A stretch of DNA of 64,000 nt, taken from assembly GCA_903889245.1 (NCBI GenBank), contig CAISWQ010000016.1:1-64000 (forward strand), given 5' to 3'. A model generated the notes under the pieces. That model searched no databases. It had not been told where the DNA came from and saw only the letters and a program-made list of their open reading frames with translations. Both the position numbers and the translations under genes were made by a program. This DNA comes from an uncultured Lentisphaerota bacterium. Lineage in GTDB: Bacteria > Verrucomicrobiota > Kiritimatiellia > CAIQIC01. Shown in pieces: positions 1 through 64,000 of the stretch (position 1 is the first letter of the stretch; every line of letters begins with the position of its first letter).

Positions 1-62
1 CCTGCTTCGGCTTCCTTCAATACCCCGATAATCTGTTCTTCGCTGAACCGCTTTCCTTTCAT
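1..62 (-). CDS. IS3-family transposase OrfA, N-terminal fragment (runs off window)
   Basis: The minus strand from 62 downwards reads MKGKRFSEEQIIGVLKEAEA, the very typical start of IS3-family OrfA proteins. OrfA carries the helix-turn-helix DNA-binding part of the transposase and is normally joined to OrfB, which carries the DDE catalytic domain, by programmed frameshifting. Only the first 20 residues are visible because the gene continues beyond position 1. The ATG at 62 is the usual start for the family. Whether the copy is intact cannot be judged here. Confidence 0.85.
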   Translation of the reverse strand, partial: MKGKRFSEEQIIGVLKEAEA

Positions 63-140
63 CGCTTGTCCTCCGTTTCGTTGCTGTTGTAGACCAGAGA
101 ACTCGCTTTGAACATGCTCCAGTTTTATGGGGGAACGTCA
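1..140 (-). mobile_element. IS3-family insertion sequence, left end (partial)
   Basis: The window opens inside an insertion sequence. The first 62 bases encode the start of an IS3-family OrfA on the minus strand, and bases 63-140 are its upstream end. Read inward from about position 140, the minus strand starts TGACGTTCCCCC, which looks like an IS3-type terminal inverted repeat beginning with TG and rich in C. The partner repeat lies outside the window, so the exact edge is inferred. Confidence 0.6.
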
Positions 141-499
141 TGAAGTACGACCCGGCTCTTGCCGACCGCGAGAATGTGGAGTTCTATTGGGACTTGTTGA
201 AGATCAAGGATGCCGAGACAATGCCTGCACTGCTCGATCGTTACACCTTCTACTATAAACGTGATGTCCGTTCACCAGAGGTGTACCGAGGCTCGAACGT
301 AATTACATACCGCGAGATATTTGAACCGCTACTGACCTTTGCCGACTCCCGCCACGCCGATTTGATTGAGAAATTCATTGTGGAAAATCCGCAGTTAGCT
401 CCGTTGAGAGATCAGGTGCTCGAAATAAGGAAGCGTCCGGCTCCACCAGCGCGCGTCGAGCCGCCTTTCCGCCTTGGTCAAAAGCTAGTCGAACCATGA
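140..499 (+). CDS. hypothetical protein, possibly truncated by the neighbouring IS
   Basis: An open frame of 119 residues (MKYDPALADRENVEFYW...). I do not recognise a family. It is hydrophilic, with no signal peptide, no membrane segment and a mixed charged composition, ending in a proline-rich tail (KRPAPPARVEPP). Its ATG falls within a base or two of the inferred IS end, so the present start may be fortuitous and the gene may have lost its true 5' end to the IS insertion. No ribosome-binding site is obvious apart from GGGGGAA upstream, which would be part of the IS terminus. Confidence 0.45.
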   Translation: MKYDPALADRENVEFYWDLLKIKDAETMPALLDRYTFYYKRDVRSPEVYRGSNVITYREIFEPLLTFADSRHADLIEKFIVENPQLAPLRDQVLEIRKRPAPPARVEPPFRLGQKLVEP

Positions 500-684
500 G
501 GGGGGCGGTGAGGGTCAGACCGTGAATGGGCGGGTACGGGGTCAGGTCTGTATATTTATACAAATGGGGGGGGCACAGGGTTACGTCTCCAGATTCAAGA
601 ATTGATTTGCAGCGGGCAACGTATGTGGGGGACAGGTCTGCTTTTCTTTTCAAGTAGGGTGCGCCGGGTTGGTGCGCGCAGCTG
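500..684. other. intergenic debris with GGTCAGGTCTG-like repeats
   Basis: No gene is seen. The stretch contains GGGTCAGACC, GGGGTCAGGTCTG and GGGGGACAGGTCTG within about 140 bases, a run of eight G and an AT-rich TATATTTATAC. Motifs of the GGGTCAGGTCT type often flank IS200-like (REP-associated) transposase genes, so this may be an eroded end of such an element. That link is from memory and is weak. Confidence 0.3.
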
Positions 685-831
685 ATGGAGAGCGAGCAGC
701 AGCGGCGGCCGCTGTTGGAGAAATACACGGCGATCGTGACGGCGGAGGAACAGGCGCTGCTCGCCGCGCAGAAGGAACTCCGCGAGGCCTTGCGGTTGCC
801 CACGCCCGTGCCACCGCCCGCCGTCCAATGA
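685..831 (+). CDS. possible 48-residue small protein or gene remnant
   Basis: ATG at 685 opens a short frame MESEQQRRPLLEKYTAIV... ending at TGA 829-831. It would form one charged, alanine- and glutamate-rich helix followed by a proline-rich tail (PTPVPPPAVQ). No family is recognised and no clear ribosome-binding site is present. It lies between IS-related debris and the GH109 gene, so it is as likely to be the 3' remnant of a larger gene as a real small gene. Confidence 0.25.
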   Translation: MESEQQRRPLLEKYTAIVTAEEQALLAAQKELREALRLPTPVPPPAVQ

Positions 832-974
832 CCGCACCATGCAGAAGCTGTTCACGCGTCATCAACGACACGATCCTGCGACGCCAGAAATTGGGCTTGC
901 AAGTGGCGAATTATTTGATTAGGCATTTTTTATCGCCACTGCATCAGGCGGTGACGCAGACTAGGAGTAGGAAT

Positions 975-2351
975 ATGACAGCAACAGCAGCGTCCACGGT
1001 TTCTCGTCGGGATTTCATGCGCAACCTCGCCGGGGTCGGCGCGGGGCTGGCCGTCGCGCGGCTCGGCGTCTCGGCGGAACCAGCAGCGAAGGGGCAGTAT
1101 ATGACCGGCTTTGCCGCGCCCAAACTGGACCGGGTCAGGGTCGGCTTCATCGGCGTCGGCGCGCGCGGTGGCGGGCACCTTTCCCAGATGATGACGCTCG
1201 ATGGCGTGGAGGTGACCGCGATCTGCGACAACCATCCGCCCACCTTGGCCAAGGCGATCGAGAAGGTCGTCAAGAAGGGCCGGCCGAAACCCGCCGAGTT
1301 TGGGAACGGCGACGAGGATTATAAGCGGATGCTGGAACGCAAGGACATTGACATCGTCATCGTTGCAACGCCGTGGGAATGGCACGCGAAGATGTGCGTG
1401 GATGCGATGAACGCCGGCAAGCACGCGTTCACGGAAGTGCCCGCGGCGCTGACGGTGGAGGAATGCTGGCAACTGGTGGACACCTCCGAGCGGACCGGCA
1501 AGCATTGCATGATGATGGAGAACTGCTGCTACGGGCGGGAGGAATTGTTCTGCCTCAACATCGTCCGCCAGGGTTTGCTGGGCGAACTGCTCCACGCCGA
1601 GGCCGCCTACATTCACGAACTGCGCGGCCAGATGATGCAGGTCGAGCACGGCACCGGTTCGTGGCGGACGCTGCACTACGCCAAGCGCAACGGGAATCTC
1701 TACCCGACGCACGGGCTTGGCCCGGTGGCGCAATATCTCGGCATCAATCGCAGCGACAAGTTCGATTATCTCTCGGCGGTGGCGTCGCCGGCATTCGGTC
1801 GCCCGCTGTTTGCGAAGGCCAAGTTCCCGCCGAACCACAAATGGAACCAGATCAAGGAGTGGAATTGCGGCGACATGATCACGACGATCATCAAGACCGC
1901 GCGCGGCCGCTCGCTGATGGTGCAGTGGGACGAGACCTCGCCGCGGCCCTACTCGCGCATCAACCTCATCCAGGGCACGAAGGGCACCTATGCCGGCTAT
2001 CCCGAACGCCTGGCCTGCGAAGGGCTCACGCCGAATACGCATGCATGGATCGAAAAGGACAAGCTCGAAGAGGTCATGAAGAAATACGAGCACCCACTGT
2101 TCGTGAAGATGGGCGAGCTGGCGAAGAAGGGCGGCGGGCACGGTGGCATGGACTGGCTGATGCTCTGGCGCATGGTCACCTGCCTGCGCGAGGGCCTGCC
2201 GCTCGACCAGGATGTTTATGACGCCGCCGCGTGGTCGGTGATCGGCCCGTTGAGCGAGAAATCCATCGCCACCCGCAGCTCGTCGCAGGATGTGCCGGAC
2301 TTCACGCGCGGCCACTGGCAGACCACGCCGCCGCTCGGCATCGTCACCTGA
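975..2351 (+). CDS. Gfo/Idh/MocA-family oxidoreductase, GH109-like, Tat-exported
   Basis: A 458-residue NAD-dependent enzyme of the Gfo/Idh/MocA fold. The N-terminus carries a twin-arginine signal (SRRDFM, residues 11-16, then a hydrophobic stretch), so it should be exported folded with its cofactor. The Rossmann motif GFIGVGARGGGH follows at about residue 55. The sequence YPTHGLGPVAQY and the overall layout match glycoside hydrolase family 109 (alpha-N-acetylgalactosaminidase type), in which NAD takes part in an oxidation, elimination and reduction cycle on the sugar. The ATG at 975 is chosen because it places the Tat motif at the usual distance; the frame is open further upstream, but that part encodes debris. 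No other sugar genes are adjacent. Substrate specificity is inferred from family only. Confidence 0.85.
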   Translation: MTATAASTVSRRDFMRNLAGVGAGLAVARLGVSAEPAAKGQYMTGFAAPKLDRVRVGFIGVGARGGGHLSQMMTLDGVEVTAICDNHPPTLAKAIEKVVKKGRPKPAEFGNGDEDYKRMLERKDIDIVIVATPWEWHAKMCVDAMNAGKHAFTEVPAALTVEECWQLVDTSERTGKHCMMMENCCYGREELFCLNIVRQGLLGELLHAEAAYIHELRGQMMQVEHGTGSWRTLHYAKRNGNLYPTHGLGPVAQYLGINRSDKFDYLSAVASPAFGRPLFAKAKFPPNHKWNQIKEWNCGDMITTIIKTARGRSLMVQWDETSPRPYSRINLIQGTKGTYAGYPERLACEGLTPNTHAWIEKDKLEEVMKKYEHPLFVKMGELAKKGGGHGGMDWLMLWRMVTCLREGLPLDQDVYDAAAWSVIGPLSEKSIATRSSSQDVPDFTRGHWQTTPPLGIVT

Positions 2352-2355
2352 CCAC

Positions 2356-2404
2356 TTTCCGAACCTTGGAAACCGGGAACGGTGTTTTTCCAAACCTTGG
2401 AAAA
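2356..2404. repeat. palindrome cluster A (2 copies)
   Basis: Two copies of the dispersed TTCCAANNNTTGGAA palindrome at 2356-2372 (one arm mismatch, CCGAACCTTGG) and 2385-2404. They fill the gap between the convergent GH109 gene and the minus-strand gene that ends at 2413. Confidence 0.85.
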
Positions 2405-2412
2405 GCGGCGAT

Positions 2413-3627
2413 TCAATTCTTCAGCAAATCCCGGCGGCGCATGACGCGCAACGTGACGGGTTTTGGGTAGGAGTAGAAATCCATGAGGTCATCGAGCCGC
2501 GCGATGCGCCACGGGCGGACCAGCGAGCCGCCGTTTTTCGTAAAGACCAGGTTGGCGGCGAGGAAATTGCAGGAATGGACCACGCCCTCGCCTTTTTTCA
2601 CGAAGAGCAGGACATCGCCCAACTGATATTCCTTGCCCGGCACCTCCAGATAGTCGCGTTGCAACGTCAGGCTGACTTCGGAGAGGCTGGTGAAGCGGAG
2701 ATCGGGCTGCCGGCTGAAGAAATTCAGCGTCGTGTAATGGCAACCGCTGAAACTGGGGTCATCCGGTCCGGGATAGAGGTTGAGGCGCTCGCGTGGGAAG
2801 GGCGGCAGCAGTTCCTGCAGGGGCACGGTGTGGTTGCCGCCGGGTTCCTGCGCAGCCGTCATACGGGCGGCGACTTCCGCCTCGCGGTCGGGCCACCCCC
2901 AGTAATGCGCCAGATCTTTCGTGCTGTCGCCCGGCAGCAGATGTAAACGCACATCCAGCGCCACCTCGCGCGAGAGGGCCCGGAAGAGGCGGGCATATAA
3001 CGCGTGCTCAGGATGTCGGCGGAGCACGAGTGGAAGATCGGAAAAGAGCTGCATGTTGCCTTCGCGATAAACCAGCTTGCGTAACAGGGTCTCGACCGCC
3101 GGCGTCAGTTGCGTGCCCTCGAACCAATCCCTTTGCGTGTTCAGTTCGAAACGGAATGGCGTGGTGTGCGCAACATTTTGGGTGTGGGTGGCGAGCAGCC
3201 CGTAGAGATTCGCGCGGTCACCCGTGCCGAGGTTGACCACAAGATCATCCGGGGGATGCAACAGAAAGCCATTGCCGCCAGCCACGGGCGTGGCGTTGGT
3301 CTGGAGTGCGACGGCCAGGCTCTCGGAAAGTCCACAACCCAGCAGACGTTGCTTCAACACCAGAGGGGACAGGGCTTCGAGATACCAACAGGTGGCATTG
3401 GTTGGCAGCGCCATCACGTTGACCACGCCCGGCGGTGGTTCAATCACCATTTCGGTATAGCGCAGATGCCCCCAAGAACCGGGCAGACAATAATTCAAGC
3501 GCTTATCCAGTCGCGGCTGGTGCGGTGCCAGTTTCCAGAGCGTCACCCCAGCGCCGACCCCGCAAATGACGAGAAAGATCATCGCCAGCCAGATATCGCG
3601 CACGACCCATTTCTGCCACCAACGCAT
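2413..3627 (-). CDS. membrane-anchored protein with possible NlpC/P60-like domain
   Basis: A 404-residue protein with one N-terminal membrane segment (about residues 12-32, IWLAMIFLVICGVGAGVTLW) and a long soluble part presumably outside the cytoplasm. Near the C-terminus the order GCHYTTLNFF, then YQLGDVLLFV, then VVHSCNF and TKNGG recalls the Cys-His-polar layout of NlpC/P60 or YiiX-like papain-fold peptidases. The match is short and read by eye, so the peptidase assignment is tentative; the central 250 residues are not recognised. It is encoded alone, converging on the GH109 gene, with a palindrome pair beyond its stop codon. Confidence 0.6.
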   Translation of the reverse strand: MRWWQKWVVRDIWLAMIFLVICGVGAGVTLWKLAPHQPRLDKRLNYCLPGSWGHLRYTEMVIEPPPGVVNVMALPTNATCWYLEALSPLVLKQRLLGCGLSESLAVALQTNATPVAGGNGFLLHPPDDLVVNLGTGDRANLYGLLATHTQNVAHTTPFRFELNTQRDWFEGTQLTPAVETLLRKLVYREGNMQLFSDLPLVLRRHPEHALYARLFRALSREVALDVRLHLLPGDSTKDLAHYWGWPDREAEVAARMTAAQEPGGNHTVPLQELLPPFPRERLNLYPGPDDPSFSGCHYTTLNFFSRQPDLRFTSLSEVSLTLQRDYLEVPGKEYQLGDVLLFVKKGEGVVHSCNFLAANLVFTKNGGSLVRPWRIARLDDLMDFYSYPKPVTLRVMRRRDLLKN

Positions 3628-3720
3628 GGCGGGAAAATACTACAGGAAGTCGGTTGGGCGAAGGCTTTTCGCAGTCGAATGACCCGGTGACAAGAATCTG
3701 GTTGGTGCGGTTTTAGCAAT

Positions 3721-5910
3721 ATGCTACGTTTTCTACACGGTATGGATACGAACACTCAAGGGATGGTGCAGGCGTTCCTGACGGAATATCACCAGCTTGC
3801 TACAGCGATTGAACCGGTGTTTGGAGAGGCGGCCCGGTCCAAGGCGACCACCTGGGGATTGGATCTCAAGGATTTCTCCCTGTTGAGTCAACTGACACAT
3901 GTCCTGCGCGATGCCGGTCTTTTCCTGAATTTCCCGCAACTCGCGGCTGTGGCCCGGCCCCTGTTCGAGTTATTGCGCGCGCAGGGCGCGGAGGGCACGC
4001 CCAAGTTGACACCATCCCAGACGCAGTTGCTGCTCGATGGCTTGCAGTTGACGGCGCGCCTGGTGGAGGGCATCGCCGCCGCGGGCGCGGAGCCGCGCCT
4101 CGACGCGGAACTGGCGCGGTTCGCAACCAACGCCCGCACACTCAACCTGCCGTGGGAATTTTCCGAAGGCGGCCACGCGGTCATGGCGGGCGCAAGCTCC
4201 GATAGCCAGAAGGTGGCCGACCTGCTTGCCGATGGCCCCGTGCCGACAGCGCCCGCCCCGGCACCCGCGGCCACGCGCACCGCCGCATCGGCCGACATGC
4301 TCAACGTCTTCGTGCAGGATGCCGAGGAAATCCTCGACCACGCCGAGCAGGACCTGCTCGCGCTCGATCGTGACCCGGAGAAGCTGCACGACCTGCTCCG
4401 TCAATTCCACACGCTCAAGGGCAACAGCGGCCTGATGGGCTATGACACGCTGCAGCAGTTCAGTCATCACCTGGAGAGTGTGCTGCAAGGCATCCGCGAT
4501 CAAAAACTCCGGCCGCCGCCGGAATGGATCACGCTGTTCCTGGAGGCGGTGGACCAGTTGCGCCGCGCGGTGGCCGATCTGGCCAAGGGCGGGCACGGGC
4601 AGACGATCAACCTGGGTTTGTGGACGGCCAAACTGGCGGTGTTCGGGAGCGCGGAAGAAACACCGGCCGCGCCGCCGGTAGAGGAAGCGCCCGCCCCTGC
4701 CGCGCCGGAAGCAGCCGCCCCCGCCCTGCCGGCGGCGCGTGGCGGCGTGCGCGTCAACGTCGAGCGGCTCGACCAACTCAACGATCTCGCCGGTGAACTG
4801 GTGATCGCCTCGGCGGTCGTGCAGCACTTGAGCGCCGCCCGCACCGACGTGGACCTGGAACGTTACAATCGCGCGTGCCACCAACTGAACCTCATCACCT
4901 CGACCGTACAGGATCTCGCGATGGCGATCCGCATGGTGCCGATCGAGTCGGCCTTCCGGCGTTTGCCGCGGCTCGCGCGCGAGCTGGCGGCGAAGACCGG
5001 CAAGCCGCTGGACCTCCAACTCGTCGGCGCGGAGACGGAGGTGGACCGCCGCGTGACGGAGCTGATTGCCGACCCGCTGGTCCACATGGTGCGCAACGCG
5101 GTGGACCACGGGCTGGAGCCGCCCGATGAGCGGCGCAAGCGCGGCAAGCCGGCCACGGGCACCATCCGTATCGAGGCGCTGCACCGCTCCGGCGAGGTCT
5201 GGATCAACATCAGCGACGACGGCCGCGGCCTGCAACGCGAGAAAATCCTGGCGCGGGCGCGCGAGCGTGGCCTGTTGCCCGCCGAGGCCAACCCGACCGA
5301 CGAGGAACTGTTTCCGCTGATCTTCGAGCCGGGCTTTTCCACGGCCGAGGTCGTCACCGAGGTCTCCGGGCGCGGCGTCGGGCTGGATGTGGTCAAGCGC
5401 AACATCGAGCGCCTACGCGGCCGCATCGAGGCGCACAGCACGCCGGGCTTGAGCACGACCCTGACGATCCGCCTGCCGCTGACGCTGGCGGTGATCCAGG
5501 GCATGATCGTCGGCGTCGGCCCGGAGCAGTTCGTGCTGCCGATGCCGGGCATCTGCGAATCGCTGCGACCGACGGCCGCGGAGGTCCACCGCGTTCAGGG
5601 CGAGGGCGAGCTGATCGTCCTGCGCGGCACCACGATTCCGCTTTTCCGGCTCGCGGATTTGTTTATGCTCCCCGGCAGCGCGGCGCGGCCGGAGGAGGGC
5701 GTGGTGACGATTGTCGAGGATGGCGAGCGGCGCGTGGCGCTGCTGCTCGATGAACTCCTCGGCCAGCAGCGCGTGGTGGTCAAGAGTCTGGGCGAAGCGC
5801 TCGGCCGGTTGCCGGGCGTCACAGGCGCGAGCATCCTGGCAGACGGCCGGGTGCGCCTGATCCTGGATGTGCCGGGGCTGATCCGGCTGGCGCATGAACG
5901 CAAGCGGTGA
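3721..5910 (+). CDS. cheA: chemotaxis histidine kinase CheA
   Basis: The 729-residue sensor kinase of the chemosensory array. After an unusual N-terminal helical region of about 150 residues and an Ala/Pro linker comes an HPt domain whose phospho-acceptor is His230 in FHTLKGNSG. There follow a second Ala/Pro linker in place of a recognisable P2 domain, the dimerisation helices (about 340-410), the ATP-binding domain with N-box HMVRNAVDHGLE and the glycine boxes DDGRGL and GRGVGLDVV, and a CheW-like P5 domain at the end. It would phosphorylate CheY and CheB encoded downstream. The start is uncertain: ATG 3721 or ATG 3742 (MDTNTQ), neither with a good ribosome-binding site. It is the first gene of an eight-gene chemosensory row. 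Confidence 0.95.
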   Translation: MLRFLHGMDTNTQGMVQAFLTEYHQLATAIEPVFGEAARSKATTWGLDLKDFSLLSQLTHVLRDAGLFLNFPQLAAVARPLFELLRAQGAEGTPKLTPSQTQLLLDGLQLTARLVEGIAAAGAEPRLDAELARFATNARTLNLPWEFSEGGHAVMAGASSDSQKVADLLADGPVPTAPAPAPAATRTAASADMLNVFVQDAEEILDHAEQDLLALDRDPEKLHDLLRQFHTLKGNSGLMGYDTLQQFSHHLESVLQGIRDQKLRPPPEWITLFLEAVDQLRRAVADLAKGGHGQTINLGLWTAKLAVFGSAEETPAAPPVEEAPAPAAPEAAAPALPAARGGVRVNVERLDQLNDLAGELVIASAVVQHLSAARTDVDLERYNRACHQLNLITSTVQDLAMAIRMVPIESAFRRLPRLARELAAKTGKPLDLQLVGAETEVDRRVTELIADPLVHMVRNAVDHGLEPPDERRKRGKPATGTIRIEALHRSGEVWINISDDGRGLQREKILARARERGLLPAEANPTDEELFPLIFEPGFSTAEVVTEVSGRGVGLDVVKRNIERLRGRIEAHSTPGLSTTLTIRLPLTLAVIQGMIVGVGPEQFVLPMPGICESLRPTAAEVHRVQGEGELIVLRGTTIPLFRLADLFMLPGSAARPEEGVVTIVEDGERRVALLLDELLGQQRVVVKSLGEALGRLPGVTGASILADGRVRLILDVPGLIRLAHERKR

Positions 5911-5922
5911 AGGGAGCGACCT

Positions 5923-6453
5923 ATGGCCTTGGTGGAAACGCGCAATGGTGTGGCACAACAGACGGAGAAATACCTCTCCTTCCAGCTCGCCGGCGAGGAG
6001 TACGGCTTCCCGATTCTCGCCGTGCAGGAGATCATCCAGTGGACCGACGTGACCCGCGTGCCGCGGACGCCGGCGTTCATCCAGGGCGTGATCAACCTGC
6101 GCGGCAAGGTGATCCCGGTGCTCAACCTCCGCCAGCGCTTCGGCCTGGGCGCGCAGGCAGCGACCGCGCGCACCTGCATCGTCGTGCTGCAACTGGAACA
6201 GGAGCAGGGCCGGCTGCTCTGCGGGGCGGTGGTGGACACGGTCACGGATGTCGTGGACCTGGCCACGGGCCATATCGAGAAGGCGCCGGAGTTTGGCGCG
6301 AGCGTGGATACGGCCTTCATCGCCGGCATCGGCCAGTTCGCGTCGCGCGTGATCATCCTGCTGGACGTGGAACGGATTTTGGATCGCCGGGATTGGACAG
6401 CGGTGGAACAGGCCGCGAGCGCGGCCACGGAAAAGGAGCAGAGCCATGAATAA
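5923..6453 (+). CDS. cheW: chemotaxis coupling protein CheW
   Basis: A 176-residue CheW-fold adaptor that links CheA to the receptor array. The family pattern is clear: [15 protein letters not shown] near residue 17, the [34 protein letters not shown] core, and [16 protein letters not shown] near the end. A good ribosome-binding site (GAAGGGAG) sits 7 bases before the ATG. It begins 12 bases after cheA, and its last bases overlap the start of the receptor gene, so translation of the three genes is probably coupled. Confidence 0.95.
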
Positions 6454-8452
6454 GCAAATGCGTCTCGCGGTGAAGATCGGGCTGGGGTTTGCCACGCTGA
6501 TTCTTTTGTTGCTGCTGGTGGGCGCCTACGCCGTCTGGCAACTGCGCACCATCCAGGTCACCTCGCAGGACCTGGCCGAGGAGGCGGTGCCCACCGTCAT
6601 CGCGGCCAACAACATCGAGCGGCACACGCTGCTGACCATTGCGGAGGACCTGCGCTACCATGAGAGCCCGACCGCGCAGCAGCGCCATCTGATCACCACC
6701 AACATGGGCGAGGCACGCGACTCGATCAAGGAGACCATCGCCCTCGCCCAGCAGCACCAGTTGGAGGACGTGGGCCAGGCCGCCAAACAGTCGGACACCA
6801 TGGCCAGGAAATATGATGCCGCGTTGACCACCGCCATCGAGCAGATGGACAAGATCGCGCAGCTCAAAAAGCAGCTCTATGCGAGCGAAGACCGCTATAA
6901 CCGCGCCTGTGTGGCCATCGCCTCGGCCGAGATGCAAAGCGCCAAACAACTCTCCGCGACCGTGACCAACCAGATCACGGCGGGTGCCGATAGCGGGCGC
7001 ACCATCGGCGCGGTGGTGGGCGAACACCTCAAGGAGATTGCCGCCTACCGCGACCTGATTGACGCCGGCCATGAGATTTTCATCGCCACCGAGCGCGCCG
7101 AGATCGAGCGCAAGCCCGAACTGGCCACCAAGGCCTTGGGTCAGTTTGACGAGATCAAGGCCAGGTTCGATGAACTGAAGCCGACCGTGGACGCGCAAAA
7201 CGCGCAGGCCTTTGAGGAGAGTCGCAAGGCCGCGCAGGATTTCCGCGAGGCCATCGAGGGTATCGTGGCCGGCTGGCAGGCGCTCTATGCGGCGCAGGCC
7301 GATGGCGTGCGTGCCTCGGCCGATCTGCTGCAGCGCGCGGAGAACACGGCAGAGCTGGGCGTCAACCAGGTCAAGAAGACCAGCAAGATCAGCATCGAGA
7401 CGGTCAACAGCGCGTTCTGGATGGTCGGCGGCGGCATCGTGCTCGCCATCATCATCGGCGTGGTTTTCGCCACGCTGCTCTCGCGCTCGATCACCCGGCC
7501 GCTCAACCGCGTGATCGGCAGCCTCTCCTCCGGCGCGGAACAGGTCGCCAGCGCCTCCAACCAGGTTGCCAGCGCCAGCCAGCAGATGGCGCAGGGCTCC
7601 AGCCAGCAGGCCAGCAGCTTGGAAGAGACTTCATCCTCGCTTGAGGAGATGGCCTCAATGACTCGACAGAACGCCGATAACGCCATCAAGACCGACTCGC
7701 TGATGGGCGAGACCAAGGGCATGGTCCTCGAAGGCGTCAATCAGATGAAGGGGATGAGTAGCGCGATCGGCGAAATCCGCCAGTCGGCGCAGGAGATGGC
7801 GAAGATCATCAAGACGATTGACGAGATCGCCTTCCAGACCAACCTGCTCGCGCTTAACGCGGCGGTCGAGGCCGCGCGCGCCGGCGAGGCGGGCAAGGGC
7901 TTCGCGGTCGTCGCCGAGGAGGTCCGCAACCTCGCGCGCCGCAGCGCCGAGGCGGCCAAGACCACCGCCGCGCTGATCGAGGGCGCGCAGAAGAACTCCG
8001 AGGCTGGCGTACAGGCCTCGGGCAAGGTCTCCGACTCGCTCACCCGCATGCAGGATGGCGCGCTCAAGGTCGCCGGCCTCGTCGCGGAGATCACCGCCGC
8101 CTCGCGCCAGCAGTCGCAGGGCATTGACCAGGTCAACATCGCGGTCGGCGAGATGGACAAGGTTATCCAGCAAAACGCGGCGAACGCCGAGGAGTCGGCG
8201 AGCGCGGCGGAGGAACTCTCCTCGCAGGCACAGGAGCTTTACGCGCTGGTCGCCGAGCTGACCGCGCTGGTCAATGGCAGCGCCGCCGTGGCGCAAGCGC
8301 CGGTGCGCAAGCCCACCGCGCCGATGTCCGCGCCGCACCAGACCGCGTTGAGCGATCGCATCCGGGCGCAACGCCAGGCCGCCGCCGCGCGCGCCGGTAC
8401 GCATGCGGAAAAGGTCATTCCGCTGGAAGATCATGAACTGAAACACTTCTAA
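6446..8452 (+). CDS. methyl-accepting chemotaxis protein
   Basis: A 668-residue receptor. One membrane segment lies at about residues 9-31 and a second at about 324-346, enclosing a roughly 290-residue, mostly helical extracytoplasmic sensor region. A HAMP region follows ([10 protein letters not shown]), then the signalling domain with the conserved hairpin tip [19 protein letters not shown] and glutamine/glutamate-rich methylation helices. There is no C-terminal pentapeptide tether of the NWETF kind. The ATG overlaps the end of cheW by 8 bases. It is the only receptor in the cluster, so it is probably the dedicated input of this pathway; its ligand is unknown. Confidence 0.93.
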
Positions 8453-8457
8453 CCGCC

Positions 8458-9291
8458 ATGCTGGCCACCGCCGAACATCCGATGCAGCTCGAAACGGAGA
8501 TTGATCCGCGCACCTTCCACCGGATCGCGGAACTCGTCTACGCCAGGGCCGGCATCGTGCTGGGCGAGAAGAAGGAGGCGCTGGTCGCCGCGCGCATCGG
8601 CAAACGGATGCGCAAGCTGGGCTTGACGCGTTACCGCGATTACCTTGCGCTGCTGGAGAAAGCCCCGGAGGATGGCGAGCCGATCGAGATGCTCAACGCC
8701 ATCTCGACCAACGTGACGCAGTTCTTCCGCGAGCCGGCGCATTTCGACCGCCTCGCCGGCTGGCTCCAGCGCTGGCACGCCGCCGGCCAGACGCGCTTCC
8801 GCCTCTGGTGCGCGGCGGCCTCGACCGGCGAGGAGCCCTACTGCCTCGCCATGCTGGCGCGCGAGCATCTGCCGTCCAGCGCCGACGTGCGTATCCTCGC
8901 CACCGATCTCTCGACGCGCGCGCTCGCCGAGGCCAGCGCCGGCGTTTACTCCGCCGAGGATGTCGCGCCCATTCCCCGCGAACTGCTGGCGCGTTATTTC
9001 TCGCGTGGCCCGGACCAGCGCTACACCGCCCTGCCCGCGCTGACGGGGCTCATCAAGTTCGCGCGGCTCAACCTCGCCCACCCGCCCTACCCCATGCGCG
9101 GGCCGTTCGACGTGATCTTCTGCCGCAACGTGATGATCTATTTTGACAACGACGTGCGCCGCCGCCTGCTCGACGAATGCCACCGCCTGCTGCGGCCCGA
9201 GGGCTTCCTTGTCGTCGGCCACTCGGAAAGTCTCTCCGGCATCCTCGGCCACTTCCGACCGGTGGAGCCTTCGATCTACACCAACCCCTGA
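8458..9291 (+). CDS. cheR: chemotaxis protein methyltransferase CheR
   Basis: A 277-residue S-adenosylmethionine-dependent methyltransferase that adds methyl groups to receptor glutamates. The N-terminal helical domain carries the basic receptor-binding helix (RIGKRMRKLGLTRYRDYL), followed by NVTQFFREPAHF and the SAM-binding motif WCAAASTGEEPY; VIFCRNVMIYFD is the typical motif later in the fold. ATG 8458 directly follows the receptor gene; an alternative in-frame ATG lies at 8482. CheR opposes CheB and CheD in adaptation. Confidence 0.95.
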   Translation: MLATAEHPMQLETEIDPRTFHRIAELVYARAGIVLGEKKEALVAARIGKRMRKLGLTRYRDYLALLEKAPEDGEPIEMLNAISTNVTQFFREPAHFDRLAGWLQRWHAAGQTRFRLWCAAASTGEEPYCLAMLAREHLPSSADVRILATDLSTRALAEASAGVYSAEDVAPIPRELLARYFSRGPDQRYTALPALTGLIKFARLNLAHPPYPMRGPFDVIFCRNVMIYFDNDVRRRLLDECHRLLRPEGFLVVGHSESLSGILGHFRPVEPSIYTNP

Positions 9292-9308
9292 CAGATTGAA
9301 ACGGAACC

Positions 9309-9791
9309 ATGGCTCATAACGTCATCGTGGACATTGCCGGGGCGGCCGTCGCGGATTCGCCCGAGGACGTACTCGTCACCTACTCGCTCGGTTCCTGCCT
9401 TGGGGTCACGCTCTATGACCCCGTCTTGCACATCGGCGGCATGTGCCACTGCATGTTGCCCCTTTCGCAAATTGACACGCAGAAGGCCGCCGACAAGCCG
9501 TTCATGTTCGTGGACACCGGCGTGACGCAACTGCTGGACCTGATGTTCAAGCGCGGCAGCCGCAAGAAAGATATCCTCGTCCGCGCCGCCGGCGCGGCGC
9601 GCGTGATGGATAACAGCAACCTCTTCCGCATCGGCGAGCGCAACTACGCCGTCTTCCGCAAGGTGATGTGGAAAAACGGCCTGTTGATCAAGCGCGAAGA
9701 CATCGGCGGCGAAAAATCGCGCACCCTGCGCCTGCACATCGCCACCGGCCAGTTGATCGTCCGCAGCGCCGGCATGGAGTGGGAACTGTGA
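9309..9791 (+). CDS. cheD: chemoreceptor glutamine deamidase CheD
   Basis: A 160-residue deamidase that converts receptor glutamines to glutamates and also partners CheC/CheX-type phosphatases. The active-site residues line up with those of Thermotoga CheD: Thr24, Cys30 (in LGSCLG) and His47 (in CHCMLP) match Thr21, Cys27 and His44 with the same spacing. The length is usual for the family. It sits between cheR and a palindrome cluster that separates it from cheY. A CheX-type gene two genes downstream fits the known CheD partnership. Confidence 0.95.
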   Translation: MAHNVIVDIAGAAVADSPEDVLVTYSLGSCLGVTLYDPVLHIGGMCHCMLPLSQIDTQKAADKPFMFVDTGVTQLLDLMFKRGSRKKDILVRAAGAARVMDNSNLFRIGERNYAVFRKVMWKNGLLIKREDIGGEKSRTLRLHIATGQLIVRSAGMEWEL

Positions 9792-9796
9792 AGAGG

Positions 9797-9880
9797 CCTT
9801 CCCCCATCCTGGAAATTTTTCCGCGCGTTTGTCCAAGCCTTGGAACAACCACTCCGTTCCCTTTCCAAGCCTGGGAATTT
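9797..9880. repeat. palindrome cluster B (3 copies, one degenerate)
   Basis: Copies at about 9797-9815 (degenerate, CCCCATCCTGG), 9832-9846 and 9862-9880 occupy the gap between cheD and cheY. Since both flanking genes belong to the same apparent operon, the repeats are unlikely to act here as simple transcription terminators. Confidence 0.75.
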
Positions 9881-9911
9881 CCCCGGGACGCCGGCTGCTG
9901 GAGGATTCATC

Positions 9912-10295
9912 ATGGGCTATAACATCCTGATCGTGGACGATTCGCTGACCGCGCGCACCTTCATCGCGCGCACACTCGAAATCTCCGGCCTCGAGCTCCA
10001 GCAGGTCTATCAGGCCCGCCATGGCCAGGAGGCGCTCGACCTGCTCCAGCGCGAGTGGGTGGACATGGTCTTCGTGGACATCAATATGCCCGTGATGAAC
10101 GGCGTCGAGCTCGTCCGCAAGATGCGCGCGACCGACCTGCTCAAGGCCGTCCCGGTGATCGTGGTTTCCACCGACCGCAGCGCGCAACGCATGAGCGAAC
10201 TTAAAGCCGCGGGTGTTCAGGCCTACCTGACCAAGCCCATCACGCCGGAGGAACTCAAGAACACCGTCGAACGGTTCCTGCAGCCAGCCGCCTAG
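9912..10295 (+). CDS. cheY: chemotaxis response regulator CheY
   Basis: A single-domain receiver of 127 residues. The acidic pair Asp9/Asp10, the phospho-acceptor Asp56 (VDINMP), Ser86 (VVSTD), Tyr105 and Lys108 (TKP) are all present. ATG 9912 (MGYNILIVDDS) is chosen because it begins exactly at the first strand of the receiver fold; the same frame is open upstream, but there it only translates palindromic repeats. Phosphorylated by CheA, it would act on the flagellar motor or a pilus system; no motility genes are in this window, so the output is unknown. Confidence 0.95.
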   Translation: MGYNILIVDDSLTARTFIARTLEISGLELQQVYQARHGQEALDLLQREWVDMVFVDINMPVMNGVELVRKMRATDLLKAVPVIVVSTDRSAQRMSELKAAGVQAYLTKPITPEELKNTVERFLQPAA

Positions 10296-10303
10296 GAGCA
10301 CGC

Positions 10304-10756
10304 ATGAGCAACGATAACATCACCCTCCTCGGCGAAGTCACCATTGAGATTCTGGAACGCTTCGCATTCCTGCTCGGCGATCCCGCGGCGGCGGGCGCCG
10401 CGCCCGCGCCGCCCGCAGCCGCCTGGCTTACCACGATGACCTTCACCGGCCCGCGGCGCGGCACGCTCGGCCTCGCCACCACCGCTGCGCTGGCCCGCAC
10501 GATGGCTGCCAACCTCTTCGGCCGCGAGCCCGGCGAGGTCACCGACGAGGAGGCCGCCGACGCGCTCAAGGAATTTCTCAACGTCGCCTGCGGCGATTAC
10601 CTCCACGAACTGGAGGGCAACGAGCCGCTTTATGACCTCTCGGCACCCGTCGTCGTCCCGGCCGACCGCGCCGCGCTGATGGCGCGCCTGGCCGGCCGTG
10701 AGCAGTACGCGTTGAACGTGGAAGGCCAGCCGCTGTTCGTATTCCTCGGGGACTAA
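10304..10756 (+). CDS. cheX: CheX-like CheY-P phosphatase
   Basis: A 150-residue protein with the CheC/CheX/FliY fold pattern. The catalytic signature Glu-x-x-Asn appears in DALKEFLNVACGDYL, and the closing VEGQPLFVFLGD is typical of CheX-type proteins. CheX removes phosphate from CheY-P, usually as a dimer. A ribosome-binding site AGGAG lies just before the ATG. The alanine/proline insertion near residues 27-41 is unusual. The name rests on the motif and on position between cheY and cheB, with cheD nearby. Confidence 0.75.
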   Translation: MSNDNITLLGEVTIEILERFAFLLGDPAAAGAAPAPPAAAWLTTMTFTGPRRGTLGLATTAALARTMAANLFGREPGEVTDEEAADALKEFLNVACGDYLHELEGNEPLYDLSAPVVVPADRAALMARLAGREQYALNVEGQPLFVFLGD

Positions 10757-10758
10757 GG

Positions 10759-11799
10759 ATGACCGAGAAGATCAAGGTCCTGCTGGTGGATGATTCCGCA
10801 GTCGTGCGCGAAGTGCTGGCCGCCGAGCTGGCGCGTGACCCGCAACTCGTCATGATCGGCACCGCGCCCGACGCTTTCATCGCCCGCGACAAGATCATCA
10901 AGCTCGCGCCCGACGTGGTCCTGCTCGATATCGAGATGCCGCGCATGGATGGCCTGACCTTTTTGCGCCGCCTGATGCACTACCGCCCGCTCCCGGTGAT
11001 CATCGTCTCCTCGCTGACGCAGCCCGGCGGCCGATTGGCGCTCGAGGCCATCGCCGCAGGCGCGGTGGACGTGGCCTGCAAGCCCGGCCCCGGCCTGCCG
11101 CTCGCCGAGATGACCGAGATGCTGACGACCAAGATCAAGGCCGCGGCCGCCGCGCAACTGGAGCGGATGCGCGCGCTCAACGGCGTCAACCATGGGCCGC
11201 TTGAACCGTTGCCGTTGGCGACCGCGCCACGCCGTATCGTCGCCATCGGCGCCTCCACCGGCGGCACGCAGGCCATCGAGCAGATTCTATCGCGCTTCCC
11301 GGAGAACGGCCCGGCGACCCTGATCGTCCAGCATATGCCCGCCTACTTCACCGCCTCCTTCGCCGAGCGCCTGAACAAACTCTGCGCCATGGAAGTCCGC
11401 GAGGCCGCCGACCGTGACCAGGTCCAGCCCGGCCTCGCACTGATCGCGCCCGGCAACAAGCACATGCTGCTGCGCCAGCGTGGCGAAGCGCTCGCCGTCG
11501 AGATCAAGGATGGCCCGATGGTCCACCACCAGCGGCCGAGCGTGGAGGTGTTCTTCCAATCCGTCGCCTGCTGCGGCGGGGTCAAGGCCGCGGCGGCCTT
11601 GTTGACCGGCATGGGTAGCGATGGAGCGCAAGGGCTGCTCGCGCTGCGCCAGAAGGGCGCCTACACCCTCGCCCAGGATCAGGCGACCTCGGTCGTCTTC
11701 GGCATGCCCGCCGAGGCCATCAAGCTGGGCGCCGCCACGGAGGTCGCCCCCCTGCCGCACATCGCCGAGCTGTTGCTGCGTCACGCCTGCGAAGCTTGA
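10759..11799 (+). CDS. cheB: chemotaxis response regulator and protein-glutamate methylesterase CheB
   Basis: A 346-residue two-domain enzyme. The N-terminal receiver has Asp11/Asp12 and the phospho-acceptor Asp57 (LLDIEMPRMDG). The C-terminal methylesterase has the triad Ser166 (GASTGG), His192 (QHMP) and Asp288 (GMGSDGA), with the same spacing as Salmonella CheB. It removes receptor methyl groups when phosphorylated by CheA. It starts two bases after the cheX stop codon and ends with TTGA overlapping the start of glpD. Confidence 0.95.
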   Translation: MTEKIKVLLVDDSAVVREVLAAELARDPQLVMIGTAPDAFIARDKIIKLAPDVVLLDIEMPRMDGLTFLRRLMHYRPLPVIIVSSLTQPGGRLALEAIAAGAVDVACKPGPGLPLAEMTEMLTTKIKAAAAAQLERMRALNGVNHGPLEPLPLATAPRRIVAIGASTGGTQAIEQILSRFPENGPATLIVQHMPAYFTASFAERLNKLCAMEVREAADRDQVQPGLALIAPGNKHMLLRQRGEALAVEIKDGPMVHHQRPSVEVFFQSVACCGGVKAAAALLTGMGSDGAQGLLALRQKGAYTLAQDQATSVVFGMPAEAIKLGAATEVAPLPHIAELLLRHACEA

Positions 11800-13535
11800 G
11801 CACCTCCTCTGGTCGCCCCACTTCCGCGTTGCAATTTCCGGGGCCAGCGTTTATTCCGACTCCCGTGCAACGTAACCTGAAGCCACTGGCGGACGAGACT
11901 TTTGACCTGCTGATCATCGGCGGCGGCGTCAACGGCCTCGCGACCGCATGGGACGCCACACTGCGTGGCCTGAAGGTGGCGCTGGTGGAGAAGGCCGACT
12001 TCGGCGGGCAGACCTCGTCGGCGACGCTCAAGATCATCCACGGCGGGCTGCGCTATCTTCAACATCTCGATTTCCGCCGGATGCGCGAGAGCATCCGCGA
12101 GCGCAGCGCGTTGCTGCGCCTCGCCCCGCATCTCGCCAGCCCGATGCCGTTCCTCGTCCCCACCTATGGCCACCTGATGCAGGGTATGGAAGTCATGGCC
12201 GCGGCGATGCTGATGAACGACCTCATCAGTTGCGACCGCAACCGCGGCCAGCCCGATCCCGACCGGCAACTACCCTCTGGCCAATTTCTTTCCAAACGTG
12301 CGACGCTCGACCTCGGGCCCGGCATTTCCGAAAAGGGCCTGACCGGCGGCGTGATTTTTTATGACGGCCAGATGTTCAACTCCGAGCGGCTTTCGCTCGC
12401 CTTCGGCCTCGCCGCGACCGCGGCCGGCGCGCAGCTCGCCAATTACGTCGGCGCCATCCGCCTCCTGCGCGCAGGCGACCGCGTGACGGGCGCGCGCTGC
12501 CGCGACCTGGAAACCGGCGCGGAATTCGACGTGCGCGCGACCGTCACGGCGAACATGAGCGGCCCTTGGTCCGATATCGTGCTCGGCCTGCTGGAGCGGC
12601 CCGACCCGCCGCGGCAGGTCGTGCGCTCGAAGGGCATCCAGATCGTCGCGCCGCTGCTCTATGGCAAGGTCGCCGTGGCTGTGCCGAGTGCCTACACGGA
12701 TCCCGACGCCGTCCTCGCGCGCGGCACGCGCAACTTCTTCATCACGCCCTGGCGCGGCACGTCGCTGATCGGCACCACCGACACGGTCTATCGCGGCGAC
12801 CCCGACAACTTCCGCATCACCGACCGCGACATCCGCGACTTCGTCGCCGAGATCAACCAGTCGCTGCCCTGCGCCCACCTCGCGTGCGAGCAGGTGCCCT
12901 TCGCGTTTGGCGGCCTGCGGCCGATCACCGAGAAGAACATAGACACCGGCTCGACCGTCGCGCGCAAATACGAGATCTACGACCATGCACAGGATTTGAG
13001 GCTTGCCGGCCTGTTGAGCGTCATCGGCGTCAAGTACACCACTGCGCGCTTCCTCGGTGAGCAGGTGACGGACGCCGTCTTCCAGAAACTCGGCAGGACT
13101 TCGCCGCCCTGTGTCACGCTCCACACACCGCTCGCCGGCGGCAAAACCGGCGTGTGGGCCGGCTTCGAGCGGGCCGCGCTCGCCGCCGCGCCCGCCGGCC
13201 TCAGCGCCACCACCATGCGTCACCTCGCCCACAGCTACGGTGCCGACTACAAGCTTGTCCTCGACCTTGTCCACAAGGAGCCCGGCACCGTGGCGCTGCT
13301 GCCCGGGAGCAGCGAAGTGATCGCCGCCGAGGTGCTGTACGCGGTCCGCGCCGAAAGCGCGCGCAAGCTGGAGGATGTGGTGCTGCGCCGCACCGACCTC
13401 GGCGCGCAAGGCCAGCCCAGCCCCGCCGCGCTCGCCGCCTGCGCCGGCCTTATGGCGCACGAACTCGGCTGGGACGCCGCCCGCTGCACTCGCGAAATCA
13501 GCGAGACAGAAACCCGTTTCAAGTTCGTGGCTTGA
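11796..13535 (+). CDS. glpD: FAD-dependent glycerol-3-phosphate dehydrogenase
   Basis: A 579-residue flavoenzyme that oxidises sn-glycerol 3-phosphate to dihydroxyacetone phosphate and passes electrons to quinone at the membrane. The FAD-binding start FDLLIIGGGVNGLATAWDA, the KIIHGGLRYLQ segment, FITPWRGTSLIGTTD and the C-terminal helical domain are all typical of GlpD. The start is either TTG 11796, which overlaps the cheB stop codon as TTGA, or GTG 11865 nearer the FAD motif. Physical coupling of a glycerol-phosphate enzyme to a chemosensory operon is unusual; whether it reflects function or chance is unknown. Confidence 0.92.
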   Translation: MSTSSGRPTSALQFPGPAFIPTPVQRNLKPLADETFDLLIIGGGVNGLATAWDATLRGLKVALVEKADFGGQTSSATLKIIHGGLRYLQHLDFRRMRESIRERSALLRLAPHLASPMPFLVPTYGHLMQGMEVMAAAMLMNDLISCDRNRGQPDPDRQLPSGQFLSKRATLDLGPGISEKGLTGGVIFYDGQMFNSERLSLAFGLAATAAGAQLANYVGAIRLLRAGDRVTGARCRDLETGAEFDVRATVTANMSGPWSDIVLGLLERPDPPRQVVRSKGIQIVAPLLYGKVAVAVPSAYTDPDAVLARGTRNFFITPWRGTSLIGTTDTVYRGDPDNFRITDRDIRDFVAEINQSLPCAHLACEQVPFAFGGLRPITEKNIDTGSTVARKYEIYDHAQDLRLAGLLSVIGVKYTTARFLGEQVTDAVFQKLGRTSPPCVTLHTPLAGGKTGVWAGFERAALAAAPAGLSATTMRHLAHSYGADYKLVLDLVHKEPGTVALLPGSSEVIAAEVLYAVRAESARKLEDVVLRRTDLGAQGQPSPAALAACAGLMAHELGWDAARCTREISETETRFKFVA

Positions 13536-13583
13536 TTCTTCCAAGCCCCGGAAAAGCCACATTTTACTTTTCCAATCCTTGGA
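13536..13583. repeat. palindrome cluster C (2 copies)
   Basis: Copies at 13536-13556 (centre CCC) and 13568-13583 (centre TCC, right arm cut short) lie directly downstream of glpD. Confidence 0.8.
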
Positions 13584-13672
13584 TGGCACAGTTGACGATC
13601 AGAGCGATCAGCCCGATGCTTTTTTCTCCCCGGACTTGACTCCCCGACGCGTGCCTGCTTTCTATGCGGGCG

Positions 13673-16624
13673 ATGAAACTTTTTCGCATCCTCATGGTGG
13701 CCGGGGCGATGTCCTCCGCGATTGCGGGTGCGGAGCTCACCGGCGTTCCGGCGCAGGCGCGCTGGCTCTGGTTCCCGGAGACCGCGGCCGGCCACACGCC
13801 GCCCGCCGGCACGCGCTACTTCCGCACAGCGCTCGACCTGCCGACGAACCACACGATCTCGTGCGCGCACTTCGTCTTCAACGCCGACGACATCGGCCGC
13901 GCGCTCGTCAATGGTCAGCGTCTCAAGCCCAAGGACGGCGGCTGGCCGACGATAGACACCTTCGACGTGACGAGCCTGCTCCGGCCCGGCCGTAATGTCC
14001 TCGCCATCGAGGCCGATAACCACGCCTCCTCCGCGGGCGTCATCGGCTGGCTGATCGTGCGCGAGGGCCGGGCGAAGCGTGTGCGCGCCGTGACCGATGC
14101 CTCGTGGAAGACCTTCGACAAGCATGTGCAGGGTTGGGAACAGCCGCAGTTCAATGACGCGGCCTGGCCGGCGGCCAAGGTCCTCGGCGATGTGACGATG
14201 GCGCCGTGGGGCGGCAAGATGCGGTACGACATCGTCCCGCTGATGGCACTCGCCAAGCCGCGCGGCGAGCAGCCCCTCTCCGCCGCGCAGGCGCAGGAGT
14301 TGATCGAGGAGGACTGGCTCTTCCAGGCCAGCGACCTCACCACCGCGCAGCGCGCGCTCGACGAGGCCGGCTGGACGCGCGACCTCGCCGCGCGCCTCGC
14401 GCAGCAGACGCCCGCGCCCGACTGCGCACCGGAGTTGGCCAGGCTCGCCGTGCTCGAAGCCGCGTTGCAGAAATTGCCGCCGACGCGGGACGACGACCAG
14501 ACGCGCGGCCTTTATCTCGCCATCCGCCGCCTCAAGCGCGGCTTGATGCTGCGCAATCCCCTGCTGAACTTCAACCAGGTGCTGCTCGTGGATGGCCCGA
14601 TGTATGCGGGCCGGCACGAGTCGGCGCACCGCAATGGCTATCACTACGGCAACCTCTCCGGCAGCCGCCTGCTCGTCCTCGATGGGCTGCGGCCCGACGG
14701 CGTCGAGCGCGAGCTGGTGCCCGGCGCCGAGGGCTACATCATGCGCATGGACCTGGCGTTCGACGCGCGCAAGGTGGTCTTCAGCCTGCGCCCGAAGGAT
14801 GAGAAAAGTTTCCACCTCTATGAAATCGGGCTTGATGGCGCGCACCGCCGCCAGCTCACCAAGAGCGCCTACGACGACATGGACCCGATCTATCTACCCG
14901 ACGGCCACATCGTCTTTTCCACCTCGCGCTGCAACTCCTACGTCCGCTGCCTGCCGCAGTCGGCCTCGACCGTCATCGCGCGCTGCAACGGCGATGGCCG
15001 CAACATCGTGATGCTCTCGCGTAACAACGAACCCGATTACACTCCGCAGCTTTTGCCCGATGGCCGCATCCTCTACACGCGCTGGGAATACACCGAGCGC
15101 CCGCTGTGGCGGCTGCAAAAGCTATGGACGATGAATCCCGATGGCACCGGCGAGGCGGTCTTCTGGGGCAACGGCAGCGCGCATCCCGACGTGCTCTGGG
15201 AAGCGCGGCCGGTGCCCGGCAGCCAGCAGGTGATGTTCGTCGGCGTGGGGCATCACGATGTGATCAGCGGCTGCGCCGGCCTGCTGGATGTGACCCGCGG
15301 CCTGCAATGGCCCGACGGCATCACGAAGATCACCAAGGAAATTCCGTGGCCGGAGGTCGGCGAACCCGAAGGCGGCAGCCCGCTCGCCTCACCGCGCTAT
15401 CACACCAGCGGTGGCCTGCACTCCGTCCGCTCCCCCTACCCGCTCGGCCCGGAGGATTTTCTCGTCAGCGCCGCGCGCCGCGCGGGCGACGACTTCGCGC
15501 TCTACCTGATGGACATCCACGGCAATCGCGAACTGCTCTACGCCGGACGGCAGACCGTCTGGTATGCGCAGCCGGTCCGGCCGCGCACGCCGCCGCCGGT
15601 GATCCCCAACCGCACCGCGTGGCCCGCGGCCGGCGAACTGCCGCAGCCCGGCGTGCTGTTCAGCCCGAATGTGTACTCCGGCGGCTCCGGCCTTCCGCCC
15701 GGCTCCGTGAAATTCTTGCGTGTGATCGAGATGGATGCGAAGACTTACAGCATGGGCTTCAAGTCGTGGCGGCACTCCGGCCCCGCGATCTCCGTCATCC
15801 AGGAGGACGGCGTCAAGCGCATCCTCGGCACCGTGCCGGTCCAGCGCGATGGCTCCGTGGCGTTCAAGGTCCCCGCCGGCCGCGCGCTGCATTTCCAACT
15901 GCTCGACGAGCGCGGCCGCTGTATCCAGCTCATGCGCTCGTTCACCGGCGTCATGCCCGGCGAGACGCGCGGCTGCCTCGGCTGCCATGCGCTGCACACG
16001 GCGACACCGGAGGCACGCTCCACCGCGCTCGCACTCCGCAGCGCGCCCGCCGCACTCACGCCGCCGCCGTGGGGCGCAGGCACCTCGGTCAGCTACGAGC
16101 GCTTTTGCCAGCCGATCCTCGACAAGCATTGCGGCGCGTGCCACCAAGGCAACGGCAAGGCCCGCGCCAAGTTCGATATGACCCTGCGCGGCGGCGTGCC
16201 GGAAATAGGTATCACGGATCCCAAGCTGTGGCCGTTCAAGGAGCCTTACATGACGCTCGTCGGCAACGCGTGGGCCGGGCCGAAACCGGAGGGCCAGGGC
16301 GCCGCGCTCGGCCTCGCCGGCTGCCTCAACGTGGAAGTGCAGCACACCTACGGCCCGCTCGCGCCGCTGACCATGCTCTCCGGCACCAGCCGCCTGATTG
16401 ACCTCGTCACCAGCGGCCAGCATCACAACGTGAAGGTGGCGGGCGAGGATTTGCAACGCCTGATCGCGTGGGTGGATTGCAACTGCGTCTACCGCGGCGA
16501 TGAAGAAGTCCGGCAGATACCCGATCCCCCGCCGCAAGTCGCCAGCCACTTCCCCGTCCCCGTCAAAACCAAAACCGCGCCCCTCATCCAGCGCCTGCAA
16601 CCGGTGAGCGACCACCTGCGGTGA
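13673..16624 (+). CDS. exported hydrazine-synthase-alpha-like haem-binding protein
   Basis: A 983-residue protein with a signal peptide (MKLFRILMVAGAMSSAIAGA). A beta-sandwich like the N-terminal domains of glycosidases comes first (about residues 25-180), then a helical stretch, then a TolB/beta-propeller-like region (YIMRMDLAFDARKVVFSL, QLLPDGRILYTRWEY, HDVISGC) of the kind annotated as hydrazine synthase alpha subunit middle domain. The end has two c-type haem motifs, CLGCH near residue 768 and CGACH near 819. True hydrazine synthase belongs to anammox bacteria; homologues are widespread in PVC genomes with unknown function, so no reaction is claimed. A start three codons upstream (13664) is also possible. 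Confidence 0.75.
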   Translation: MKLFRILMVAGAMSSAIAGAELTGVPAQARWLWFPETAAGHTPPAGTRYFRTALDLPTNHTISCAHFVFNADDIGRALVNGQRLKPKDGGWPTIDTFDVTSLLRPGRNVLAIEADNHASSAGVIGWLIVREGRAKRVRAVTDASWKTFDKHVQGWEQPQFNDAAWPAAKVLGDVTMAPWGGKMRYDIVPLMALAKPRGEQPLSAAQAQELIEEDWLFQASDLTTAQRALDEAGWTRDLAARLAQQTPAPDCAPELARLAVLEAALQKLPPTRDDDQTRGLYLAIRRLKRGLMLRNPLLNFNQVLLVDGPMYAGRHESAHRNGYHYGNLSGSRLLVLDGLRPDGVERELVPGAEGYIMRMDLAFDARKVVFSLRPKDEKSFHLYEIGLDGAHRRQLTKSAYDDMDPIYLPDGHIVFSTSRCNSYVRCLPQSASTVIARCNGDGRNIVMLSRNNEPDYTPQLLPDGRILYTRWEYTERPLWRLQKLWTMNPDGTGEAVFWGNGSAHPDVLWEARPVPGSQQVMFVGVGHHDVISGCAGLLDVTRGLQWPDGITKITKEIPWPEVGEPEGGSPLASPRYHTSGGLHSVRSPYPLGPEDFLVSAARRAGDDFALYLMDIHGNRELLYAGRQTVWYAQPVRPRTPPPVIPNRTAWPAAGELPQPGVLFSPNVYSGGSGLPPGSVKFLRVIEMDAKTYSMGFKSWRHSGPAISVIQEDGVKRILGTVPVQRDGSVAFKVPAGRALHFQLLDERGRCIQLMRSFTGVMPGETRGCLGCHALHTATPEARSTALALRSAPAALTPPPWGAGTSVSYERFCQPILDKHCGACHQGNGKARAKFDMTLRGGVPEIGITDPKLWPFKEPYMTLVGNAWAGPKPEGQGAALGLAGCLNVEVQHTYGPLAPLTMLSGTSRLIDLVTSGQHHNVKVAGEDLQRLIAWVDCNCVYRGDEEVRQIPDPPPQVASHFPVPVKTKTAPLIQRLQPVSDHLR

Positions 16625-16729
16625 AGCAACGTACGCAGAAATCCATGCACCGGGATGGACCGCATGTGCTCCCGCTTTTGCAGACACCGCCAGCAAGCGT
16701 GCCTGAAAAATACCAGTCAGAGATTGCGG

Positions 16730-16778
16730 TTTTCCAATCCTCGGAAAAGAATCCGCGTGCCTTTCCAATCCTTGAAAA
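16730..16778. repeat. palindrome cluster D (2 copies)
   Basis: Copies at 16730-16749 (centre TCC, one arm mismatch) and 16762-16778 (degenerate) separate the convergent exported haem protein gene and cstA. The other bases of 16625-16796 show no gene. Confidence 0.8.
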
Positions 16779-16796
16779 CCGGCGCCGGCCGCCGGT

Positions 16797-18617
16797 TCAG
16801 TCGGTGACATCCACGCTGGTCTCGGCTTTCTCCGGGCCGTTGTTCAGCCCTTCCGGCTCGCGGGTCTTCAGGAGCTTGAGCCACACGCGGACATTGTCGG
16901 CGATGACCACCGCGACGAGCACGAGGATCATGATGCTCAAGCTGACGTTGACCCAATTTTCCTTGGCCCAGAACATCTTGATGTTCAGTACATCGGCGCA
17001 GAAGGTGACGGCGACCAGGAAGAGGCAGGGGATGAGCGTGACGAGCGCGTAGCTCTTTTTGCGCGCGATGCGCAGGATGAGCGTGGTGCCGATGGCGAGC
17101 GCGAGCGCGGAGAGGGTCTGGTTCGCCGCGCCGAACATCGGCCAGATGCTGGAAATGTCGCCGGTCCAGAGGAGATAGCCCCACGCGAGCGAGACGGCCG
17201 CGCTGGTGAGGATCAGGCCGGGCTTCCACCCCACATCGCGGAAGCGCGGGTGCGCGTAGCCGAGCAGGTCCTGCAGAATGTAGCGGCCGACGCGCGTGCC
17301 GGCGTCAATCGTGGTCAAGATGAAGAGGGCCTCGAAGAGGATCAGGAACTGGAACATGTATTTCATCGAGGCACGCAGGGTTTCGCCGAGGCCGGCGAAG
17401 ATATGCGCCATGCCGACGGCGAGCGAGACCGCGCCGCCGGGCCGGTGCGCCACGTCGAGGCCGACCCACTCGCTCAACTTGGCCAGGTCCACCGGCTGCA
17501 TGCCGAGCTTGGCGAAGGACTCGGCGCTGGCGTTGATGGCGAAGTAGTCGGCGGGCATGAGCGTGGTGGCGGCGAAGAGGGCCATGAGCGAGACGAAGGC
17601 CTCGGTCAGCATCGCGCCATAGCTGATCATCGGGATCTGGCTTTCGCGCTCGACCATCTTGGGCGTCGTGCCGGAGCCGATCAGGGCGTGGAAGCCGCTG
17701 ATCGCGCCGCAGGCGATGGTGATGAAGACGTAGGGCCACCACGGGCCGCTGATGATCGGACCGCCACCGGCGCAGAACTTGGTGAGGAAATCCATCTTGA
17801 TGTCGGGATGCACGATGATCAGGCCGAGCGCCAGCGCGCCGACGACGCCGATCTTCATGTAGGTGCTCAAGTAGTCGCGCGGCGCCAGCAGCAGCCAGAC
17901 CGGCAGGGCGGCGGCGCAGAAGCCGTAGAGCGGCAGCACCCACGCGAGCGTCTTCTTCTCCAGCGTGAACCAACTGGCGATGCCCGACTCCGCCACCTGC
18001 GGACCGACGAAGACGGCGAGCACCACCAACCCCACCCCGACCAGCGAGCCGGAGAGAATCGCGCCCGGCCGCCACTTGAACATGTACCAGCCCACTCCCA
18101 TCGCAATCGGAATCGTCATGCCGATGGAGAAGACGCCCCACGGATTGTGATAGAGCGCGTTCTTCACCGCCTCCGCGAGGCCGGCCAGCGCCACGATGAT
18201 GATGAAGAGAATGCTCAACGCCGTCAGGAAGCCGGTCACCCGGCCCACGTCGCGCTTGGCGATGACGGAGATGGAGTGGCCGTCGTGGCGGATGGAGCCG
18301 AAGAGGATGATCATGTCGTGGACGCAACCGGCGAAGACGGAGCCGAGCAGAATCCACATGAAGCCCGGCCCCCAGCCATATTGTGCGGCGAGCGTCGGCC
18401 CGATCAGCGGCCCCGCGCCGGCGATGGCGGCGAAGTGATGGCCGAAGACCACCCACTTGTTCGTCGGCACATAATCGTGGCCGTTCTGGAGGCGGTGGGC
18501 CGGCGTCACGTGCGCGTCGTTCAGCATCAGCACCCTGGCGGCGATGAACGCGGCGTAGAAGCGGTAGGCCAGCGCGAAGACGCACAACGCGATCACCAGC
18601 AGCACGAGCGAGTTCAT
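16797..18617 (-). CDS. cstA: carbon starvation protein CstA, peptide/pyruvate transporter family
   Basis: A 606-residue integral membrane protein with about 15-16 hydrophobic segments. The family hallmarks NGHDYVPTNKWVVFGHHFAAIAGAGPLIGPTLAAQYGWGP near residues 47-85 and HALIGSGTTPKM in the middle are intact. CstA-type proteins import peptides or pyruvate when carbon is scarce. The ATG at 18617 matches the usual N-terminus. It is transcribed alone on the minus strand, diverging from the deacetylase-like gene across about 140 bases. Confidence 0.93.
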   Translation of the reverse strand: MNSLVLLVIALCVFALAYRFYAAFIAARVLMLNDAHVTPAHRLQNGHDYVPTNKWVVFGHHFAAIAGAGPLIGPTLAAQYGWGPGFMWILLGSVFAGCVHDMIILFGSIRHDGHSISVIAKRDVGRVTGFLTALSILFIIIVALAGLAEAVKNALYHNPWGVFSIGMTIPIAMGVGWYMFKWRPGAILSGSLVGVGLVVLAVFVGPQVAESGIASWFTLEKKTLAWVLPLYGFCAAALPVWLLLAPRDYLSTYMKIGVVGALALGLIIVHPDIKMDFLTKFCAGGGPIISGPWWPYVFITIACGAISGFHALIGSGTTPKMVERESQIPMISYGAMLTEAFVSLMALFAATTLMPADYFAINASAESFAKLGMQPVDLAKLSEWVGLDVAHRPGGAVSLAVGMAHIFAGLGETLRASMKYMFQFLILFEALFILTTIDAGTRVGRYILQDLLGYAHPRFRDVGWKPGLILTSAAVSLAWGYLLWTGDISSIWPMFGAANQTLSALALAIGTTLILRIARKKSYALVTLIPCLFLVAVTFCADVLNIKMFWAKENWVNVSLSIMILVLVAVVIADNVRVWLKLLKTREPEGLNNGPEKAETSVDVTD

Positions 18618-18712
18618 AGTTCAGCTTTCCGTGGATGTGGCCGCTAAGGTCGCAAATTTTTCCCGGAAGTCAACCCGCGGCTGCTGGACAGCGAGCGGAA
18701 AGCTACGCCGCA

Positions 18713-18741
18713 TTGACCGTCTGGCCCGTCCGTCATAGATT
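18713..18741 (+). promoter_or_regulatory. candidate sigma-70-type promoter
   Basis: TTGACC (18713-18718), a 17-base spacer and TAGATT (18736-18741) precede the deacetylase-like gene. Initiation about 7 bases downstream would leave a leader of only about 10 bases before ATG 18758. Read by eye; moderate match. Confidence 0.35.
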
Positions 18742-18757
18742 GGCCGCGCGACGCATT

Positions 18758-19804
18758 ATGAAAGGCAGGTTCATCATGAGCGCCCTCTGTTGCGGCCTGC
18801 TGGCCGGCGCGACCCCGCCCTCAACCGGTCGCGTGGGGCTGGTCTGCGACGCGCGCTACCAGCAGCACGACACCGGGCCGGGCCATCCCGAAAGCGCGGC
18901 GCGGCTCGACGCCATTGACCGCGCGCTCGCCGCCGCCGGTCTGAAGCCGCGGCTCCAGTTGCTTCCGCCGCGCGTGTGCGAGGAAAAGTGGATTCTGGCG
19001 GCGCACGGTGCGGACTATCTCCAGCTCGTCAAGGAGGCCGTGGCCCAAGGGCGCTCCAGTCTGCCCACCGGCGATACTCCGATCTCGGCGGGCAGTCTCG
19101 ACGCGGCGCGCCTGGCCGCAGGCGGCGTGCTCGCCGCCTGCGACGCGGTCATTTCTGGACGGGTCCAGAGCGCCTTTTGCGCGGTGCGTCCGCCGGGGCA
19201 TCACGCGACGGCCAACCGCGGCATGGGCTTCTGCGTGTTCAATAACGTGGCCATCGCCGCACGCTACCTGCGGCAGCAGCACGGCCTCGAGCGCATCCTG
19301 ATCGTGGACTGGGACGTGCATCACGGCAACGGCACCTACGACATCTTCAAGCAGGACCCGCACGTCTTTCAGTTTCATCTGCACCAGTCGCCGCTCTATC
19401 CCGGCACCGGCCGGCGCGAGGAACAAGGCGAAGGGCCGGGGAAAGGCTTCACCATCAACAACCCGCTGCCGGCCGGCGCGGGGCTCAAGGAAATCCTGCC
19501 GCTGTTCAAAGAAAAACTGCTCCCCGCGATGGCGAGCTTCAAGCCGCAGTTCATCCTGATCTCGGCGGGCTTCGACGCGCACGAAGCCGATCCACTCGGC
19601 GGCCTGAAATTGACGACCGCCGACTACGCGCGCCTGACCCATCTGGTCTGCGACCTCGCGGAGCGCCACGCCCACGGCCGCGTCGTCGCGGTGCTGGAAG
19701 GCGGCTATAACCTGACCGCACTGGGCGCTTCCGTCGCCGCCCACCTGCAAGCCTTGGCCGACCGGGCGGAGAAAACCGGCGCGCCCGCCACTACCCAGCC
19801 ATAG
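18758..19804 (+). CDS. histone deacetylase-family (acetoin utilisation AcuC-like) hydrolase
   Basis: A 348-residue zinc amidohydrolase of the HDAC/AcuC/AphA superfamily. The fold markers are present in order: GHPESAARL, RPPGHHAT with the catalytic histidine pair, GFCVFNNVAIAA, the zinc ligands in VDWDVHHGNGT, ISAGFDAHEADPL and LEGGYN. Bacterial members remove acetyl groups from proteins or polyamines. The frame is open further upstream, but ATG 18758 or ATG 18776 gives the normal length; the N-terminus is mildly hydrophobic. It stands alone between cstA and a toxin-antitoxin pair. The substrate cannot be told from sequence. Confidence 0.88.
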   Translation: MKGRFIMSALCCGLLAGATPPSTGRVGLVCDARYQQHDTGPGHPESAARLDAIDRALAAAGLKPRLQLLPPRVCEEKWILAAHGADYLQLVKEAVAQGRSSLPTGDTPISAGSLDAARLAAGGVLAACDAVISGRVQSAFCAVRPPGHHATANRGMGFCVFNNVAIAARYLRQQHGLERILIVDWDVHHGNGTYDIFKQDPHVFQFHLHQSPLYPGTGRREEQGEGPGKGFTINNPLPAGAGLKEILPLFKEKLLPAMASFKPQFILISAGFDAHEADPLGGLKLTTADYARLTHLVCDLAERHAHGRVVAVLEGGYNLTALGASVAAHLQALADRAEKTGAPATTQP

Positions 19805-19852
19805 GACAGGCGCTAAATTGACAGCATCCATGGGGCGCACTACTATCCAGCC

Positions 19853-20080
19853 ATGAGCACCATCCAAGAAGTCCGGAGCGCAGTGCTGGCCCTGTCGGCC
19901 AGTGAACGCGCCAGTCTGGCCCATGACCTGATTTTGAGCCTCGACGATCCCGCCGGCTATGAGTTGAGTCCCGCCCAAGAATCCGAAATCCAGCGGCGGC
20001 TCCAGATGGTCCGCGAAGGATCAGCCACCGGCCGCCCCGCCGCCGAAGTCTTTGCCGACCTCAAGGCCAAGTATTCATGA
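19853..20080 (+). CDS. antitoxin, putative addiction-module component family
   Basis: A 75-residue acidic protein starting MSTIQEVRSAVLALSASERASLAHDLILSLD, the typical form of the addiction-module component (TIGR02574-type) antitoxins encoded before ParE/RelE toxins. It would bind and neutralise the toxin and probably repress the operon. Its stop codon overlaps the toxin start as ATGA. Confidence 0.85.
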   Translation: MSTIQEVRSAVLALSASERASLAHDLILSLDDPAGYELSPAQESEIQRRLQMVREGSATGRPAAEVFADLKAKYS

Positions 20081-20370
20081 TCCCCGCCATCATCCTGCAC
20101 GAGGCAGAGATTGAACTGTGGGAAACCGTGGCCTATTACGAGGAAAAGACCACCGGACTGGGGCGCGATTTTGCAGTCGAGATTGAGCGTACCATCCAAG
20201 CGCTCTGCGAAGCTCCTGAACGTTGGCCTTTGCGGGAGGATGGAACCCGACGGTGTTTCACCCGCCACTTCCCTTTTATCGTCGTGTACGCCTACCGGGA
20301 CGAACAAGTTTGGGTTCTGGCTGTCGCGCACTGCAAACGCAGGCCCGGTTACTGGGCGGGCCGTGGTTGA
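20077..20370 (+). CDS. ParE/RelE-superfamily toxin
   Basis: A 97-residue protein with the ParE-like pattern: HEAEIELWETVAYYEEKTTGLGRDF, then ALCEAPERWPLREDG, then RHFPFIVVYAYRDEQVWVLAVAHCKRRPGYW. It is translationally coupled (ATGA) to the antitoxin upstream. Members of this superfamily poison gyrase or cleave mRNA on ribosomes; the target here is unknown. Its 3' end overlaps the oppositely oriented lemA stop by 22 bases. Confidence 0.87.
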   Translation: MIPAIILHEAEIELWETVAYYEEKTTGLGRDFAVEIERTIQALCEAPERWPLREDGTRRCFTRHFPFIVVYAYRDEQVWVLAVAHCKRRPGYWAGRG

Positions 20371-20942
20371 GGCGCCAGGTTCACCGCCGGGGCGGCGCGG
20401 ATGGTGTGGTCATCCACCTCGAAGAATTCCGCCGCCGCAAACCCGAAGGCGCCGGCGATCAGGTTGGCCGGGAAGACTTGGGTGCGCGTGTTGAAGTCGC
20501 GGACGTTGGCGTTATAGAAGCGGCGCGCGGCGGCGATCCGGTCCTCGGTGTTCACCAGCTCTTCCTGCAAGGCGAGGAAGTTCTGGTTCGCCTTCAGGTC
20601 GGGATAGCGCTCCACCACCCCGAAGAAAGTCCGCATCGCGCCGACGAGTTGCGTCTCGTCCCGCGCCTGGCTCGCGGGTGAACCGGTCGAGGCGACCGCC
20701 GCGGCACGCGCCGCGACGACGCGTTCGAGCACGTCGCGCTCATGCTGCGCGTAACCCTTGACCACCTCGACGAGGCGCGGGATCAGGTCGTAGCGGCGCT
20801 TGAGCTCGGTATCAATTCCCGCCCACGATTCGCGGCATGTGTTGCGCAACCGGATCAGCCCGTTGAACGTGCCGATCACCCAGAGTAGCGGGATGAACAC
20901 CAGCAAGCCGATGACGATTAAAGGAATAAAGCCATTATTCAT
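20349..20942 (-). CDS. lemA: LemA family protein
   Basis: A 197-residue membrane protein: one N-terminal transmembrane helix (about 5-27) and a long cytoplasmic helical bundle. Family signatures are NTCRESWAGIDTELKRRYDLIPRLVEVVKGYAQHE and LVNTEDRIAAARRFYNANVRDFNT. LemA proteins are common but their role is not settled. It is the third gene of a minus-strand operon and overlaps the preceding membrane-protein gene by 4 bases. Confidence 0.92.
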   Translation of the reverse strand: MNNGFIPLIVIGLLVFIPLLWVIGTFNGLIRLRNTCRESWAGIDTELKRRYDLIPRLVEVVKGYAQHERDVLERVVAARAAAVASTGSPASQARDETQLVGAMRTFFGVVERYPDLKANQNFLALQEELVNTEDRIAAARRFYNANVRDFNTRTQVFPANLIAGAFGFAAAEFFEVDDHTIRAAPAVNLAPQPRPAQ

Positions 20943-21622
20943 GTTGTCCCTCTCGCATACTCCTCTTGCCGCACAAACTCCGGCAACAATCCCACCACCA
21001 AGGTGAGCGCCTGCGCATAAGCGCGCAGGCTGAACAAACCACCGCGACTTGCCGCCACATAGCGCTCACTAAACTCGATATTGAAGGGTGCTGCTTGCAA
21101 TAATAATTCCAGCGCCCGGGGCTGCAGAACATCATAGGCCCATTTGCGGTCGGCGGCCTGAACCAGGAAACGCCGATTGAACGCCGCAGTTTCAAATTGA
21201 ATAGCAACGGCCCCCATGACCTGTGCCACGCTGTCTTTGAGTTGCTTCGGGCGCAGGAACAGTGGCTTCAAGGGGCAGGGAGCCTCGACAATCAGAACAG
21301 ACAAGACTCCTTCAGAACTCGTGGGATCAGTTTGTTTGGAGAAGTGATAATCGAAAGCATGGATCGCATAGCCCCGCCACAAACCCGTGAACACATTCTC
21401 CGCGCATTCAGCCGTTGGCGGCAGGGAATTCAATTCCGGGAAGAGACTGGCTTCCGTGCCATCACCATCCGGATCGAAATCAAGATTCTCATTGTTGGCC
21501 CATTCCATCAAGGCGAGCATGCGCCGCCGCCGGGCAAAGCATGTGAAATAAAACACGATCGCCACCACCACTACGCCAGTCGCCAACACCATTAGAGGCA
21601 CGATGACCTGTGTGTGGCTCAT
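20939..21622 (-). CDS. membrane protein of unknown function, paralogue 1
   Basis: A 227-residue protein with one N-terminal transmembrane helix (about 6-28) followed by a basic stretch and a soluble domain. It is clearly related to the gene just upstream: both share the order hydrophobic helix, FDYH, PLKPLFLRP, FNRRFLVQAADRKWAYDVLQPRALE and a C-terminal QALTLV(V/R)GLL motif. No characterised family is recognised. Overlaps of 4 bases with both neighbours indicate coupled translation with its paralogue and lemA. Confidence 0.75.
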   Translation of the reverse strand: MSHTQVIVPLMVLATGVVVVAIVFYFTCFARRRRMLALMEWANNENLDFDPDGDGTEASLFPELNSLPPTAECAENVFTGLWRGYAIHAFDYHFSKQTDPTSSEGVLSVLIVEAPCPLKPLFLRPKQLKDSVAQVMGAVAIQFETAAFNRRFLVQAADRKWAYDVLQPRALELLLQAAPFNIEFSERYVAASRGGLFSLRAYAQALTLVVGLLPEFVRQEEYARGTT

Positions 21623-22314
21623 ATTCTTGTGCTCGTTTGTTCCTTGATGAGATAGTCCGGGAGTTGGTCAAGCAGGCCGCGCACCAGCGTCAGCGCCTGC
21701 GTGAATTCCTCCGGCGCAAAGGTCCCGGCACGCCACGCGATCACATGCCGCTCATCGAACTTGAGCGAGAACACCGGCGAGACCAGCAGGAACTCCAGCG
21801 CCCGCTGGTGCAGCACGTCATAGGCCCACTTGCGGTCCGGCGCCTGCACATGGAATTTCCGGCTGAACTCCGCCGACTCGAAATTGATGTCCTCGAAGCC
21901 GAAGAACCCCTTCATGCGGTCAAAGAAACCTTCCGGCCGGATCAGCAGCGGCTTGAGCGGCATCGTGCTGCCGACGATGACCGCGGAAAAATAGTGATGG
22001 TGCGTCTGCCGGTGGCCCTTGGAATCGGTCGAGTGGGTCGCGTAGTGATAATCGAACGCGAGCGCCGGGCGCTGATGCCAGAGGCCGCGCGCGATGTTGT
22101 AGGCATAGCGGTTGTCGCCGCTCTGCAGGCAGTCGAAGGCCGGGAACCGCCCGTCCAGCCCGCGCACCTGGCCCGGCGCAAAGTCCAGTCCCTGCTGCGC
22201 GGCCCACGCGGCGAGCGCCTCGCGCCGCTTCCGCGCCTGCACCACGCCATAAATCGCCAGGCCGATCACCAGCAGCGCCACGGCGACGAAAATCAGTGGA
22301 AACATGTCATGCAC
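21619..22314 (-). CDS. membrane protein of unknown function, paralogue 2
   Basis: A 231-residue protein, first gene of the three-gene operon with paralogue 1 and lemA. One N-terminal transmembrane helix (about 5-25), then a soluble domain with FDYHYATH, a histidine-rich HRQTHHHYF, MPLKPLLIRPEG and FHVQAPDRKWAYDVLHQRALEFLL. The conserved core shared with its neighbour points to a tandem duplication. No known function. The start ATG 22314 gives the helix at the very N-terminus, as in the paralogue. Confidence 0.75.
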   Translation of the reverse strand: MHDMFPLIFVAVALLVIGLAIYGVVQARKRREALAAWAAQQGLDFAPGQVRGLDGRFPAFDCLQSGDNRYAYNIARGLWHQRPALAFDYHYATHSTDSKGHRQTHHHYFSAVIVGSTMPLKPLLIRPEGFFDRMKGFFGFEDINFESAEFSRKFHVQAPDRKWAYDVLHQRALEFLLVSPVFSLKFDERHVIAWRAGTFAPEEFTQALTLVRGLLDQLPDYLIKEQTSTRI

Positions 22315-22346
22315 GTCGGGCGCGGAGCTTAGCGGCGCGGCGGCGG

Positions 22347-22426
22347 TTTTCCAAGCCTTGGAAAATCAACCGGCCGTTTTTCCAAGGCTTGGAACTTTTT
22401 CGCGCGCGTTCCAAGCCTCCTGAAAA
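22347..22426. repeat. palindrome cluster E (3 copies, one degenerate)
   Basis: Copies at 22347-22365 (perfect), 22377-22394 and 22409-22426 (right arm broken) lie just upstream of the lemA operon. Confidence 0.85.
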
Positions 22427-22449
22427 TCTCGGTTGAGTTTTTCTATTTC

Positions 22450-22640
22450 TTCAGGGGAGCGCAGGCCTCCGGCCTGCGGCGGCCGGCATCTTGCCGGCCG
22501 CAGGGCGCCGGTTTTTTTTGTGCGGAGGACAACGCGGCCAGAGGCCGCGTTGGGCGGGCTGGAAGCCCGCGCTACCCTCCACCGTCTTTCTGTCCCAAGG
22601 CTGCTTTGCTTTTTCTGTCGCTCGTTTTTCTGTCCGCCCA
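22450..22640. repeat. GC-rich hairpin repeats and TTTCTGTC repeats, no gene
   Basis: This gap holds a series of strong inverted repeats: GCAGGCCTCCGGCCTGC, GCGGCCGGCATCTTGCCGGCCGC followed by GCGCCGG and eight T, and AACGCGGCCAGAGGCCGCGTT. They are followed by three TTTCTGTC motifs. Its spurious translations (AGRRPA, GWKPAL types) match a known-looking dispersed repeat of PVC genomes; that comparison is from memory. The hairpin with the T-run on the plus strand could act as a terminator, but no plus-strand gene ends here. Confidence 0.6.
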
Positions 22641-22650
22641 AGGGCGCCTG

Positions 22651-24186
22651 TCACGTCCGGCGCGGCGGTGGCAGCAGCTCGTAAATCCAGAACGCGTCAC
22701 CGAGCGGAAATTTTTCGGCGCGCCAGCCGCCGAACTTGAGCGCGGTGACCAGCCCCGCCGCGGGGCCGTTGGTGGCGGTGACGAAGACGCGGTTGGTCCC
22801 GGCATTACACGCGGCGGCGATCTCATCCACCGGCATCCCCCACCCCGCGAAGTTCAGCGGACGCAGCAGCATCAGGCGCACGTCGGGCCGCTGGCCGTAA
22901 TGCTGTTGGATGAATTGCGCCTGGTAGAAGATCGAAACATCGTCCACCAGCAACGCGCGCGGCGGCAGCTTCGCGAAGAGCTGGTTGATGAAGGCCGCGA
23001 CCGTGCCGCGGTCGTGGCGCAGCGGGTCGGCATAGAGGCCGACGAGGTCATAGCGCCCGGCATAGGCGACGCCGGCCGCGTGATAGCGGCGGCTCCAGTA
23101 GCCGGACTCGGCTGCCGCCCAGCGCGGTATCTGCGGATAGACCAGCGGCGGCAGGAGCACGCTCGCGCCCAGCAAAACGCCGGTGACCGCGCGCCCTGTG
23201 CGCTCAAATTGCTGCCAACACCACGCCGCGCCGAGCGAGCCGATGACCGCGAGGCAGACGAACGCCTCCAGATAGAACGCGAACTGGTCCCATGTTTCGT
23301 AACCGAGGAAAAAGGCGAGGTTGGTGAGCAGCGCGCCAAGCAGGAACGCGGCGAACGGCCGCAGTCGCAACAGGGGCACAATGCCCAACGGGATCAGCAG
23401 CAGGAAAGGCGAAGGGAACTGCTGGAAAAGCCAGTCGCCGAGCCGCGCCAGCGCGCGCACCCAGTCATAGTGGAACATGCTGCCCGTGAACCCGCCGCCG
23501 ACCGCCCAGTGCAAGGTGTTCTGCACATCGTCGCTGCGCATCAGATCGCGCAGAAGGACAAAGAAGAACGGCACGGTGCCGAGCAGATAGCAGGTGACGC
23601 CGCCCCACAGCAGCCGCCAACGCTGACCTTGCCACCGCGAGGCGCCGGCGAGATAGAACGCCGCCAGCCCGATGGCGAGCGCGCCGTTCTGCAGGTGGTT
23701 GAACAGCGCCAGCCCGGCGAGAAAAGACATCAGATACCAGTGCCACGGCTCCTCCGCCGCGCGCACGGCCAGCAGCAGACAGGCGACGAGGAAGATGTTG
23801 CTCAAGGCGTAGTTCTCGACGATCGTGCTGTGCCACCACAGCGAGTGCGAGACCATCAGCACCAGCGCGCCCAGCACAGCGACGCTGCGCGGCAGCGCCA
23901 GCGCACGCAGCAACGCATGGAACAAACCAATCACCGCTGCGCCGCAGAACACCGAAACCAGATTGCCCTTGAGCGCGAGGTTCGCCCCGGGCAGATGTTG
24001 GAAAAGCCAGCCGAGCAGATTGGTCAGGTTGTGCGCACAGACGTTGCTGCTGATCTCCGGCTGGCGCATCGCGTCAATCAGGATGGCTGAATCCGGCAGC
24101 AGCAGATGCGGCGACACCGTCGTGCCATAGAACAGCAGCGCGCCGCCAGCCAGCAGCCATGCATCGTATTGGCGCAGGGTACCCAT
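22651..24186 (-). CDS. DUF2723 family polytopic membrane protein
   Basis: A 511-residue membrane protein with about ten hydrophobic segments and a soluble C-terminal part. The order LLFYGTTVSPHLLLPDSAILIDAM, then NLTNLLGWLFQHLPG, then LMVSHSLWWHSTIVENYALSN fits DUF2723, a family grouped with mannosyl-transferase-like glycosyltransferases that use lipid-linked sugars at the outer face of the membrane. No catalytic proof can be read from sequence. It starts 2 bases downstream of the integron integrase stop codon on the same strand. Confidence 0.75.
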   Translation of the reverse strand: MGTLRQYDAWLLAGGALLFYGTTVSPHLLLPDSAILIDAMRQPEISSNVCAHNLTNLLGWLFQHLPGANLALKGNLVSVFCGAAVIGLFHALLRALALPRSVAVLGALVLMVSHSLWWHSTIVENYALSNIFLVACLLLAVRAAEEPWHWYLMSFLAGLALFNHLQNGALAIGLAAFYLAGASRWQGQRWRLLWGGVTCYLLGTVPFFFVLLRDLMRSDDVQNTLHWAVGGGFTGSMFHYDWVRALARLGDWLFQQFPSPFLLLIPLGIVPLLRLRPFAAFLLGALLTNLAFFLGYETWDQFAFYLEAFVCLAVIGSLGAAWCWQQFERTGRAVTGVLLGASVLLPPLVYPQIPRWAAAESGYWSRRYHAAGVAYAGRYDLVGLYADPLRHDRGTVAAFINQLFAKLPPRALLVDDVSIFYQAQFIQQHYGQRPDVRLMLLRPLNFAGWGMPVDEIAAACNAGTNRVFVTATNGPAAGLVTALKFGGWRAEKFPLGDAFWIYELLPPPRRT

Positions 24187-24188
24187 GT

Positions 24189-25538
24189 TTAATCCAGTGG
24201 ACTGCGGATGCCCACGCCGGTTTGGGTGGCGGTATGCAGATATATCTGCGTGGTGGAAATATCCGCATGACCGAGCAGGTCTTGTAAGTCGCGGATGCCG
24301 GTGCCTTGTTCCAACAAATGTGTGGCAAAGCTGTGCCGTAGGGTATGCGGCGTGACGCGTTTATCGAAACGGCAACGCGCCGTCACTTCGCGGATCGCCT
24401 TTTGAAATGTGGCATCCAACACATGATGGCGGCGCATGATGCCGCTGCGGTGATCCCGCAAGAGATTGCGCGAGGGAAAAAACCAGAACCACTCGAACTT
24501 CTCGCCTGCCTTGGGCCACTTGCGCTCCAGCGCCTCCGGCAACTCGACGCCCGGCAAGCGTGCCTCCCGATCCTGCCGATGGAGATCCCGCAGGCGCTCC
24601 CGATGCGCGCGCAAGCGCGTTGCCAGCGAACGCGGAATCATCGTCAAACGATCCTTGTTGCCCTTGCCCGCGCGCACCGCCAATTGCAGACGCTCCAGAT
24701 CCATATCCTTGACCCGCAACCGCAGCAGTTCAGTCAGACGCAAGCCCGCCCCATACATCAACTCCGCCATCAAGCGCGTCGTGCCCGGCAACTCGGCGAA
24801 CAGCCGCGCGCACTCCTCCCGCGTCAATACCGAGGGCACATTCCGATGCTTGTGCGAGCGCACGAAGTCGCCGAAATCGCCTGGCTCGCGGCGCAAAGCC
24901 TCACGGAGAAAGAAAACAGCCGCATTCAGCGCCTGCTTTTGCGTGGAGACGGAAACCCGCTCCGAGACCGACAGGTGCGAGAGCCAGGTGCGCACTTCTG
25001 TGTGCGTCAATTCTTCGGCGGGTTTCGGCGCGGAAAAGCGCACCAAGCGCCAGGCCCAATGCCGATACGTCTTTTCCGTGGTCCAAGCCAGATGCAGTTC
25101 CCGGATACGCGCCACCAGCGCGCGCTCCCACGGCGGGCCGCCCAGATCCGCCGCACCGCGGGTCGGCACATCGTTCATGCCGAAGACGCGGTAGTCAGCC
25201 GGTGCCGGCTGCGCGGCTGCTCCCGCGCCTGCGTGTGTGGGCTGTCCTTGTGGCGCAGCGCTGCTGCCACCAACCACCGGCGCGGACGGCGCCTTGCGGC
25301 CATGATGGTAGTACCAACGCAACGCTTGACGCCGAATCTCGTAACGCTCTGGCGACAAGTAGGACTTTTTCCACGCCAGATGCTCCTTGAACGCCTCCAC
25401 ACCGGCGGGCTTCCCTTGCTCCCGCAGCCAATACAGAAATTTGGCAATCGCCTCACGATAATCCGCCTGAAGAGCCGCCGGAACGGTATCCCGCAGGGCC
25501 TGCTCCCAGCCCTTAAATTGCACCACCACAGTGTCCAT
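24189..25538 (-). CDS. intI: integron integrase IntI
   Basis: A 449-residue tyrosine recombinase. The catalytic Arg lies in [19 protein letters not shown], the HxxR motif in [18 protein letters not shown], the later His in [13 protein letters not shown] and the nucleophile Tyr in that segment. The IntI-specific insertion is present ([21 protein letters not shown]), which separates integron integrases from other XerC-like recombinases. An N-terminal extension of about 130 residues precedes the SAM-like domain. Ribosome-binding site GGAGG lies 7 bases before ATG 25538. It is oriented away from the cassettes, the usual layout. Confidence 0.93.
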
Positions 25539-26406
25539 GCCGAGCCTCCGAAGTTGTCTTTATACAAGTTGTCTTTGTCAGCCCGCGGCGAGTCTGCATA
25601 AAGACAACTTCGCCCGCAAGCGGAAAACCTACCGCTCGCCTAATTGCTTCCAAAGCAATTTGTTTTTCCGCTTGCCAAGCCCGTGCGACCTTCTTATCGT
25701 GCCGTCGTGACAAAAAACCAAAGGCTGTATAAAGACAACTTTTAGTTCGTTCAATAATACTGTTCAGTGTCCTCGCGCTACCCCAGCAGTTCGCCAGGAA
25801 GAACGAGTAGGCGAAGCCCATCGGCGTTGTGCTTCGCAGCGTTTTGGTTTTCTCGGATTTGCCGCCGAGCTTTTGCAGCCATGAGCCTTGCGAGCAGGCT
25901 CGTATCGGCTTCACGCTGCGGTCGCCGCCCACGAACAGCGGGAGCGGCGGCACATAGTTTCCCCACAGGCCGGTGCGTTTCGTGTATGGATCGCCGAAGT
26001 CGCACGGGTCGAAATACCACGGGCCGAGTTTCTTGAGTTCCGGCATCAGCGTATTGAGTCTGCCGACCGGGTTTTCCATCGCCCACCAGTCCGGCTTGCA
26101 AAACTCGACACACCGCAGGACTTGGCGCACGAGTTCCAGGCTCTTTTCCGTCTGGCCGCTCTTGTCTTTGGCGGGCCAGTATTGCGCGCCTGACACAGCG
26201 AAGTCGGTGCATGGAGGCGCGGCGAGTATCGCGTCCACCGTGCCGTAGGCGTCCATCACGTTTTCCATGAGCCAGGTTGCGTTGATGGCCGTCACGTCCA
26301 CGCCATGCTTGATGTCTATCCGCACCACGTTCGCGCCCGCTTCCTCATATGGCAGCGACCAGTTTCCAGAGTAGTCGAACAGCGATAGGACAGTTCGACC
26401 GGACAC
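25513..26406 (-). CDS. cassette 1 gene: C5-cytosine DNA methyltransferase, reversed and read through into attI
   Basis: A methyltransferase-like protein starting at GTG 26406 ([14 protein letters not shown]). Motif I is SLFDYSG, motif [10 protein letters not shown] and motif [23 protein letters not shown] marks the expected C-terminal part. The frame is also open upstream to ATG 26478, but that start lies within the attC stem. The gene faces the integrase, opposite to the usual cassette direction. No stop codon occurs before the cassette edge at 25762, so the frame continues through the whole attI region and ends inside the first codons of intI, adding about 80 attI-encoded residues. Many phage and cassette cytosine methyltransferases are of this compact type; target sequence unknown. 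Confidence 0.75.
25539..25762. other. integron attI region with four 15-bp repeats and a hairpin
   Basis: The region between intI and the first cassette carries AAGTTGTCTTTATAC at 25551-25565, AAGTTGTCTTTGTC at 25566-25579, and inverted copies at 25596-25610 (GCATAAAGACAACTT) and 25727-25741 (GTATAAAGACAACTT). A hairpin lies at 25617-25674, with outer arms CAAGCGGAAAA and TTTTTCCGCTTG and an inner hairpin AATTGCTT/AAGCAATT. The crossover point is placed at G25762-T25763. The repeats are candidate IntI-binding or regulatory sites; that role is inferred. Confidence 0.7.
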
Positions 26407-26494
26407 TGAACAAGACGCTGCATGGAACGCCGCTTGAGCGTCCAGGGCGCGGTCGGTGCGTTGAGTGGCGGCGTCCATGAGCTATTCGTTGGCA
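26405..26494 (+). other. attC site of cassette 1
   Basis: R'' box ACTGAAC (26405-26411) and R' box GTTGGCA (26488-26494) flank an imperfect stem: GCTGCATGGAACGCCGC pairs with GGCGGCGTCCATGAGC, leaving two unpaired bases (G and A) on one arm only. That asymmetry is the hallmark of integron attC sites. Length 90 bases. Confidence 0.85.
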
Positions 26495-26518
26495 TATAAG
26501 AACGAAAGGAATCAGCAT

Positions 26519-27037
26519 ATGAGAATCGGAATATCGGTAATAGTTGTTTGTGCAAGTCTTGCCACAATGCACTATGCAGATGCAGGCGATATAGTACCGG
26601 AGTCCAAGACAACGCCCCCGGTCGTTATCACAGTCAAAGAGAAACTCTGGTTGCCGTTAAAAAGTGGCGGGAGTGGTTTCTTCGGCGGAGCATACTGGAG
26701 CACGCCGATTGCCTATATGAACTGGAAACGAACGACTTTTCAGGGCACCAATGCGATACAGGTCATCGAACTCGACGCGAAGGACAAGGACGGGAAACTT
26801 GCAACATACAAGATGAGTTTCGACGTAGCCCTCACAAACGCTCGAGGGCAAATAAAGCTCTGGTACGAAGACCCCTTCGGCAAGGGCACTTACTCTGGTA
26901 GTGGAGAAATCAGGTCCTATCTCAAACAGTCGAAAGAGTCGGATACGAAGATCAGTAATGTGATTGCGGTTCCGATTGCTGTTGATGACGAGGCGAAGAA
27001 GGCATTGGAGAAGACACTCGGTCCGCCACCCAAATAG
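26519..27037 (+). CDS. cassette 2 gene: exported protein of unknown function
   Basis: A 172-residue protein with a signal peptide (MRIGISVIVVCASLATMHYADAG form) and a mature part rich in Lys, Thr and aromatic residues (FFGGAYWSTPIAYMNWKRTTFQG). No family is recognised. A ribosome-binding site AAAGGA lies 8 bases before ATG 26519. The stop codon is 9 bases before the attC R'' box, so gene and attC form a compact cassette of about 615 bp, typical of integron cargo. Its lower GC content than the neighbours suggests an outside origin. Confidence 0.75.
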   Translation: MRIGISVIVVCASLATMHYADAGDIVPESKTTPPVVITVKEKLWLPLKSGGSGFFGGAYWSTPIAYMNWKRTTFQGTNAIQVIELDAKDKDGKLATYKMSFDVALTNARGQIKLWYEDPFGKGTYSGSGEIRSYLKQSKESDTKISNVIAVPIAVDDEAKKALEKTLGPPPK

Positions 27038-27046
27038 GATTAGAAA

Positions 27047-27109
27047 TGCCAACAATCGGCTGGACTTTACGCTCGAAGACTCGCGCAAAGTCAGCCGCCC
27101 CCGTTGGCG
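27047..27109 (+). other. attC site of cassette 2
   Basis: R'' box TGCCAAC (27047-27053) and R' box GTTGGCG (27103-27109). The stem pairs CGGCTGGACTTTACGC with GCGCAAAGTCAGCCG, leaving one unpaired G on the left arm and one mismatch. Length 63 bases, close to the classical 59-base element. Confidence 0.88.
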
Positions 27110-27118
27110 AGCGCAGGT

Positions 27119-27147
27119 TTGACAGAAACAGGGCCGCGTCATACACT
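27119..27147 (+). promoter_or_regulatory. promoter of the RHH-PIN operon
   Basis: TTGACA (27119-27124), a 17-base spacer and TACACT (27142-27147). Initiation 7 bases downstream would fall almost exactly on ATG 27155, so the antitoxin message is probably leaderless. The promoter begins just after the last attC. Confidence 0.6.
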
Positions 27148-27154
27148 GTCGGAC

Positions 27155-27376
27155 ATGAAAACAGCAACGTTAAGTATTCGGTTGGATGCTGATCTGGATC
27201 GCCTGCTGGGCAAGGCCAGCAAGCAAATCGGTAGGAGCCGCAGTGAAGTGGCCCGAGAGGCGTTGCGCCGCCAATTGAGGCTGACGCAATTCGAGGCCAT
27301 CCGGCGGCGGATGATGCCCTTTGCCGAGGCGCGGGGCTTTCTCACCGACGAGGATGTCTTCTCCCAAGTCTCATGA
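27155..27376 (+). CDS. ribbon-helix-helix antitoxin
   Basis: A 73-residue protein starting MKTATLSIRLDADLDRLLGKASKQIGRSRSEVAREALRRQL, the CopG/RHH DNA-binding fold, with a C-terminal tail for toxin binding. The same frame is open upstream to 27104, but that part is attC sequence. The stop overlaps the toxin ATG by 4 bases (ATGA). Toxin-antitoxin pairs are common integron cargo; no attC follows this one, so it may be chromosomal or the remains of a third cassette. Confidence 0.85.
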   Translation: MKTATLSIRLDADLDRLLGKASKQIGRSRSEVAREALRRQLRLTQFEAIRRRMMPFAEARGFLTDEDVFSQVS

Positions 27377-27774
27377 AAGTCTTCCTGGACACGAATGTCA
27401 TCGCCAGCGCCACAGCAACGCGTGGGTTGTGCGCTGACGTGTTGCGCACCGTGATTGAGTTCCATGACTTGGTGGTATCCGAACAGCTCATCGGAGAACT
27501 GCGGCGGATTCTGAAGGACAAGTTCGGCGCGTCCACCGAAATGGTCACCGAGGTGGTTGCGCTCCTGCAGCAGGACACCCTTGAGGCAGAAGCCCTGCCG
27601 TTGGCCGACCTTGCGCTCAAGGATCCCGCGGATATCGCCATCGTCTCCTCGGCGCTCAATGGCGGCGCGGATGTCCTTGTCACGGGAGATAAGGAAGTCT
27701 TGGCTCTGAAATGTGTCGGATCGTTGCAAATCCTGACACCCCGTCAGTTCTGGGATAAAGAGAGAGGCCCATAA
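27373..27774 (+). CDS. PIN-domain toxin (ribonuclease)
   Basis: A 133-residue PIN-fold protein. Metal-binding acidic residues are visible: Asp6 in MKVFLDTNVI, the Glu in SEQLIGELRRIL, and the Asp residues in LKDPADIAIV and LVTGDKEVL. Such toxins cleave RNA and are held inactive by the RHH partner encoded just upstream, with which it shares a 4-base overlap. Length and order are typical of the putative toxin-antitoxin PIN family. Confidence 0.88.
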   Translation: MKVFLDTNVIASATATRGLCADVLRTVIEFHDLVVSEQLIGELRRILKDKFGASTEMVTEVVALLQQDTLEAEALPLADLALKDPADIAIVSSALNGGADVLVTGDKEVLALKCVGSLQILTPRQFWDKERGP

Positions 27775-27816
27775 GAAAATCTGCGGTCAGGCTTACGCCG
27801 CCCGTGATCTTCGCCG

Positions 27817-28794
27817 TCAGCCTTCAACTTGACCCATCTCGAAGCCCGCCTGCGTGAGCATCTCGAGGTCGCGGTTGGTGCCCTGCCCTGCCGTGGTCAG
27901 GTAACCCTGCGTGAAGATGGAGTTCACCGCATAGAGCGCGAGCGGCTGCATCAGGCCGAGGATCGCCTCGCGGCCGCCGGCGGCGCGCAGCTCGGCGCGC
28001 GGATTGACCAGCCGGAACATCGCCAGCACCTTGAGCGCCTCGATGGCACCCAGCACCGGGCGGCCGGCCAGCGGCGTACCGGCGCGCGGGTTGAACAGGT
28101 TGACCGGAATCGCCTCGACCTCCAGGTCGCGCAACGCGAGCGCGAGGTCCACGCGATCCTCCAGCGTTTCGCCCATGCCGATGATGCCGCCGCAACAGGC
28201 CTCCAGCCCGGCGGCGCGCGCGCGCCGGACGGTGGCGACGCGCTCGTCCCACGTGTGCGTCGAGCAAATCTGCGGAAAAAACCGGCGCGAGGTTTCGAGG
28301 TTGTGGTTATAGCGCGTGACGCCGGCGGCCTTCAGCCGCCGCGCCTGCTCGTCGGTCAGCGAGCCCAGCGAGACGCACAGCTTGATCTTCATGTCCCCCG
28401 AAATCCGGCCGGCGGCCGCACACACGGCGGTGAGCACCTGCTCCGACGGACGCCGGCCGCTGGTCACCATGCAGTACTTGACCGCGCCGACCTCGGCCGC
28501 CTCCTGCGCGCCAACGATCAGCGCGTCGGCCGACTCCATCGCGTAGCGCTCAATCTCCGCCTGCGAACGGGCCGACTGGCTGCAAAACGAGCAGTCCTCG
28601 CTACAGTTGCCGCTCTGCGCGTTGCGAATGACGTGCAGGTTGACCTTGCGGCCAAAATGGTTCCGGCGGATGCGGAACGCCGCGTCGAGCAGCGCCAGCA
28701 GGTCGTCGTCCGGCGCGCCCAGCATCGCCAGCGCCTCGGCGCGCGAAACCTGCTGACCAGCGAGCACGTTGTCGGCAAGAGCATTCCAGTTCAT
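27817..28794 (-). CDS. bioB: biotin synthase
   Basis: A 325-residue radical SAM enzyme that inserts sulfur into dethiobiotin. The radical SAM cysteines are in NCSEDCSFCSQSA, and the second-cluster and substrate regions YNHNLETS, CCGGIIGMGET and PVNLFNPRAGTPL are intact. ATG 28794 is preferred because AAGG lies 8 bases upstream and the protein then has normal length; the frame is open much further upstream, but only through repeats and antisense sequence. No other biotin genes are nearby. Confidence 0.95.
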   Translation of the reverse strand: MNWNALADNVLAGQQVSRAEALAMLGAPDDDLLALLDAAFRIRRNHFGRKVNLHVIRNAQSGNCSEDCSFCSQSARSQAEIERYAMESADALIVGAQEAAEVGAVKYCMVTSGRRPSEQVLTAVCAAAGRISGDMKIKLCVSLGSLTDEQARRLKAAGVTRYNHNLETSRRFFPQICSTHTWDERVATVRRARAAGLEACCGGIIGMGETLEDRVDLALALRDLEVEAIPVNLFNPRAGTPLAGRPVLGAIEALKVLAMFRLVNPRAELRAAGGREAILGLMQPLALYAVNSIFTQGYLTTAGQGTNRDLEMLTQAGFEMGQVEG

Positions 28795-28823
28795 AGCGGT
28801 AACCTTGGAGAAAGAAACCAGAG

Positions 28824-28965
28824 TGGAGTGATGGAGTGTTGGAGCAATGGAGTACTGGAGCGCAGGGATAACTCCACACCATTGATGGTGGCGAGCCGGA
28901 AAAACGCTTCCGGGCAGTTTTCTTCCCTCTTCCCAACACTCCAGTACTCCAGCACTCCAACATTC
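28824..28965. repeat. octamer-built inverted repeat, copy 1
   Basis: The gap upstream of bioB has a left arm of tandem 8-mers (GGAGTGAT, GGAGTGTT, GGAGCAAT, GGAGTACT) at 28824-28861 and a right arm of the complementary type (ACTCCAGT, ACTCCAGC, ACTCCAAC) at 28933-28965, around a 71-base centre with its own small hairpins. A second copy lies at 60886-61048. Confidence 0.8.
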
Positions 28966-28984
28966 CCTTCCGGTTGTATTTTCA

Positions 28985-31900
28985 TCACTGTGTCGCCTCG
29001 CGGCCCCGCGGCTGCTGGTCGAGCACTTTGTAGTATTTCGCCTCGTGGTCGGAAAGTTTCTTCTTCTGGACCTGATCGCGAATTTTCTGCGTCTCGGCGG
29101 CGGGCAGCGTGCGCGGCGGCGGCCGGGGCGGCGGCTTTTCCAAGCCTTGGAGAGCGGCCGCGTTGGTTTTTCCAAGGCTGGGAACTTCCGGGGTCTCGGT
29201 TTTCCAAGCCTTGGAAAGCTCGAACGGCGCGACGACCAGCCGCACGAGCAGCGCCGCGAGTGCGAGCGCCGCCGCGAGGTAGGCGACCTCGCGCGCCGTG
29301 GGCCGCGGCACGGCGGATTCCTCGACGGGCAGCGCGCCAGCCTTGCGGCAGTTGTCGCACTGGAGGCAGTCGAGGTCGTCGTAGCGGCGGACACCGTAGC
29401 CGCAGTTGGCGGGTGTGATGTAGGGCGCGAGGCGGTGCAGCGGACGGAACGCGCCGAGCCAGCCGAGGAACGAGCCGGTCGGGCACAGGTTGCGGCACCA
29501 GAAGCGGCCGGAAAAGAGCGAGAGCGCGAGCACGGCGCAGGCCAGCAGCAGCACCGGGCGCTCGGCGAAGCCGCTGTAGAAGGTCACCAGTACATCGGCG
29601 TGCAGCACGCGCTCGTGCCAGCCGCCGAGCAGCGCGAGCAGCACCGCGCCGAGCAGCGCGACCTTGACCCAGCGCGACCAGCGCCAGAGGTGTTTGCGCG
29701 GTTGCAGCCGCCAGCGGCGCGGCCAGAACCAGCCGGCGATTTCCTGCGCCGCGCCGAACGGGCAGAGCCAGCCGCAATAATAATTCCCGATGAGCGCCAC
29801 GAGCACCGGCACGCCCACGGTCAGCAGGAACGGGATGGTCCACGACGGCGCGGGCAGCAGACCCTTTGTGAGCGCGGAAATTTCCTGCGTCGAGAACTGC
29901 GCGTTGAGCCACCAGCCCGCCCCGCCCACGAGCACCACGGGCCAGACCCAGCGCGCCACCCGCAGGCCGCGCGGCGGCAGCCAGCGCAGGCCGAGCGGCA
30001 GCAGCAGGATCGCCAGGAAGACCAGGTCACGCGCCGCAACCGGTCGCGCCTTGGCCGCGGCGCGCGCGCCCACTTCCTGGTGCAGCACTTTTTCGGCAAA
30101 GACCGGCCCGGCCTCGCGCAGCGTCTGCAACACGGCATAGCTCGTGTAGGTCGCGCCGCTGACGACATCCACCTTGGGCAGCGGGTCGGCGGTGGCGAGC
30201 GGCTGCTGCTTCAAACTCGCCAGCCACCGCTTGATGCGTTGCACATAGGAGGAGGTTTCGTAGTGCCGGACCAGCCGGAAGTCCACGAGCGCACCCCGGC
30301 CATCGAGCAGCAGCGCGAGCTTCAGCGGTCCGCCGTGGCCGCTGACCGGCGGCGTCAGCGCCTCGGAGTTGATCAGGTACAGCGGCTCGGCACCCTGCTG
30401 GAGTTTCAGGTAGGTGAGGGTCCGGCCGTCGTGCGCGGTGATCAATTCCTTGCTGACCTCCGCCTCCGGCCGCAGCTCGCGCGCGAGTTCGACCAGTTCC
30501 GGCGCCTCGACGGCGGTCAGCCGCGCGCGCCACTCCTGCAGCTGGCGCGCGTACCACGTCGCCGCGAACAGCCAGAGCAACGTCCCGGCGAGGACATAGC
30601 CGAGCCGCCGCGCCCAGCGGTCGGCGAAGTCGCCGCGCTCCGGGCGCGTCCACGTGGCGGGCCAGCGCGCGGCCGCGAGTACGTTCACCGCCACGAAGCC
30701 GAACAAAATCAGGATGGTCCCGCCCGCGCCGAGCACCGGCAGCAGCAACACGCCGGCGAGCAGACCGCCGAGCGCGCCGCCGAGATTATCGAACGACTCG
30801 ACCGCCGCGCCGGCCGCGAGGGCGCTCGCGCCCTCGCCCTGCAGGCGCGTGGTGGCCAGCGGGACATAGACGCCCTGGAAGCAACCCGCGCCGAGGAAGA
30901 GCGCCCAGAACGCGACCATGTCGAACTGCTCGCCGCGCGCGGCGATGGCGCACAGCAACACGAGATGCGCCAGCAGCGTCACCAGCAAAATCACGCGGGT
31001 ACGCTGGGGCCAGCGCTCCGCCAGTGCCGCACCCGTCTGCCCGCCCAAGGTCAGGCCGAGCATGAAGAGCGCGCCGACCAGCCCGACGTGCAGAAAGAGC
31101 GTACCGAAGCGGAGCTGATAGAGCGCCATCAGCAGCAGGCTCGCGGCCATGCCGGCGAAACCCGTGGTGAACAGCAGCATGAACTGGTCGAGCTTGGCGG
31201 GCAGCGTACCTTCCGTTGCCGCGCCGCCGCGCCCGCGCCGCGTGCAGCGGATGAAGGCGATGCGCAGCAGCGCGTAGAGCCCCAGTGCGCCGAGCAGCGC
31301 CGGCGCGAGCCACTGCCGCGCGAGGCCGGCGAGGAACGACGCGGGCGGTGACCAGCCCTGCTCCTTGCCGAGCAACAGCAGGTTGAAGAGCAACGCCAGC
31401 GGCCGCCCGTCGGTATTGACCAGCGGATGCAGATTGGACTGCAACAGCGCCGGCGAGTTGGTCTGCGGGCTGGCCGTGCGTTCGAGCGCGCGGCGATAGG
31501 CGCGCCACTGGAACTGGATGCGGTCGGCGGGCATCGCCGCGTAGAGGCCCTCGACCGGGAACAGCTCGCGCGTGCCCGCAATCGAGCGCCAGCGCCAGCC
31601 GAGTTCGAGCGCGTCCTCGGTCAGGATGCCCGCGGCGGAAGCATAGAGCCAGCTCTCGTCGCCCGGCTTGAGCGCGAGCCGCGGGAAGACGGAGTTGACC
31701 GTGGCGAACACCGAGGCGCCGAGCGCGGCGAGTTCGCCGCCGACGAAATTCTCGCCGCTCGCCAGCCGCACGGCGACGACGCTCTTCTCGTCGAGCCGCG
31801 TCTTGAGCAGTTGAAAAAACTCGCGCGTCAGGCAGCGGTTGGCGATCAGCGTCGTGGCGTCGGCGAGGTTCAGCAGCGCGGCGTCGAATTTCTCCGTGCC

Positions 31901-32965
31901 GTGCAGCAGATAGGAGCGGACATCCTCGCGCGGCACAACGAAGCGCGCCGGGTCGGGCAGCATGTGCTCCGGCAGCGCGGCGAGCGCGCGCGGCGGATAG
32001 GCGGGGTCGGGATGCAGCCAGACGACGCGCTCGATTTGCGGCACCAGCAGCAGGCGGCGCGCGAGCGCGAGGCTGTCGGGGCCGATCAGCAGGATGCGGC
32101 GCGCGGTGGTTTTCTGCGCGAGCAGCAGCGCGACGCGTTCCGCCGCCGGCTCGTCGTTGGGATAGGTTTCCACCACGCCCGCGCCCGCAACACAGATGAA
32201 CTGGCCCTTGCTCCAGCCATGCAGATAGCGCGTCTGCGGCGTGGCGAACGCGCCGCGGAACTGGTCCGCCGGCAGCAGGCGCGACCAGCGCGCGAGATCG
32301 TTCGCGCGCTGCCAGTCGCCGCCGAAGTCCAGCGCGGCCAGCACGGCGAGCACGCCGCCGGCCAGCGCGAGCGCGGAGCGCCAGCCCGCCGCGACGTGGA
32401 GCGCCGCGCAGCCGAGCAGCAGCGCGGCGCAGACCAGGCACGCGGCCTCCTCCGCCCAGCCCGCCGCGAGCCAGAGCGTGATGCCGACGCCGCCCGCGGC
32501 GCTGCCGAGCGCCTCCCAGATATAGACGCGCGCGACGGTCAGGCCCGGCGCGCGGCAGGCGAGCGTGAAGAGGAAGCCGGTGACGGCGCTGACCGGCGCG
32601 TTCGCGAGCGCGCCGAGGCTGAACATCGGCAGCCACGGAAACGTTTCGTAGGCGGCGACGCCCAGCAGGCCGCGCGCGTGCAGCAGCAGCCAATGCTGGA
32701 GCGCGAACGCGGGGAGATAGAGCAGCAGGCCGAGCGGCAGGCGCGCGGCGAGCGCGTCGAGCCACGCCGCGCGCACGCGGCCGAGCAACGCGCCGGCCGC
32801 CAGCCAGACCAGCCACGAACTGAAGAACAGGGCGAGCGCGAACTCGTGGCCCTCGAACGCCGTCAGGAACGCGCGGAAGAGCAGCGCCTGCGCCGCGAGC
32901 GCGAAGCCGCCGAGCGCGAACAGCGCCCCCCGCTGCGACCAGCCCTGGAGTTTTGGGGAAAACAC
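28985..32965 (-). CDS. multidomain membrane protein: spermidine-synthase-like, FMN-binding and NapH/NosR-like ferredoxin parts
   Basis: A protein of about 1,326 residues that joins three modules. The first 750 residues have many membrane helices around a soluble Rossmann-like region (RRILLIGPDSLALARRLL, PREDVRSYL), the layout of membrane-bound spermidine-synthase-like proteins. Next is an extracytoplasmic FMN-binding domain with SGATYTSYAVL near residue 938. The last part has membrane helices with CGWLCPFGAAQE (about 1063), CRNLCPTGSFLGW (about 1158) and CLQCDNC (about 1203), as in NapH/NosR ferredoxins. This suggests electron transfer across the membrane. GTG 32965 is preferred; the frame is open to TTG 33052, but only through palindromes. 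Three palindromes are translated near the C-terminus. Confidence 0.75.
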   Translation of the reverse strand: MFSPKLQGWSQRGALFALGGFALAAQALLFRAFLTAFEGHEFALALFFSSWLVWLAAGALLGRVRAAWLDALAARLPLGLLLYLPAFALQHWLLLHARGLLGVAAYETFPWLPMFSLGALANAPVSAVTGFLFTLACRAPGLTVARVYIWEALGSAAGGVGITLWLAAGWAEEAACLVCAALLLGCAALHVAAGWRSALALAGGVLAVLAALDFGGDWQRANDLARWSRLLPADQFRGAFATPQTRYLHGWSKGQFICVAGAGVVETYPNDEPAAERVALLLAQKTTARRILLIGPDSLALARRLLLVPQIERVVWLHPDPAYPPRALAALPEHMLPDPARFVVPREDVRSYLLHGTEKFDAALLNLADATTLIANRCLTREFFQLLKTRLDEKSVVAVRLASGENFVGGELAALGASVFATVNSVFPRLALKPGDESWLYASAAGILTEDALELGWRWRSIAGTRELFPVEGLYAAMPADRIQFQWRAYRRALERTASPQTNSPALLQSNLHPLVNTDGRPLALLFNLLLLGKEQGWSPPASFLAGLARQWLAPALLGALGLYALLRIAFIRCTRRGRGGAATEGTLPAKLDQFMLLFTTGFAGMAASLLLMALYQLRFGTLFLHVGLVGALFMLGLTLGGQTGAALAERWPQRTRVILLVTLLAHLVLLCAIAARGEQFDMVAFWALFLGAGCFQGVYVPLATTRLQGEGASALAAGAAVESFDNLGGALGGLLAGVLLLPVLGAGGTILILFGFVAVNVLAAARWPATWTRPERGDFADRWARRLGYVLAGTLLWLFAATWYARQLQEWRARLTAVEAPELVELARELRPEAEVSKELITAHDGRTLTYLKLQQGAEPLYLINSEALTPPVSGHGGPLKLALLLDGRGALVDFRLVRHYETSSYVQRIKRWLASLKQQPLATADPLPKVDVVSGATYTSYAVLQTLREAGPVFAEKVLHQEVGARAAAKARPVAARDLVFLAILLLPLGLRWLPPRGLRVARWVWPVVLVGGAGWWLNAQFSTQEISALTKGLLPAPSWTIPFLLTVGVPVLVALIGNYYCGWLCPFGAAQEIAGWFWPRRWRLQPRKHLWRWSRWVKVALLGAVLLALLGGWHERVLHADVLVTFYSGFAERPVLLLACAVLALSLFSGRFWCRNLCPTGSFLGWLGAFRPLHRLAPYITPANCGYGVRRYDDLDCLQCDNCRKAGALPVEESAVPRPTAREVAYLAAALALAALLVRLVVAPFELSKAWKTETPEVPSLGKTNAAALQGLEKPPPRPPPRTLPAAETQKIRDQVQKKKLSDHEAKYYKVLDQQPRGREATQ
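29136..29217. repeat. palindrome cluster F (3 copies) inside a coding region
   Basis: Copies at 29136-29152, 29167-29184 and 29200-29217 lie in frame within the 3' part of the multidomain membrane protein gene, giving SKAWKT, VPSLGKT and LQGLEKP. The coding frame continues for about 50 codons beyond them. Confidence 0.85.
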
Positions 32966-32971
32966 GGCGGG

Positions 32972-32977
32972 AGTATA
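32972..32977 (-). promoter_or_regulatory. candidate -10 box of the multidomain membrane protein gene
   Basis: The minus strand reads TATACT at 32977-32972, 6 bases before GTG 32965, with no -35 match. Palindrome copy 32983-33000 occupies the place where a -35 box would be. If used, the message would be leaderless. Confidence 0.3.
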
Positions 32978-32982
32978 ACCGG

Positions 32983-33064
32983 TTTCCAAGGATTGGAAAA
33001 TGTCGGCCCAGAAAGTTCCAAGCCTTGGAAAAGCTCGCGGAAATGTTTCCAAGCCTCGGAAAAA
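32983..33064. repeat. palindrome cluster G (3 copies)
   Basis: Copies at 32983-33000 (centre GGA), 33014-33032 (perfect arms) and 33045-33064 (one mismatch) fill the gap between the hcp terminator and the multidomain membrane protein gene. Confidence 0.85.
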
Positions 33065-33100
33065 AGGACGGCGGGCGCGCGTGGGGCGCGTCCGCCGTCC
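33060..33100 (-). terminator. intrinsic terminator of hcp
   Basis: Reading the minus strand beyond the hcp stop codon, GGACGGCGG pairs with CCGCCGTCC around a GC-rich inner stem, followed at once by six T. The T-run is also the arm of the adjacent palindrome copy. Confidence 0.8.
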
Positions 33101-33118
33101 GGGATACCGCGATGAGAC

Positions 33119-34777
33119 TTAGTGGCCGGCCAGCGCCGCGGGCAGGTCCGCCGCGACGGTGGTGATGGGCTTGATGTTGAACTTCTCGACCAGCACCTTG
33201 AGCACGTTCGGCGAAACGAACGCCGGCAGGCTCGGACCGAGCCGGATGTTCTTGAGGCCGAGGTGGAGCAGCGTCAGCAGGATGCAGACGGCCTTCTGCT
33301 CATACCAGCTCAACACGAGCGACAGCGGCAGATCGTTGACGCCGCAACCAAAGGCCTGCGCGAGCGCGCCGGCGACCTTGATCGCGGTGTAGGCGTCGTT
33401 GCACTGGCCGCAGTCGAGCAGGCGCGGCAGGCCGCCGACGGTGCCGAAGTCGAGCTTGTTGAAGCGGTACTTGCCACAGGCGAGCGTGAGGATCACGCAG
33501 TCCTTCGGCACGGCCTGCGCGAACTCGGTGTAGTAGTTGCGGCCGCTCTTGGCACCATCGCAGCCGCCAATCAGGAAGAAACGCTTGACCGCCCCACCCT
33601 TGACCGCGGCGATCACCTGATCGGCGACGCCGAGAATCGCGTTGTGGCCGAAGCCGACGAGAATCTCCTGGTCCGCGCCGTCGTGGTCGAAACCGGGCGC
33701 GGCGAGCGCGGCCTCAATTACCGGCTTGAAGTTGCGGTCGGTGACGTGCGCGACACCGGGCCACGCGACGAGGCCGCTGGTGAAGATGCGGGCCTTGTAC
33801 TGGTCCTTCGGCTTCTGGATGCAGTTGGTCGTCATCAGGATCGCGCCGGGGAACGCCTCGAACTCCTTGCGCTGATCCTGCCACGCGCCGCCGTAGTTGC
33901 CGACGAGGTGCTTGTACTGCTTGAGGCCCGGATAGCCGTGCGCGGGCAGCATCTCGCTGTGCGTAAAGATGTTGATGCCCGTGCCCTCGGTCTGCTTGAG
34001 CAGCTCCTCGAGATCGGCGAGGTCGTGGCCGGAAATCAGGATCGCCTTACCCTTGACCGGCGTGGTGCGGACCTTGGTCGGGACGGGATTGCCATAGGCG
34101 CCGGTGTTCGCGGCGTCGAGCAGTTCCATCACCTTCAGGTTCACCTCGCCGCATTTGAGATTCCACGCGAGCAGGTCGCCGAGCTGCGGATTCGGCTTGG
34201 TCAGGAAGTCGAGCGCATCGTGGAAGAAGGCGTAGACGGCATCATCCTCCTTGCCGAGAATCAGCGCGTGGTCGGCGTAGGCCGCGGTGCCCTTGAGGCC
34301 GAAGAGCAGCAGGTCCATCAGGCCGGCGATGTCGGCGCCGTACTGCGCATGACGTTTTTCGGGGCTGAAATCCTCGCCCTGATCCACGAGCGCCGCAAGA
34401 TCGGCGGCGGGACGCCACACGGCGGGACCCGTGAGTTGTTCCGGGGCGCGACCGGCCTTCTGGCAGGCGGCCTCGTACTGGCGGCGCAGTTGCTCGCGCA
34501 CGACGACGGCGTGCCGCAGCATCTGCTCCAGCCGCACCGGGTCAAAGTTGACGTTCGTCACGGTCGTAAACAACGCCTCGACGACGAAGACATCGGCGGT
34601 GTAATTCTTGACGCCCAACTGCCGCGCGCGGTGCGCGTACTGGCTGAGGCCCTGCGCCGCGTGGATCAACAGATCCTGCAACGCCGCGGTTTCCGGATCC
34701 TTGCCGCACACGCCGAACTGGTCGCAGCCCGTACCCTGGGCTGCCTGCTCGCACTGATAACAGAACATGCTGCTCAT
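33119..34777 (-). CDS. hcp: hybrid cluster protein (hydroxylamine reductase), class I
   Basis: A 552-residue iron-sulfur enzyme. The N-terminal cysteines Cys6, Cys9, Cys18 and Cys24 have the Cys-x2-Cys-x8-Cys-x5-Cys spacing of class I Hcp found in anaerobes; hybrid-cluster ligands follow (TLACGKYRFN, DCGQCNDAYT, LSWYEQKAV). Hcp reduces hydroxylamine in vitro and is now best known as an NO reductase and nitrosylase in nitrosative stress. It is divergent from a Crp/Fnr gene, with an Fnr-type palindrome in between, and ends at a strong terminator. Confidence 0.95.
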   Translation of the reverse strand: MSSMFCYQCEQAAQGTGCDQFGVCGKDPETAALQDLLIHAAQGLSQYAHRARQLGVKNYTADVFVVEALFTTVTNVNFDPVRLEQMLRHAVVVREQLRRQYEAACQKAGRAPEQLTGPAVWRPAADLAALVDQGEDFSPEKRHAQYGADIAGLMDLLLFGLKGTAAYADHALILGKEDDAVYAFFHDALDFLTKPNPQLGDLLAWNLKCGEVNLKVMELLDAANTGAYGNPVPTKVRTTPVKGKAILISGHDLADLEELLKQTEGTGINIFTHSEMLPAHGYPGLKQYKHLVGNYGGAWQDQRKEFEAFPGAILMTTNCIQKPKDQYKARIFTSGLVAWPGVAHVTDRNFKPVIEAALAAPGFDHDGADQEILVGFGHNAILGVADQVIAAVKGGAVKRFFLIGGCDGAKSGRNYYTEFAQAVPKDCVILTLACGKYRFNKLDFGTVGGLPRLLDCGQCNDAYTAIKVAGALAQAFGCGVNDLPLSLVLSWYEQKAVCILLTLLHLGLKNIRLGPSLPAFVSPNVLKVLVEKFNIKPITTVAADLPAALAGH

Positions 34778-34873
34778 CGCGTTTCCCTATCCTTTTGGTT
34801 GTGGTGTTGTGTTGCTACGGCCGCTCCCACGAGCGGCGCGCGCTGACAATGCCGCAAGTGCGGCTGGGAAAAC

Positions 34874-34887
34874 TTGACTTGCCTCAA
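34874..34887. promoter_or_regulatory. Fnr/Dnr-type operator
   Basis: TTGACTTGCCTCAA has both half-sites TTGA and TCAA intact at the Fnr spacing (consensus TTGAT-N4-ATCAA), flanked by an extra C/G pair. It lies 46 bases before the Crp/Fnr gene and about 97 bases before hcp, in their shared control region, next to a small hairpin (CCGCAAGTGCGG). Confidence 0.65.
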
Positions 34888-34932
34888 GAAAAGGTGAATT
34901 AGTCCGCCACACCCAGCAGCACGGGAGTCATC

Positions 34933-35610
34933 ATGGATAGAACAGCCTTGCTCGCCCAGACGACGTTCTTCGAGGGGCTCGCGACGCCGAGCCGCGAGGC
35001 GCTCGCCGCCATCTGCCGCCCGCGCGACCTGCGCAAACGCGAGCTGCTGTTCCGCGAGGGCGACCGCGGCGAGGGCGTCTTCCTCGTCGCCAGCGGTCAC
35101 ATCCAACTCTACAAGACCACGCCCGCCGGCGAGGAGATCGTCATTAAGATCATCAAGCCCGGTGAGTCGTTTGCCGAGGCCGTGCTGTTCGAAGCCGACC
35201 GCTACCCTGTCAGCGCTGTCGCGCTCACCGCCTGCCGCCTCTACATTGTGCTCAAGCAGGATATCGAGAACCTGCTTGGCCGCTCCGACTTCCGACGCGA
35301 CTTCATCACGATGCTCATGCGCAAGCAGCGCTACCTCACCGAGCGCATCCGCCAGTTGAGTACGCAGGATGTCGCTGAACGCCTGCTCGGTTTTTTGCGC
35401 GAGCAGTACGGCCCGCGCGACCAAATCCAGACCGTACTCTCGAAGAAGGACATCGCCGCCGCCATCGGCGTCACGCCGGAGACGCTCTCGCGCCTGATCC
35501 CACGCCTGAAAAAGGAAATGAAAATCGTGTGGACCGGTCGCGCCCTCCGCTTCCCCGCCGGCTTCTGGCCGGCCCGCGCCGGAAAAGTTCCAAGCGTTGG
35601 AGAAAACTAG
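34933..35610 (+). CDS. Crp/Fnr-family transcription regulator
   Basis: A 225-residue regulator with an N-terminal cyclic-nucleotide-binding-like domain (LLFREGDRGEGVFLVASGHIQLYK) and a C-terminal winged helix with recognition helix VTPETLSRLIPRLKK. It lacks the N-terminal cysteine cluster of Fnr, so it is more likely a Dnr/NnrR-like NO or redox sensor, in keeping with its place opposite hcp. Ribosome-binding site GGGAG precedes the ATG. The last residues (GKVPSVGEN) are encoded by a palindromic repeat that also carries the gene into its stop codon, so the tail may be a recent addition. Confidence 0.9.
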   Translation: MDRTALLAQTTFFEGLATPSREALAAICRPRDLRKRELLFREGDRGEGVFLVASGHIQLYKTTPAGEEIVIKIIKPGESFAEAVLFEADRYPVSAVALTACRLYIVLKQDIENLLGRSDFRRDFITMLMRKQRYLTERIRQLSTQDVAERLLGFLREQYGPRDQIQTVLSKKDIAAAIGVTPETLSRLIPRLKKEMKIVWTGRALRFPAGFWPARAGKVPSVGEN

Positions 35611-35706
35611 AGATCAGCGGTCAGCTTTCCAAGGTTTGGAACTTCGTCCGCAAAACTTTCCAAGGCCCGGAAAAACAGCGGCTTTCCATCCCCATCCTTG
35701 GGAAAC
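35585..35706. repeat. palindrome cluster H (4 copies, two degenerate)
   Basis: Copies at 35585-35602 (overlaps the regulator stop codon), 35626-35641, 35656-35676 and 35683-35706 (degenerate) lie between the convergent Crp/Fnr gene and metA. Confidence 0.75.
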
Positions 35707-35719
35707 GCACCGCGGACGA

Positions 35720-36631
35720 TCAGGGCTTGACCGACATGTCGAACTTGGTGGTCAGATAGACGTAGCGGATCCAGGCGCTAAAGAACTCGTTGCGGTTGCC
35801 ACGCCAGTTATTGATGGGATGCTTGAGGTCGAAGTTCACCGGCGGATCCACGTCGGGCCGGTTCGCCTTGCGGTCACGCTCGGCCTCGAAGACCAGGCGC
35901 TGGGAATTATATTCCTGATGGCCGAGGTGCATGATGAACTTGTGGTCGGCCGTCTCGAAGATGGTGTAGCCACCGCCCTCGGCGTAGGCGAGCAGATTGA
36001 GGCGGCCGGCCTGCTCCTCGTGCTCCAGCACTTTGTCGGCAATGCCGGCGTGACGGCTCTGGGGACACCAGAAGACATCGTCGAGGCCGCCGGTGATCGG
36101 ATGGTCGCGCTTGAGATTGCGCGTCGGGAAGACCCCAAAGACTTTGCGCGGCAGGTTGCTCTTTTCGATGCCGACGAATTTCGCCAGCGCCAGGCCACCC
36201 CAGCAGATGCCGAGTGTCGAGGGGATCTTCTTGTGCGCTTCGCCCAAAATGTAGGTGAGTTCCTCCCAGTAGTGGACCTCCTCGTAGGGGATCTCCTCGA
36301 CCGGCGCGCCGGTGACGATCAGGCCGTCGAGGATGGTCGTGCGCATCGCCTCGGCGAAGGAGACGTAGTAGCGGGCGAGGTGGTGCGGGTCGGCGTGCTT
36401 GTAAGCGTGCGATTCCAGACGAATCCAGACCGGGACGATCTGCAGGATGGAGCGGCCGAGCGGGAGCAGAAGGTTGAATTCGTACTCCTCGACCTTGGGC
36501 ATGATGTTCAGGATGCCGACGCGCAGCGGACGAATGTCCTGGTGCCGCGCGGCGGCTTCCGTGATGCAGTCCACGCCGTTCTTGATCAACTCCGGCCGGG
36601 CATGATGGGCGCTGGGCAAAACAACAGTCAT
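35720..36631 (-). CDS. metA: homoserine O-acyltransferase MetA
   Basis: A 303-residue enzyme of methionine synthesis that acylates homoserine. RVGILNIMP, the nucleophile Cys in LGICWGGLALA, SRHAG and LGHQEYNSQRL are family signatures. The specificity position has Glu112 (VTGAPVEE), as in MetA proteins that use acetyl-CoA, rather than the Gly of the E. coli succinyltransferase; acetyl preference is therefore inferred. ATG 36631 is preferred to 36676 because GAGG lies just upstream. Confidence 0.9.
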   Translation of the reverse strand: MTVVLPSAHHARPELIKNGVDCITEAAARHQDIRPLRVGILNIMPKVEEYEFNLLLPLGRSILQIVPVWIRLESHAYKHADPHHLARYYVSFAEAMRTTILDGLIVTGAPVEEIPYEEVHYWEELTYILGEAHKKIPSTLGICWGGLALAKFVGIEKSNLPRKVFGVFPTRNLKRDHPITGGLDDVFWCPQSRHAGIADKVLEHEEQAGRLNLLAYAEGGGYTIFETADHKFIMHLGHQEYNSQRLVFEAERDRKANRPDVDPPVNFDLKHPINNWRGNRNEFFSAWIRYVYLTTKFDMSVKP

Positions 36632-36700
36632 GATGTCCTCGTTGAAACGCGGCGCACTATACGCGAACGCCTTCAAAAGAAAAGCCGCGCGCGTGTCATA

Positions 36701-37549
36701 TCACCGCTGGTACACACCCGGATCCATGAAGGGCAGATCGAGCGCGGGCTTGAACTTCTCGCACTGGCTGTAGAAGGCGAGCGGATTATCGAACAGGAGC
36801 TTCTGCACCTGCTGTTCCGTGAAACCCTGTTGCCGCATAAAGCGCGCGACCTTCGGCAGGCTGCACGGATCGCTGACGCCCCAGTCGGCGGAACTGTTCA
36901 CCAACACCTGCTCCAGCCCCCACCTCTTGAGGATATCCACTACGCGCTCGGGATTGAGCTTGGAATAGGGATAGACCGTCAGCCCGCACCACACCGGCCG
37001 CTTGCGGCTCAAGTCCATCGTCTGCTCGGTGTTGTGGTCCACGATGATCCGATGGTCCTCGTAGTTCAGCTCGCGTAGGATGTCCAGCGTGCGCTCGACG
37101 CCCTTGCGCTTGCTGACCTCCGGCGTGTCGTGCGGCGAGTGGATGATGACGAGCATGCGCCGCGCCTTGGCCATTTCGAGCTGGCGCTGGAAGATCTCCT
37201 CCTCCGCCGGCGTGATCTTGTTGAAGCCGATCTCCCCGAGCGCGACGCAGCGCGGATGGTCGAGGTAGCTCTTCATCCCGTCGAGCACCTCGTGCGCGAG
37301 CGCGGTGTCCTCGGCCTCCTTCGGGTTCACGGCGACCGCGGCGTAGTGATCAATGCCGTAGCGTTTCGCGCGGCCGGTTTCGAAGTCGAGGATGAGCTGG
37401 AAATAGTCCCAGAACGTCCCGGCGTAGCGTCGCGACGCGCCCAGCCAGAACGACGGCTCGACCGTCACGCGGAGGCCCTCGCGGTACATCGCGGTGTAGT
37501 CATCCGTCGTGCGCGAATACATGTGAATATGCGGTTCGATGATCGTCAT
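36701..37549 (-). CDS. TatD-family metal-dependent hydrolase, EboB-like
   Basis: A 282-residue TIM-barrel hydrolase. EPHIHMYSRT near the start gives the HxH metal ligands; ALGEIGFNK, VIIHSPHD and IVDHNTEQT supply later ligands. The sequence resembles the TatD-like hydrolases of ebo-type gene clusters, though no other ebo genes are here. ATG 37549 gives the HxH motif at the usual position; the frame is open upstream only as a shadow of the 57-residue gene. Substrate unknown. Confidence 0.8.
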   Translation of the reverse strand: MTIIEPHIHMYSRTTDDYTAMYREGLRVTVEPSFWLGASRRYAGTFWDYFQLILDFETGRAKRYGIDHYAAVAVNPKEAEDTALAHEVLDGMKSYLDHPRCVALGEIGFNKITPAEEEIFQRQLEMAKARRMLVIIHSPHDTPEVSKRKGVERTLDILRELNYEDHRIIVDHNTEQTMDLSRKRPVWCGLTVYPYSKLNPERVVDILKRWGLEQVLVNSSADWGVSDPCSLPKVARFMRQQGFTEQQVQKLLFDNPLAFYSQCEKFKPALDLPFMDPGVYQR

Positions 37550-37565
37550 AGAATGTTCCTGACCA

Positions 37566-37739
37566 TCAGCCCCAGACACAGCCCTTGAACGGACGATGAC
37601 TCGCCCGCGCAGCTTCGCGCGCCATGCGCTGCATCTGGACGACGATGGCCACCTTGCGTTCGTAGGGCAACTGGGCCAGCGCCCGCCGCTGCGCGCGCTT
37701 GACGGCCAGCGCTTCCTGTTGCTGTTGTTCAACCTTCAT
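37566..37739 (-). CDS. 57-residue basic protein paired with the nucleotidyltransferase-like gene
   Basis: ATG 37739 opens MKVEQQQQEALAVKRAQRRA..., ending FKGCVWG at TGA 37566-37568. It is helical, Gln/Arg/Ala-rich and ends in a short Cys-Trp-Gly tail. It overlaps the 3' end of the upstream gene by 11 bases, which argues for coupled translation. No family is recognised. Its small size and pairing with a nucleotidyltransferase-like protein suggest an accessory or antitoxin role, which is a guess. Confidence 0.55.
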   Translation of the reverse strand: MKVEQQQQEALAVKRAQRRALAQLPYERKVAIVVQMQRMAREAARASHRPFKGCVWG

Positions 37740-38274
37740 GCCACTGCTTCCATTTGGCGGTCAACTGATGTCGCCGCAGAATATCCTCCAAACGGCCCGC
37801 ATTCCAAGGCGGCGGTTGCATGGCCGCCATCAGCACCAGGCGCGCTCGATCCTTGGCGCGCCCCACCTTGAGCATGATGGCCGCCAGATATTCAGCGGTC
37901 AACACGCGCGCCGGAACACCATCCACATCCACCGTGCTGGCTGCTGCCAGCGCTTCCTCTTCGAGCCCGGGGGCTGCCGCCAGAAATTGCACAGGCACGC
38001 CGTGTATCATGACGCGATCCTCGGCGCCAAAAACATAGCCACTCTGTTTTAACCACGCGAAAAGCGGGGCAGGATCAACCAAGCCAGAAGCGCCGGGGAA
38101 GCGGCACAACACATCGAAGTCAAACGTCAGCACCGGCTCGGTGTAAAACAAGGCCGCCATGCCACCGCACACTGCATAAGCTTGGAGCTGGCCGGCTTGA
38201 ACCGCTGCATTCAGGACACGCAGCACCGGTCCCAAGAGATGCACCTGCAATTCGTCTGACGATTCAGGCTTCAT
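37729..38274 (-). CDS. nucleotidyltransferase-like protein (AbiEii-like)
   Basis: A 181-residue protein. YAVCGGMAALFYTEPVLTFDFDVLC has the order glycine pair, helix, then TxDxD-like acidic pair of minimal nucleotidyltransferases and AbiEii-type toxins; ARVLTAEYLAAIMLKVGRAKDRARL resembles the Lys/Asp-Arg helix seen later in that fold. The function of related stand-alone proteins is unsettled, and many are in toxin-antitoxin pairs. It begins 2 bases after the ruvB stop codon and overlaps the 57-residue gene. Confidence 0.65.
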   Translation of the reverse strand: MKPESSDELQVHLLGPVLRVLNAAVQAGQLQAYAVCGGMAALFYTEPVLTFDFDVLCRFPGASGLVDPAPLFAWLKQSGYVFGAEDRVMIHGVPVQFLAAAPGLEEEALAAASTVDVDGVPARVLTAEYLAAIMLKVGRAKDRARLVLMAAMQPPPWNAGRLEDILRRHQLTAKWKQWHEG

Positions 38275-38276
38275 TG

Positions 38277-39293
38277 CTACAGCAACTTCTGCTGCTTCGC
38301 GTCGGGCTTCAGGTCGAACTTGGCGTAGGCGCGGTCGGTGGCCACACGGCCCTGCGGCGTGCGGTGCAGATAACCTTCCATGATCAGATAAGGCTCATAG
38401 ACCTCTTCGAGCGTGTCGGCCTCCTCGCCCACCGAGACCGCGAGCGAGTTGATGCCCACCGGCCCGCCACCGAATTTCTGGATGATCGCCTCCAGGATGC
38501 GCTTATCCATCTCGTCGAGCCCGTGCTCATCAATGTCGAGCATCGCCAGCGCCCGATCGGCGACGTCCTTGGTGATCTTGTTGCCCGCCTTGACCTGCGC
38601 GTAGTCGCGGACCCAGCGCAGCAGATTGTTCGCGATGCGCGGCGTGCCGCGCGCGCGCCCGGCGATCTCGCGCGCGCCGGCCTCGTCCACGTCCACGTTC
38701 AGGATGCGCGCCGAGCGCGTGATGATCGCGTGCAGGTCCTTCGCATCGTAGTAATCCAGCCGTGCGGTCAGGCCGAAGCGCGAGCGCAGCGGCGCGGTCA
38801 GCAGACCGCTGCGTGTCGTCGCGCCGACGAGCGTGAAGCGCGGCAGGTTCAGGCGCACGCTGCGCGCGTGCGGCCCTTGGTCAATCATGATGTCTATGAC
38901 GAAATCCTCCATCGCCGAGTAGAGATACTCCTCGACCGCCTTCTGCATCCGGTGGATTTCGTCAATGAAGAGCACGTCGCCGCGCTCCATGCTCGTGAGC
39001 AGGCCGGCGAGGTCGCCGGGCTTGTCAATCACCGGGCCGCTGGTCGCCTTGAGGTTGGCGCCCATCGCCTCGGCGAGGATGTTGGCGAGCGTCGTCTTGC
39101 CCAGTCCCGGCGGGCCGGAGAGCAGGACATGGTCGAGCACGTCCTTGCGGCCCTTCGCGGCCTCGACGAACAATTCCAGCCGCTCGCGCACCTTCTTTTG
39201 CCCGACGAAGTCGGCGAAGCGCGAGGGCCGCAGACTGATGTCGAAGTCCGTGTCCTGCTTGTTCAGCGTCTCGGTGACGAAACGTTCGCTCAT
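38277..39293 (-). CDS. ruvB: Holliday junction branch migration ATPase RuvB
   Basis: A 338-residue AAA+ motor that drives branch migration with RuvA. Walker A is [11 protein letters not shown], Walker [10 protein letters not shown], sensor and arginine-finger regions [20 protein letters not shown] are intact, and the C-terminal winged helix ends [20 protein letters not shown]. It leads a tight minus-strand row with the nucleotidyltransferase-like gene and probably metA at the end. Four palindromes lie upstream. Confidence 0.97.
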
Positions 39294-39372
39294 GTTTTCC
39301 CGTCGCGCCGCATGTGGTCACGCGGCCTACAACCACATTCCCTGCCCGGCTGGTGCACCCACCTGGCGCAGC

Positions 39373-39483
39373 TTTTCCAAGCCTTGGAAAAACCGCGGAA
39401 CCATTTTCCAACCCCTGGAAAAAGCGCCGAGCCTTGTTCCCAGCCTTGGAAAAAAGGCCGTCCATTTTTCCAAGCCTTGGAAA
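39373..39483. repeat. palindrome cluster I (4 copies)
   Basis: Copies at 39373-39392, 39404-39423, 39436-39456 and 39465-39483, at a regular 30-base spacing, between ruvB and the tRNA-Thr element. The first and last are perfect. Confidence 0.9.
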
Positions 39484-39546
39484 CCGGCGCGGCGGATTGT
39501 AGCGGCATTTTGGCCGCAGGAAACTAAGAATTTCGGCAGGCAGCAG

Positions 39547-39592
39547 GCTGGAGCCAACGGTCGGATTCGAACCGACGACCATCGCATTACGA
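39547..39592. other. left attachment site (displaced tRNA-Thr 3' fragment)
   Basis: 46 bases identical to the right-end copy within the intact tRNA gene, covering the 3' CCA, acceptor strand, T-arm, variable loop and part of the anticodon arm. After the core the two sequences differ by one base, share four more, then diverge. Confidence 0.9.
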
Positions 39593-39631
39593 ATGCGCTA
39601 TTATTGAATTTCTAAGCCTGTTTTATAAATC

Positions 39632-39645
39632 TGGCACCTTTATGG
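39632..39645 (+). repeat. 14-bp direct repeat near left end of element
   Basis: TGGCACCTTTATGG occurs here and at 48562-48575, near the two ends of the element and in the same orientation. Possible integrase arm-binding sites. Confidence 0.6.
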
Positions 39646-39703
39646 GGTTGACACCCGGCCCCCGGTTTGGCACGGTTACGCCACGAAAAGCAACAAGGCG
39701 CAC

Positions 39704-41098
39704 ATGGCAAAACTGCGAACGGGTTACTTGGTGAAACGAGGCGCGGTCTTCTATGCCTGCTGGACTGTGGCGGGCAAAAAATTCCGGCAAAGCACCAGCA
39801 CAGGCGACCGACGCGAGGCGGAAAAGGAACTCGCGCGGATCATGGAGCCGTTTCTGGTCGAGGACGAAACCAAGACGCTCCAAACCATCAAGGCACGCAT
39901 CGAAGCCGGGAAGGAACGGGCCTCACAGCTTCACGAGCAACGCAACCCGCCGACGACCATCGCGCAGACGTGGAACATATTTGCCGCGAGTACCGAGCGG
40001 CCGGACTCCGGGCCGCGCACGCTCGCCGATTATGAGGCGTGCTTTGCCACGTTCCGCAAGTGGATGGAACACCACCACCCCACCGCCTCGTCGCTGCGCG
40101 ACGTGTCGCCGGAACTCGCCGCCGAGTACGCGACACACCTCGGCAAGCGGAAGATCACCGCCAGCACATTCAACAAGGCGATCAACGCGCTGGCACTTGT
40201 CTTCCGCACGCTCGCCACCCCCGCCAAGCTGACGGGCAACCCGTGGGTGGCGATCAAACGCCGCAAGATCGTTTCACAATCGCACCGGGAATTGACGATA
40301 GACGAACTCCGCAAGGTCTGTCAGTTGGCGACCGGCGAGCTGTCCCTCTTGTTCGCCCTGGGCATCTATACCGGCCTGCGGCTGGTGGACTGCTGCACGT
40401 TGCAATGGGGCGAAGTGGACTTGCGCCGGAACATCATCCGCCGCGTGCCAGTCAAAATGGCCCGCCGCGACCCGAAGCGCGCGCTGGTCGTCATCCCCCT
40501 GCATACGGTCTTGTCCGAGCTACTGGCACAGACACCGTCCGCCAAGCGGAGCGGCTACGTCCTGCCAGAAACCGCCGCCGCCTATACGCGGCACGTCACG
40601 CAAGTAACCAACAAGATTCAAGCGCACTTCGCCGCGTGCGGCATCACGACGACGCGCACGATGGAAGGCCGGGCGCGGGCCGTGGTCGAGGTCGGCTTTC
40701 ACAGTCTGCGGCATACGTTCGTTTCCCTCTGCCGCGAGGCCAACGCGCCGCTGGCCGTGGTCGAGGCGATTGTCGGGCACACCTCGCCCGCCATGACGCG
40801 CCACTACACGCACGTCTCCGAACTCGCCGCCGCGCGGGCCGTGGCCGCGCTACCGCCCGTGCTTGGAAATCTGAAAACATCTCCGCCAACCCTCGCGATT
40901 ACAAGCGAGACAAAAGCGGCCTACGGATTGCCACCAACGCCAGCCTTTCAGTTGCGAACTGCTGTACAACATCTCGAAGGCATGACCGCCAAGACTTGGG
41001 CCACAAGACGCAAAACCGCGTTGAATGAAATCCGCGCAGCGCTTGCTTGGATTGAAGGTCGAATCATACATGAGTCGTCGCCAGAAACATCACAATGA
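39704..41098 (+). CDS. tyrosine-recombinase integrase of the tRNA-Thr element
   Basis: A 464-residue integrase. An N-terminal arm-type domain (GYLVKRGAVFYACWTVAGKKFRQSTST) is followed by a SAM-like domain and a catalytic domain with Arg in YTGLRLVDCC, HSLRHTF, GHTSPAMT and the nucleophile Tyr in RHYTHVS. It lies 112 bases from the left att site, the usual place for the gene that integrates and excises such islands. A C-terminal extension of about 80 residues is unassigned. Confidence 0.93.
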   Translation: MAKLRTGYLVKRGAVFYACWTVAGKKFRQSTSTGDRREAEKELARIMEPFLVEDETKTLQTIKARIEAGKERASQLHEQRNPPTTIAQTWNIFAASTERPDSGPRTLADYEACFATFRKWMEHHHPTASSLRDVSPELAAEYATHLGKRKITASTFNKAINALALVFRTLATPAKLTGNPWVAIKRRKIVSQSHRELTIDELRKVCQLATGELSLLFALGIYTGLRLVDCCTLQWGEVDLRRNIIRRVPVKMARRDPKRALVVIPLHTVLSELLAQTPSAKRSGYVLPETAAAYTRHVTQVTNKIQAHFAACGITTTRTMEGRARAVVEVGFHSLRHTFVSLCREANAPLAVVEAIVGHTSPAMTRHYTHVSELAAARAVAALPPVLGNLKTSPPTLAITSETKAAYGLPPTPAFQLRTAVQHLEGMTAKTWATRRKTALNEIRAALAWIEGRIIHESSPETSQ

Positions 41099-41204
41099 GC
41101 CCCCTGTATCGCAGGTCTCCGGCTTGCATTGGAAAGGGGAAAGACTATCATTCCTTGGCCAAGTTGAACTGCTAAACGAGGAAACAAAGACGACGAACAA
41201 ATAG
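41070..41204 (+). CDS. possible 44-residue small protein overlapping the integrase end
   Basis: ATG 41070 opens MSRRQKHHNEPPVSQVSGLH... ending NEETKTTNK at TAG 41202-41204. It overlaps the integrase by 29 bases. Hydrophilic, unknown; it could be coupled to integrase translation or be a chance frame. Confidence 0.35.
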   Translation: MSRRQKHHNEPPVSQVSGLHWKGERLSFLGQVELLNEETKTTNK

Positions 41205-41247
41205 CCGAAAATTTTATTGCGTTAATGCGCTGGTCGCTTTCACCGAA

Positions 41248-41341
41248 ACCGCGAATTTCAACCAAAGAAGCGAAACACGCGGAGACGCGCCTATATGGGC
41301 GCGGCTCCCGGTTTCGTGTTTCTTTGGTGGGGCTTCGCGGT
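41248..41341 (+). ncRNA. candidate structured RNA or long nested hairpin
   Basis: Three nested inverted repeats share one centre: ACCGCGAA (41248) with TTCGCGGT (41334), CCAAAGAA plus AAACACG (41262-41279) with CGTGTTTCTTTGG (41315-41327), and GCGCC with GGCGC around TATAT. The stack ends 85 bases before the next gene. It may be a regulatory leader, a small RNA, or a DNA structure such as an origin or nick site. Confidence 0.45.
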
Positions 41342-41426
41342 CCCCCGGTGGAGGCATGAACTTGGAGTTCGCGCCTCTTTATTAGGCCGCCAGCCTTGCA
41401 GGGTCAATTTATGGAGAGGTGAGATT

Positions 41427-42773
41427 ATGAATGACGACGAAAATCCGGCTGTCACGCCGCTGACCTCTCCGCAACAAAAGCGACCCTTGACCAAGCTCGA
41501 AGTGTTGCAAAAGACTATAGAATGGATACTTCCACAATTGACACAGGAACAGCGCGACGGCTGGGAATTGTTGGAGAAAGCTGCACAACAGGCCGCTCCC
41601 AAACCCTTCATGTCAACGCACAAACACGCAGAACGAGCACCAGAGGGAAATGTCTTGTCGGCAGAGATCAAACGGGCACAGACCGTTCGAGACGGTGCAT
41701 ATCTGTTCCATTGCGATGCCACAGGGCGAATTACCATTGAACAACGCGGCCGGATTATTGAACGGCCGAGCACAGGCTTGTATCGGCGGGCCACGGACGC
41801 GCTGGATAGAGCACAGAGGAAGCCTAGGCAATCAAGAGGCGAACCGTTACCAATACGCCGTAGCCCGGAAGACTTTCTGCCGAATGAACTAGACCCTGAT
41901 CGGCCACTCTTAGAGCAGTTGGAAGAGCGAGCGGCCAACGGGGATGAACAAACACGCGAAATGCTGGAGAAAGAGTTTTATCCGAACCCAGAAATCATGT
42001 CCCTGTCGCATGACAGCCGCATTGTGGAGCCAGATCATCGGCAGGTGCAATCATCCCCGGAACAACGCGACGTCAAGCCAGCGCAACCGCAGCGCGAGGG
42101 CCAGGCGGAACAGCCGCAGACGATTTCGCAACCCGCAGACTTGGAACAGATGCTTGCATGGGCAGCACAGATGGTGGCGATAGTGGCCCAGCAGCGAAAC
42201 GTCGCGGCCAATCTTGCCCTGGTCGAGGAATTGCTCGCGCCTCATCATGATGCACAGTCTGGCAAGCATTATGGCCTTATTGCTGAACGCGCTGCTGGTA
42301 AGCTGCGATATGAGCATGAAGCGGCAAGAAACCGCGGCCTCTGTACAGCGCCTTTGCATTCTGGAACATCCACCCAAGAAGATCACGACCTGAGCACAAA
42401 CACCAGTCAAGCCCCACAAAATCCACCGGTAAACAAAAACGCACCGTTGGGGTTTAAGCCGATACCATGGTGTACGCAACTCGGAGATTTCAAAATGAAT
42501 ACGTCACGGAAAGTCATCGTTCTCACAGCGGCGCTCGCAATAGCCGTTGCCTGTCTCTATGTCCCCTGGCGGATGCCTCATGTTTTTCATTCGTTTTTCG
42601 GTGGCTACAACTGGATATGGAGGGGTGGTATAGAATTGCGGACTGATAACGCACCATCGTATTATGGCGCGGTAGATACACCGATGGTCGGTGCAGAGAT
42701 CGCGGCAATTCTTGCGCTGGCAGCAGGTCTGTATTTTGCCGTTGGGATACATAAACGGAAACTCCCCCGTTGA
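41427..42773 (+). CDS. element protein of unknown function with two C-terminal membrane helices
   Basis: A 448-residue protein. The first 350 residues are hydrophilic and rich in Gln, Glu, Pro and Arg, with no recognised domain; the last 100 have two membrane segments (KVIVLTAALAIAVACLYV and GAEIAAILALAAGLYFAVG). ATG 42495 (MNTSRKVIVL...) could start the membrane part separately, so this may be two fused genes. ATG 41427 is preferred over 41295 because GAGGTGA lies just upstream and the earlier start falls in the hairpin. Confidence 0.6.
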   Translation: MNDDENPAVTPLTSPQQKRPLTKLEVLQKTIEWILPQLTQEQRDGWELLEKAAQQAAPKPFMSTHKHAERAPEGNVLSAEIKRAQTVRDGAYLFHCDATGRITIEQRGRIIERPSTGLYRRATDALDRAQRKPRQSRGEPLPIRRSPEDFLPNELDPDRPLLEQLEERAANGDEQTREMLEKEFYPNPEIMSLSHDSRIVEPDHRQVQSSPEQRDVKPAQPQREGQAEQPQTISQPADLEQMLAWAAQMVAIVAQQRNVAANLALVEELLAPHHDAQSGKHYGLIAERAAGKLRYEHEAARNRGLCTAPLHSGTSTQEDHDLSTNTSQAPQNPPVNKNAPLGFKPIPWCTQLGDFKMNTSRKVIVLTAALAIAVACLYVPWRMPHVFHSFFGGYNWIWRGGIELRTDNAPSYYGAVDTPMVGAEIAAILALAAGLYFAVGIHKRKLPR

Positions 42774-42806
42774 ATATGTGTGGCAACCATCCAAACGTGT
42801 CTTTAT

Positions 42807-42857
42807 GTTTTCCAAGCCTTGGAAAACCCTCACGGCGACTTTTCCAAGGCTTGGAAA
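42807..42857. repeat. palindrome cluster J (2 copies) inside the mobile element
   Basis: Two perfect copies at 42807-42826 (centre C) and 42840-42857 (centre G, so opposite orientation) between the membrane-protein gene and the toxin-antitoxin pair of the tRNA-Thr element. Confidence 0.9.
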
Positions 42858-42923
42858 CGCCGCGCGGAGCGGCTTGACGCCGTGACGGGCAAACTGTACG
42901 TTTTGGGCGGAAAGGTAAATGAC

Positions 42924-43184
42924 ATGACCACATTGACCATTATGCAGGCGCGGAGCGGTCTGGCCGACGCGCTCAACCGGGTTTGCTACGGCGGCGAGCG
43001 CATTCAGATTGCGCGCCGGGGCAAACCCATCGCCGCGCTCGTCTCTGCCGACGATCTCGAAACCTTGCAACGCATCGAGGACGCGGAGGACCTGCGCGAC
43101 GCGCGCAAGGCCCTCGCCCGCTACCGCAAGAATCCGGCCAGTGCCGTGCCTCTGGCTAAAATCATGGCCGAGGCCGGCCTGTGA
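42924..43184 (+). CDS. Phd/YefM-family antitoxin
   Basis: An 86-residue protein starting MTTLTIMQARSGLADALNRVCYGGERIQIARRGKPIAALVSADDLETL, the Phd/YefM DNA-binding fold, with a C-terminal helix for toxin binding. The stop overlaps the toxin start GTGA. Such pairs stabilise mobile elements. The frame is open upstream to 42780, but only through palindromes. Confidence 0.9.
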   Translation: MTTLTIMQARSGLADALNRVCYGGERIQIARRGKPIAALVSADDLETLQRIEDAEDLRDARKALARYRKNPASAVPLAKIMAEAGL

Positions 43185-43438
43185 AGTTCCAAGTGGTATT
43201 TGAGCCAGCGGCCCGCAAGCAATTCCTGCGTTTGGATCGCCCTGTTCAATTTCGACTACTGCCGCATCTTGACGCCCTCGCCGACAATCCCCGTCCGCCC
43301 GGCGTTGTGAAAATGGCGGGCGCGGAGGATTTCTGGCGTATCCGCGTGGGCGACTGGCGGATTGTCTATGCCATCCGAGACCGCGAGCTGATCGTTCTCG
43401 TCGTCAAGCTCGGCCATCGCCGGGAGGTTTATCGCTGA
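43181..43438 (+). CDS. RelE-family toxin
   Basis: An 85-residue toxin with GTG start. VVFEPAARKQFLRLDRPVQFRL, then KMAGAEDFWRIRVGDWRIVYAIRDRELIVLVVKLGHRREVYR is the RelE/StbE pattern of ribosome-dependent mRNA endonucleases. It is coupled to the Phd-type antitoxin by a 4-base overlap. Confidence 0.92.
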   Translation: MKFQVVFEPAARKQFLRLDRPVQFRLLPHLDALADNPRPPGVVKMAGAEDFWRIRVGDWRIVYAIRDRELIVLVVKLGHRREVYR

Positions 43439-43448
43439 CGGCGCGAGC

Positions 43449-44471
43449 ATGAAACCGCATACAATTATTTTTGAGGGCCTAAAGCATCGGGTTGATTCCG
43501 TGAGTGCGGACGGGCGAAGCATCGTCACCAATCACGGCGCGTTTGAATTGGATCCCCTATGCGCCGACGATGGAGCATCGCTCACGATTGGAACCGCCCT
43601 CTTGAGCGCGCTGCGCGCGAATATAGTCATCCGCCGCGCGCCTATGGGTAGGAGCGCTGAAACCGAAGCCGACCAACGCACGCGATGGGAATCGCAACGC
43701 GCCCGCGTGAAAACAGAAACGCTGGCCGATGCACGCGAAACTTGGCCGCTGTTGTCCAAGCAAGAATTGCTCACTAAATTGGCCGTGAGAAAATCCGAGG
43801 CCGCAGAAGACTACGCGCCAGACGCATCACTTGTTTTCCGTATTGTTCAGCGGCAGCCTCGCCACATTAGCGAAGCCTCGCGGATGGTGGAGCGCATTCA
43901 ATTCCATGCTTGCGACACAGCCACCGGGAAGATCGTGGCTCATTTCGCTGACGTGACGTATGCGCAATATCCACCCGCGTCAACCACGCCCGCCGCCGTG
44001 GATGTGGAGAAGATCGCCGCCGCGACTGCCGCCGCCGTACAGCGAAAGCTCGCGCACAGCATTCGCGCCGCTGGCGACAAAGCCGCCGCCGAAGTCCACC
44101 GCGTCGCACGGCATGAAATCAAGAAAGCGAAGAAGTCCATTATCCCGCCTGACAAACGCAGGACCTATTTCCAAGACGAAACTTGCCGCGTGCTCATACA
44201 CAGGCAACAGACAATCCCACTGACGGTGAAAGAAGCGGCAGTTGTCTTGGAATATGCGCGGATGCGGAAAGAAGGCACGAACTCCGCACCCTTCAAAGAC
44301 GTTTGTGATGCCGTACATGTGGCGAACCGTAAGCCCGCACAAGTCTTCCGCCGCAACCGCAAGGGTCGTACATGTGATATTTTCCCGTTGATCTTCCGCA
44401 GGGCTGACGCCTCCGGCGCTTTCTGTCTGGCAACCTGGCCCCTGACGCTTCAAGGCCGGGTGCAAAAATAG
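43449..44471 (+). CDS. element protein of unknown function
   Basis: A 340-residue hydrophilic protein. The middle is an Ala-rich helical region (KIAAATAAAVQRKLAHSIRAAGDKAAAEVHR), followed by a basic stretch (EIKKAKKSIIPPDKRRT) and a C-terminal part that could be a winged helix (TVKEAAVVLEYARMRKEGTNSAPFKDVCDAVH). No family is recognised. The 3' end carries an inverted copy of the TTGCACCCG repeat found just downstream, so the product may bind or the gene may be controlled by that site. Confidence 0.6.
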   Translation: MKPHTIIFEGLKHRVDSVSADGRSIVTNHGAFELDPLCADDGASLTIGTALLSALRANIVIRRAPMGRSAETEADQRTRWESQRARVKTETLADARETWPLLSKQELLTKLAVRKSEAAEDYAPDASLVFRIVQRQPRHISEASRMVERIQFHACDTATGKIVAHFADVTYAQYPPASTTPAAVDVEKIAAATAAAVQRKLAHSIRAAGDKAAAEVHRVARHEIKKAKKSIIPPDKRRTYFQDETCRVLIHRQQTIPLTVKEAAVVLEYARMRKEGTNSAPFKDVCDAVHVANRKPAQVFRRNRKGRTCDIFPLIFRRADASGAFCLATWPLTLQGRVQK

Positions 44472-44508
44472 TTTTGACATTGCACCCGTTGCACACCGTT
44501 TGCACCCG
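44457..44508. repeat. iteron-like TTGCACCCG repeats
   Basis: TTGCACCCG at 44480-44488, TTGCACACCG at 44489-44498 and TTGCACCCG at 44500-44508, plus the exact inverse CGGGTGCAA at 44457-44465. A TTGACA hexamer at 44474-44479 touches the array. They precede the HTH and replication genes and could be an operator or part of a replication origin. Confidence 0.65.
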
Positions 44509-44606
44509 CCTGTTTGCTTTTCTATGCGCGTGAACGGCACACCTATCCACACGTCATGCATGGTGAGCGGTTCGTGAGACCGCCAAAGGCGGAGAAAGCG
44601 CATAAG

Positions 44607-44954
44607 ATGAAACTGAACCGAGCCACGAGCGCGGGGATCATGGCGATGATCCGCGCCGACCAAGACGCCGACGCCCGGACGAAGGCGCACTTGCTCGCAC
44701 TTATCAGGAACGGCGGCACGTCCGCCGATCAAGTCAACAAACCGAGCGCGCCGCGAGTTGTCACCAGAGCCGAGGCTGCGCGGCAACTCGGCCGGAGCCT
44801 CCGGCTGGTGGACAGCCTCGCCCGGCGCGGCTTGCTCCGCCGCGTGAAGCTACCCGGCCAAACCCGCGCCCTGGGGCTGCGGGCCGACGACGTAGCTGCG
44901 CTGGTCGAGTCCGCAACGGTCGCCACGGGCGAAGAAGGAAAAGCGGTGGCGTGA
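44607..44954 (+). CDS. helix-turn-helix protein, excisionase/AlpA-like
   Basis: A 115-residue protein. The C-terminal part VVTRAEAARQLGRSLRLVDSLARRGLLRRVKLPGQTRALGLRADDVAALV is a MerR/excisionase-type winged helix of the kind used by directionality factors and element regulators. ATG 44607 is preferred; the frame is open to 44514 without a ribosome-binding site. Its stop overlaps the next gene (ATGA). It probably controls excision or the replication genes that follow. Confidence 0.75.
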   Translation: MKLNRATSAGIMAMIRADQDADARTKAHLLALIRNGGTSADQVNKPSAPRVVTRAEAARQLGRSLRLVDSLARRGLLRRVKLPGQTRALGLRADDVAALVESATVATGEEGKAVA

Positions 44955-45199
44955 TGAAAACAAAACGCATTCCAAACGAAGTTTGTACTGTGAATCTTTC
45001 ACCGGGAGACGTGCTGTGTATCGGAACGCGCAAAGGCTGCCCCTCTATTGGCAAGACGGGGAACATGATCTTTGCCGTCAGTCCCGGCGACGAAAATATC
45101 TTGCACGATTTTGTTGGCGTCAAGGCTTCTCCGCTGACGCCGCCAGCCGCGCCCCCACCCGCCCCGGCCCCGGCGAAGGAGAAAGGCGGCAAGCGGTGA
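44951..45199 (+). CDS. small element protein of unknown function
   Basis: An 82-residue protein with a compact N-terminal part (VCTVNLSPGDVLCIGTRKGCPSIGKTG) and an Ala/Pro tail ending KEKGGKR. No family is recognised. It overlaps the HTH gene before it and the replisome-organiser gene after it by 4 bases each, so the three are surely co-translated. Confidence 0.6.
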   Translation: MMKTKRIPNEVCTVNLSPGDVLCIGTRKGCPSIGKTGNMIFAVSPGDENILHDFVGVKASPLTPPAAPPPAPAPAKEKGGKR

Positions 45200-45948
45200 G
45201 CATTACCGAACACGACCGCCAGCCGTTGCCGTGGATTTGTTTGAGCACTGGGATTTTCGACTCGGCGAAGATCAAGATCATCGAGGCCATGCCGGAAGGC
45301 GACGCGCTGCTGAATTGTTGGCTGCGCCTGCTGTGCATGGCTGGCCGCTGTAACGCGGATGGTTTCATTGTGATTGCGCCGAGCGTGCCGATGAACCCCG
45401 ACACGCTTGCCATGTTGTGGAGTAAGACGCCGCAGATCGTGCGGCTTGCGCTGGAAACGTTCCAACAGCTCGGCATGGTCGAGGCCGTCGAGGGCCGCGC
45501 GCTGCGCGTCACCGGCTGGCAGAAACACCAACACGTCGAAGCTCTCGCACGCGCCCGCGAGCGGAAGCGGTTGCGGCAGGCACAATACCGGGAGCGACAG
45601 CGGAAACTCTTGCCACCCGGTGAAGGTGAAACGCCGTCCGTGCCCGCCGCCGATCCGTTCACCGGGTGCGCGCCGGAACTGGTTACGCGCTGGCGTCCGG
45701 CTTTCGACGCACTGGCCGCAACGGGCAAACTGCCCGCGTTGAAGGGCGAGCACCTGGCCCGCCTCGACCGCGAGTTTCCACAGGCGAATCTCGCGGGGAA
45801 CTTCGGCGAGATCGTGTCGGAAGTTTCGGGCGTTGTCGGCACGGTCGGCGACACGCTCAAATGGCTGCGGAAAGCGGTATCCGCGCTTGAGCGTCGCAAC
45901 GGGAAACGCGAAGCGGCGCACCCGCCAAACAGCGAACACAAATTCTAA
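45196..45948 (+). CDS. phage-type replisome organiser
   Basis: A 250-residue protein from GTG 45196. WICLSTGIFDSAKIKIIEAMPEGDALLNCWLRLLCMAGRCNADG and the following winged-helix region match the N-terminal replisome-organiser domain of phage and plasmid initiators (DnaD-like helicase-loading role). A basic linker (RARERKRLRQAQYRERQRK) follows. It precedes a DnaC-like ATPase, the usual order of an origin-binding and helicase-loading pair. Confidence 0.82.
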   Translation: MSITEHDRQPLPWICLSTGIFDSAKIKIIEAMPEGDALLNCWLRLLCMAGRCNADGFIVIAPSVPMNPDTLAMLWSKTPQIVRLALETFQQLGMVEAVEGRALRVTGWQKHQHVEALARARERKRLRQAQYRERQRKLLPPGEGETPSVPAADPFTGCAPELVTRWRPAFDALAATGKLPALKGEHLARLDREFPQANLAGNFGEIVSEVSGVVGTVGDTLKWLRKAVSALERRNGKREAAHPPNSEHKF

Positions 45949-45960
45949 AGAGGATTCAAC

Positions 45961-46863
45961 TTGGAACACTTGAGCATCACCCCACAGGGCAAGACGCCGG
46001 AGGAAATCACGACTGGTGTTTGGTATCCGCGATGTTTCACCGAGTACTGCTCCGAGCCTTCCAGTTTATTCCGATCATGGTGGCCCTCCGTTTTGCACCA
46101 TGACGCCGCCGCGACGGCCAACGGATGGGCTTTTGATGCCGCCAGGCGCTGGGAGGAGGGCAAGGCGAGCGACAAGGAAATCCGGGCGGAATATCAGTCG
46201 AAATTTTCCGAGGTGTGCGCAGAGTCCAATCGTTTGATCCGGGCCGAGCGCGAAAAATACATCGGGCGCAACATCCTGCCGGAATATCGCCGCGAGATTG
46301 ACCGCGCGCGATTGAAGGCGCAGGAAGCGTTCGACAGAGTGCAGCTCTGGACACCGGGCGGCGAGAAACCCGGCATGATTGTTTTCGGCGATACTGGCCG
46401 GGGTAAGACGCGCGCCGTGTTTCACCGGCTGGCGGCATTGCACCGCGAACACGGCACGATGTTTCTTGCCCTGACCGCCGATGAGCTGAAGCGGCAGCTT
46501 ATCGCCGCCGCGTTGTCCGGCGAGGTCGAGGACGAAGGCTGTTCGACCGAAAGCTATTACTGTCCGCCATCACGCAACCCGACAACCGTGGAAGGAAAAT
46601 TGCGCGCCGCCGAAATCGTCTTCGTGGACGATCTCTCGCAAACCAAGCTGACACCCCATTATGCCGAGAGGCTTTTCGCCATCGTTGAGCACCGCGCCGC
46701 GCGGGGCTTGCCCCTGATCGTCACCGTACAAATGGACGGCGACCGACTGGCGCGCAAGCTGGCCGGATATGAAGACCAATTCGCCGACACCGCCGCCTGC
46801 TTGGTGCGACGCTTGCGCGACTTTTGCCAGCCGGTCAACTTTGGTTTTGAGGCCCCGCAGTGA
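45961..46863 (+). CDS. DnaC-like helicase-loader ATPase
   Basis: A 300-residue AAA+ ATPase from TTG 45961, with AGAGGA 7 bases upstream. Walker A is GDTGRGKTRAV and Walker B IVFVDDLSQTK; a sensor region follows (LPLIVTVQMDGDRL). The N-terminal region is helical. Together with the replisome organiser upstream it should load the host replicative helicase on the element's origin. A longer start is not available without losing the ribosome-binding site. Confidence 0.8.
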   Translation: MEHLSITPQGKTPEEITTGVWYPRCFTEYCSEPSSLFRSWWPSVLHHDAAATANGWAFDAARRWEEGKASDKEIRAEYQSKFSEVCAESNRLIRAEREKYIGRNILPEYRREIDRARLKAQEAFDRVQLWTPGGEKPGMIVFGDTGRGKTRAVFHRLAALHREHGTMFLALTADELKRQLIAAALSGEVEDEGCSTESYYCPPSRNPTTVEGKLRAAEIVFVDDLSQTKLTPHYAERLFAIVEHRAARGLPLIVTVQMDGDRLARKLAGYEDQFADTAACLVRRLRDFCQPVNFGFEAPQ

Positions 46864-47108
46864 AACGCACTTGCCCCGTGCCGTCGCTTTTGCGGGAAAG
46901 GACAGGTAAGAACCGTCCGGCATGGAAATGCACCAAGGCGGGCCAGTGGCGTAATTCGGAGGGAAAACGAGAATGCGGCGCGTTTTTTTTGAAATTTTTG
47001 TTTCCGACTTCGCGGAGAAGCCACACCTCGCGCCCCGGTTTGCCACGTCCGATACTCGCAAAGACTGCCCGCGCCGGTTGTAGCACGCTTATCATGGCCC
47101 AACCGTAG
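46860..47108 (+). CDS. possible small basic protein
   Basis: A frame of 82 codons from GTG 46860, overlapping the ATPase stop as GTGA. The first half (KCTKAGQWRNSEGKREC) has paired cysteines; the second half is basic and low in complexity. No family is recognised. The overlap favours a real gene, the composition does not. Confidence 0.35.
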   Translation: MKRTCPVPSLLRERTGKNRPAWKCTKAGQWRNSEGKRECGAFFLKFLFPTSRRSHTSRPGLPRPILAKTARAGCSTLIMAQP

Positions 47109-47180
47109 CGGAAGAAAAGAAGGAGCATAACTCGCAAGCGTGGCGTCGCCGTTCCGTCGCTGTGGCGTCGCGTGACGCGG

Positions 47181-47224
47181 TACAGTACAGAACAGGACAG
47201 AAACAGGACAGGACAGGACAGAAC
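47181..47224. repeat. ACAGG-type short tandem repeat
   Basis: An imperfect tandem of ACAGG units, the last three perfect, in the non-coding stretch between the replication genes and the recombinase. The rest of 47109-47400 holds no gene that I can see. Confidence 0.7.
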
Positions 47225-47401
47225 ACTCTCTCTATGAGGGCGAGAGAGGGCGAGCATTGGAAACCGATTACTGACGGCGGAAACTTTCGGCAAAGGGGCC
47301 ATGCCGCCCGATCTTCACCAACACACCGCGCTGCTACCCTCTCCCTGGGACTTCCACCAGTTGCGACGATGGGCGGTCCGATAAAATTTCTGAAAATAAA
47401 T

Positions 47402-47429
47402 TTGACTTCGCCGCGTTTGTTACTATAGT
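47402..47429 (+). promoter_or_regulatory. promoter of the serine recombinase gene
   Basis: TTGACT (47402-47407), a 16-base spacer and TATAGT (47424-47429), with an AT-rich stretch upstream. A leader of about 33 bases ends in AAAGGAAA before ATG 47469. Confidence 0.6.
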
Positions 47430-47468
47430 GTCCAACGACAGAACGATAACACCGAAAGGAAAGACGAT

Positions 47469-48182
47469 ATGAAAAGCGGCGAATTCATTGCTTATTATCG
47501 CGTTTCGACCAAGCGGCAAGGCGAGTCCGGTCTTGGTCTTGAAGCACAGAAGAAAGCCGTGCTCGACTACCTGAACGGCGGGCCGTGGAAGATCATCGGC
47601 GAGTATGTCGAAGTCGAAAGCGGCAAGCGGAACGACCGGCCGGAACTCGACAAGGCCCTCGCCCTCGCCAAACAGACCGGGGCAACACTGATTCTGGCGA
47701 AGATGGACAGGCTCGGACGGTGTGCGTGGTACGTCTTGAAGCTGCTGGCGGAGTCCAGCGTCCGCTTCGTCTTCGTCGAGATGCCGAACGCCGACACGTT
47801 CGCCATCGGCATCCGCGCCGTGGTCGCGCAGGAGGAAGGCCGGGCAATCTCCGAGCGCACCAAGGCCGCGCTCGCCGCCGCCAAGCGGCGCGGCGTGAAA
47901 CTCGGCACTGATCGCCCCGGTTTGATCGAGAAGATCAAGGCCCCAGCACTCGCCCGCGCCCGTGACCTGGCCCCAATCGTCGCCGTGATACGCGAGGGCG
48001 GCGCGGTGACGGTGCGGGCCATCTGTGACGAGTTGAACCGGCGCGAAATTCCCTCGCCACGTTGCGCGCGCTGGCACGTCCCGGCCGTCTTCCGTTTGCT
48101 TCGTTTGATTGATGGTCGCCGCCGCCGTCGCGCCAAGCGCGGCACTCGCGCGGCCCGCAAATCTTCAACACCGACCGCCTGA
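47469..48182 (+). CDS. serine recombinase (resolvase family)
   Basis: A 237-residue small serine recombinase. The nucleophile Ser13 is in YYRVSTKRQ; LILAKMDRLGRCAW and VVAQEEGRAISERTKAALAAAKRRG are the further catalytic and helix-E regions. The C-terminal DNA-binding part (VTVRAICDELNRREIPSP) is followed by a very basic tail. Within the element it could resolve dimers or invert a segment; the tyrosine integrase at the other end more likely handles tRNA integration. Confidence 0.9.
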   Translation: MKSGEFIAYYRVSTKRQGESGLGLEAQKKAVLDYLNGGPWKIIGEYVEVESGKRNDRPELDKALALAKQTGATLILAKMDRLGRCAWYVLKLLAESSVRFVFVEMPNADTFAIGIRAVVAQEEGRAISERTKAALAAAKRRGVKLGTDRPGLIEKIKAPALARARDLAPIVAVIREGGAVTVRAICDELNRREIPSPRCARWHVPAVFRLLRLIDGRRRRRAKRGTRAARKSSTPTA

Positions 48183-48697
48183 CCATGCCGCCGCGTTACA
48201 CGCTGGCCCCGCCCTGCCGCTTTCGCAGGGAGGAACGATAGAAGACCCGTCCCACCCCAAGATCGCCACGCCTTGCCCCTCCCGCGTGCGCCCGTCTCAC
48301 GCGAGTCCGCACGCGCAACAAGATCACGCGCGCACCATGCCAGGGGGGGGGGGGAGGGGGTTGCGCTCGTGCGCCGCGCCTCGCAAGTCGTATGGATTCA
48401 CCAGCGGAGAAATTTTTCAATGTATTCCGACCCGACAGACGCGCTGACACCATTTGAAAAAAATGCCGCGCCGGATTGTGGTGAATTTAGATCCAAACCG
48501 ATCAAGCACCGCCCCAACCTGCCCCCTCGATGATTCCACACTGAACCCCGACATAGGGCATTGGCACCTTTATGGCACCCTTTCCAGCCCCCGCTTGGAG
48601 GGTTTCGCAAAAGCGAGGAAGCGCACAAAGTAAAACCTCACGAATTACGAAACATATTGAAAAATAACGGTATTACGCTTGTTTTATTGAGGGAAAA
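48183..48697. other. non-coding right end of the element
   Basis: No gene is seen in about 515 bases. The stretch holds a run of twelve G (48343-48354) followed by A and more G, the second copy of the 14-bp repeat TGGCACCTTTATGG (48562-48575) with a further GGCACC beside it, and AT-rich sequence before the att site. Confidence 0.6.
48562..48575 (+). repeat. 14-bp direct repeat near right end of element
   Basis: Second copy of TGGCACCTTTATGG (first at 39632-39645), about 125 bases inside the right att site. Confidence 0.6.
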
Positions 48698-48743
48698 GCT
48701 GGAGCCAACGGTCGGATTCGAACCGACGACCATCGCATTACGA
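48698..48743. other. right attachment site within tRNA-Thr
   Basis: The 46-base core identical to 39547-39592, here part of the intact tRNA gene. Confidence 0.9.
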
Positions 48744-48775
48744 TTGCGATGCTCTGCCAGCTGAGCTACGTTGGC
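48700..48775 (-). tRNA. tRNA-Thr, anticodon CGT
   Basis: The minus strand folds as a complete 76-base tRNA: acceptor GCCAACG/CGTTGGC, D-arm GCTC...GAGC, anticodon stem TCGCA/TGCGA with loop ATCGTAA (anticodon CGT, reading ACG), T-arm GTCGG/CCGAC with TTCGAAT loop, discriminator T and encoded CCA. It reads ACG threonine codons. It lies downstream of lipB on the same strand and serves as the integration site of the 9.2-kb element. Confidence 0.95.
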
Positions 48776-48813
48776 AAAAGGCGGGGCGCATGATAGCGGC
48801 GACGACCGGCATG

Positions 48814-49533
48814 TCAAGCCAGCGCACGGTCCGCCGCGTGGAATAGCTTTTGCAACACCGGCGGCAACAGGCCGGTACCGGCAAAGCCCTCCAGTTCGCG
48901 TCCACAGACGGCGGCAACATGACAGGCCAGCCGCTCACGGACCGCGGCCACACTCGGGCAACGAGGGCCGAGCAAACGCGCCAGCGAACTCACTTTTTCG
49001 CCGGCAAGGCCGCACGGTACGATCAAATCAAAACCGGCCAGATCCACGTTCACATTGAAACTCATGCCATGGAGCGTCACCCATTTTTTCAGTCGAAAGC
49101 CGATCGCAGCTAGTTTGCCATCGTCGGTCCACGCCCCGTTCTTGCCGACCCGGCGGTAAGCTTTGACGCCAAAGTCCGCCGCGGTGCGGAGGGCCACTTC
49201 TTCGAGATTGAAGAGATAACCATGGGCATCGGCTTCGTGGCTGCCCAGTCGCAGGATGGGATACATCACGCACTGGCCGGGTCCATGGAAGGTGACGTTG
49301 CCACCGCGGCTGGCCTGCACGAGGTCCACGCCCAGTTCCCGCAGACGCACGGGTGAAGCGCGGACGCCATCCCTGCGTCCACGCTGACCCAGCGTTACGA
49401 CCGGGGTGTGCTCCAGCAACAGCACGGTGTCGGGAATCTGCTCCGCCAAGCGGGCGGCGTGCAGACGCTCCTGCAGACGCACGCCCTCGGCATAGGGCAA
49501 AGGGGCGTCGAGGAAGACGGCCCAGGTTTTCAT
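48814..49533 (-). CDS. lipB: octanoyltransferase LipB
   Basis: A 239-residue enzyme that moves octanoyl groups from acyl carrier protein to lipoyl domains. RGGNVTFHGPGQ, the catalytic Lys140 (DDGKLAAIG) and Cys174 (IVPCGLAGE) match the Cys/Lys pair of the family with the same 34-residue spacing. It begins 20 bases downstream of gcvH, whose product is one of its substrates, a sensible functional pair. Confidence 0.95.
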   Translation of the reverse strand: MKTWAVFLDAPLPYAEGVRLQERLHAARLAEQIPDTVLLLEHTPVVTLGQRGRRDGVRASPVRLRELGVDLVQASRGGNVTFHGPGQCVMYPILRLGSHEADAHGYLFNLEEVALRTAADFGVKAYRRVGKNGAWTDDGKLAAIGFRLKKWVTLHGMSFNVNVDLAGFDLIVPCGLAGEKVSSLARLLGPRCPSVAAVRERLACHVAAVCGRELEGFAGTGLLPPVLQKLFHAADRALA

Positions 49534-49552
49534 GACTGCGGCGCGGAGCCGC

Positions 49553-49945
49553 TTACTCCTCGGCTTCGGGGATCATGTCCTCATAGCCATCGGCGTCGAG
49601 GAGCATGTCTATCTCGGAAGGATCATCGGGACGCAGCTTGAAAATCCAACCCTCGCCAAACGGATCAGCGTTGATGAGTTCCGGCTGGTCTTCCAGTTTC
49701 TTGTTGACCTCGGTAATCGTACCGGCCACCGGAGCGTAAATATCGGCGGCCGCCTTGACGGATTCGATAACGGCTACCTCGTTCTGGGCCTCGACGTTAT
49801 CGCCCACAGACGGTAGTTCGACATAGGTTAGATCGCCCAACTGCTCCTGGGCAAAATCGGTGATGCCAATGGTGGCCACACCGTTCTTGTCGAGCCGGAC
49901 CCATTCATGGGTCTTGGTGTAGCGCAATTCAGTCGGTACGTTCAT
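49553..49945 (-). CDS. gcvH: glycine cleavage system H protein
   Basis: A 130-residue lipoyl carrier of the glycine cleavage system. THEWVRLDKNGVATIGITDFAQEQLGD and the lipoylated Lys64 in ESVKAA are typical. It shuttles the aminomethyl group from P protein to T protein; the genes for those partners are not in the window. The adjacent lipB likely modifies it. Confidence 0.96.
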   Translation of the reverse strand: MNVPTELRYTKTHEWVRLDKNGVATIGITDFAQEQLGDLTYVELPSVGDNVEAQNEVAVIESVKAAADIYAPVAGTITEVNKKLEDQPELINADPFGEGWIFKLRPDDPSEIDMLLDADGYEDMIPEAEE

Positions 49946-50116
49946 GATTTCTGTTCGTCTCCGTTTTCGCGTCCCAAAAGGTCGGGCGGGCTTTTACCGT
50001 AGCTCTGCCCCGCCGACAACTATTTTTTCAGATTTTTTCAGCTCCTTGGGGGCTACCCCAAGATCTTGCAAGAAAGCGGTCCAACTCGTTCATGGTTTGG
50101 TGATGAAAGAGTGATC

Positions 50117-50168
50117 TTTCCCAAGGCTTGGAAAAACAGACCTGCCGGGTTTCCAATCCCTGGAAAAA
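50117..50168. repeat. palindrome cluster K (2 copies)
   Basis: Copies at 50117-50135 and 50150-50168 (centre TCC) lie immediately after the gltD stop codon. The stretch between gcvH and these repeats shows no gene. Confidence 0.85.
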
Positions 50169-51626
50169 TCAGACGCGGAGCATGTCGCCGCCGCCCTTGG
50201 TGGGCAGGACGGATTGGCCCATCAGGAAGGCATCGCAGGCGCGCGCGGCCTCGCGGCCCTCGGAGATCGCCCAGACGATCAGGCTCTGGCCGCGCCGCAT
50301 ATCGCCCGCTGCAAAAACATTCTTCAGGTTCGTGCGGTAGGCGCCATCGGTCTTGACGTTGCCGGCGCGATCCAACTCGATGCCGAGCTGCGCGAGCATG
50401 ACGTTCGGCTCCGGCCCGACGAAACCCATCGCGAGCAGGACGAGGTCGGCGGGCCATTCATATTCGGTGAACGGCACAGGCTGCATCTGCGGACGGCCAT
50501 CAGGACCTTTGCCGAACTCGATGGTCGTGGTGACGAGGCTGGTGACGCGGCCATCGGCGCCGTTGAAGCGGAGCGAGTTGATGCACCAGAAGCGCTCGAC
50601 GCCTTCGTAGTGCGAGGTGCTGTTGCGCAGGCGCATCGGCCAGTAGGGCCACGGCTGGTGCGCGGGCCGACCCTTCCCCGGCATTGGGAACAGTTCGAAG
50701 TTGGTGATGCTCTTCGCGCCCTGCCGGCGCGAGGTGCCGATGCAATCGCTGCCAGTATCGCCGCCACCGATGACGATAACGTGCTTGCCGGCGGCGGAGA
50801 TGGGCGTGGTCGGCTCGCCCCTGGCGACCGCAGCATTCTGCTGCTGGAGAAATTCCATCGCAAAGTGGACGCCGCCAAGTTCACGGCCGGGGATGGTCAG
50901 GTCGCGCGGCTTGGTCGCGCCGCCACACAGCACGACGGCGTCGAACTGCTTCAGCTCCGCAACGGAGACGTTCTTGCCGATATAGGAGTTGGGCTTGAAG
51001 GCGATGCCCTCGGCCTCGAGCAGCTTGACGCGGCGCTCGACGATGGTCTTCTCCAGCTTGAAGTCGGGGATGCCGTAGCGGAGCAGGCCGCCGATCTTGT
51101 CGGCGCGCTCAAACACGGTGACGGTGTGGCCGGCGCGGTTAAGCTGCTGCGCCGCGGCGAGGCCGGAGGGGCCGGAGCCGACAACGGCGACGTGCTTGCC
51201 GGTGCGCTTCGCGGGCGGCTGCGGGACGACCCAGCCGCTGGCGAACGCCTTCTCGATGATGGTCTTCTCGATCAGCTCGATGGCGATCGGCGTCTCCGGG
51301 ATGTTGCAGACGCACGCTTCCTCGCACGGCGCGGGGCAGAGGCGGCCGGTGAACTCAGGGAAGTTGTTCGTGGCCGAGAGCCGCTGCCACGCCTCGCGCC
51401 ATTTGCCCTTGTAGGCGAGGTCGTTCCAGTCGGGGATGAAGTTGCCGAGCGGGCAGCCGCTATGGCAGAACGGCACGCCGCAATCCATGCAGCGCGCGGC
51501 CTGCTGGCGCAGCTTCGCCACCGGAAACTCCTCCGGGATCTCGCGGTAGTCGTGGATACGCTCCTCGACCGGCCGGTACTTCGGCAGCTCGCGTTGAAAT
51601 TCCTTGAAGCCTGTGACCTTGCCCAT
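50169..51626 (-). CDS. gltD: glutamate synthase (NADPH) small subunit
   Basis: A 485-residue flavoprotein that feeds electrons from NADPH to the large subunit. The N-terminal part has iron-sulfur cysteines ([17 protein letters not shown] and [15 protein letters not shown]), then the FAD motif [15 protein letters not shown] and the NADPH motif [11 protein letters not shown]; the C-terminus has [17 protein letters not shown]. It starts 12 bases after gltB. Confidence 0.96.
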
Positions 51627-51638
51627 GACGAAAGCTCC

Positions 51639-56291
<4,653 letters not shown>

Positions 56292-56295
56292 GTTC

Positions 56296-57711
56296 CTACG
56301 TCTTCTCCAGATCTTTCTTGTTCATTTCTTCCGAAAGCTCGCAGGGATATTTCCCGCTGTAGCAGCCGGTGCAGAAATCGCCCGGATGCTCGAACGCGGA
56401 GAGCATGCCCTCGAGGCTCAAGTAGCCGAGGCTGTCGGCCTCGATGAATTGGCAGATTTCGGGGATGCTCCGCTGCGTGGCGATCAGTTCCTCGTGGGTC
56501 GGAAAATCAATCCCGAAGAAGCACGGGTGGCGCACCGGCGGGCAGGAGATGCGCATGTGCACCTCCTTCGCGCCCGCGCGGCGCAGCGCGGCGATGCGGC
56601 GCTTGCACGTCGAGCCGCGCACGATGGAATCATCCACCACCACCACGCGCCGGTCGCGCACGACGCCGGGGACCACCGCCAGCTTGAGGTCAATGCTATC
56701 GTGGCGCTGATCCATCTCCGGCATGATGAAGGTGCGGCCGATGTAGTGGTTGCGGATGAAGCCGTAGTCCATTGGCACGCTGCTGGCGAACGAGAAGCCG
56801 AGCGCAGCGTCGTTGCCGGAGTCCGGCACCGGGATGACGATGTCGGCGTTCACCGGATGCTCCGCGGCCAGCCGGCGGCCGAGCTTCATGCGCGTCTCGT
56901 GAACGTTCTGCCCGAAGACCATGCTGTCCGGCCGCGCAAAATAAACGTGCTCGAAAATACATTGCCCGAGCGGGCCCTGCACCGGCTCGCAGAACGTCGT
57001 GCTGCGGATGCCCTTGGCACTGACGGTGACCAGTTCGCCCGGCAGCACATCGCGCTCGTAGGTCGCGCCGACCTGGTCGAGCGCGCAGGTTTCGCTGGCG
57101 AAGACATAGCCCTCGCCAAGCCGGCCGATGGAGAGCGGACGAAAACCGTAGCGGTCGCGCGCGGCCATCACGCCATCCTTGGTCATCAGCAGGAAGGCGA
57201 ACGCGCCTTCGAGATCGTTGAGCGCGCGTTCGAGGCGGCGCGTGCGTGTGCGGTAGGCGGGGTCGGCGATCAGGTGCATCAGCACCTCGCTATCGGTACT
57301 CGTCTGGAAAATCGCGCCGCCCTCCTGGTAGCTGCGCCGCATCTTGCGCGCGTTGGTCAGGTTGCCGTTGTGCGCCAGCGCCCAGATGCCGTCAATGCAG
57401 CCGAAGACGATCGGCTGGACGTTCTGCGGCGTCGAGGACCCGGTGGTTGAGTAGCGCACGTGGCCGATGCCGAGATGCCCCGCGAGCTCGGACGGCGAGC
57501 GCTTGGAGAAGACCTCGGTGAGCAGGCCCTGGCCTTTGATCGAGCGCACCTTCTCGCCATCGCTGGCGACAATGCCCGCGCCCTCCTGACCGCGATGTTG
57601 CTGGGCGAACAGGCCGTTATAAATCAGGCCCGCCGCATTCGGCACGCCGAACAATCCGAACAGCCCGCAATGCTCGCGCGGACCGTCGCTCTCATGTCTT
57701 TCGGTGCTCAT
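56296..57711 (-). CDS. purF: amidophosphoribosyltransferase
   Basis: A 471-residue enzyme for the first committed step of purine synthesis. The N-terminal nucleophile is Cys15 (HCGLFGLFG) after a short propeptide. The phosphoribosyltransferase motif is [14 protein letters not shown], and the C-terminal [12 protein letters not shown] supplies cysteines of the iron-sulfur cluster found in Bacillus-type enzymes. It heads an apparent purF-gltB-gltD operon, linking two glutamine-dependent activities. Confidence 0.96.
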
Positions 57712-58035
57712 AGACCCAGTACTGTAAAGTCAACCCACCTGTCTGGCAATAGTTCAGATGCGTTTAGCTAGAACTATTCCAGCCCTCCGCGCTTCCAACG
57801 CAACTCATTGCCGGCCAGTGGAAAGAAATAACACCCGAACCGGCCGCCCGACAAATTTGTCCGCCCGCCCACCACCGCCGCGACATTATTGTCGCCCCAC
57901 CCTTGCGGCATAATTGGATACAGCAACGTCGCGTCGCCACGCGATCGTTGCGGACAGAAAAACAAATAGACAGAAAAACTGGAATAGGTTTCAGAAAAGC
58001 CTTCTCGTTTTTCTGTCTCCCGCTTTTCTGTCCAC
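57712..58035. other. gap with a possible gene remnant and TTTTTCTGTC repeats
   Basis: On the minus strand from about 57925 to 57774 a frame reads LLYPIMPQGWGDNNVAAVVGG...LAGNELRWKRGGLE and stops, which looks like the C-terminal end of a larger protein whose start is lost. Beyond it lie several CAGAAAAAC and TTTTCTGTC motifs (57955-58035) of the same kind as at 22585-22630 and 62535-62565. No intact gene is seen. Confidence 0.45.
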
Positions 58036-58180
58036 TTTTCCGAGGCTTGGAAAAAAAGACGCAAGAATTTCCAAGGCTTGGAAATATTTTCGCGCAATCC
58101 GCCTTCGCCAAGATGCTACGGCGGGCCAGTTTTCCAATCCTTGGAAAAAGCGGGATCTCGACTTTCCAATCCTTGGAAAA
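58036..58180. repeat. palindrome cluster M (4 copies)
   Basis: Copies at 58036-58055, 58067-58084, 58130-58148 and 58162-58180 lie downstream of prfB; the last two have centre TCC. Confidence 0.85.
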
Positions 58181-58189
58181 CGCCGGCGC

Positions 58190-59309
58190 TTAGTCTTCCT
58201 GGCCGCGGCGGAGCTTGAGGTAGGCCTCGATAAACGCGTCGAGCTCGCCATCGAGCACATCCTGCGTCTGGCTGGTCTCGACATCGGTGCGCAGGTCCTT
58301 GACCATCTGGTAGGGCTGCAAAACGTAGGAGCGGATCTGGTGGCCCCACGCGATGTCGCCTTTCTCGCTGTAGTGCTTTTCCTGCTCCTTGCGCTTCTTG
58401 TCCATCTCGATTTCGTAGAGCTTGGCCTTGAGCAGTTTCATCGCCTTGTTGCGGTTCGCGTGCTGCGAGCGCTCGGCCTGGCAGGCGACGACGATGCCGC
58501 TGGGCAGGTGCGTCAGGCGGACGGCGGAGTCGGTCTTGTTGACCTTCTGCCCACCCGCGCCGCCGGAGCGGTAGGTGTCCACGCGCAAATCCTTGTCGAG
58601 CACCTCGATCTCGATGGTTTCATCCACCTCGGCGACGACATCGAGCGCGGCGAAGGAGGTGTGGCGGCGCTTGTTGGCGTCGAACGGACTGATGCGGACG
58701 AGGCGGTGGACGCCACGCTCGGCCTTGAGGTAGCCGAAGGCGAACGGGCCGCTGACGAGCAGCGTGCAGCTCTTAACGCCGGCTTCCTCGCCGGCGGTGT
58801 ATTCCATGAAATCCACGCGGAAGCCGCGCGCCTCGGCCCAGCGCACGTACATGCGCAGGAGCATCGCCGCCCAGTCGCACGCCTCGGTGCCGCCGGCGCC
58901 GGCGTTCAGGTTCACGTAGGCGTTGTTGCGGTCGAGCTTGCCGCCGAGCAGCGACTGCAACTCGAACTGGCGGAACATTTTTTCCGCGCGCGCCATCTCG
59001 CTATTGACCTCTTGCAGGAACTGCGCGCGCTGCGCGGCGTCGGTTTCGCCCTCGGCCATCTCAAGAAGCACGGCGAGGTCGTCGGCCAGCTTGGCGAGGT
59101 CGAGGAAGGGATTGACGACGTCGCGGAGCGCGTTGGTCCGGTCAATGGTCTCACGCGCCTTGTTGGCGTCGTTCCAGAATTCCGGCGCGGCGGCGAGGGC
59201 CTCTAGCTCGGCGAGTTGTTGTTGGCGGTTAGCGACGTCAAAGATACCCGCGCATTTCCGCGAGGGCACCTTTCAGCTTGAGCAGACGCTCTTTGATTTC
59301 TTCCAGCAT
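58190..59309 (-). CDS. prfB: peptide chain release factor 2, with programmed +1 frameshift
   Basis: RF2 terminates translation at UGA and UAA. The gene starts at ATG 59309 ([14 protein letters not shown]...), reads 23 codons to an in-frame TGA at 59238-59240, and must shift +1 to continue ([15 protein letters not shown]...). The domain order is normal: the SPF codon-recognition motif in [15 protein letters not shown] and the catalytic GGQ in [12 protein letters not shown]. It lies 2 bases downstream of lnt. Confidence 0.97.
59237..59255 (-). promoter_or_regulatory. prfB frameshift site
   Basis: The minus strand reads GCGCGGGTATCTTTGAC: a purine-rich Shine-Dalgarno-like stretch three bases before CTT, then TGA followed by C. 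This is the conserved RF2 autoregulatory slip site, where scarcity of RF2 favours +1 slippage at CTT-T. Confidence 0.95.
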
Positions 59310-59311
59310 GA

Positions 59312-60865
59312 TCAATCCGTTTCTGTTTTCTTCCGCCGCCACAGCGCCGCGAGCGCGAGCAAGCCCGCGATGCCCGCCGCGCCCGGGCCAAACCAGTCGC
59401 CATGCCGCGTATAAAAAGTTTGCGGAGCGTCCGGCGGCGGCAGGCTCACCAGCGTATTCCGAAACGCGGGCCCGGACGCGCGGCCCTGGGCGTCGGTGGC
59501 GGTGTCATATACACGACCGAACCGGTCTATGCAACAGGAGACGCCGGTGTTGCAACTGCGCAGCACCGGCACGCGGTTTTCCACGGCGCGCAGCACGCTG
59601 TGCAGCATGTGCTGGCGCGAGGCCGACGAGGGATCGAACCACGCGTCGTTGCTCATGTTCACCAGCACCTGCGCGCCGGCGCGGACAAAACCGCGCGCGA
59701 CCTCCGCGACCGTGTCCTCGAAGCAGATCAGGGTCGAGAATCCCGCGGCCGGATACTCCAGCCGGAAGACGCGGCTGTTGGTGCCGGGTGTAAAGCTGTC
59801 CTCGATCGGCGTCAGCCAGCCCAGCAGCGGCGGGATGTACTCGCCGAAAGCGACGAGATGCTGCTTGTCGTAGTTGCCGGCGATGACGCCGTTGGTGGCG
59901 AAGAGGAACGTGCTGTTGAAGTAACGCGGCCGCTCAAGGTCGCGATGCTCCGTATCGGTCGAGCCGAGCAGAATCGGCGCGCCGTTGGTGACGAGGCCGA
60001 GCACCACGTCGTAGCTGTTGGTGCTGGTGCGGATGTCGTCGGGCACCGCGGTCTCCGGCCAGATGACGAGATCGGGCTTGTCCGCGGCGAGCGCGGCATG
60101 GGTCAGGTTGCGCAGGCGCTCGTAGATGGTCTCGACGGCTTCCGGGGTCCACTTCTCCATCTGCGGAATGCCCGGCTGGACCAGCGCCACCTTCAGGAGC
60201 GGGCCGGTCGGCTGCGGCGCACGCAGCGCGCGCAAGCCCTGCACCCAGACGAGCGCGAGCACCAGCAGCGCCAGCAGCAGCGCGGTGTTGGCCGGCCGCC
60301 GCCGCTCGGCGCCGGCGAGACGATACTCATGAAGCGTCACCGCCAGCGCGCCGTTCAGCCACATGATCAGCGCGGAAACCAGATAGCTGCCGCCCCAACT
60401 GGCGAGTTGCAACAGCGGCAGGTTCTCGTGCTGGCTCGCCGCCAGCGGCAGCCACGCGAAACCCGTGCAAAACGTGCCGCGAATCCACTCCAACCCGCCC
60501 CACGCCACCGCGAGCACCGGCGGAAGCAGAAAGCGACCTAGTTGGCCTGTGCGCCACAGCCGGGCGGCGATCAGCGCGAAGAGCCCGGTGTAGAGCGCGC
60601 AATAACATGACATGCCCAGCCAGGCGAACCACGAAACGTGATGTAGCCAGAAGACCGTGCCCAGCCACTGCGCCACGCCCGCCAGCCAGCCGAGCCGGAA
60701 GGCGCTGCCCGCGCCCTCGCCACGGACGATCAGCAGCAGCGGCACAAAGGCCACGAACGCCAACGCCCCCCACTCCACCGGCGGAAACGCCAGCCCCAAC
60801 AACACGCCGGCCACCACGGCAACCAGCCGCCACCGCCAGCGGGGAGCATGAAAATCAACGTGCAT
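59312..60865 (-). CDS. lnt: apolipoprotein N-acyltransferase
   Basis: A 517-residue inner-membrane enzyme that adds the third acyl chain to lipoproteins. Several N-terminal membrane helices precede a nitrilase-fold domain with catalytic Glu271 (IWPETAVP), Lys334 (NYDKQHLVAFGEY) and Cys381 (LICFED). A last membrane helix is near the C-terminus. ATG 60865 (MHVDFHAP) is chosen; the longer frame upstream translates an intergenic repeat. It is followed by prfB after 2 bases. Presence of lnt indicates a diderm cell envelope. Confidence 0.95.
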   Translation of the reverse strand: MHVDFHAPRWRWRLVAVVAGVLLGLAFPPVEWGALAFVAFVPLLLIVRGEGAGSAFRLGWLAGVAQWLGTVFWLHHVSWFAWLGMSCYCALYTGLFALIAARLWRTGQLGRFLLPPVLAVAWGGLEWIRGTFCTGFAWLPLAASQHENLPLLQLASWGGSYLVSALIMWLNGALAVTLHEYRLAGAERRRPANTALLLALLVLALVWVQGLRALRAPQPTGPLLKVALVQPGIPQMEKWTPEAVETIYERLRNLTHAALAADKPDLVIWPETAVPDDIRTSTNSYDVVLGLVTNGAPILLGSTDTEHRDLERPRYFNSTFLFATNGVIAGNYDKQHLVAFGEYIPPLLGWLTPIEDSFTPGTNSRVFRLEYPAAGFSTLICFEDTVAEVARGFVRAGAQVLVNMSNDAWFDPSSASRQHMLHSVLRAVENRVPVLRSCNTGVSCCIDRFGRVYDTATDAQGRASGPAFRNTLVSLPPPDAPQTFYTRHGDWFGPGAAGIAGLLALAALWRRKKTETD

Positions 60866-60885
60866 GGGAGAAAGCATCGGGGGAA

Positions 60886-61048
60886 ATGGAGTGCTGGAGT
60901 ACTGGAGTATTGGAGTAATGGAAGACGGCAAAGCGGCGGTAATTCCCTTTGCACGACAGTACCTGCCCAAGCACAAATTGCTTCAGAGGAACGCCACCCC
61001 CCCCGCTCCGCCCATTACTCCAACACTCCATCACTCCAATACTCCATT
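60886..61048. repeat. octamer-built inverted repeat, copy 2
   Basis: Left arm of GGAGTGCT, GGAGTACT, GGAGTATT, GGAGTAAT units (60886-60921) and right arm of the complementary kind (61012-61048), around a 90-base centre that differs from that of copy 1 at 28824-28965. Confidence 0.8.
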
Positions 61049-61059
61049 CTTCGTTCTTC

Positions 61060-62343
61060 TCACTCCGCCAGATCGCCGAGCAGCATCAGCGCGCCGGCGT
61101 ACCAGACGTTGTCGCGGAACCGCTCCGGATGTTGCTTGAGTTCGGGCCGGTTCTTCTCGAACAGAATCTTTTCCTTGTCCGGCACCTGGTCGGTCAACTT
61201 GATCGTGACGTGATGCAGGCCCTCGGTCAGGTCGCTGCCGCAGTCGAGTTTGGCGATGCGCGAGTAGGTGCAATAGCCGTCAATCAGCGTCGCTTTGCGT
61301 TCCGGCTTGTCATCGAGCTTCACGGTGACGATGCCGCCATCGGGGCCGAGGAGGTCATAGACCGCCGCCGCCTTGCCTTTGAACGCAAACGCGAGCGTCG
61401 CACCCGGTGCACAGGCCTTCCACAGGTCCGGCATCCGCGCGGCGAACGCCTTCGCCTGTCCATTCTTGGCCGGATCAAGTTTCTCCCATTGGCCCTGCAT
61501 CATCGCCGGCGTGAGCGGCACCATCTTCGCTGCCTCCCAGTTGTCCGCGCGCAGCGGCGCGCCCAGCCGATGCGGCTCGGCCGCGCCCGACGCCTGCGCC
61601 AGCGCGGGCCACGACCGCTGGATCACCTGCAAATAAATTTCGTGGCCCGTCTCCGGCAGCGGATGGACGCCATCGGTCGAGAAGATCATCGGCGGGCCCA
61701 TCGGCGAGGCGCCTTTCTGCAACTCGCCCTTGAAAACCAGCCTGCCCTCTTTCACTTGCTTGGCGACTTCGACACCGAAGTGGATGGAAGGGATGCCGTA
61801 ATGATTGGCCATGGCCTCCATCGCGCTCGCCGAACGCTGGAACTTGCCCTTAGCGAGATCGTCGAGCTGGTTGTGCGCGAGCGTATAGACGAAGCAAATG
61901 TCCGTCTTCGGCTCAGCCTTCCACGTCTGGCGCACGATGCCTTCCATCGTCTGCTGGATGCGCACCGGGTCCGCGCCGCCATCGTTCACGGCGAACTCGA
62001 TGAACACGAGATTCGGCTTGTGCCGTAGCACATCGTGCTGGTTACGGAAGACGCCGAGATCGGAACCCGTGCCACCGATCGCCGCGTTGATTTCCGTGAA
62101 CTGCGCCTTGGGATACTGCTGCTTGAGCCAGGCAAATGACTTCGGCCGCCAACCGTTCGCCGCGGTGATGCTGCCGCCAAAATAGGCCACGCGGACGTCC
62201 TCGCCCCGGCTGGCCCGCGACATGAAATTCCGCAGCCCCTCGCGCGCCCGGCATTCCACCGCCTCCACCAGCGGAAAATCCGCCGCCTGCGCCGACAGCG
62301 CGAGCGCCGCCACTGCCAGCACCCAGCCTGCTTTCGTTTTCAT
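61060..62343 (-). CDS. exported SGNH/GDSL-family hydrolase
   Basis: A 427-residue protein with a signal peptide (MKTKAGWVLAVAALALSAQA). The SGNH blocks are present: the nucleophile Ser in VAYFGGSITAANGW, Gly in INAAIGGTGSDLG, Asn in FIEFAVNDGG, and the Asp/His pair in FSTDGVHPLPETG. The last 150 residues form an extra beta-rich domain that may bind carbohydrate. Related PVC proteins deacetylate polysaccharides or esters; the substrate is unknown. Confidence 0.85.
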   Translation of the reverse strand: MKTKAGWVLAVAALALSAQAADFPLVEAVECRAREGLRNFMSRASRGEDVRVAYFGGSITAANGWRPKSFAWLKQQYPKAQFTEINAAIGGTGSDLGVFRNQHDVLRHKPNLVFIEFAVNDGGADPVRIQQTMEGIVRQTWKAEPKTDICFVYTLAHNQLDDLAKGKFQRSASAMEAMANHYGIPSIHFGVEVAKQVKEGRLVFKGELQKGASPMGPPMIFSTDGVHPLPETGHEIYLQVIQRSWPALAQASGAAEPHRLGAPLRADNWEAAKMVPLTPAMMQGQWEKLDPAKNGQAKAFAARMPDLWKACAPGATLAFAFKGKAAAVYDLLGPDGGIVTVKLDDKPERKATLIDGYCTYSRIAKLDCGSDLTEGLHHVTIKLTDQVPDKEKILFEKNRPELKQHPERFRDNVWYAGALMLLGDLAE

Positions 62344-62890
62344 GGGCGGCTACCCTACACGAACCGCCCGCCGCGGCCAACAGTTTCCACCACGCAGAAA
62401 ACAGCCGAGCGACAAACACAGCCTGCCGCCCCTGCCTCGGCCACGACGGAGCGTGATCGGATTGGAACAGCGAAGACGGGAAGCCGTGAAGCCGAGCAGG
62501 GTTTTCTTCCCGCCTTCCCTGTTCAACCCTCTTCTTTTTCTGTCTCCCATTTTTCTGTCCACTTTCATGCCATGGCCCGTAGCATCACCCACCGTGCGCA
62601 CTTTCGATGTTGGATGTTCGATGTTCGCCGCCCATTCCCCTGTCTCCCTTCCTTTGCCTCTCCTCTTTTCCTGCCCTCCTGATTTCCTCATTCAAAATCA
62701 GGAAAACAGATACGGACGCCGCTCATGCGGACAGCGGTTGCCCGGTCTGCCTCGGAATGCGCCCTTGCGGGCGCGCTACAAACAACGCCATCCCATCGCC
62801 CTATCTGTTCTCTACCCAACGCCGTTGGTAGCCCCGCCGCCAGGCGGGTTCACTCACCATTCACGGTCTGCCCCTACCCACCCCCCAACA
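62344..62890. other. long gap with several dispersed repeats, no gene
   Basis: Nothing coding is seen. TTTTTCTGTC and TTTTTCTGTCC (62535-62565) belong to the family seen near 22600 and 58000. ATGTTGGATGTTCGATGTTCG (62609 onward) is a tandem of GATGTT-type units whose translation (LDVRCSMF type) I have seen as a dispersed PVC repeat. GCCCTTGCGGGCGC and CCCGCCGCCAGGCGGG are short hairpins. Confidence 0.6.
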
Positions 62891-62891
62891 G

Positions 62892-63002
62892 TTTCAGAGA
62901 TTGGAAATCCTCCACCCCGGTTTTCCCAAGCCTTGGAAACTTTCATCGTCAATTTTTCCAAGGCTTGGAAAATACACGGGATTTTTTCCCAAGCCTTGGA
63001 AA
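62892..63002. repeat. palindrome cluster N (3 copies plus one degenerate)
   Basis: Degenerate copy at 62892-62908, then 62921-62939, 62953-62972 and 62982-63002, upstream of the cytochrome c peroxidase gene. This is the one cluster that clearly lies in a divergent, promoter-bearing gap. Confidence 0.85.
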
Positions 63003-63065
63003 CCGGCTTGTCTTGCGGGCCGAAATTTGGCATTAGGCAGGGCGTTCGCAACGAAAGGAATCAGT

Positions 63066-64000
63066 ATGAAGAAGGGGCTTATTGTTTTGGTTGTGCTGGT
63101 GGTGCTTGGCTTGCTGCTGCCGGTCTCCAATCTCCTGCGCGCCGCGCCGGAAAACAGCCTGACCAAGGTCAAACCGGCCGACCCGGCCAAGGCCAGGGTC
63201 TTCGCCATGCTCGGCGCCAAGTGCGCCGACTGCCACAGCGGCGAAGGCGTCCTGCCGTTTTACGCGAAGCTGCCGGTCATCGGCGGCCAGATTCAGCAGG
63301 ACATCCGCGTGGCGCGGCAAAGGCTCGACTACCAGGCCGAGCTCACCGCCGCGCCGGACAAGCCCGCGGGCGAAGTCCTGCTGGCGAAAACCGAGGCCGA
63401 GCTGCTCGCCGGCGATATGCCGCCCCTGCCCTACCTCGCGCTGCACTGGAACGCGCGCCTCTCCGCCGAGGACAAGGCCGCCGCGCTGAACTGGATCCGC
63501 GCCGAGCGCGCGCAGCATTACGCCACCGCCGGCGTCGCCGCGCAGTTCGTCAACGACGCCGTCCAGCCGCTGCCGGAAAAAATGGACCTCGACGCGCGCA
63601 AGGTCGCGCTCGGCAACAAGCTGTTTCACGACAAGCGTCTTTCGAAGGACAACACGCTCTCCTGCGCCAGTTGCCACGACCTCGCCAAGGGCGGCACCGA
63701 CCAGGTCCAATTCTCCACCGGCGTCGGCCAGAAGGTCGGCGGCATCAACAGCCCGACGGTCTTCAACTCCGCCTTTCAATTCATCATGTTCTGGGACGGC
63801 CGCGCGCCGCACCTCGAGGCGCAGGCCGATGGCCCGGTCAACAACCCGATCGAGATGGCCTCGAACTGGGGCGAGGCCATTCCGAAACTGCAACAGGACG
63901 CCGAGCTCACCGCCGCCTTCAACGCCGTCTATCCGCAGGGCTACAGCAAGGAGACGATCACCGAGGCGATTGCCATGTTCGAGCGCAGCCTGCTGACGCC
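63066..64000 (+). CDS. di-haem cytochrome c peroxidase, N-terminal part (runs off window)
   Basis: The first 311 residues of an exported haem protein; the gene continues past the window. A membrane or signal segment (LIVLVVLVVLGLLLPVSNLL) is followed by a haem-binding domain with CADCH near residue 53 and the peroxidase domain with CASCH near residue 200, GGINSPTVFNSAFQFIMFWDGRA and the IEMASNWGEAIPKL region. The enzyme family reduces hydrogen peroxide with electrons from small cytochromes in the periplasm. A good ribosome-binding site (AAAGGA) lies before ATG 63066. The extra N-terminal haem domain makes it a tri-haem candidate. Confidence 0.88.
   Translation, partial: MKKGLIVLVVLVVLGLLLPVSNLLRAAPENSLTKVKPADPAKARVFAMLGAKCADCHSGEGVLPFYAKLPVIGGQIQQDIRVARQRLDYQAELTAAPDKPAGEVLLAKTEAELLAGDMPPLPYLALHWNARLSAEDKAAALNWIRAERAQHYATAGVAAQFVNDAVQPLPEKMDLDARKVALGNKLFHDKRLSKDNTLSCASCHDLAKGGTDQVQFSTGVGQKVGGINSPTVFNSAFQFIMFWDGRAPHLEAQADGPVNNPIEMASNWGEAIPKLQQDAELTAAFNAVYPQGYSKETITEAIAMFERSLLT

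Follow-up and report, generated by a model that had tools for sequence, protein, structure and literature searches.

The protein encoded on the minus strand at positions 28985..32965 of the window, the 64,000-nucleotide stretch of uncultured Lentisphaerota DNA that was analyzed, is probably the membrane subunit in an exported version of the AmmeMemoRadiSam (AMR) system, in which it would carry electrons to an outer flavin for a redox step performed by Memo-AMMECR1. Membership of the fusion protein in the AMR system is strongly supported by comparisons of gene and genome sequences.

The gene is a single unbroken open reading frame of about 1,326 codons that starts with GTG at position 32965; all features described here lie on the minus strand. 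A TTG at position 33052 provides an alternative upstream start, but the GTG is likelier, and the start residue of homologs matches that of the fusion in the alignment. Thirty-three full-length homologs encoded by single open reading frames were found, the window included, and these are distributed among the window's own phylum, Planctomycetota, Kiritimatiellae, Lentisphaerae, Hydrogenedentota, Nitrospiraceae and gammaproteobacteria. The original prediction of Rossmann, FMN-binding and iron-sulfur modules in one chain was confirmed by the open frame and by these homologs. It had considered a base error that joins two genes, with relatives always encoding two proteins, whereas full-length frames in 33 loci, including those of distant phyla, rule out a sequencing error. 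Split versions are rare among the relatives. One occurs in the same family (locus L050), with the gene intact in a sister genome (L039), two are in near-identical deltaproteobacterial/myxococcal loci, and the modules are separate neighboring genes in three Nitrospirae loci. The fusions form one old clade in which domains were lost later.

The proposed order of the modules was borne out by Pfam, NCBIfam, profile matches and AlphaFold2. The domain search retrieved Fer4_5 (PF12801, 2.9e-15) and FMN_bind (PF04205, 4.3e-08) from Pfam, and NCBIfam matches to PRK03612, NapH, NosR and RnfG were below threshold but in the expected order. The match to NosR (NF046105) attained 30.6 of the 1000 bits of the cut-off and was confined to the NapH-like part, and that to the MFS/spermidine synthase family NF037959 scored 13.7 of 40 bits, below the curated cut-off despite the predicted MFS fold. 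A 58-row profile matched solved spermidine synthases at 1.5e-30 (1uir) and RnfG at 7e-14. Structure prediction with AlphaFold2 for 1,200 residues gave a pLDDT of 90 and a pTM of 0.87. The membrane body in this model has the MFS fold (Z 28.6 over 334 residues at 3.5 Å versus SLC37A4), the Rossmann domain matched the spermidine-synthase fold in Foldseek at 3.4e-08, and the FMN domain matched 7zc6_G with Z 11.6 over 132 residues. Of the electron-transfer part, the FMN domain alone was matched; comparison of the NapH-like part with solved structures yielded no clear match, which is not evidence of a new fold.

Topology and signal peptides were assessed from hydropathy, charge and fold. The protein is predicted to possess a 14-helix MFS body (6+2+6), comprising the N-terminal bundle of six helices with an extra helix 7 (32318..32929) and a further extra helix with the C-terminal bundle (30665..31396). 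The spermidine-synthase-like Rossmann domain (31478..32260) would sit on the outside, flanked by the two extra helices. The initial view of the first module as a membrane Rossmann protein agrees with both the profile match and the predicted MFS body. The FMN_bind domain (30074..30478), which has the RnfG/NqrC fold, is predicted to lie outside and the iron-sulfur clusters inside. The loop charges alternate as this topology requires, and together with the MFS fold they put the Rossmann domain and the FMN domain on one side of the membrane, the outer one. An outer-face flavin and a cytoplasmic iron-sulfur side, as originally proposed, are supported by loop charges, predicted fold and the table of conserved residues.

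The residues expected of a flavinylated electron-transfer protein are conserved in the alignment. The flavinylation motif SGAT (30149..30160) is of the [S/T]GAT type, is N-terminal to the NapH-like part, and includes a threonine (Thr968) that is present in 49 of 49 rows. The FMN domain is predicted on this sequence basis to be flavinylatable, with covalent FMN expected on the threonine. ApbE was found in all 18 fusion genomes examined compared to 25 of 38 others (p=0.005); the window's own genome has three ApbE genes, each on a contig other than that of the fusion. The NapH-like membrane segment (29324..30046), which also matched TIGR02163 at 3.8e-09, below its cut-off, includes two CX3CP motifs (C1093 and C1097, 29762..29776; C1186 and C1190, 29483..29497) whose cysteines are invariant in 49 rows. 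A C-x11-CxxCxxC cluster motif follows on the cytoplasmic side (29348..29404); C1229, C1232 and C1235 are present in all 43 rows that reach that far and C1217 in 43 of 44. The cytoplasmic C-terminal region has a conserved motif, LSDHEAKYY (29030..29056), in which L, S, A and Y are invariant in the alignment.

Genes for the radical SAM enzyme (TIGR04337) and a Memo-AMMECR1 fusion were located in the fetched flanks of 23 of the 33 full-length fusions, in the order radical SAM, Memo-AMMECR1, fusion on one strand. In eight of these loci, the stop codon of Memo-AMMECR1 and the start codon of the fusion overlap by four base pairs. The linkage recurs in Nitrospiraceae, Kiritimatiellae, Hydrogenedentota, Planctomycetota and gammaproteobacteria, but is absent from nine loci and from the window's own genome, in which the AMR genes are on another contig (C18). 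In genome-wide counts that ignore kinship, TIGR04337 was detected in 39 of 39 genomes with the membrane module compared to 75 of 202 without it (Fisher 3e-15). As these 75 sampled genomes have TIGR04337 but not the module, AMR chemistry does not need the membrane module. Moreover, some genomes of the same order possess an exported Memo-AMMECR1 but no detectable module. All-against-all clustering of the flanks revealed no further recurrent component of the AMR locus, barring antisense shadows and a single cluster that mixes large unannotated frames. The gene downstream in the window, bioB (27817..28794), is a neighbor by synteny only; it also follows the fusion in four other loci of the same family and is conserved within that family only.

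The linked Memo-AMMECR1 proteins possess a hydrophobic N-terminal signal, either a signal peptide or a lipobox, in 29 of 31 rows, and the two exceptions are partial sequences truncated by a contig end or a frameshift. In contrast, 20 of 28 stand-alone Memo rows from genomes lacking the module have no such signal. The Memo-AMMECR1 protein of the window's own genome bears the lipobox LLCSC. The radical SAM enzyme is without an export signal in all 25 FMN-bearing loci. Concerning the handling of electrons and substrate, we infer that electrons would enter at the cytoplasmic iron-sulfur clusters from ferredoxin or the quinol pool, would cross the membrane to covalent FMN on the outer face, and would be used there by the Memo-AMMECR1 lipoprotein for a redox reaction. 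The cytosolic step of the radical SAM enzyme may be connected to this outer step by a substrate or product that the MFS/Rossmann body binds or moves.

An unlikely alternative, although the foremost of those considered, is that the protein is a conduit of NosR/PceC type which donates electrons to another extracytoplasmic oxidoreductase, with the MFS/Rossmann body as a scaffold; linkage to the AMR genes would then reflect no more than assembly or maturation. Flavinylated NapH-like proteins act as modules that are combined with many oxidoreductases (PMC8238504), and AMR genes are missing from the surroundings of some loci. However, no other conserved oxidoreductase neighbor was detected among the flanks, in which the radical SAM and Memo-AMMECR1 proteins were the only widely recurrent recognized families, and the module was found in no genome without TIGR04337. 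Electrons instead might flow inward, with the outer flavin reduced by an oxidation outside the cell, for example by Memo-AMMECR1, and the electrons delivered to the cytosolic radical SAM enzyme or its ferredoxin. The absence of export signals from the radical SAM enzyme does place a partner inside with the conduit. Nevertheless, inward flow is improbable. Radical SAM clusters require very low-potential electrons, and an FMN/NapH chain that lacks an ion pump would not be expected to deliver these. Characterized NapH-like systems mostly run outward to serve reductases (PMC8238504).

The original suggestion that the Rossmann module carries out a modification with the support of the electrons was not upheld in that form. 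The fold is that of spermidine synthase, but the aspartate for aminopropyl transfer (DxxD motif) is replaced in 42 of 44 rows of the fusion clade and kept in two, the acid that binds the ribose of (decarboxylated) SAM is kept in only 12 of 44, and the GGG loop is altered. In the window protein these positions are Asn (residue 395) and His (residue 347), respectively. These losses rule out an active spermidine synthase, and the co-encoded AMR proteins are better candidates for the chemistry; as their genes lie on another contig in this genome, they were out of sight of the original prediction. A polyamine aminopropyltransferase or a methyltransferase backed by the electron conduit is very improbable, as the domain also is predicted to lie outside where SAM is not expected. 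In a sister lineage that lacks the FMN module, the SAM-ribose acid is retained in 14 of 14 rows and the radical SAM enzyme bears Tat signals or membrane anchors. It is conceivable, with low probability, that AMR chemistry has moved outside the cell, that the MFS body and outer Rossmann domain of the membrane subunit serve to handle a ligand resembling SAM or a nucleoside, and that the radical SAM enzyme of the sister lineage would use exported SAM beyond the cytoplasm. Least credible is a nitric oxide/hydroxylamine response in which an hcp-fusion-bioB operon feeds electrons to the hybrid cluster protein. The hcp gene (33119..34777) lies immediately upstream in the same orientation, and a CRP/FNR-type gene is divergent from hcp, but hcp adjoins the fusion in the window only and in no other fetched locus, and Hcp is cytosolic whereas the FMN domain is outside. 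Thus, the hcp operon was ruled out as the functional context and hcp is not considered part of the system.

MEMO1 and AMMECR1 are conserved as far as humans and, to our knowledge, the biochemical reaction of the AMR triad is not established. A membrane partner with a flavin/iron-sulfur chain and a lipoprotein Memo-AMMECR1 make it likely that the outer step in several phyla is a redox reaction served from inside. The AMR system thereby gains a concrete handle for tests of flavinylation, a redox partner, co-purification and an exported substrate, and flavinylated extracytosolic electron-transfer systems acquire one more client.

The FMN domain shares its fold and the motif for threonine-linked FMN with RnfG/NqrC, but no Rnf or Nqr partner subunits were seen adjacent and electrons would come from the fused NapH-like part. 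PRK03612 and MFS_SpdSyn (NF037959) have the membrane helices and spermidine-synthase fold in common with the fusion, which differs in scoring far below both cut-offs, in the loss of catalytic and SAM residues, and in the addition of FMN and NapH modules. In the flavinylated NapH-like proteins PceC and NosR, too, the FMN domain is on the outer side and precedes a membrane segment that bears a pair of CX3CP motifs, with additional cysteines in the cytoplasm (PMC8238504), but here this unit is fused behind an MFS/spermidine-synthase-like protein and its linkage is to AMR genes, not to a respiratory reductase. Two papers on flavinylation, PMC8238504 among them, mention neither spermidine synthase nor MFS in their main texts. 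The gene neighborhood may have been noticed earlier, for example by Burroughs et al. (2019). The genes next to the fusion encode the same AMMECR1, Memo and PFL-activase-like radical SAM proteins as AmmeMemoRadiSam (TIGR04335, TIGR04336 and TIGR04337). However, whereas classical stand-alone Memo is mostly without an export signal and has no membrane partner, here Memo is fused with AMMECR1 and exported with a dedicated membrane subunit for transport and electron transfer.

The fusion gene is an unbroken minus-strand open reading frame that starts at 33052 (TTG) or 32965 (GTG) and ends at 28985. As same-genus homologs share a start codon at the GTG position, the 1,326-residue form is likely to be the protein. 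A search of 56 relatives, named genome contigs, and 241 genomes of the phylum yielded 33 full-length single-ORF copies including that in the window, distributed across the window's own phylum and MAGs labeled Nitrospiraceae, Lentisphaerae, Kiritimatiellae, Hydrogenedentota, Phycisphaerae/Sedimentisphaerales, Planctomycetota, and gammaproteobacteria (endosymbiont of Escarpia, Sedimenticola). In a tree of the membrane module, the MFS/Rossmann part, the fusions and later derivatives that lost NapH or FMN grouped as a single clade (SH-aLRT 99); copies of the module beyond this clade have no FMN/NapH fused to them. Two clade members without either domain (L200:7608-10322 and L201:384-3089) bear an additional C-terminal tail of ~170 aa that matches nothing in Pfam. 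In Nitrospirae loci L107, L108, and L111, distinct genes located close together encode the two halves, as expected for parts of a fusion. Split genes (L050, L102, L103) are exceptions. Thus, the single chain envisaged in the original prediction was corroborated, and relatives do not invariably encode two adjacent proteins.

The mixture of spermidine-synthase-like, FMN, and iron-sulfur modules also was confirmed. Pfam matches were to Fer4_5 and FMN_bind, and sub-threshold NCBIfam matches fell in the order PRK03612 spermidine synthase (residues 310-432), RnfG (903-985), and NosR/NapH (1010-1205). A profile of 58 relatives matched solved structures of spermidine synthases (1.5e-30) and RnfG (7e-14). 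Averaged hydropathy and charge placed the N-terminus inside and gave seven helices ahead of an external Rossmann domain, eight more between it and the FMN domain, also external, and lastly NapH-like helices whose cysteine motifs are inside; the count of eight requires two helices in 757-796, which the script fused into one peak and which the flanking loop charges favor. The AlphaFold2 model was confident (pLDDT 90, pTM 0.87), its membrane part resembling the MFS transporters SLC37A4 (Z 28.6, 334 residues, 3.5 Å) and NarK (Z 27.1), and its FMN domain the RnfG/NqrC fold (Z 11.6, 132 residues, 3.2 Å). MFS transporters have both ends in the cytoplasm. Because the Rossmann domain is bracketed by two helices additional to the MFS set of 12, it is predicted to lie outside, as is the FMN domain; the outer-face flavin and inner iron-sulfur motifs proposed originally are consistent with this predicted topology.

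All 49 rows of aligned homologs retain the flavinylation Thr (SGAT) and four CX3CP cysteines. Of the C-x11-CxxCxxC cysteines, the first is kept in 43/44 rows, and the other three occur in every one of the 43 rows that extend to them. The flavin transferase ApbE is present in 18/18 genomes with an FMN-bearing fusion versus 25/38 others (p = 0.005). The Rossmann residues, read from an alignment to Thermus SpeE, are less well preserved: the window protein has His in place of the SAM-ribose acid, which only 12/44 fusion-clade rows retain, and Asn in place of the catalytic Asp of the spermidine synthase family, which 2/44 retain. By these residues, the Rossmann domain is not a working aminopropyltransferase, and the modification previously attributed to the first module was not borne out. 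Conservation persists at the NR(F/Y)xTxEFF Arg and at two further Asp positions, so the site probably retains some use.

The recurrent neighbors are AmmeMemoRadiSam (AMR) genes, one encoding a TIGR04337 radical SAM enzyme (384 bits) and the other a fused Memo-AMMECR1 protein (TIGR04336 with TIGR04335), which occur within the fetched flank of 23/33 full-length fusions. The commonest arrangement places radical SAM first, then Memo-AMMECR1, and then the fusion, all on a single strand; eight loci have 4-bp overlaps. Module relatives without FMN/NapH also are linked to AMR genes, and clustering of all flanking ORFs recognized no other common partner. TIGR04337 was found in 39/39 genomes with the module compared to 75/202 without it (241 phylum genomes; Fisher 3e-15, treating genomes as independent and ignoring phylogeny). 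In the window's own genome, the radical SAM and Memo-AMMECR1 genes lie together on another contig, and there is a second, separate TIGR04337 gene. Outgroup module relatives are directly adjoined by a different radical SAM gene, distant kin of TIGR04337 (L058:7775-8890, L065:10501-11583). In same-genus genomes, unannotated genes (L037:10469-12577, 702 aa; L038:13633-14824, 245 and 141 aa) separate Memo-AMMECR1 from the fusion; NCBIfam gave no match for the 245- and 141-aa products.

Memo-AMMECR1 proteins begin with a hydrophobic signal, which in many includes a lipobox (LLTAC in L040, LTSC in L042, LGAC in L044, LLCSC in the window's own genome). By a hydropathy threshold, 29/31 linked rows were signal-positive, both negatives being fragments; 20/28 stand-alone Memo rows without the module were negative. 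The eight stand-alone positives include a lipoprotein Memo adjoining a separate AMMECR1 gene and a divergent third Memo group. That group (motif RR.HG.GRW; L226, L227, L231, L234, L235, L236, L238, L239) has signal peptides in some members, and no AMMECR1 or radical SAM neighbor in the fetched flank. Because exported Memo-AMMECR1 fusions also occur in some genomes that lack the module or have it unlinked, export is a property of this protein lineage and does not itself prove contact with the fusion. The radical SAM enzyme lacks a signal in all 25 FMN-bearing loci, whereas its counterpart in the FMN-less outer lineage bears apparent Tat motifs (L053:6402-7523, SRRRFLST; L212:4827-5969, SRREFLG; L213:8910-11081, DRRSFLE; L214:4238-5545, SRRTALR; weaker in L057) or a membrane anchor (L055, L056, L062, L071, L246), and that lineage retains the SAM-ribose acid in 14/14 rows; as these differences lie between clades, they represent few evolutionary events. 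Tat signals or N-terminal anchors would put the enzyme outside the cytoplasm.

The palindrome-like repeat TTTCCAAGCCTTGGAAA has 69 matches in the window (both strands, ≤3 mismatches), where 0.1 would be expected; they form clusters of 2-4 copies at a period of 31-32 bp (29137-29217, 32983-33062, 22348-22395, 39374-39483, 62923-63002, and others). The fusion's C-terminal linker contains three in-frame copies, and another three lie between hcp and the fusion; similar repeats are read through in L038.

Gene linkage, genome co-occurrence, ligand conservation, and export signals were computed. Parsimony favors reading the fusion, with its predicted topology, as the membrane component of an AMR system of the exported type. 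We infer the electron direction, substrate, and acceptor: a cytoplasmic reductant would supply the iron-sulfur clusters, from which electrons would cross the membrane to the outer FMN and thence support a redox step by Memo-AMMECR1, while the MFS/Rossmann body may bind or move a compound. The foremost alternative is that the fusion is a general electron donor, followed by an inward flow of electrons. An active transferase ranks below these, as the catalytic Asp and SAM-ribose acid are mostly lost from the fusion clade. A partnership with Hcp ranks last: hcp lies directly upstream on the same strand in the window, where bioB is downstream, but among fetched loci it adjoins the fusion in the window only, and bioB does so only within the same family. 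The region 33119-35610 comprises hcp and a divergently transcribed CRP/FNR-type regulator.

To our knowledge, the union of AMR, flavinylated NapH-like, and membrane spermidine-synthase-like proteins has not been described. It is unmentioned in the main texts of two flavinylation papers. PMC7159879 cites a study of the Memo superfamily by Burroughs et al. (2019), which might mention the neighborhood. The AMR triad is already known, as are flavinylated NapH-like systems and spermidine-synthase-like membrane proteins.
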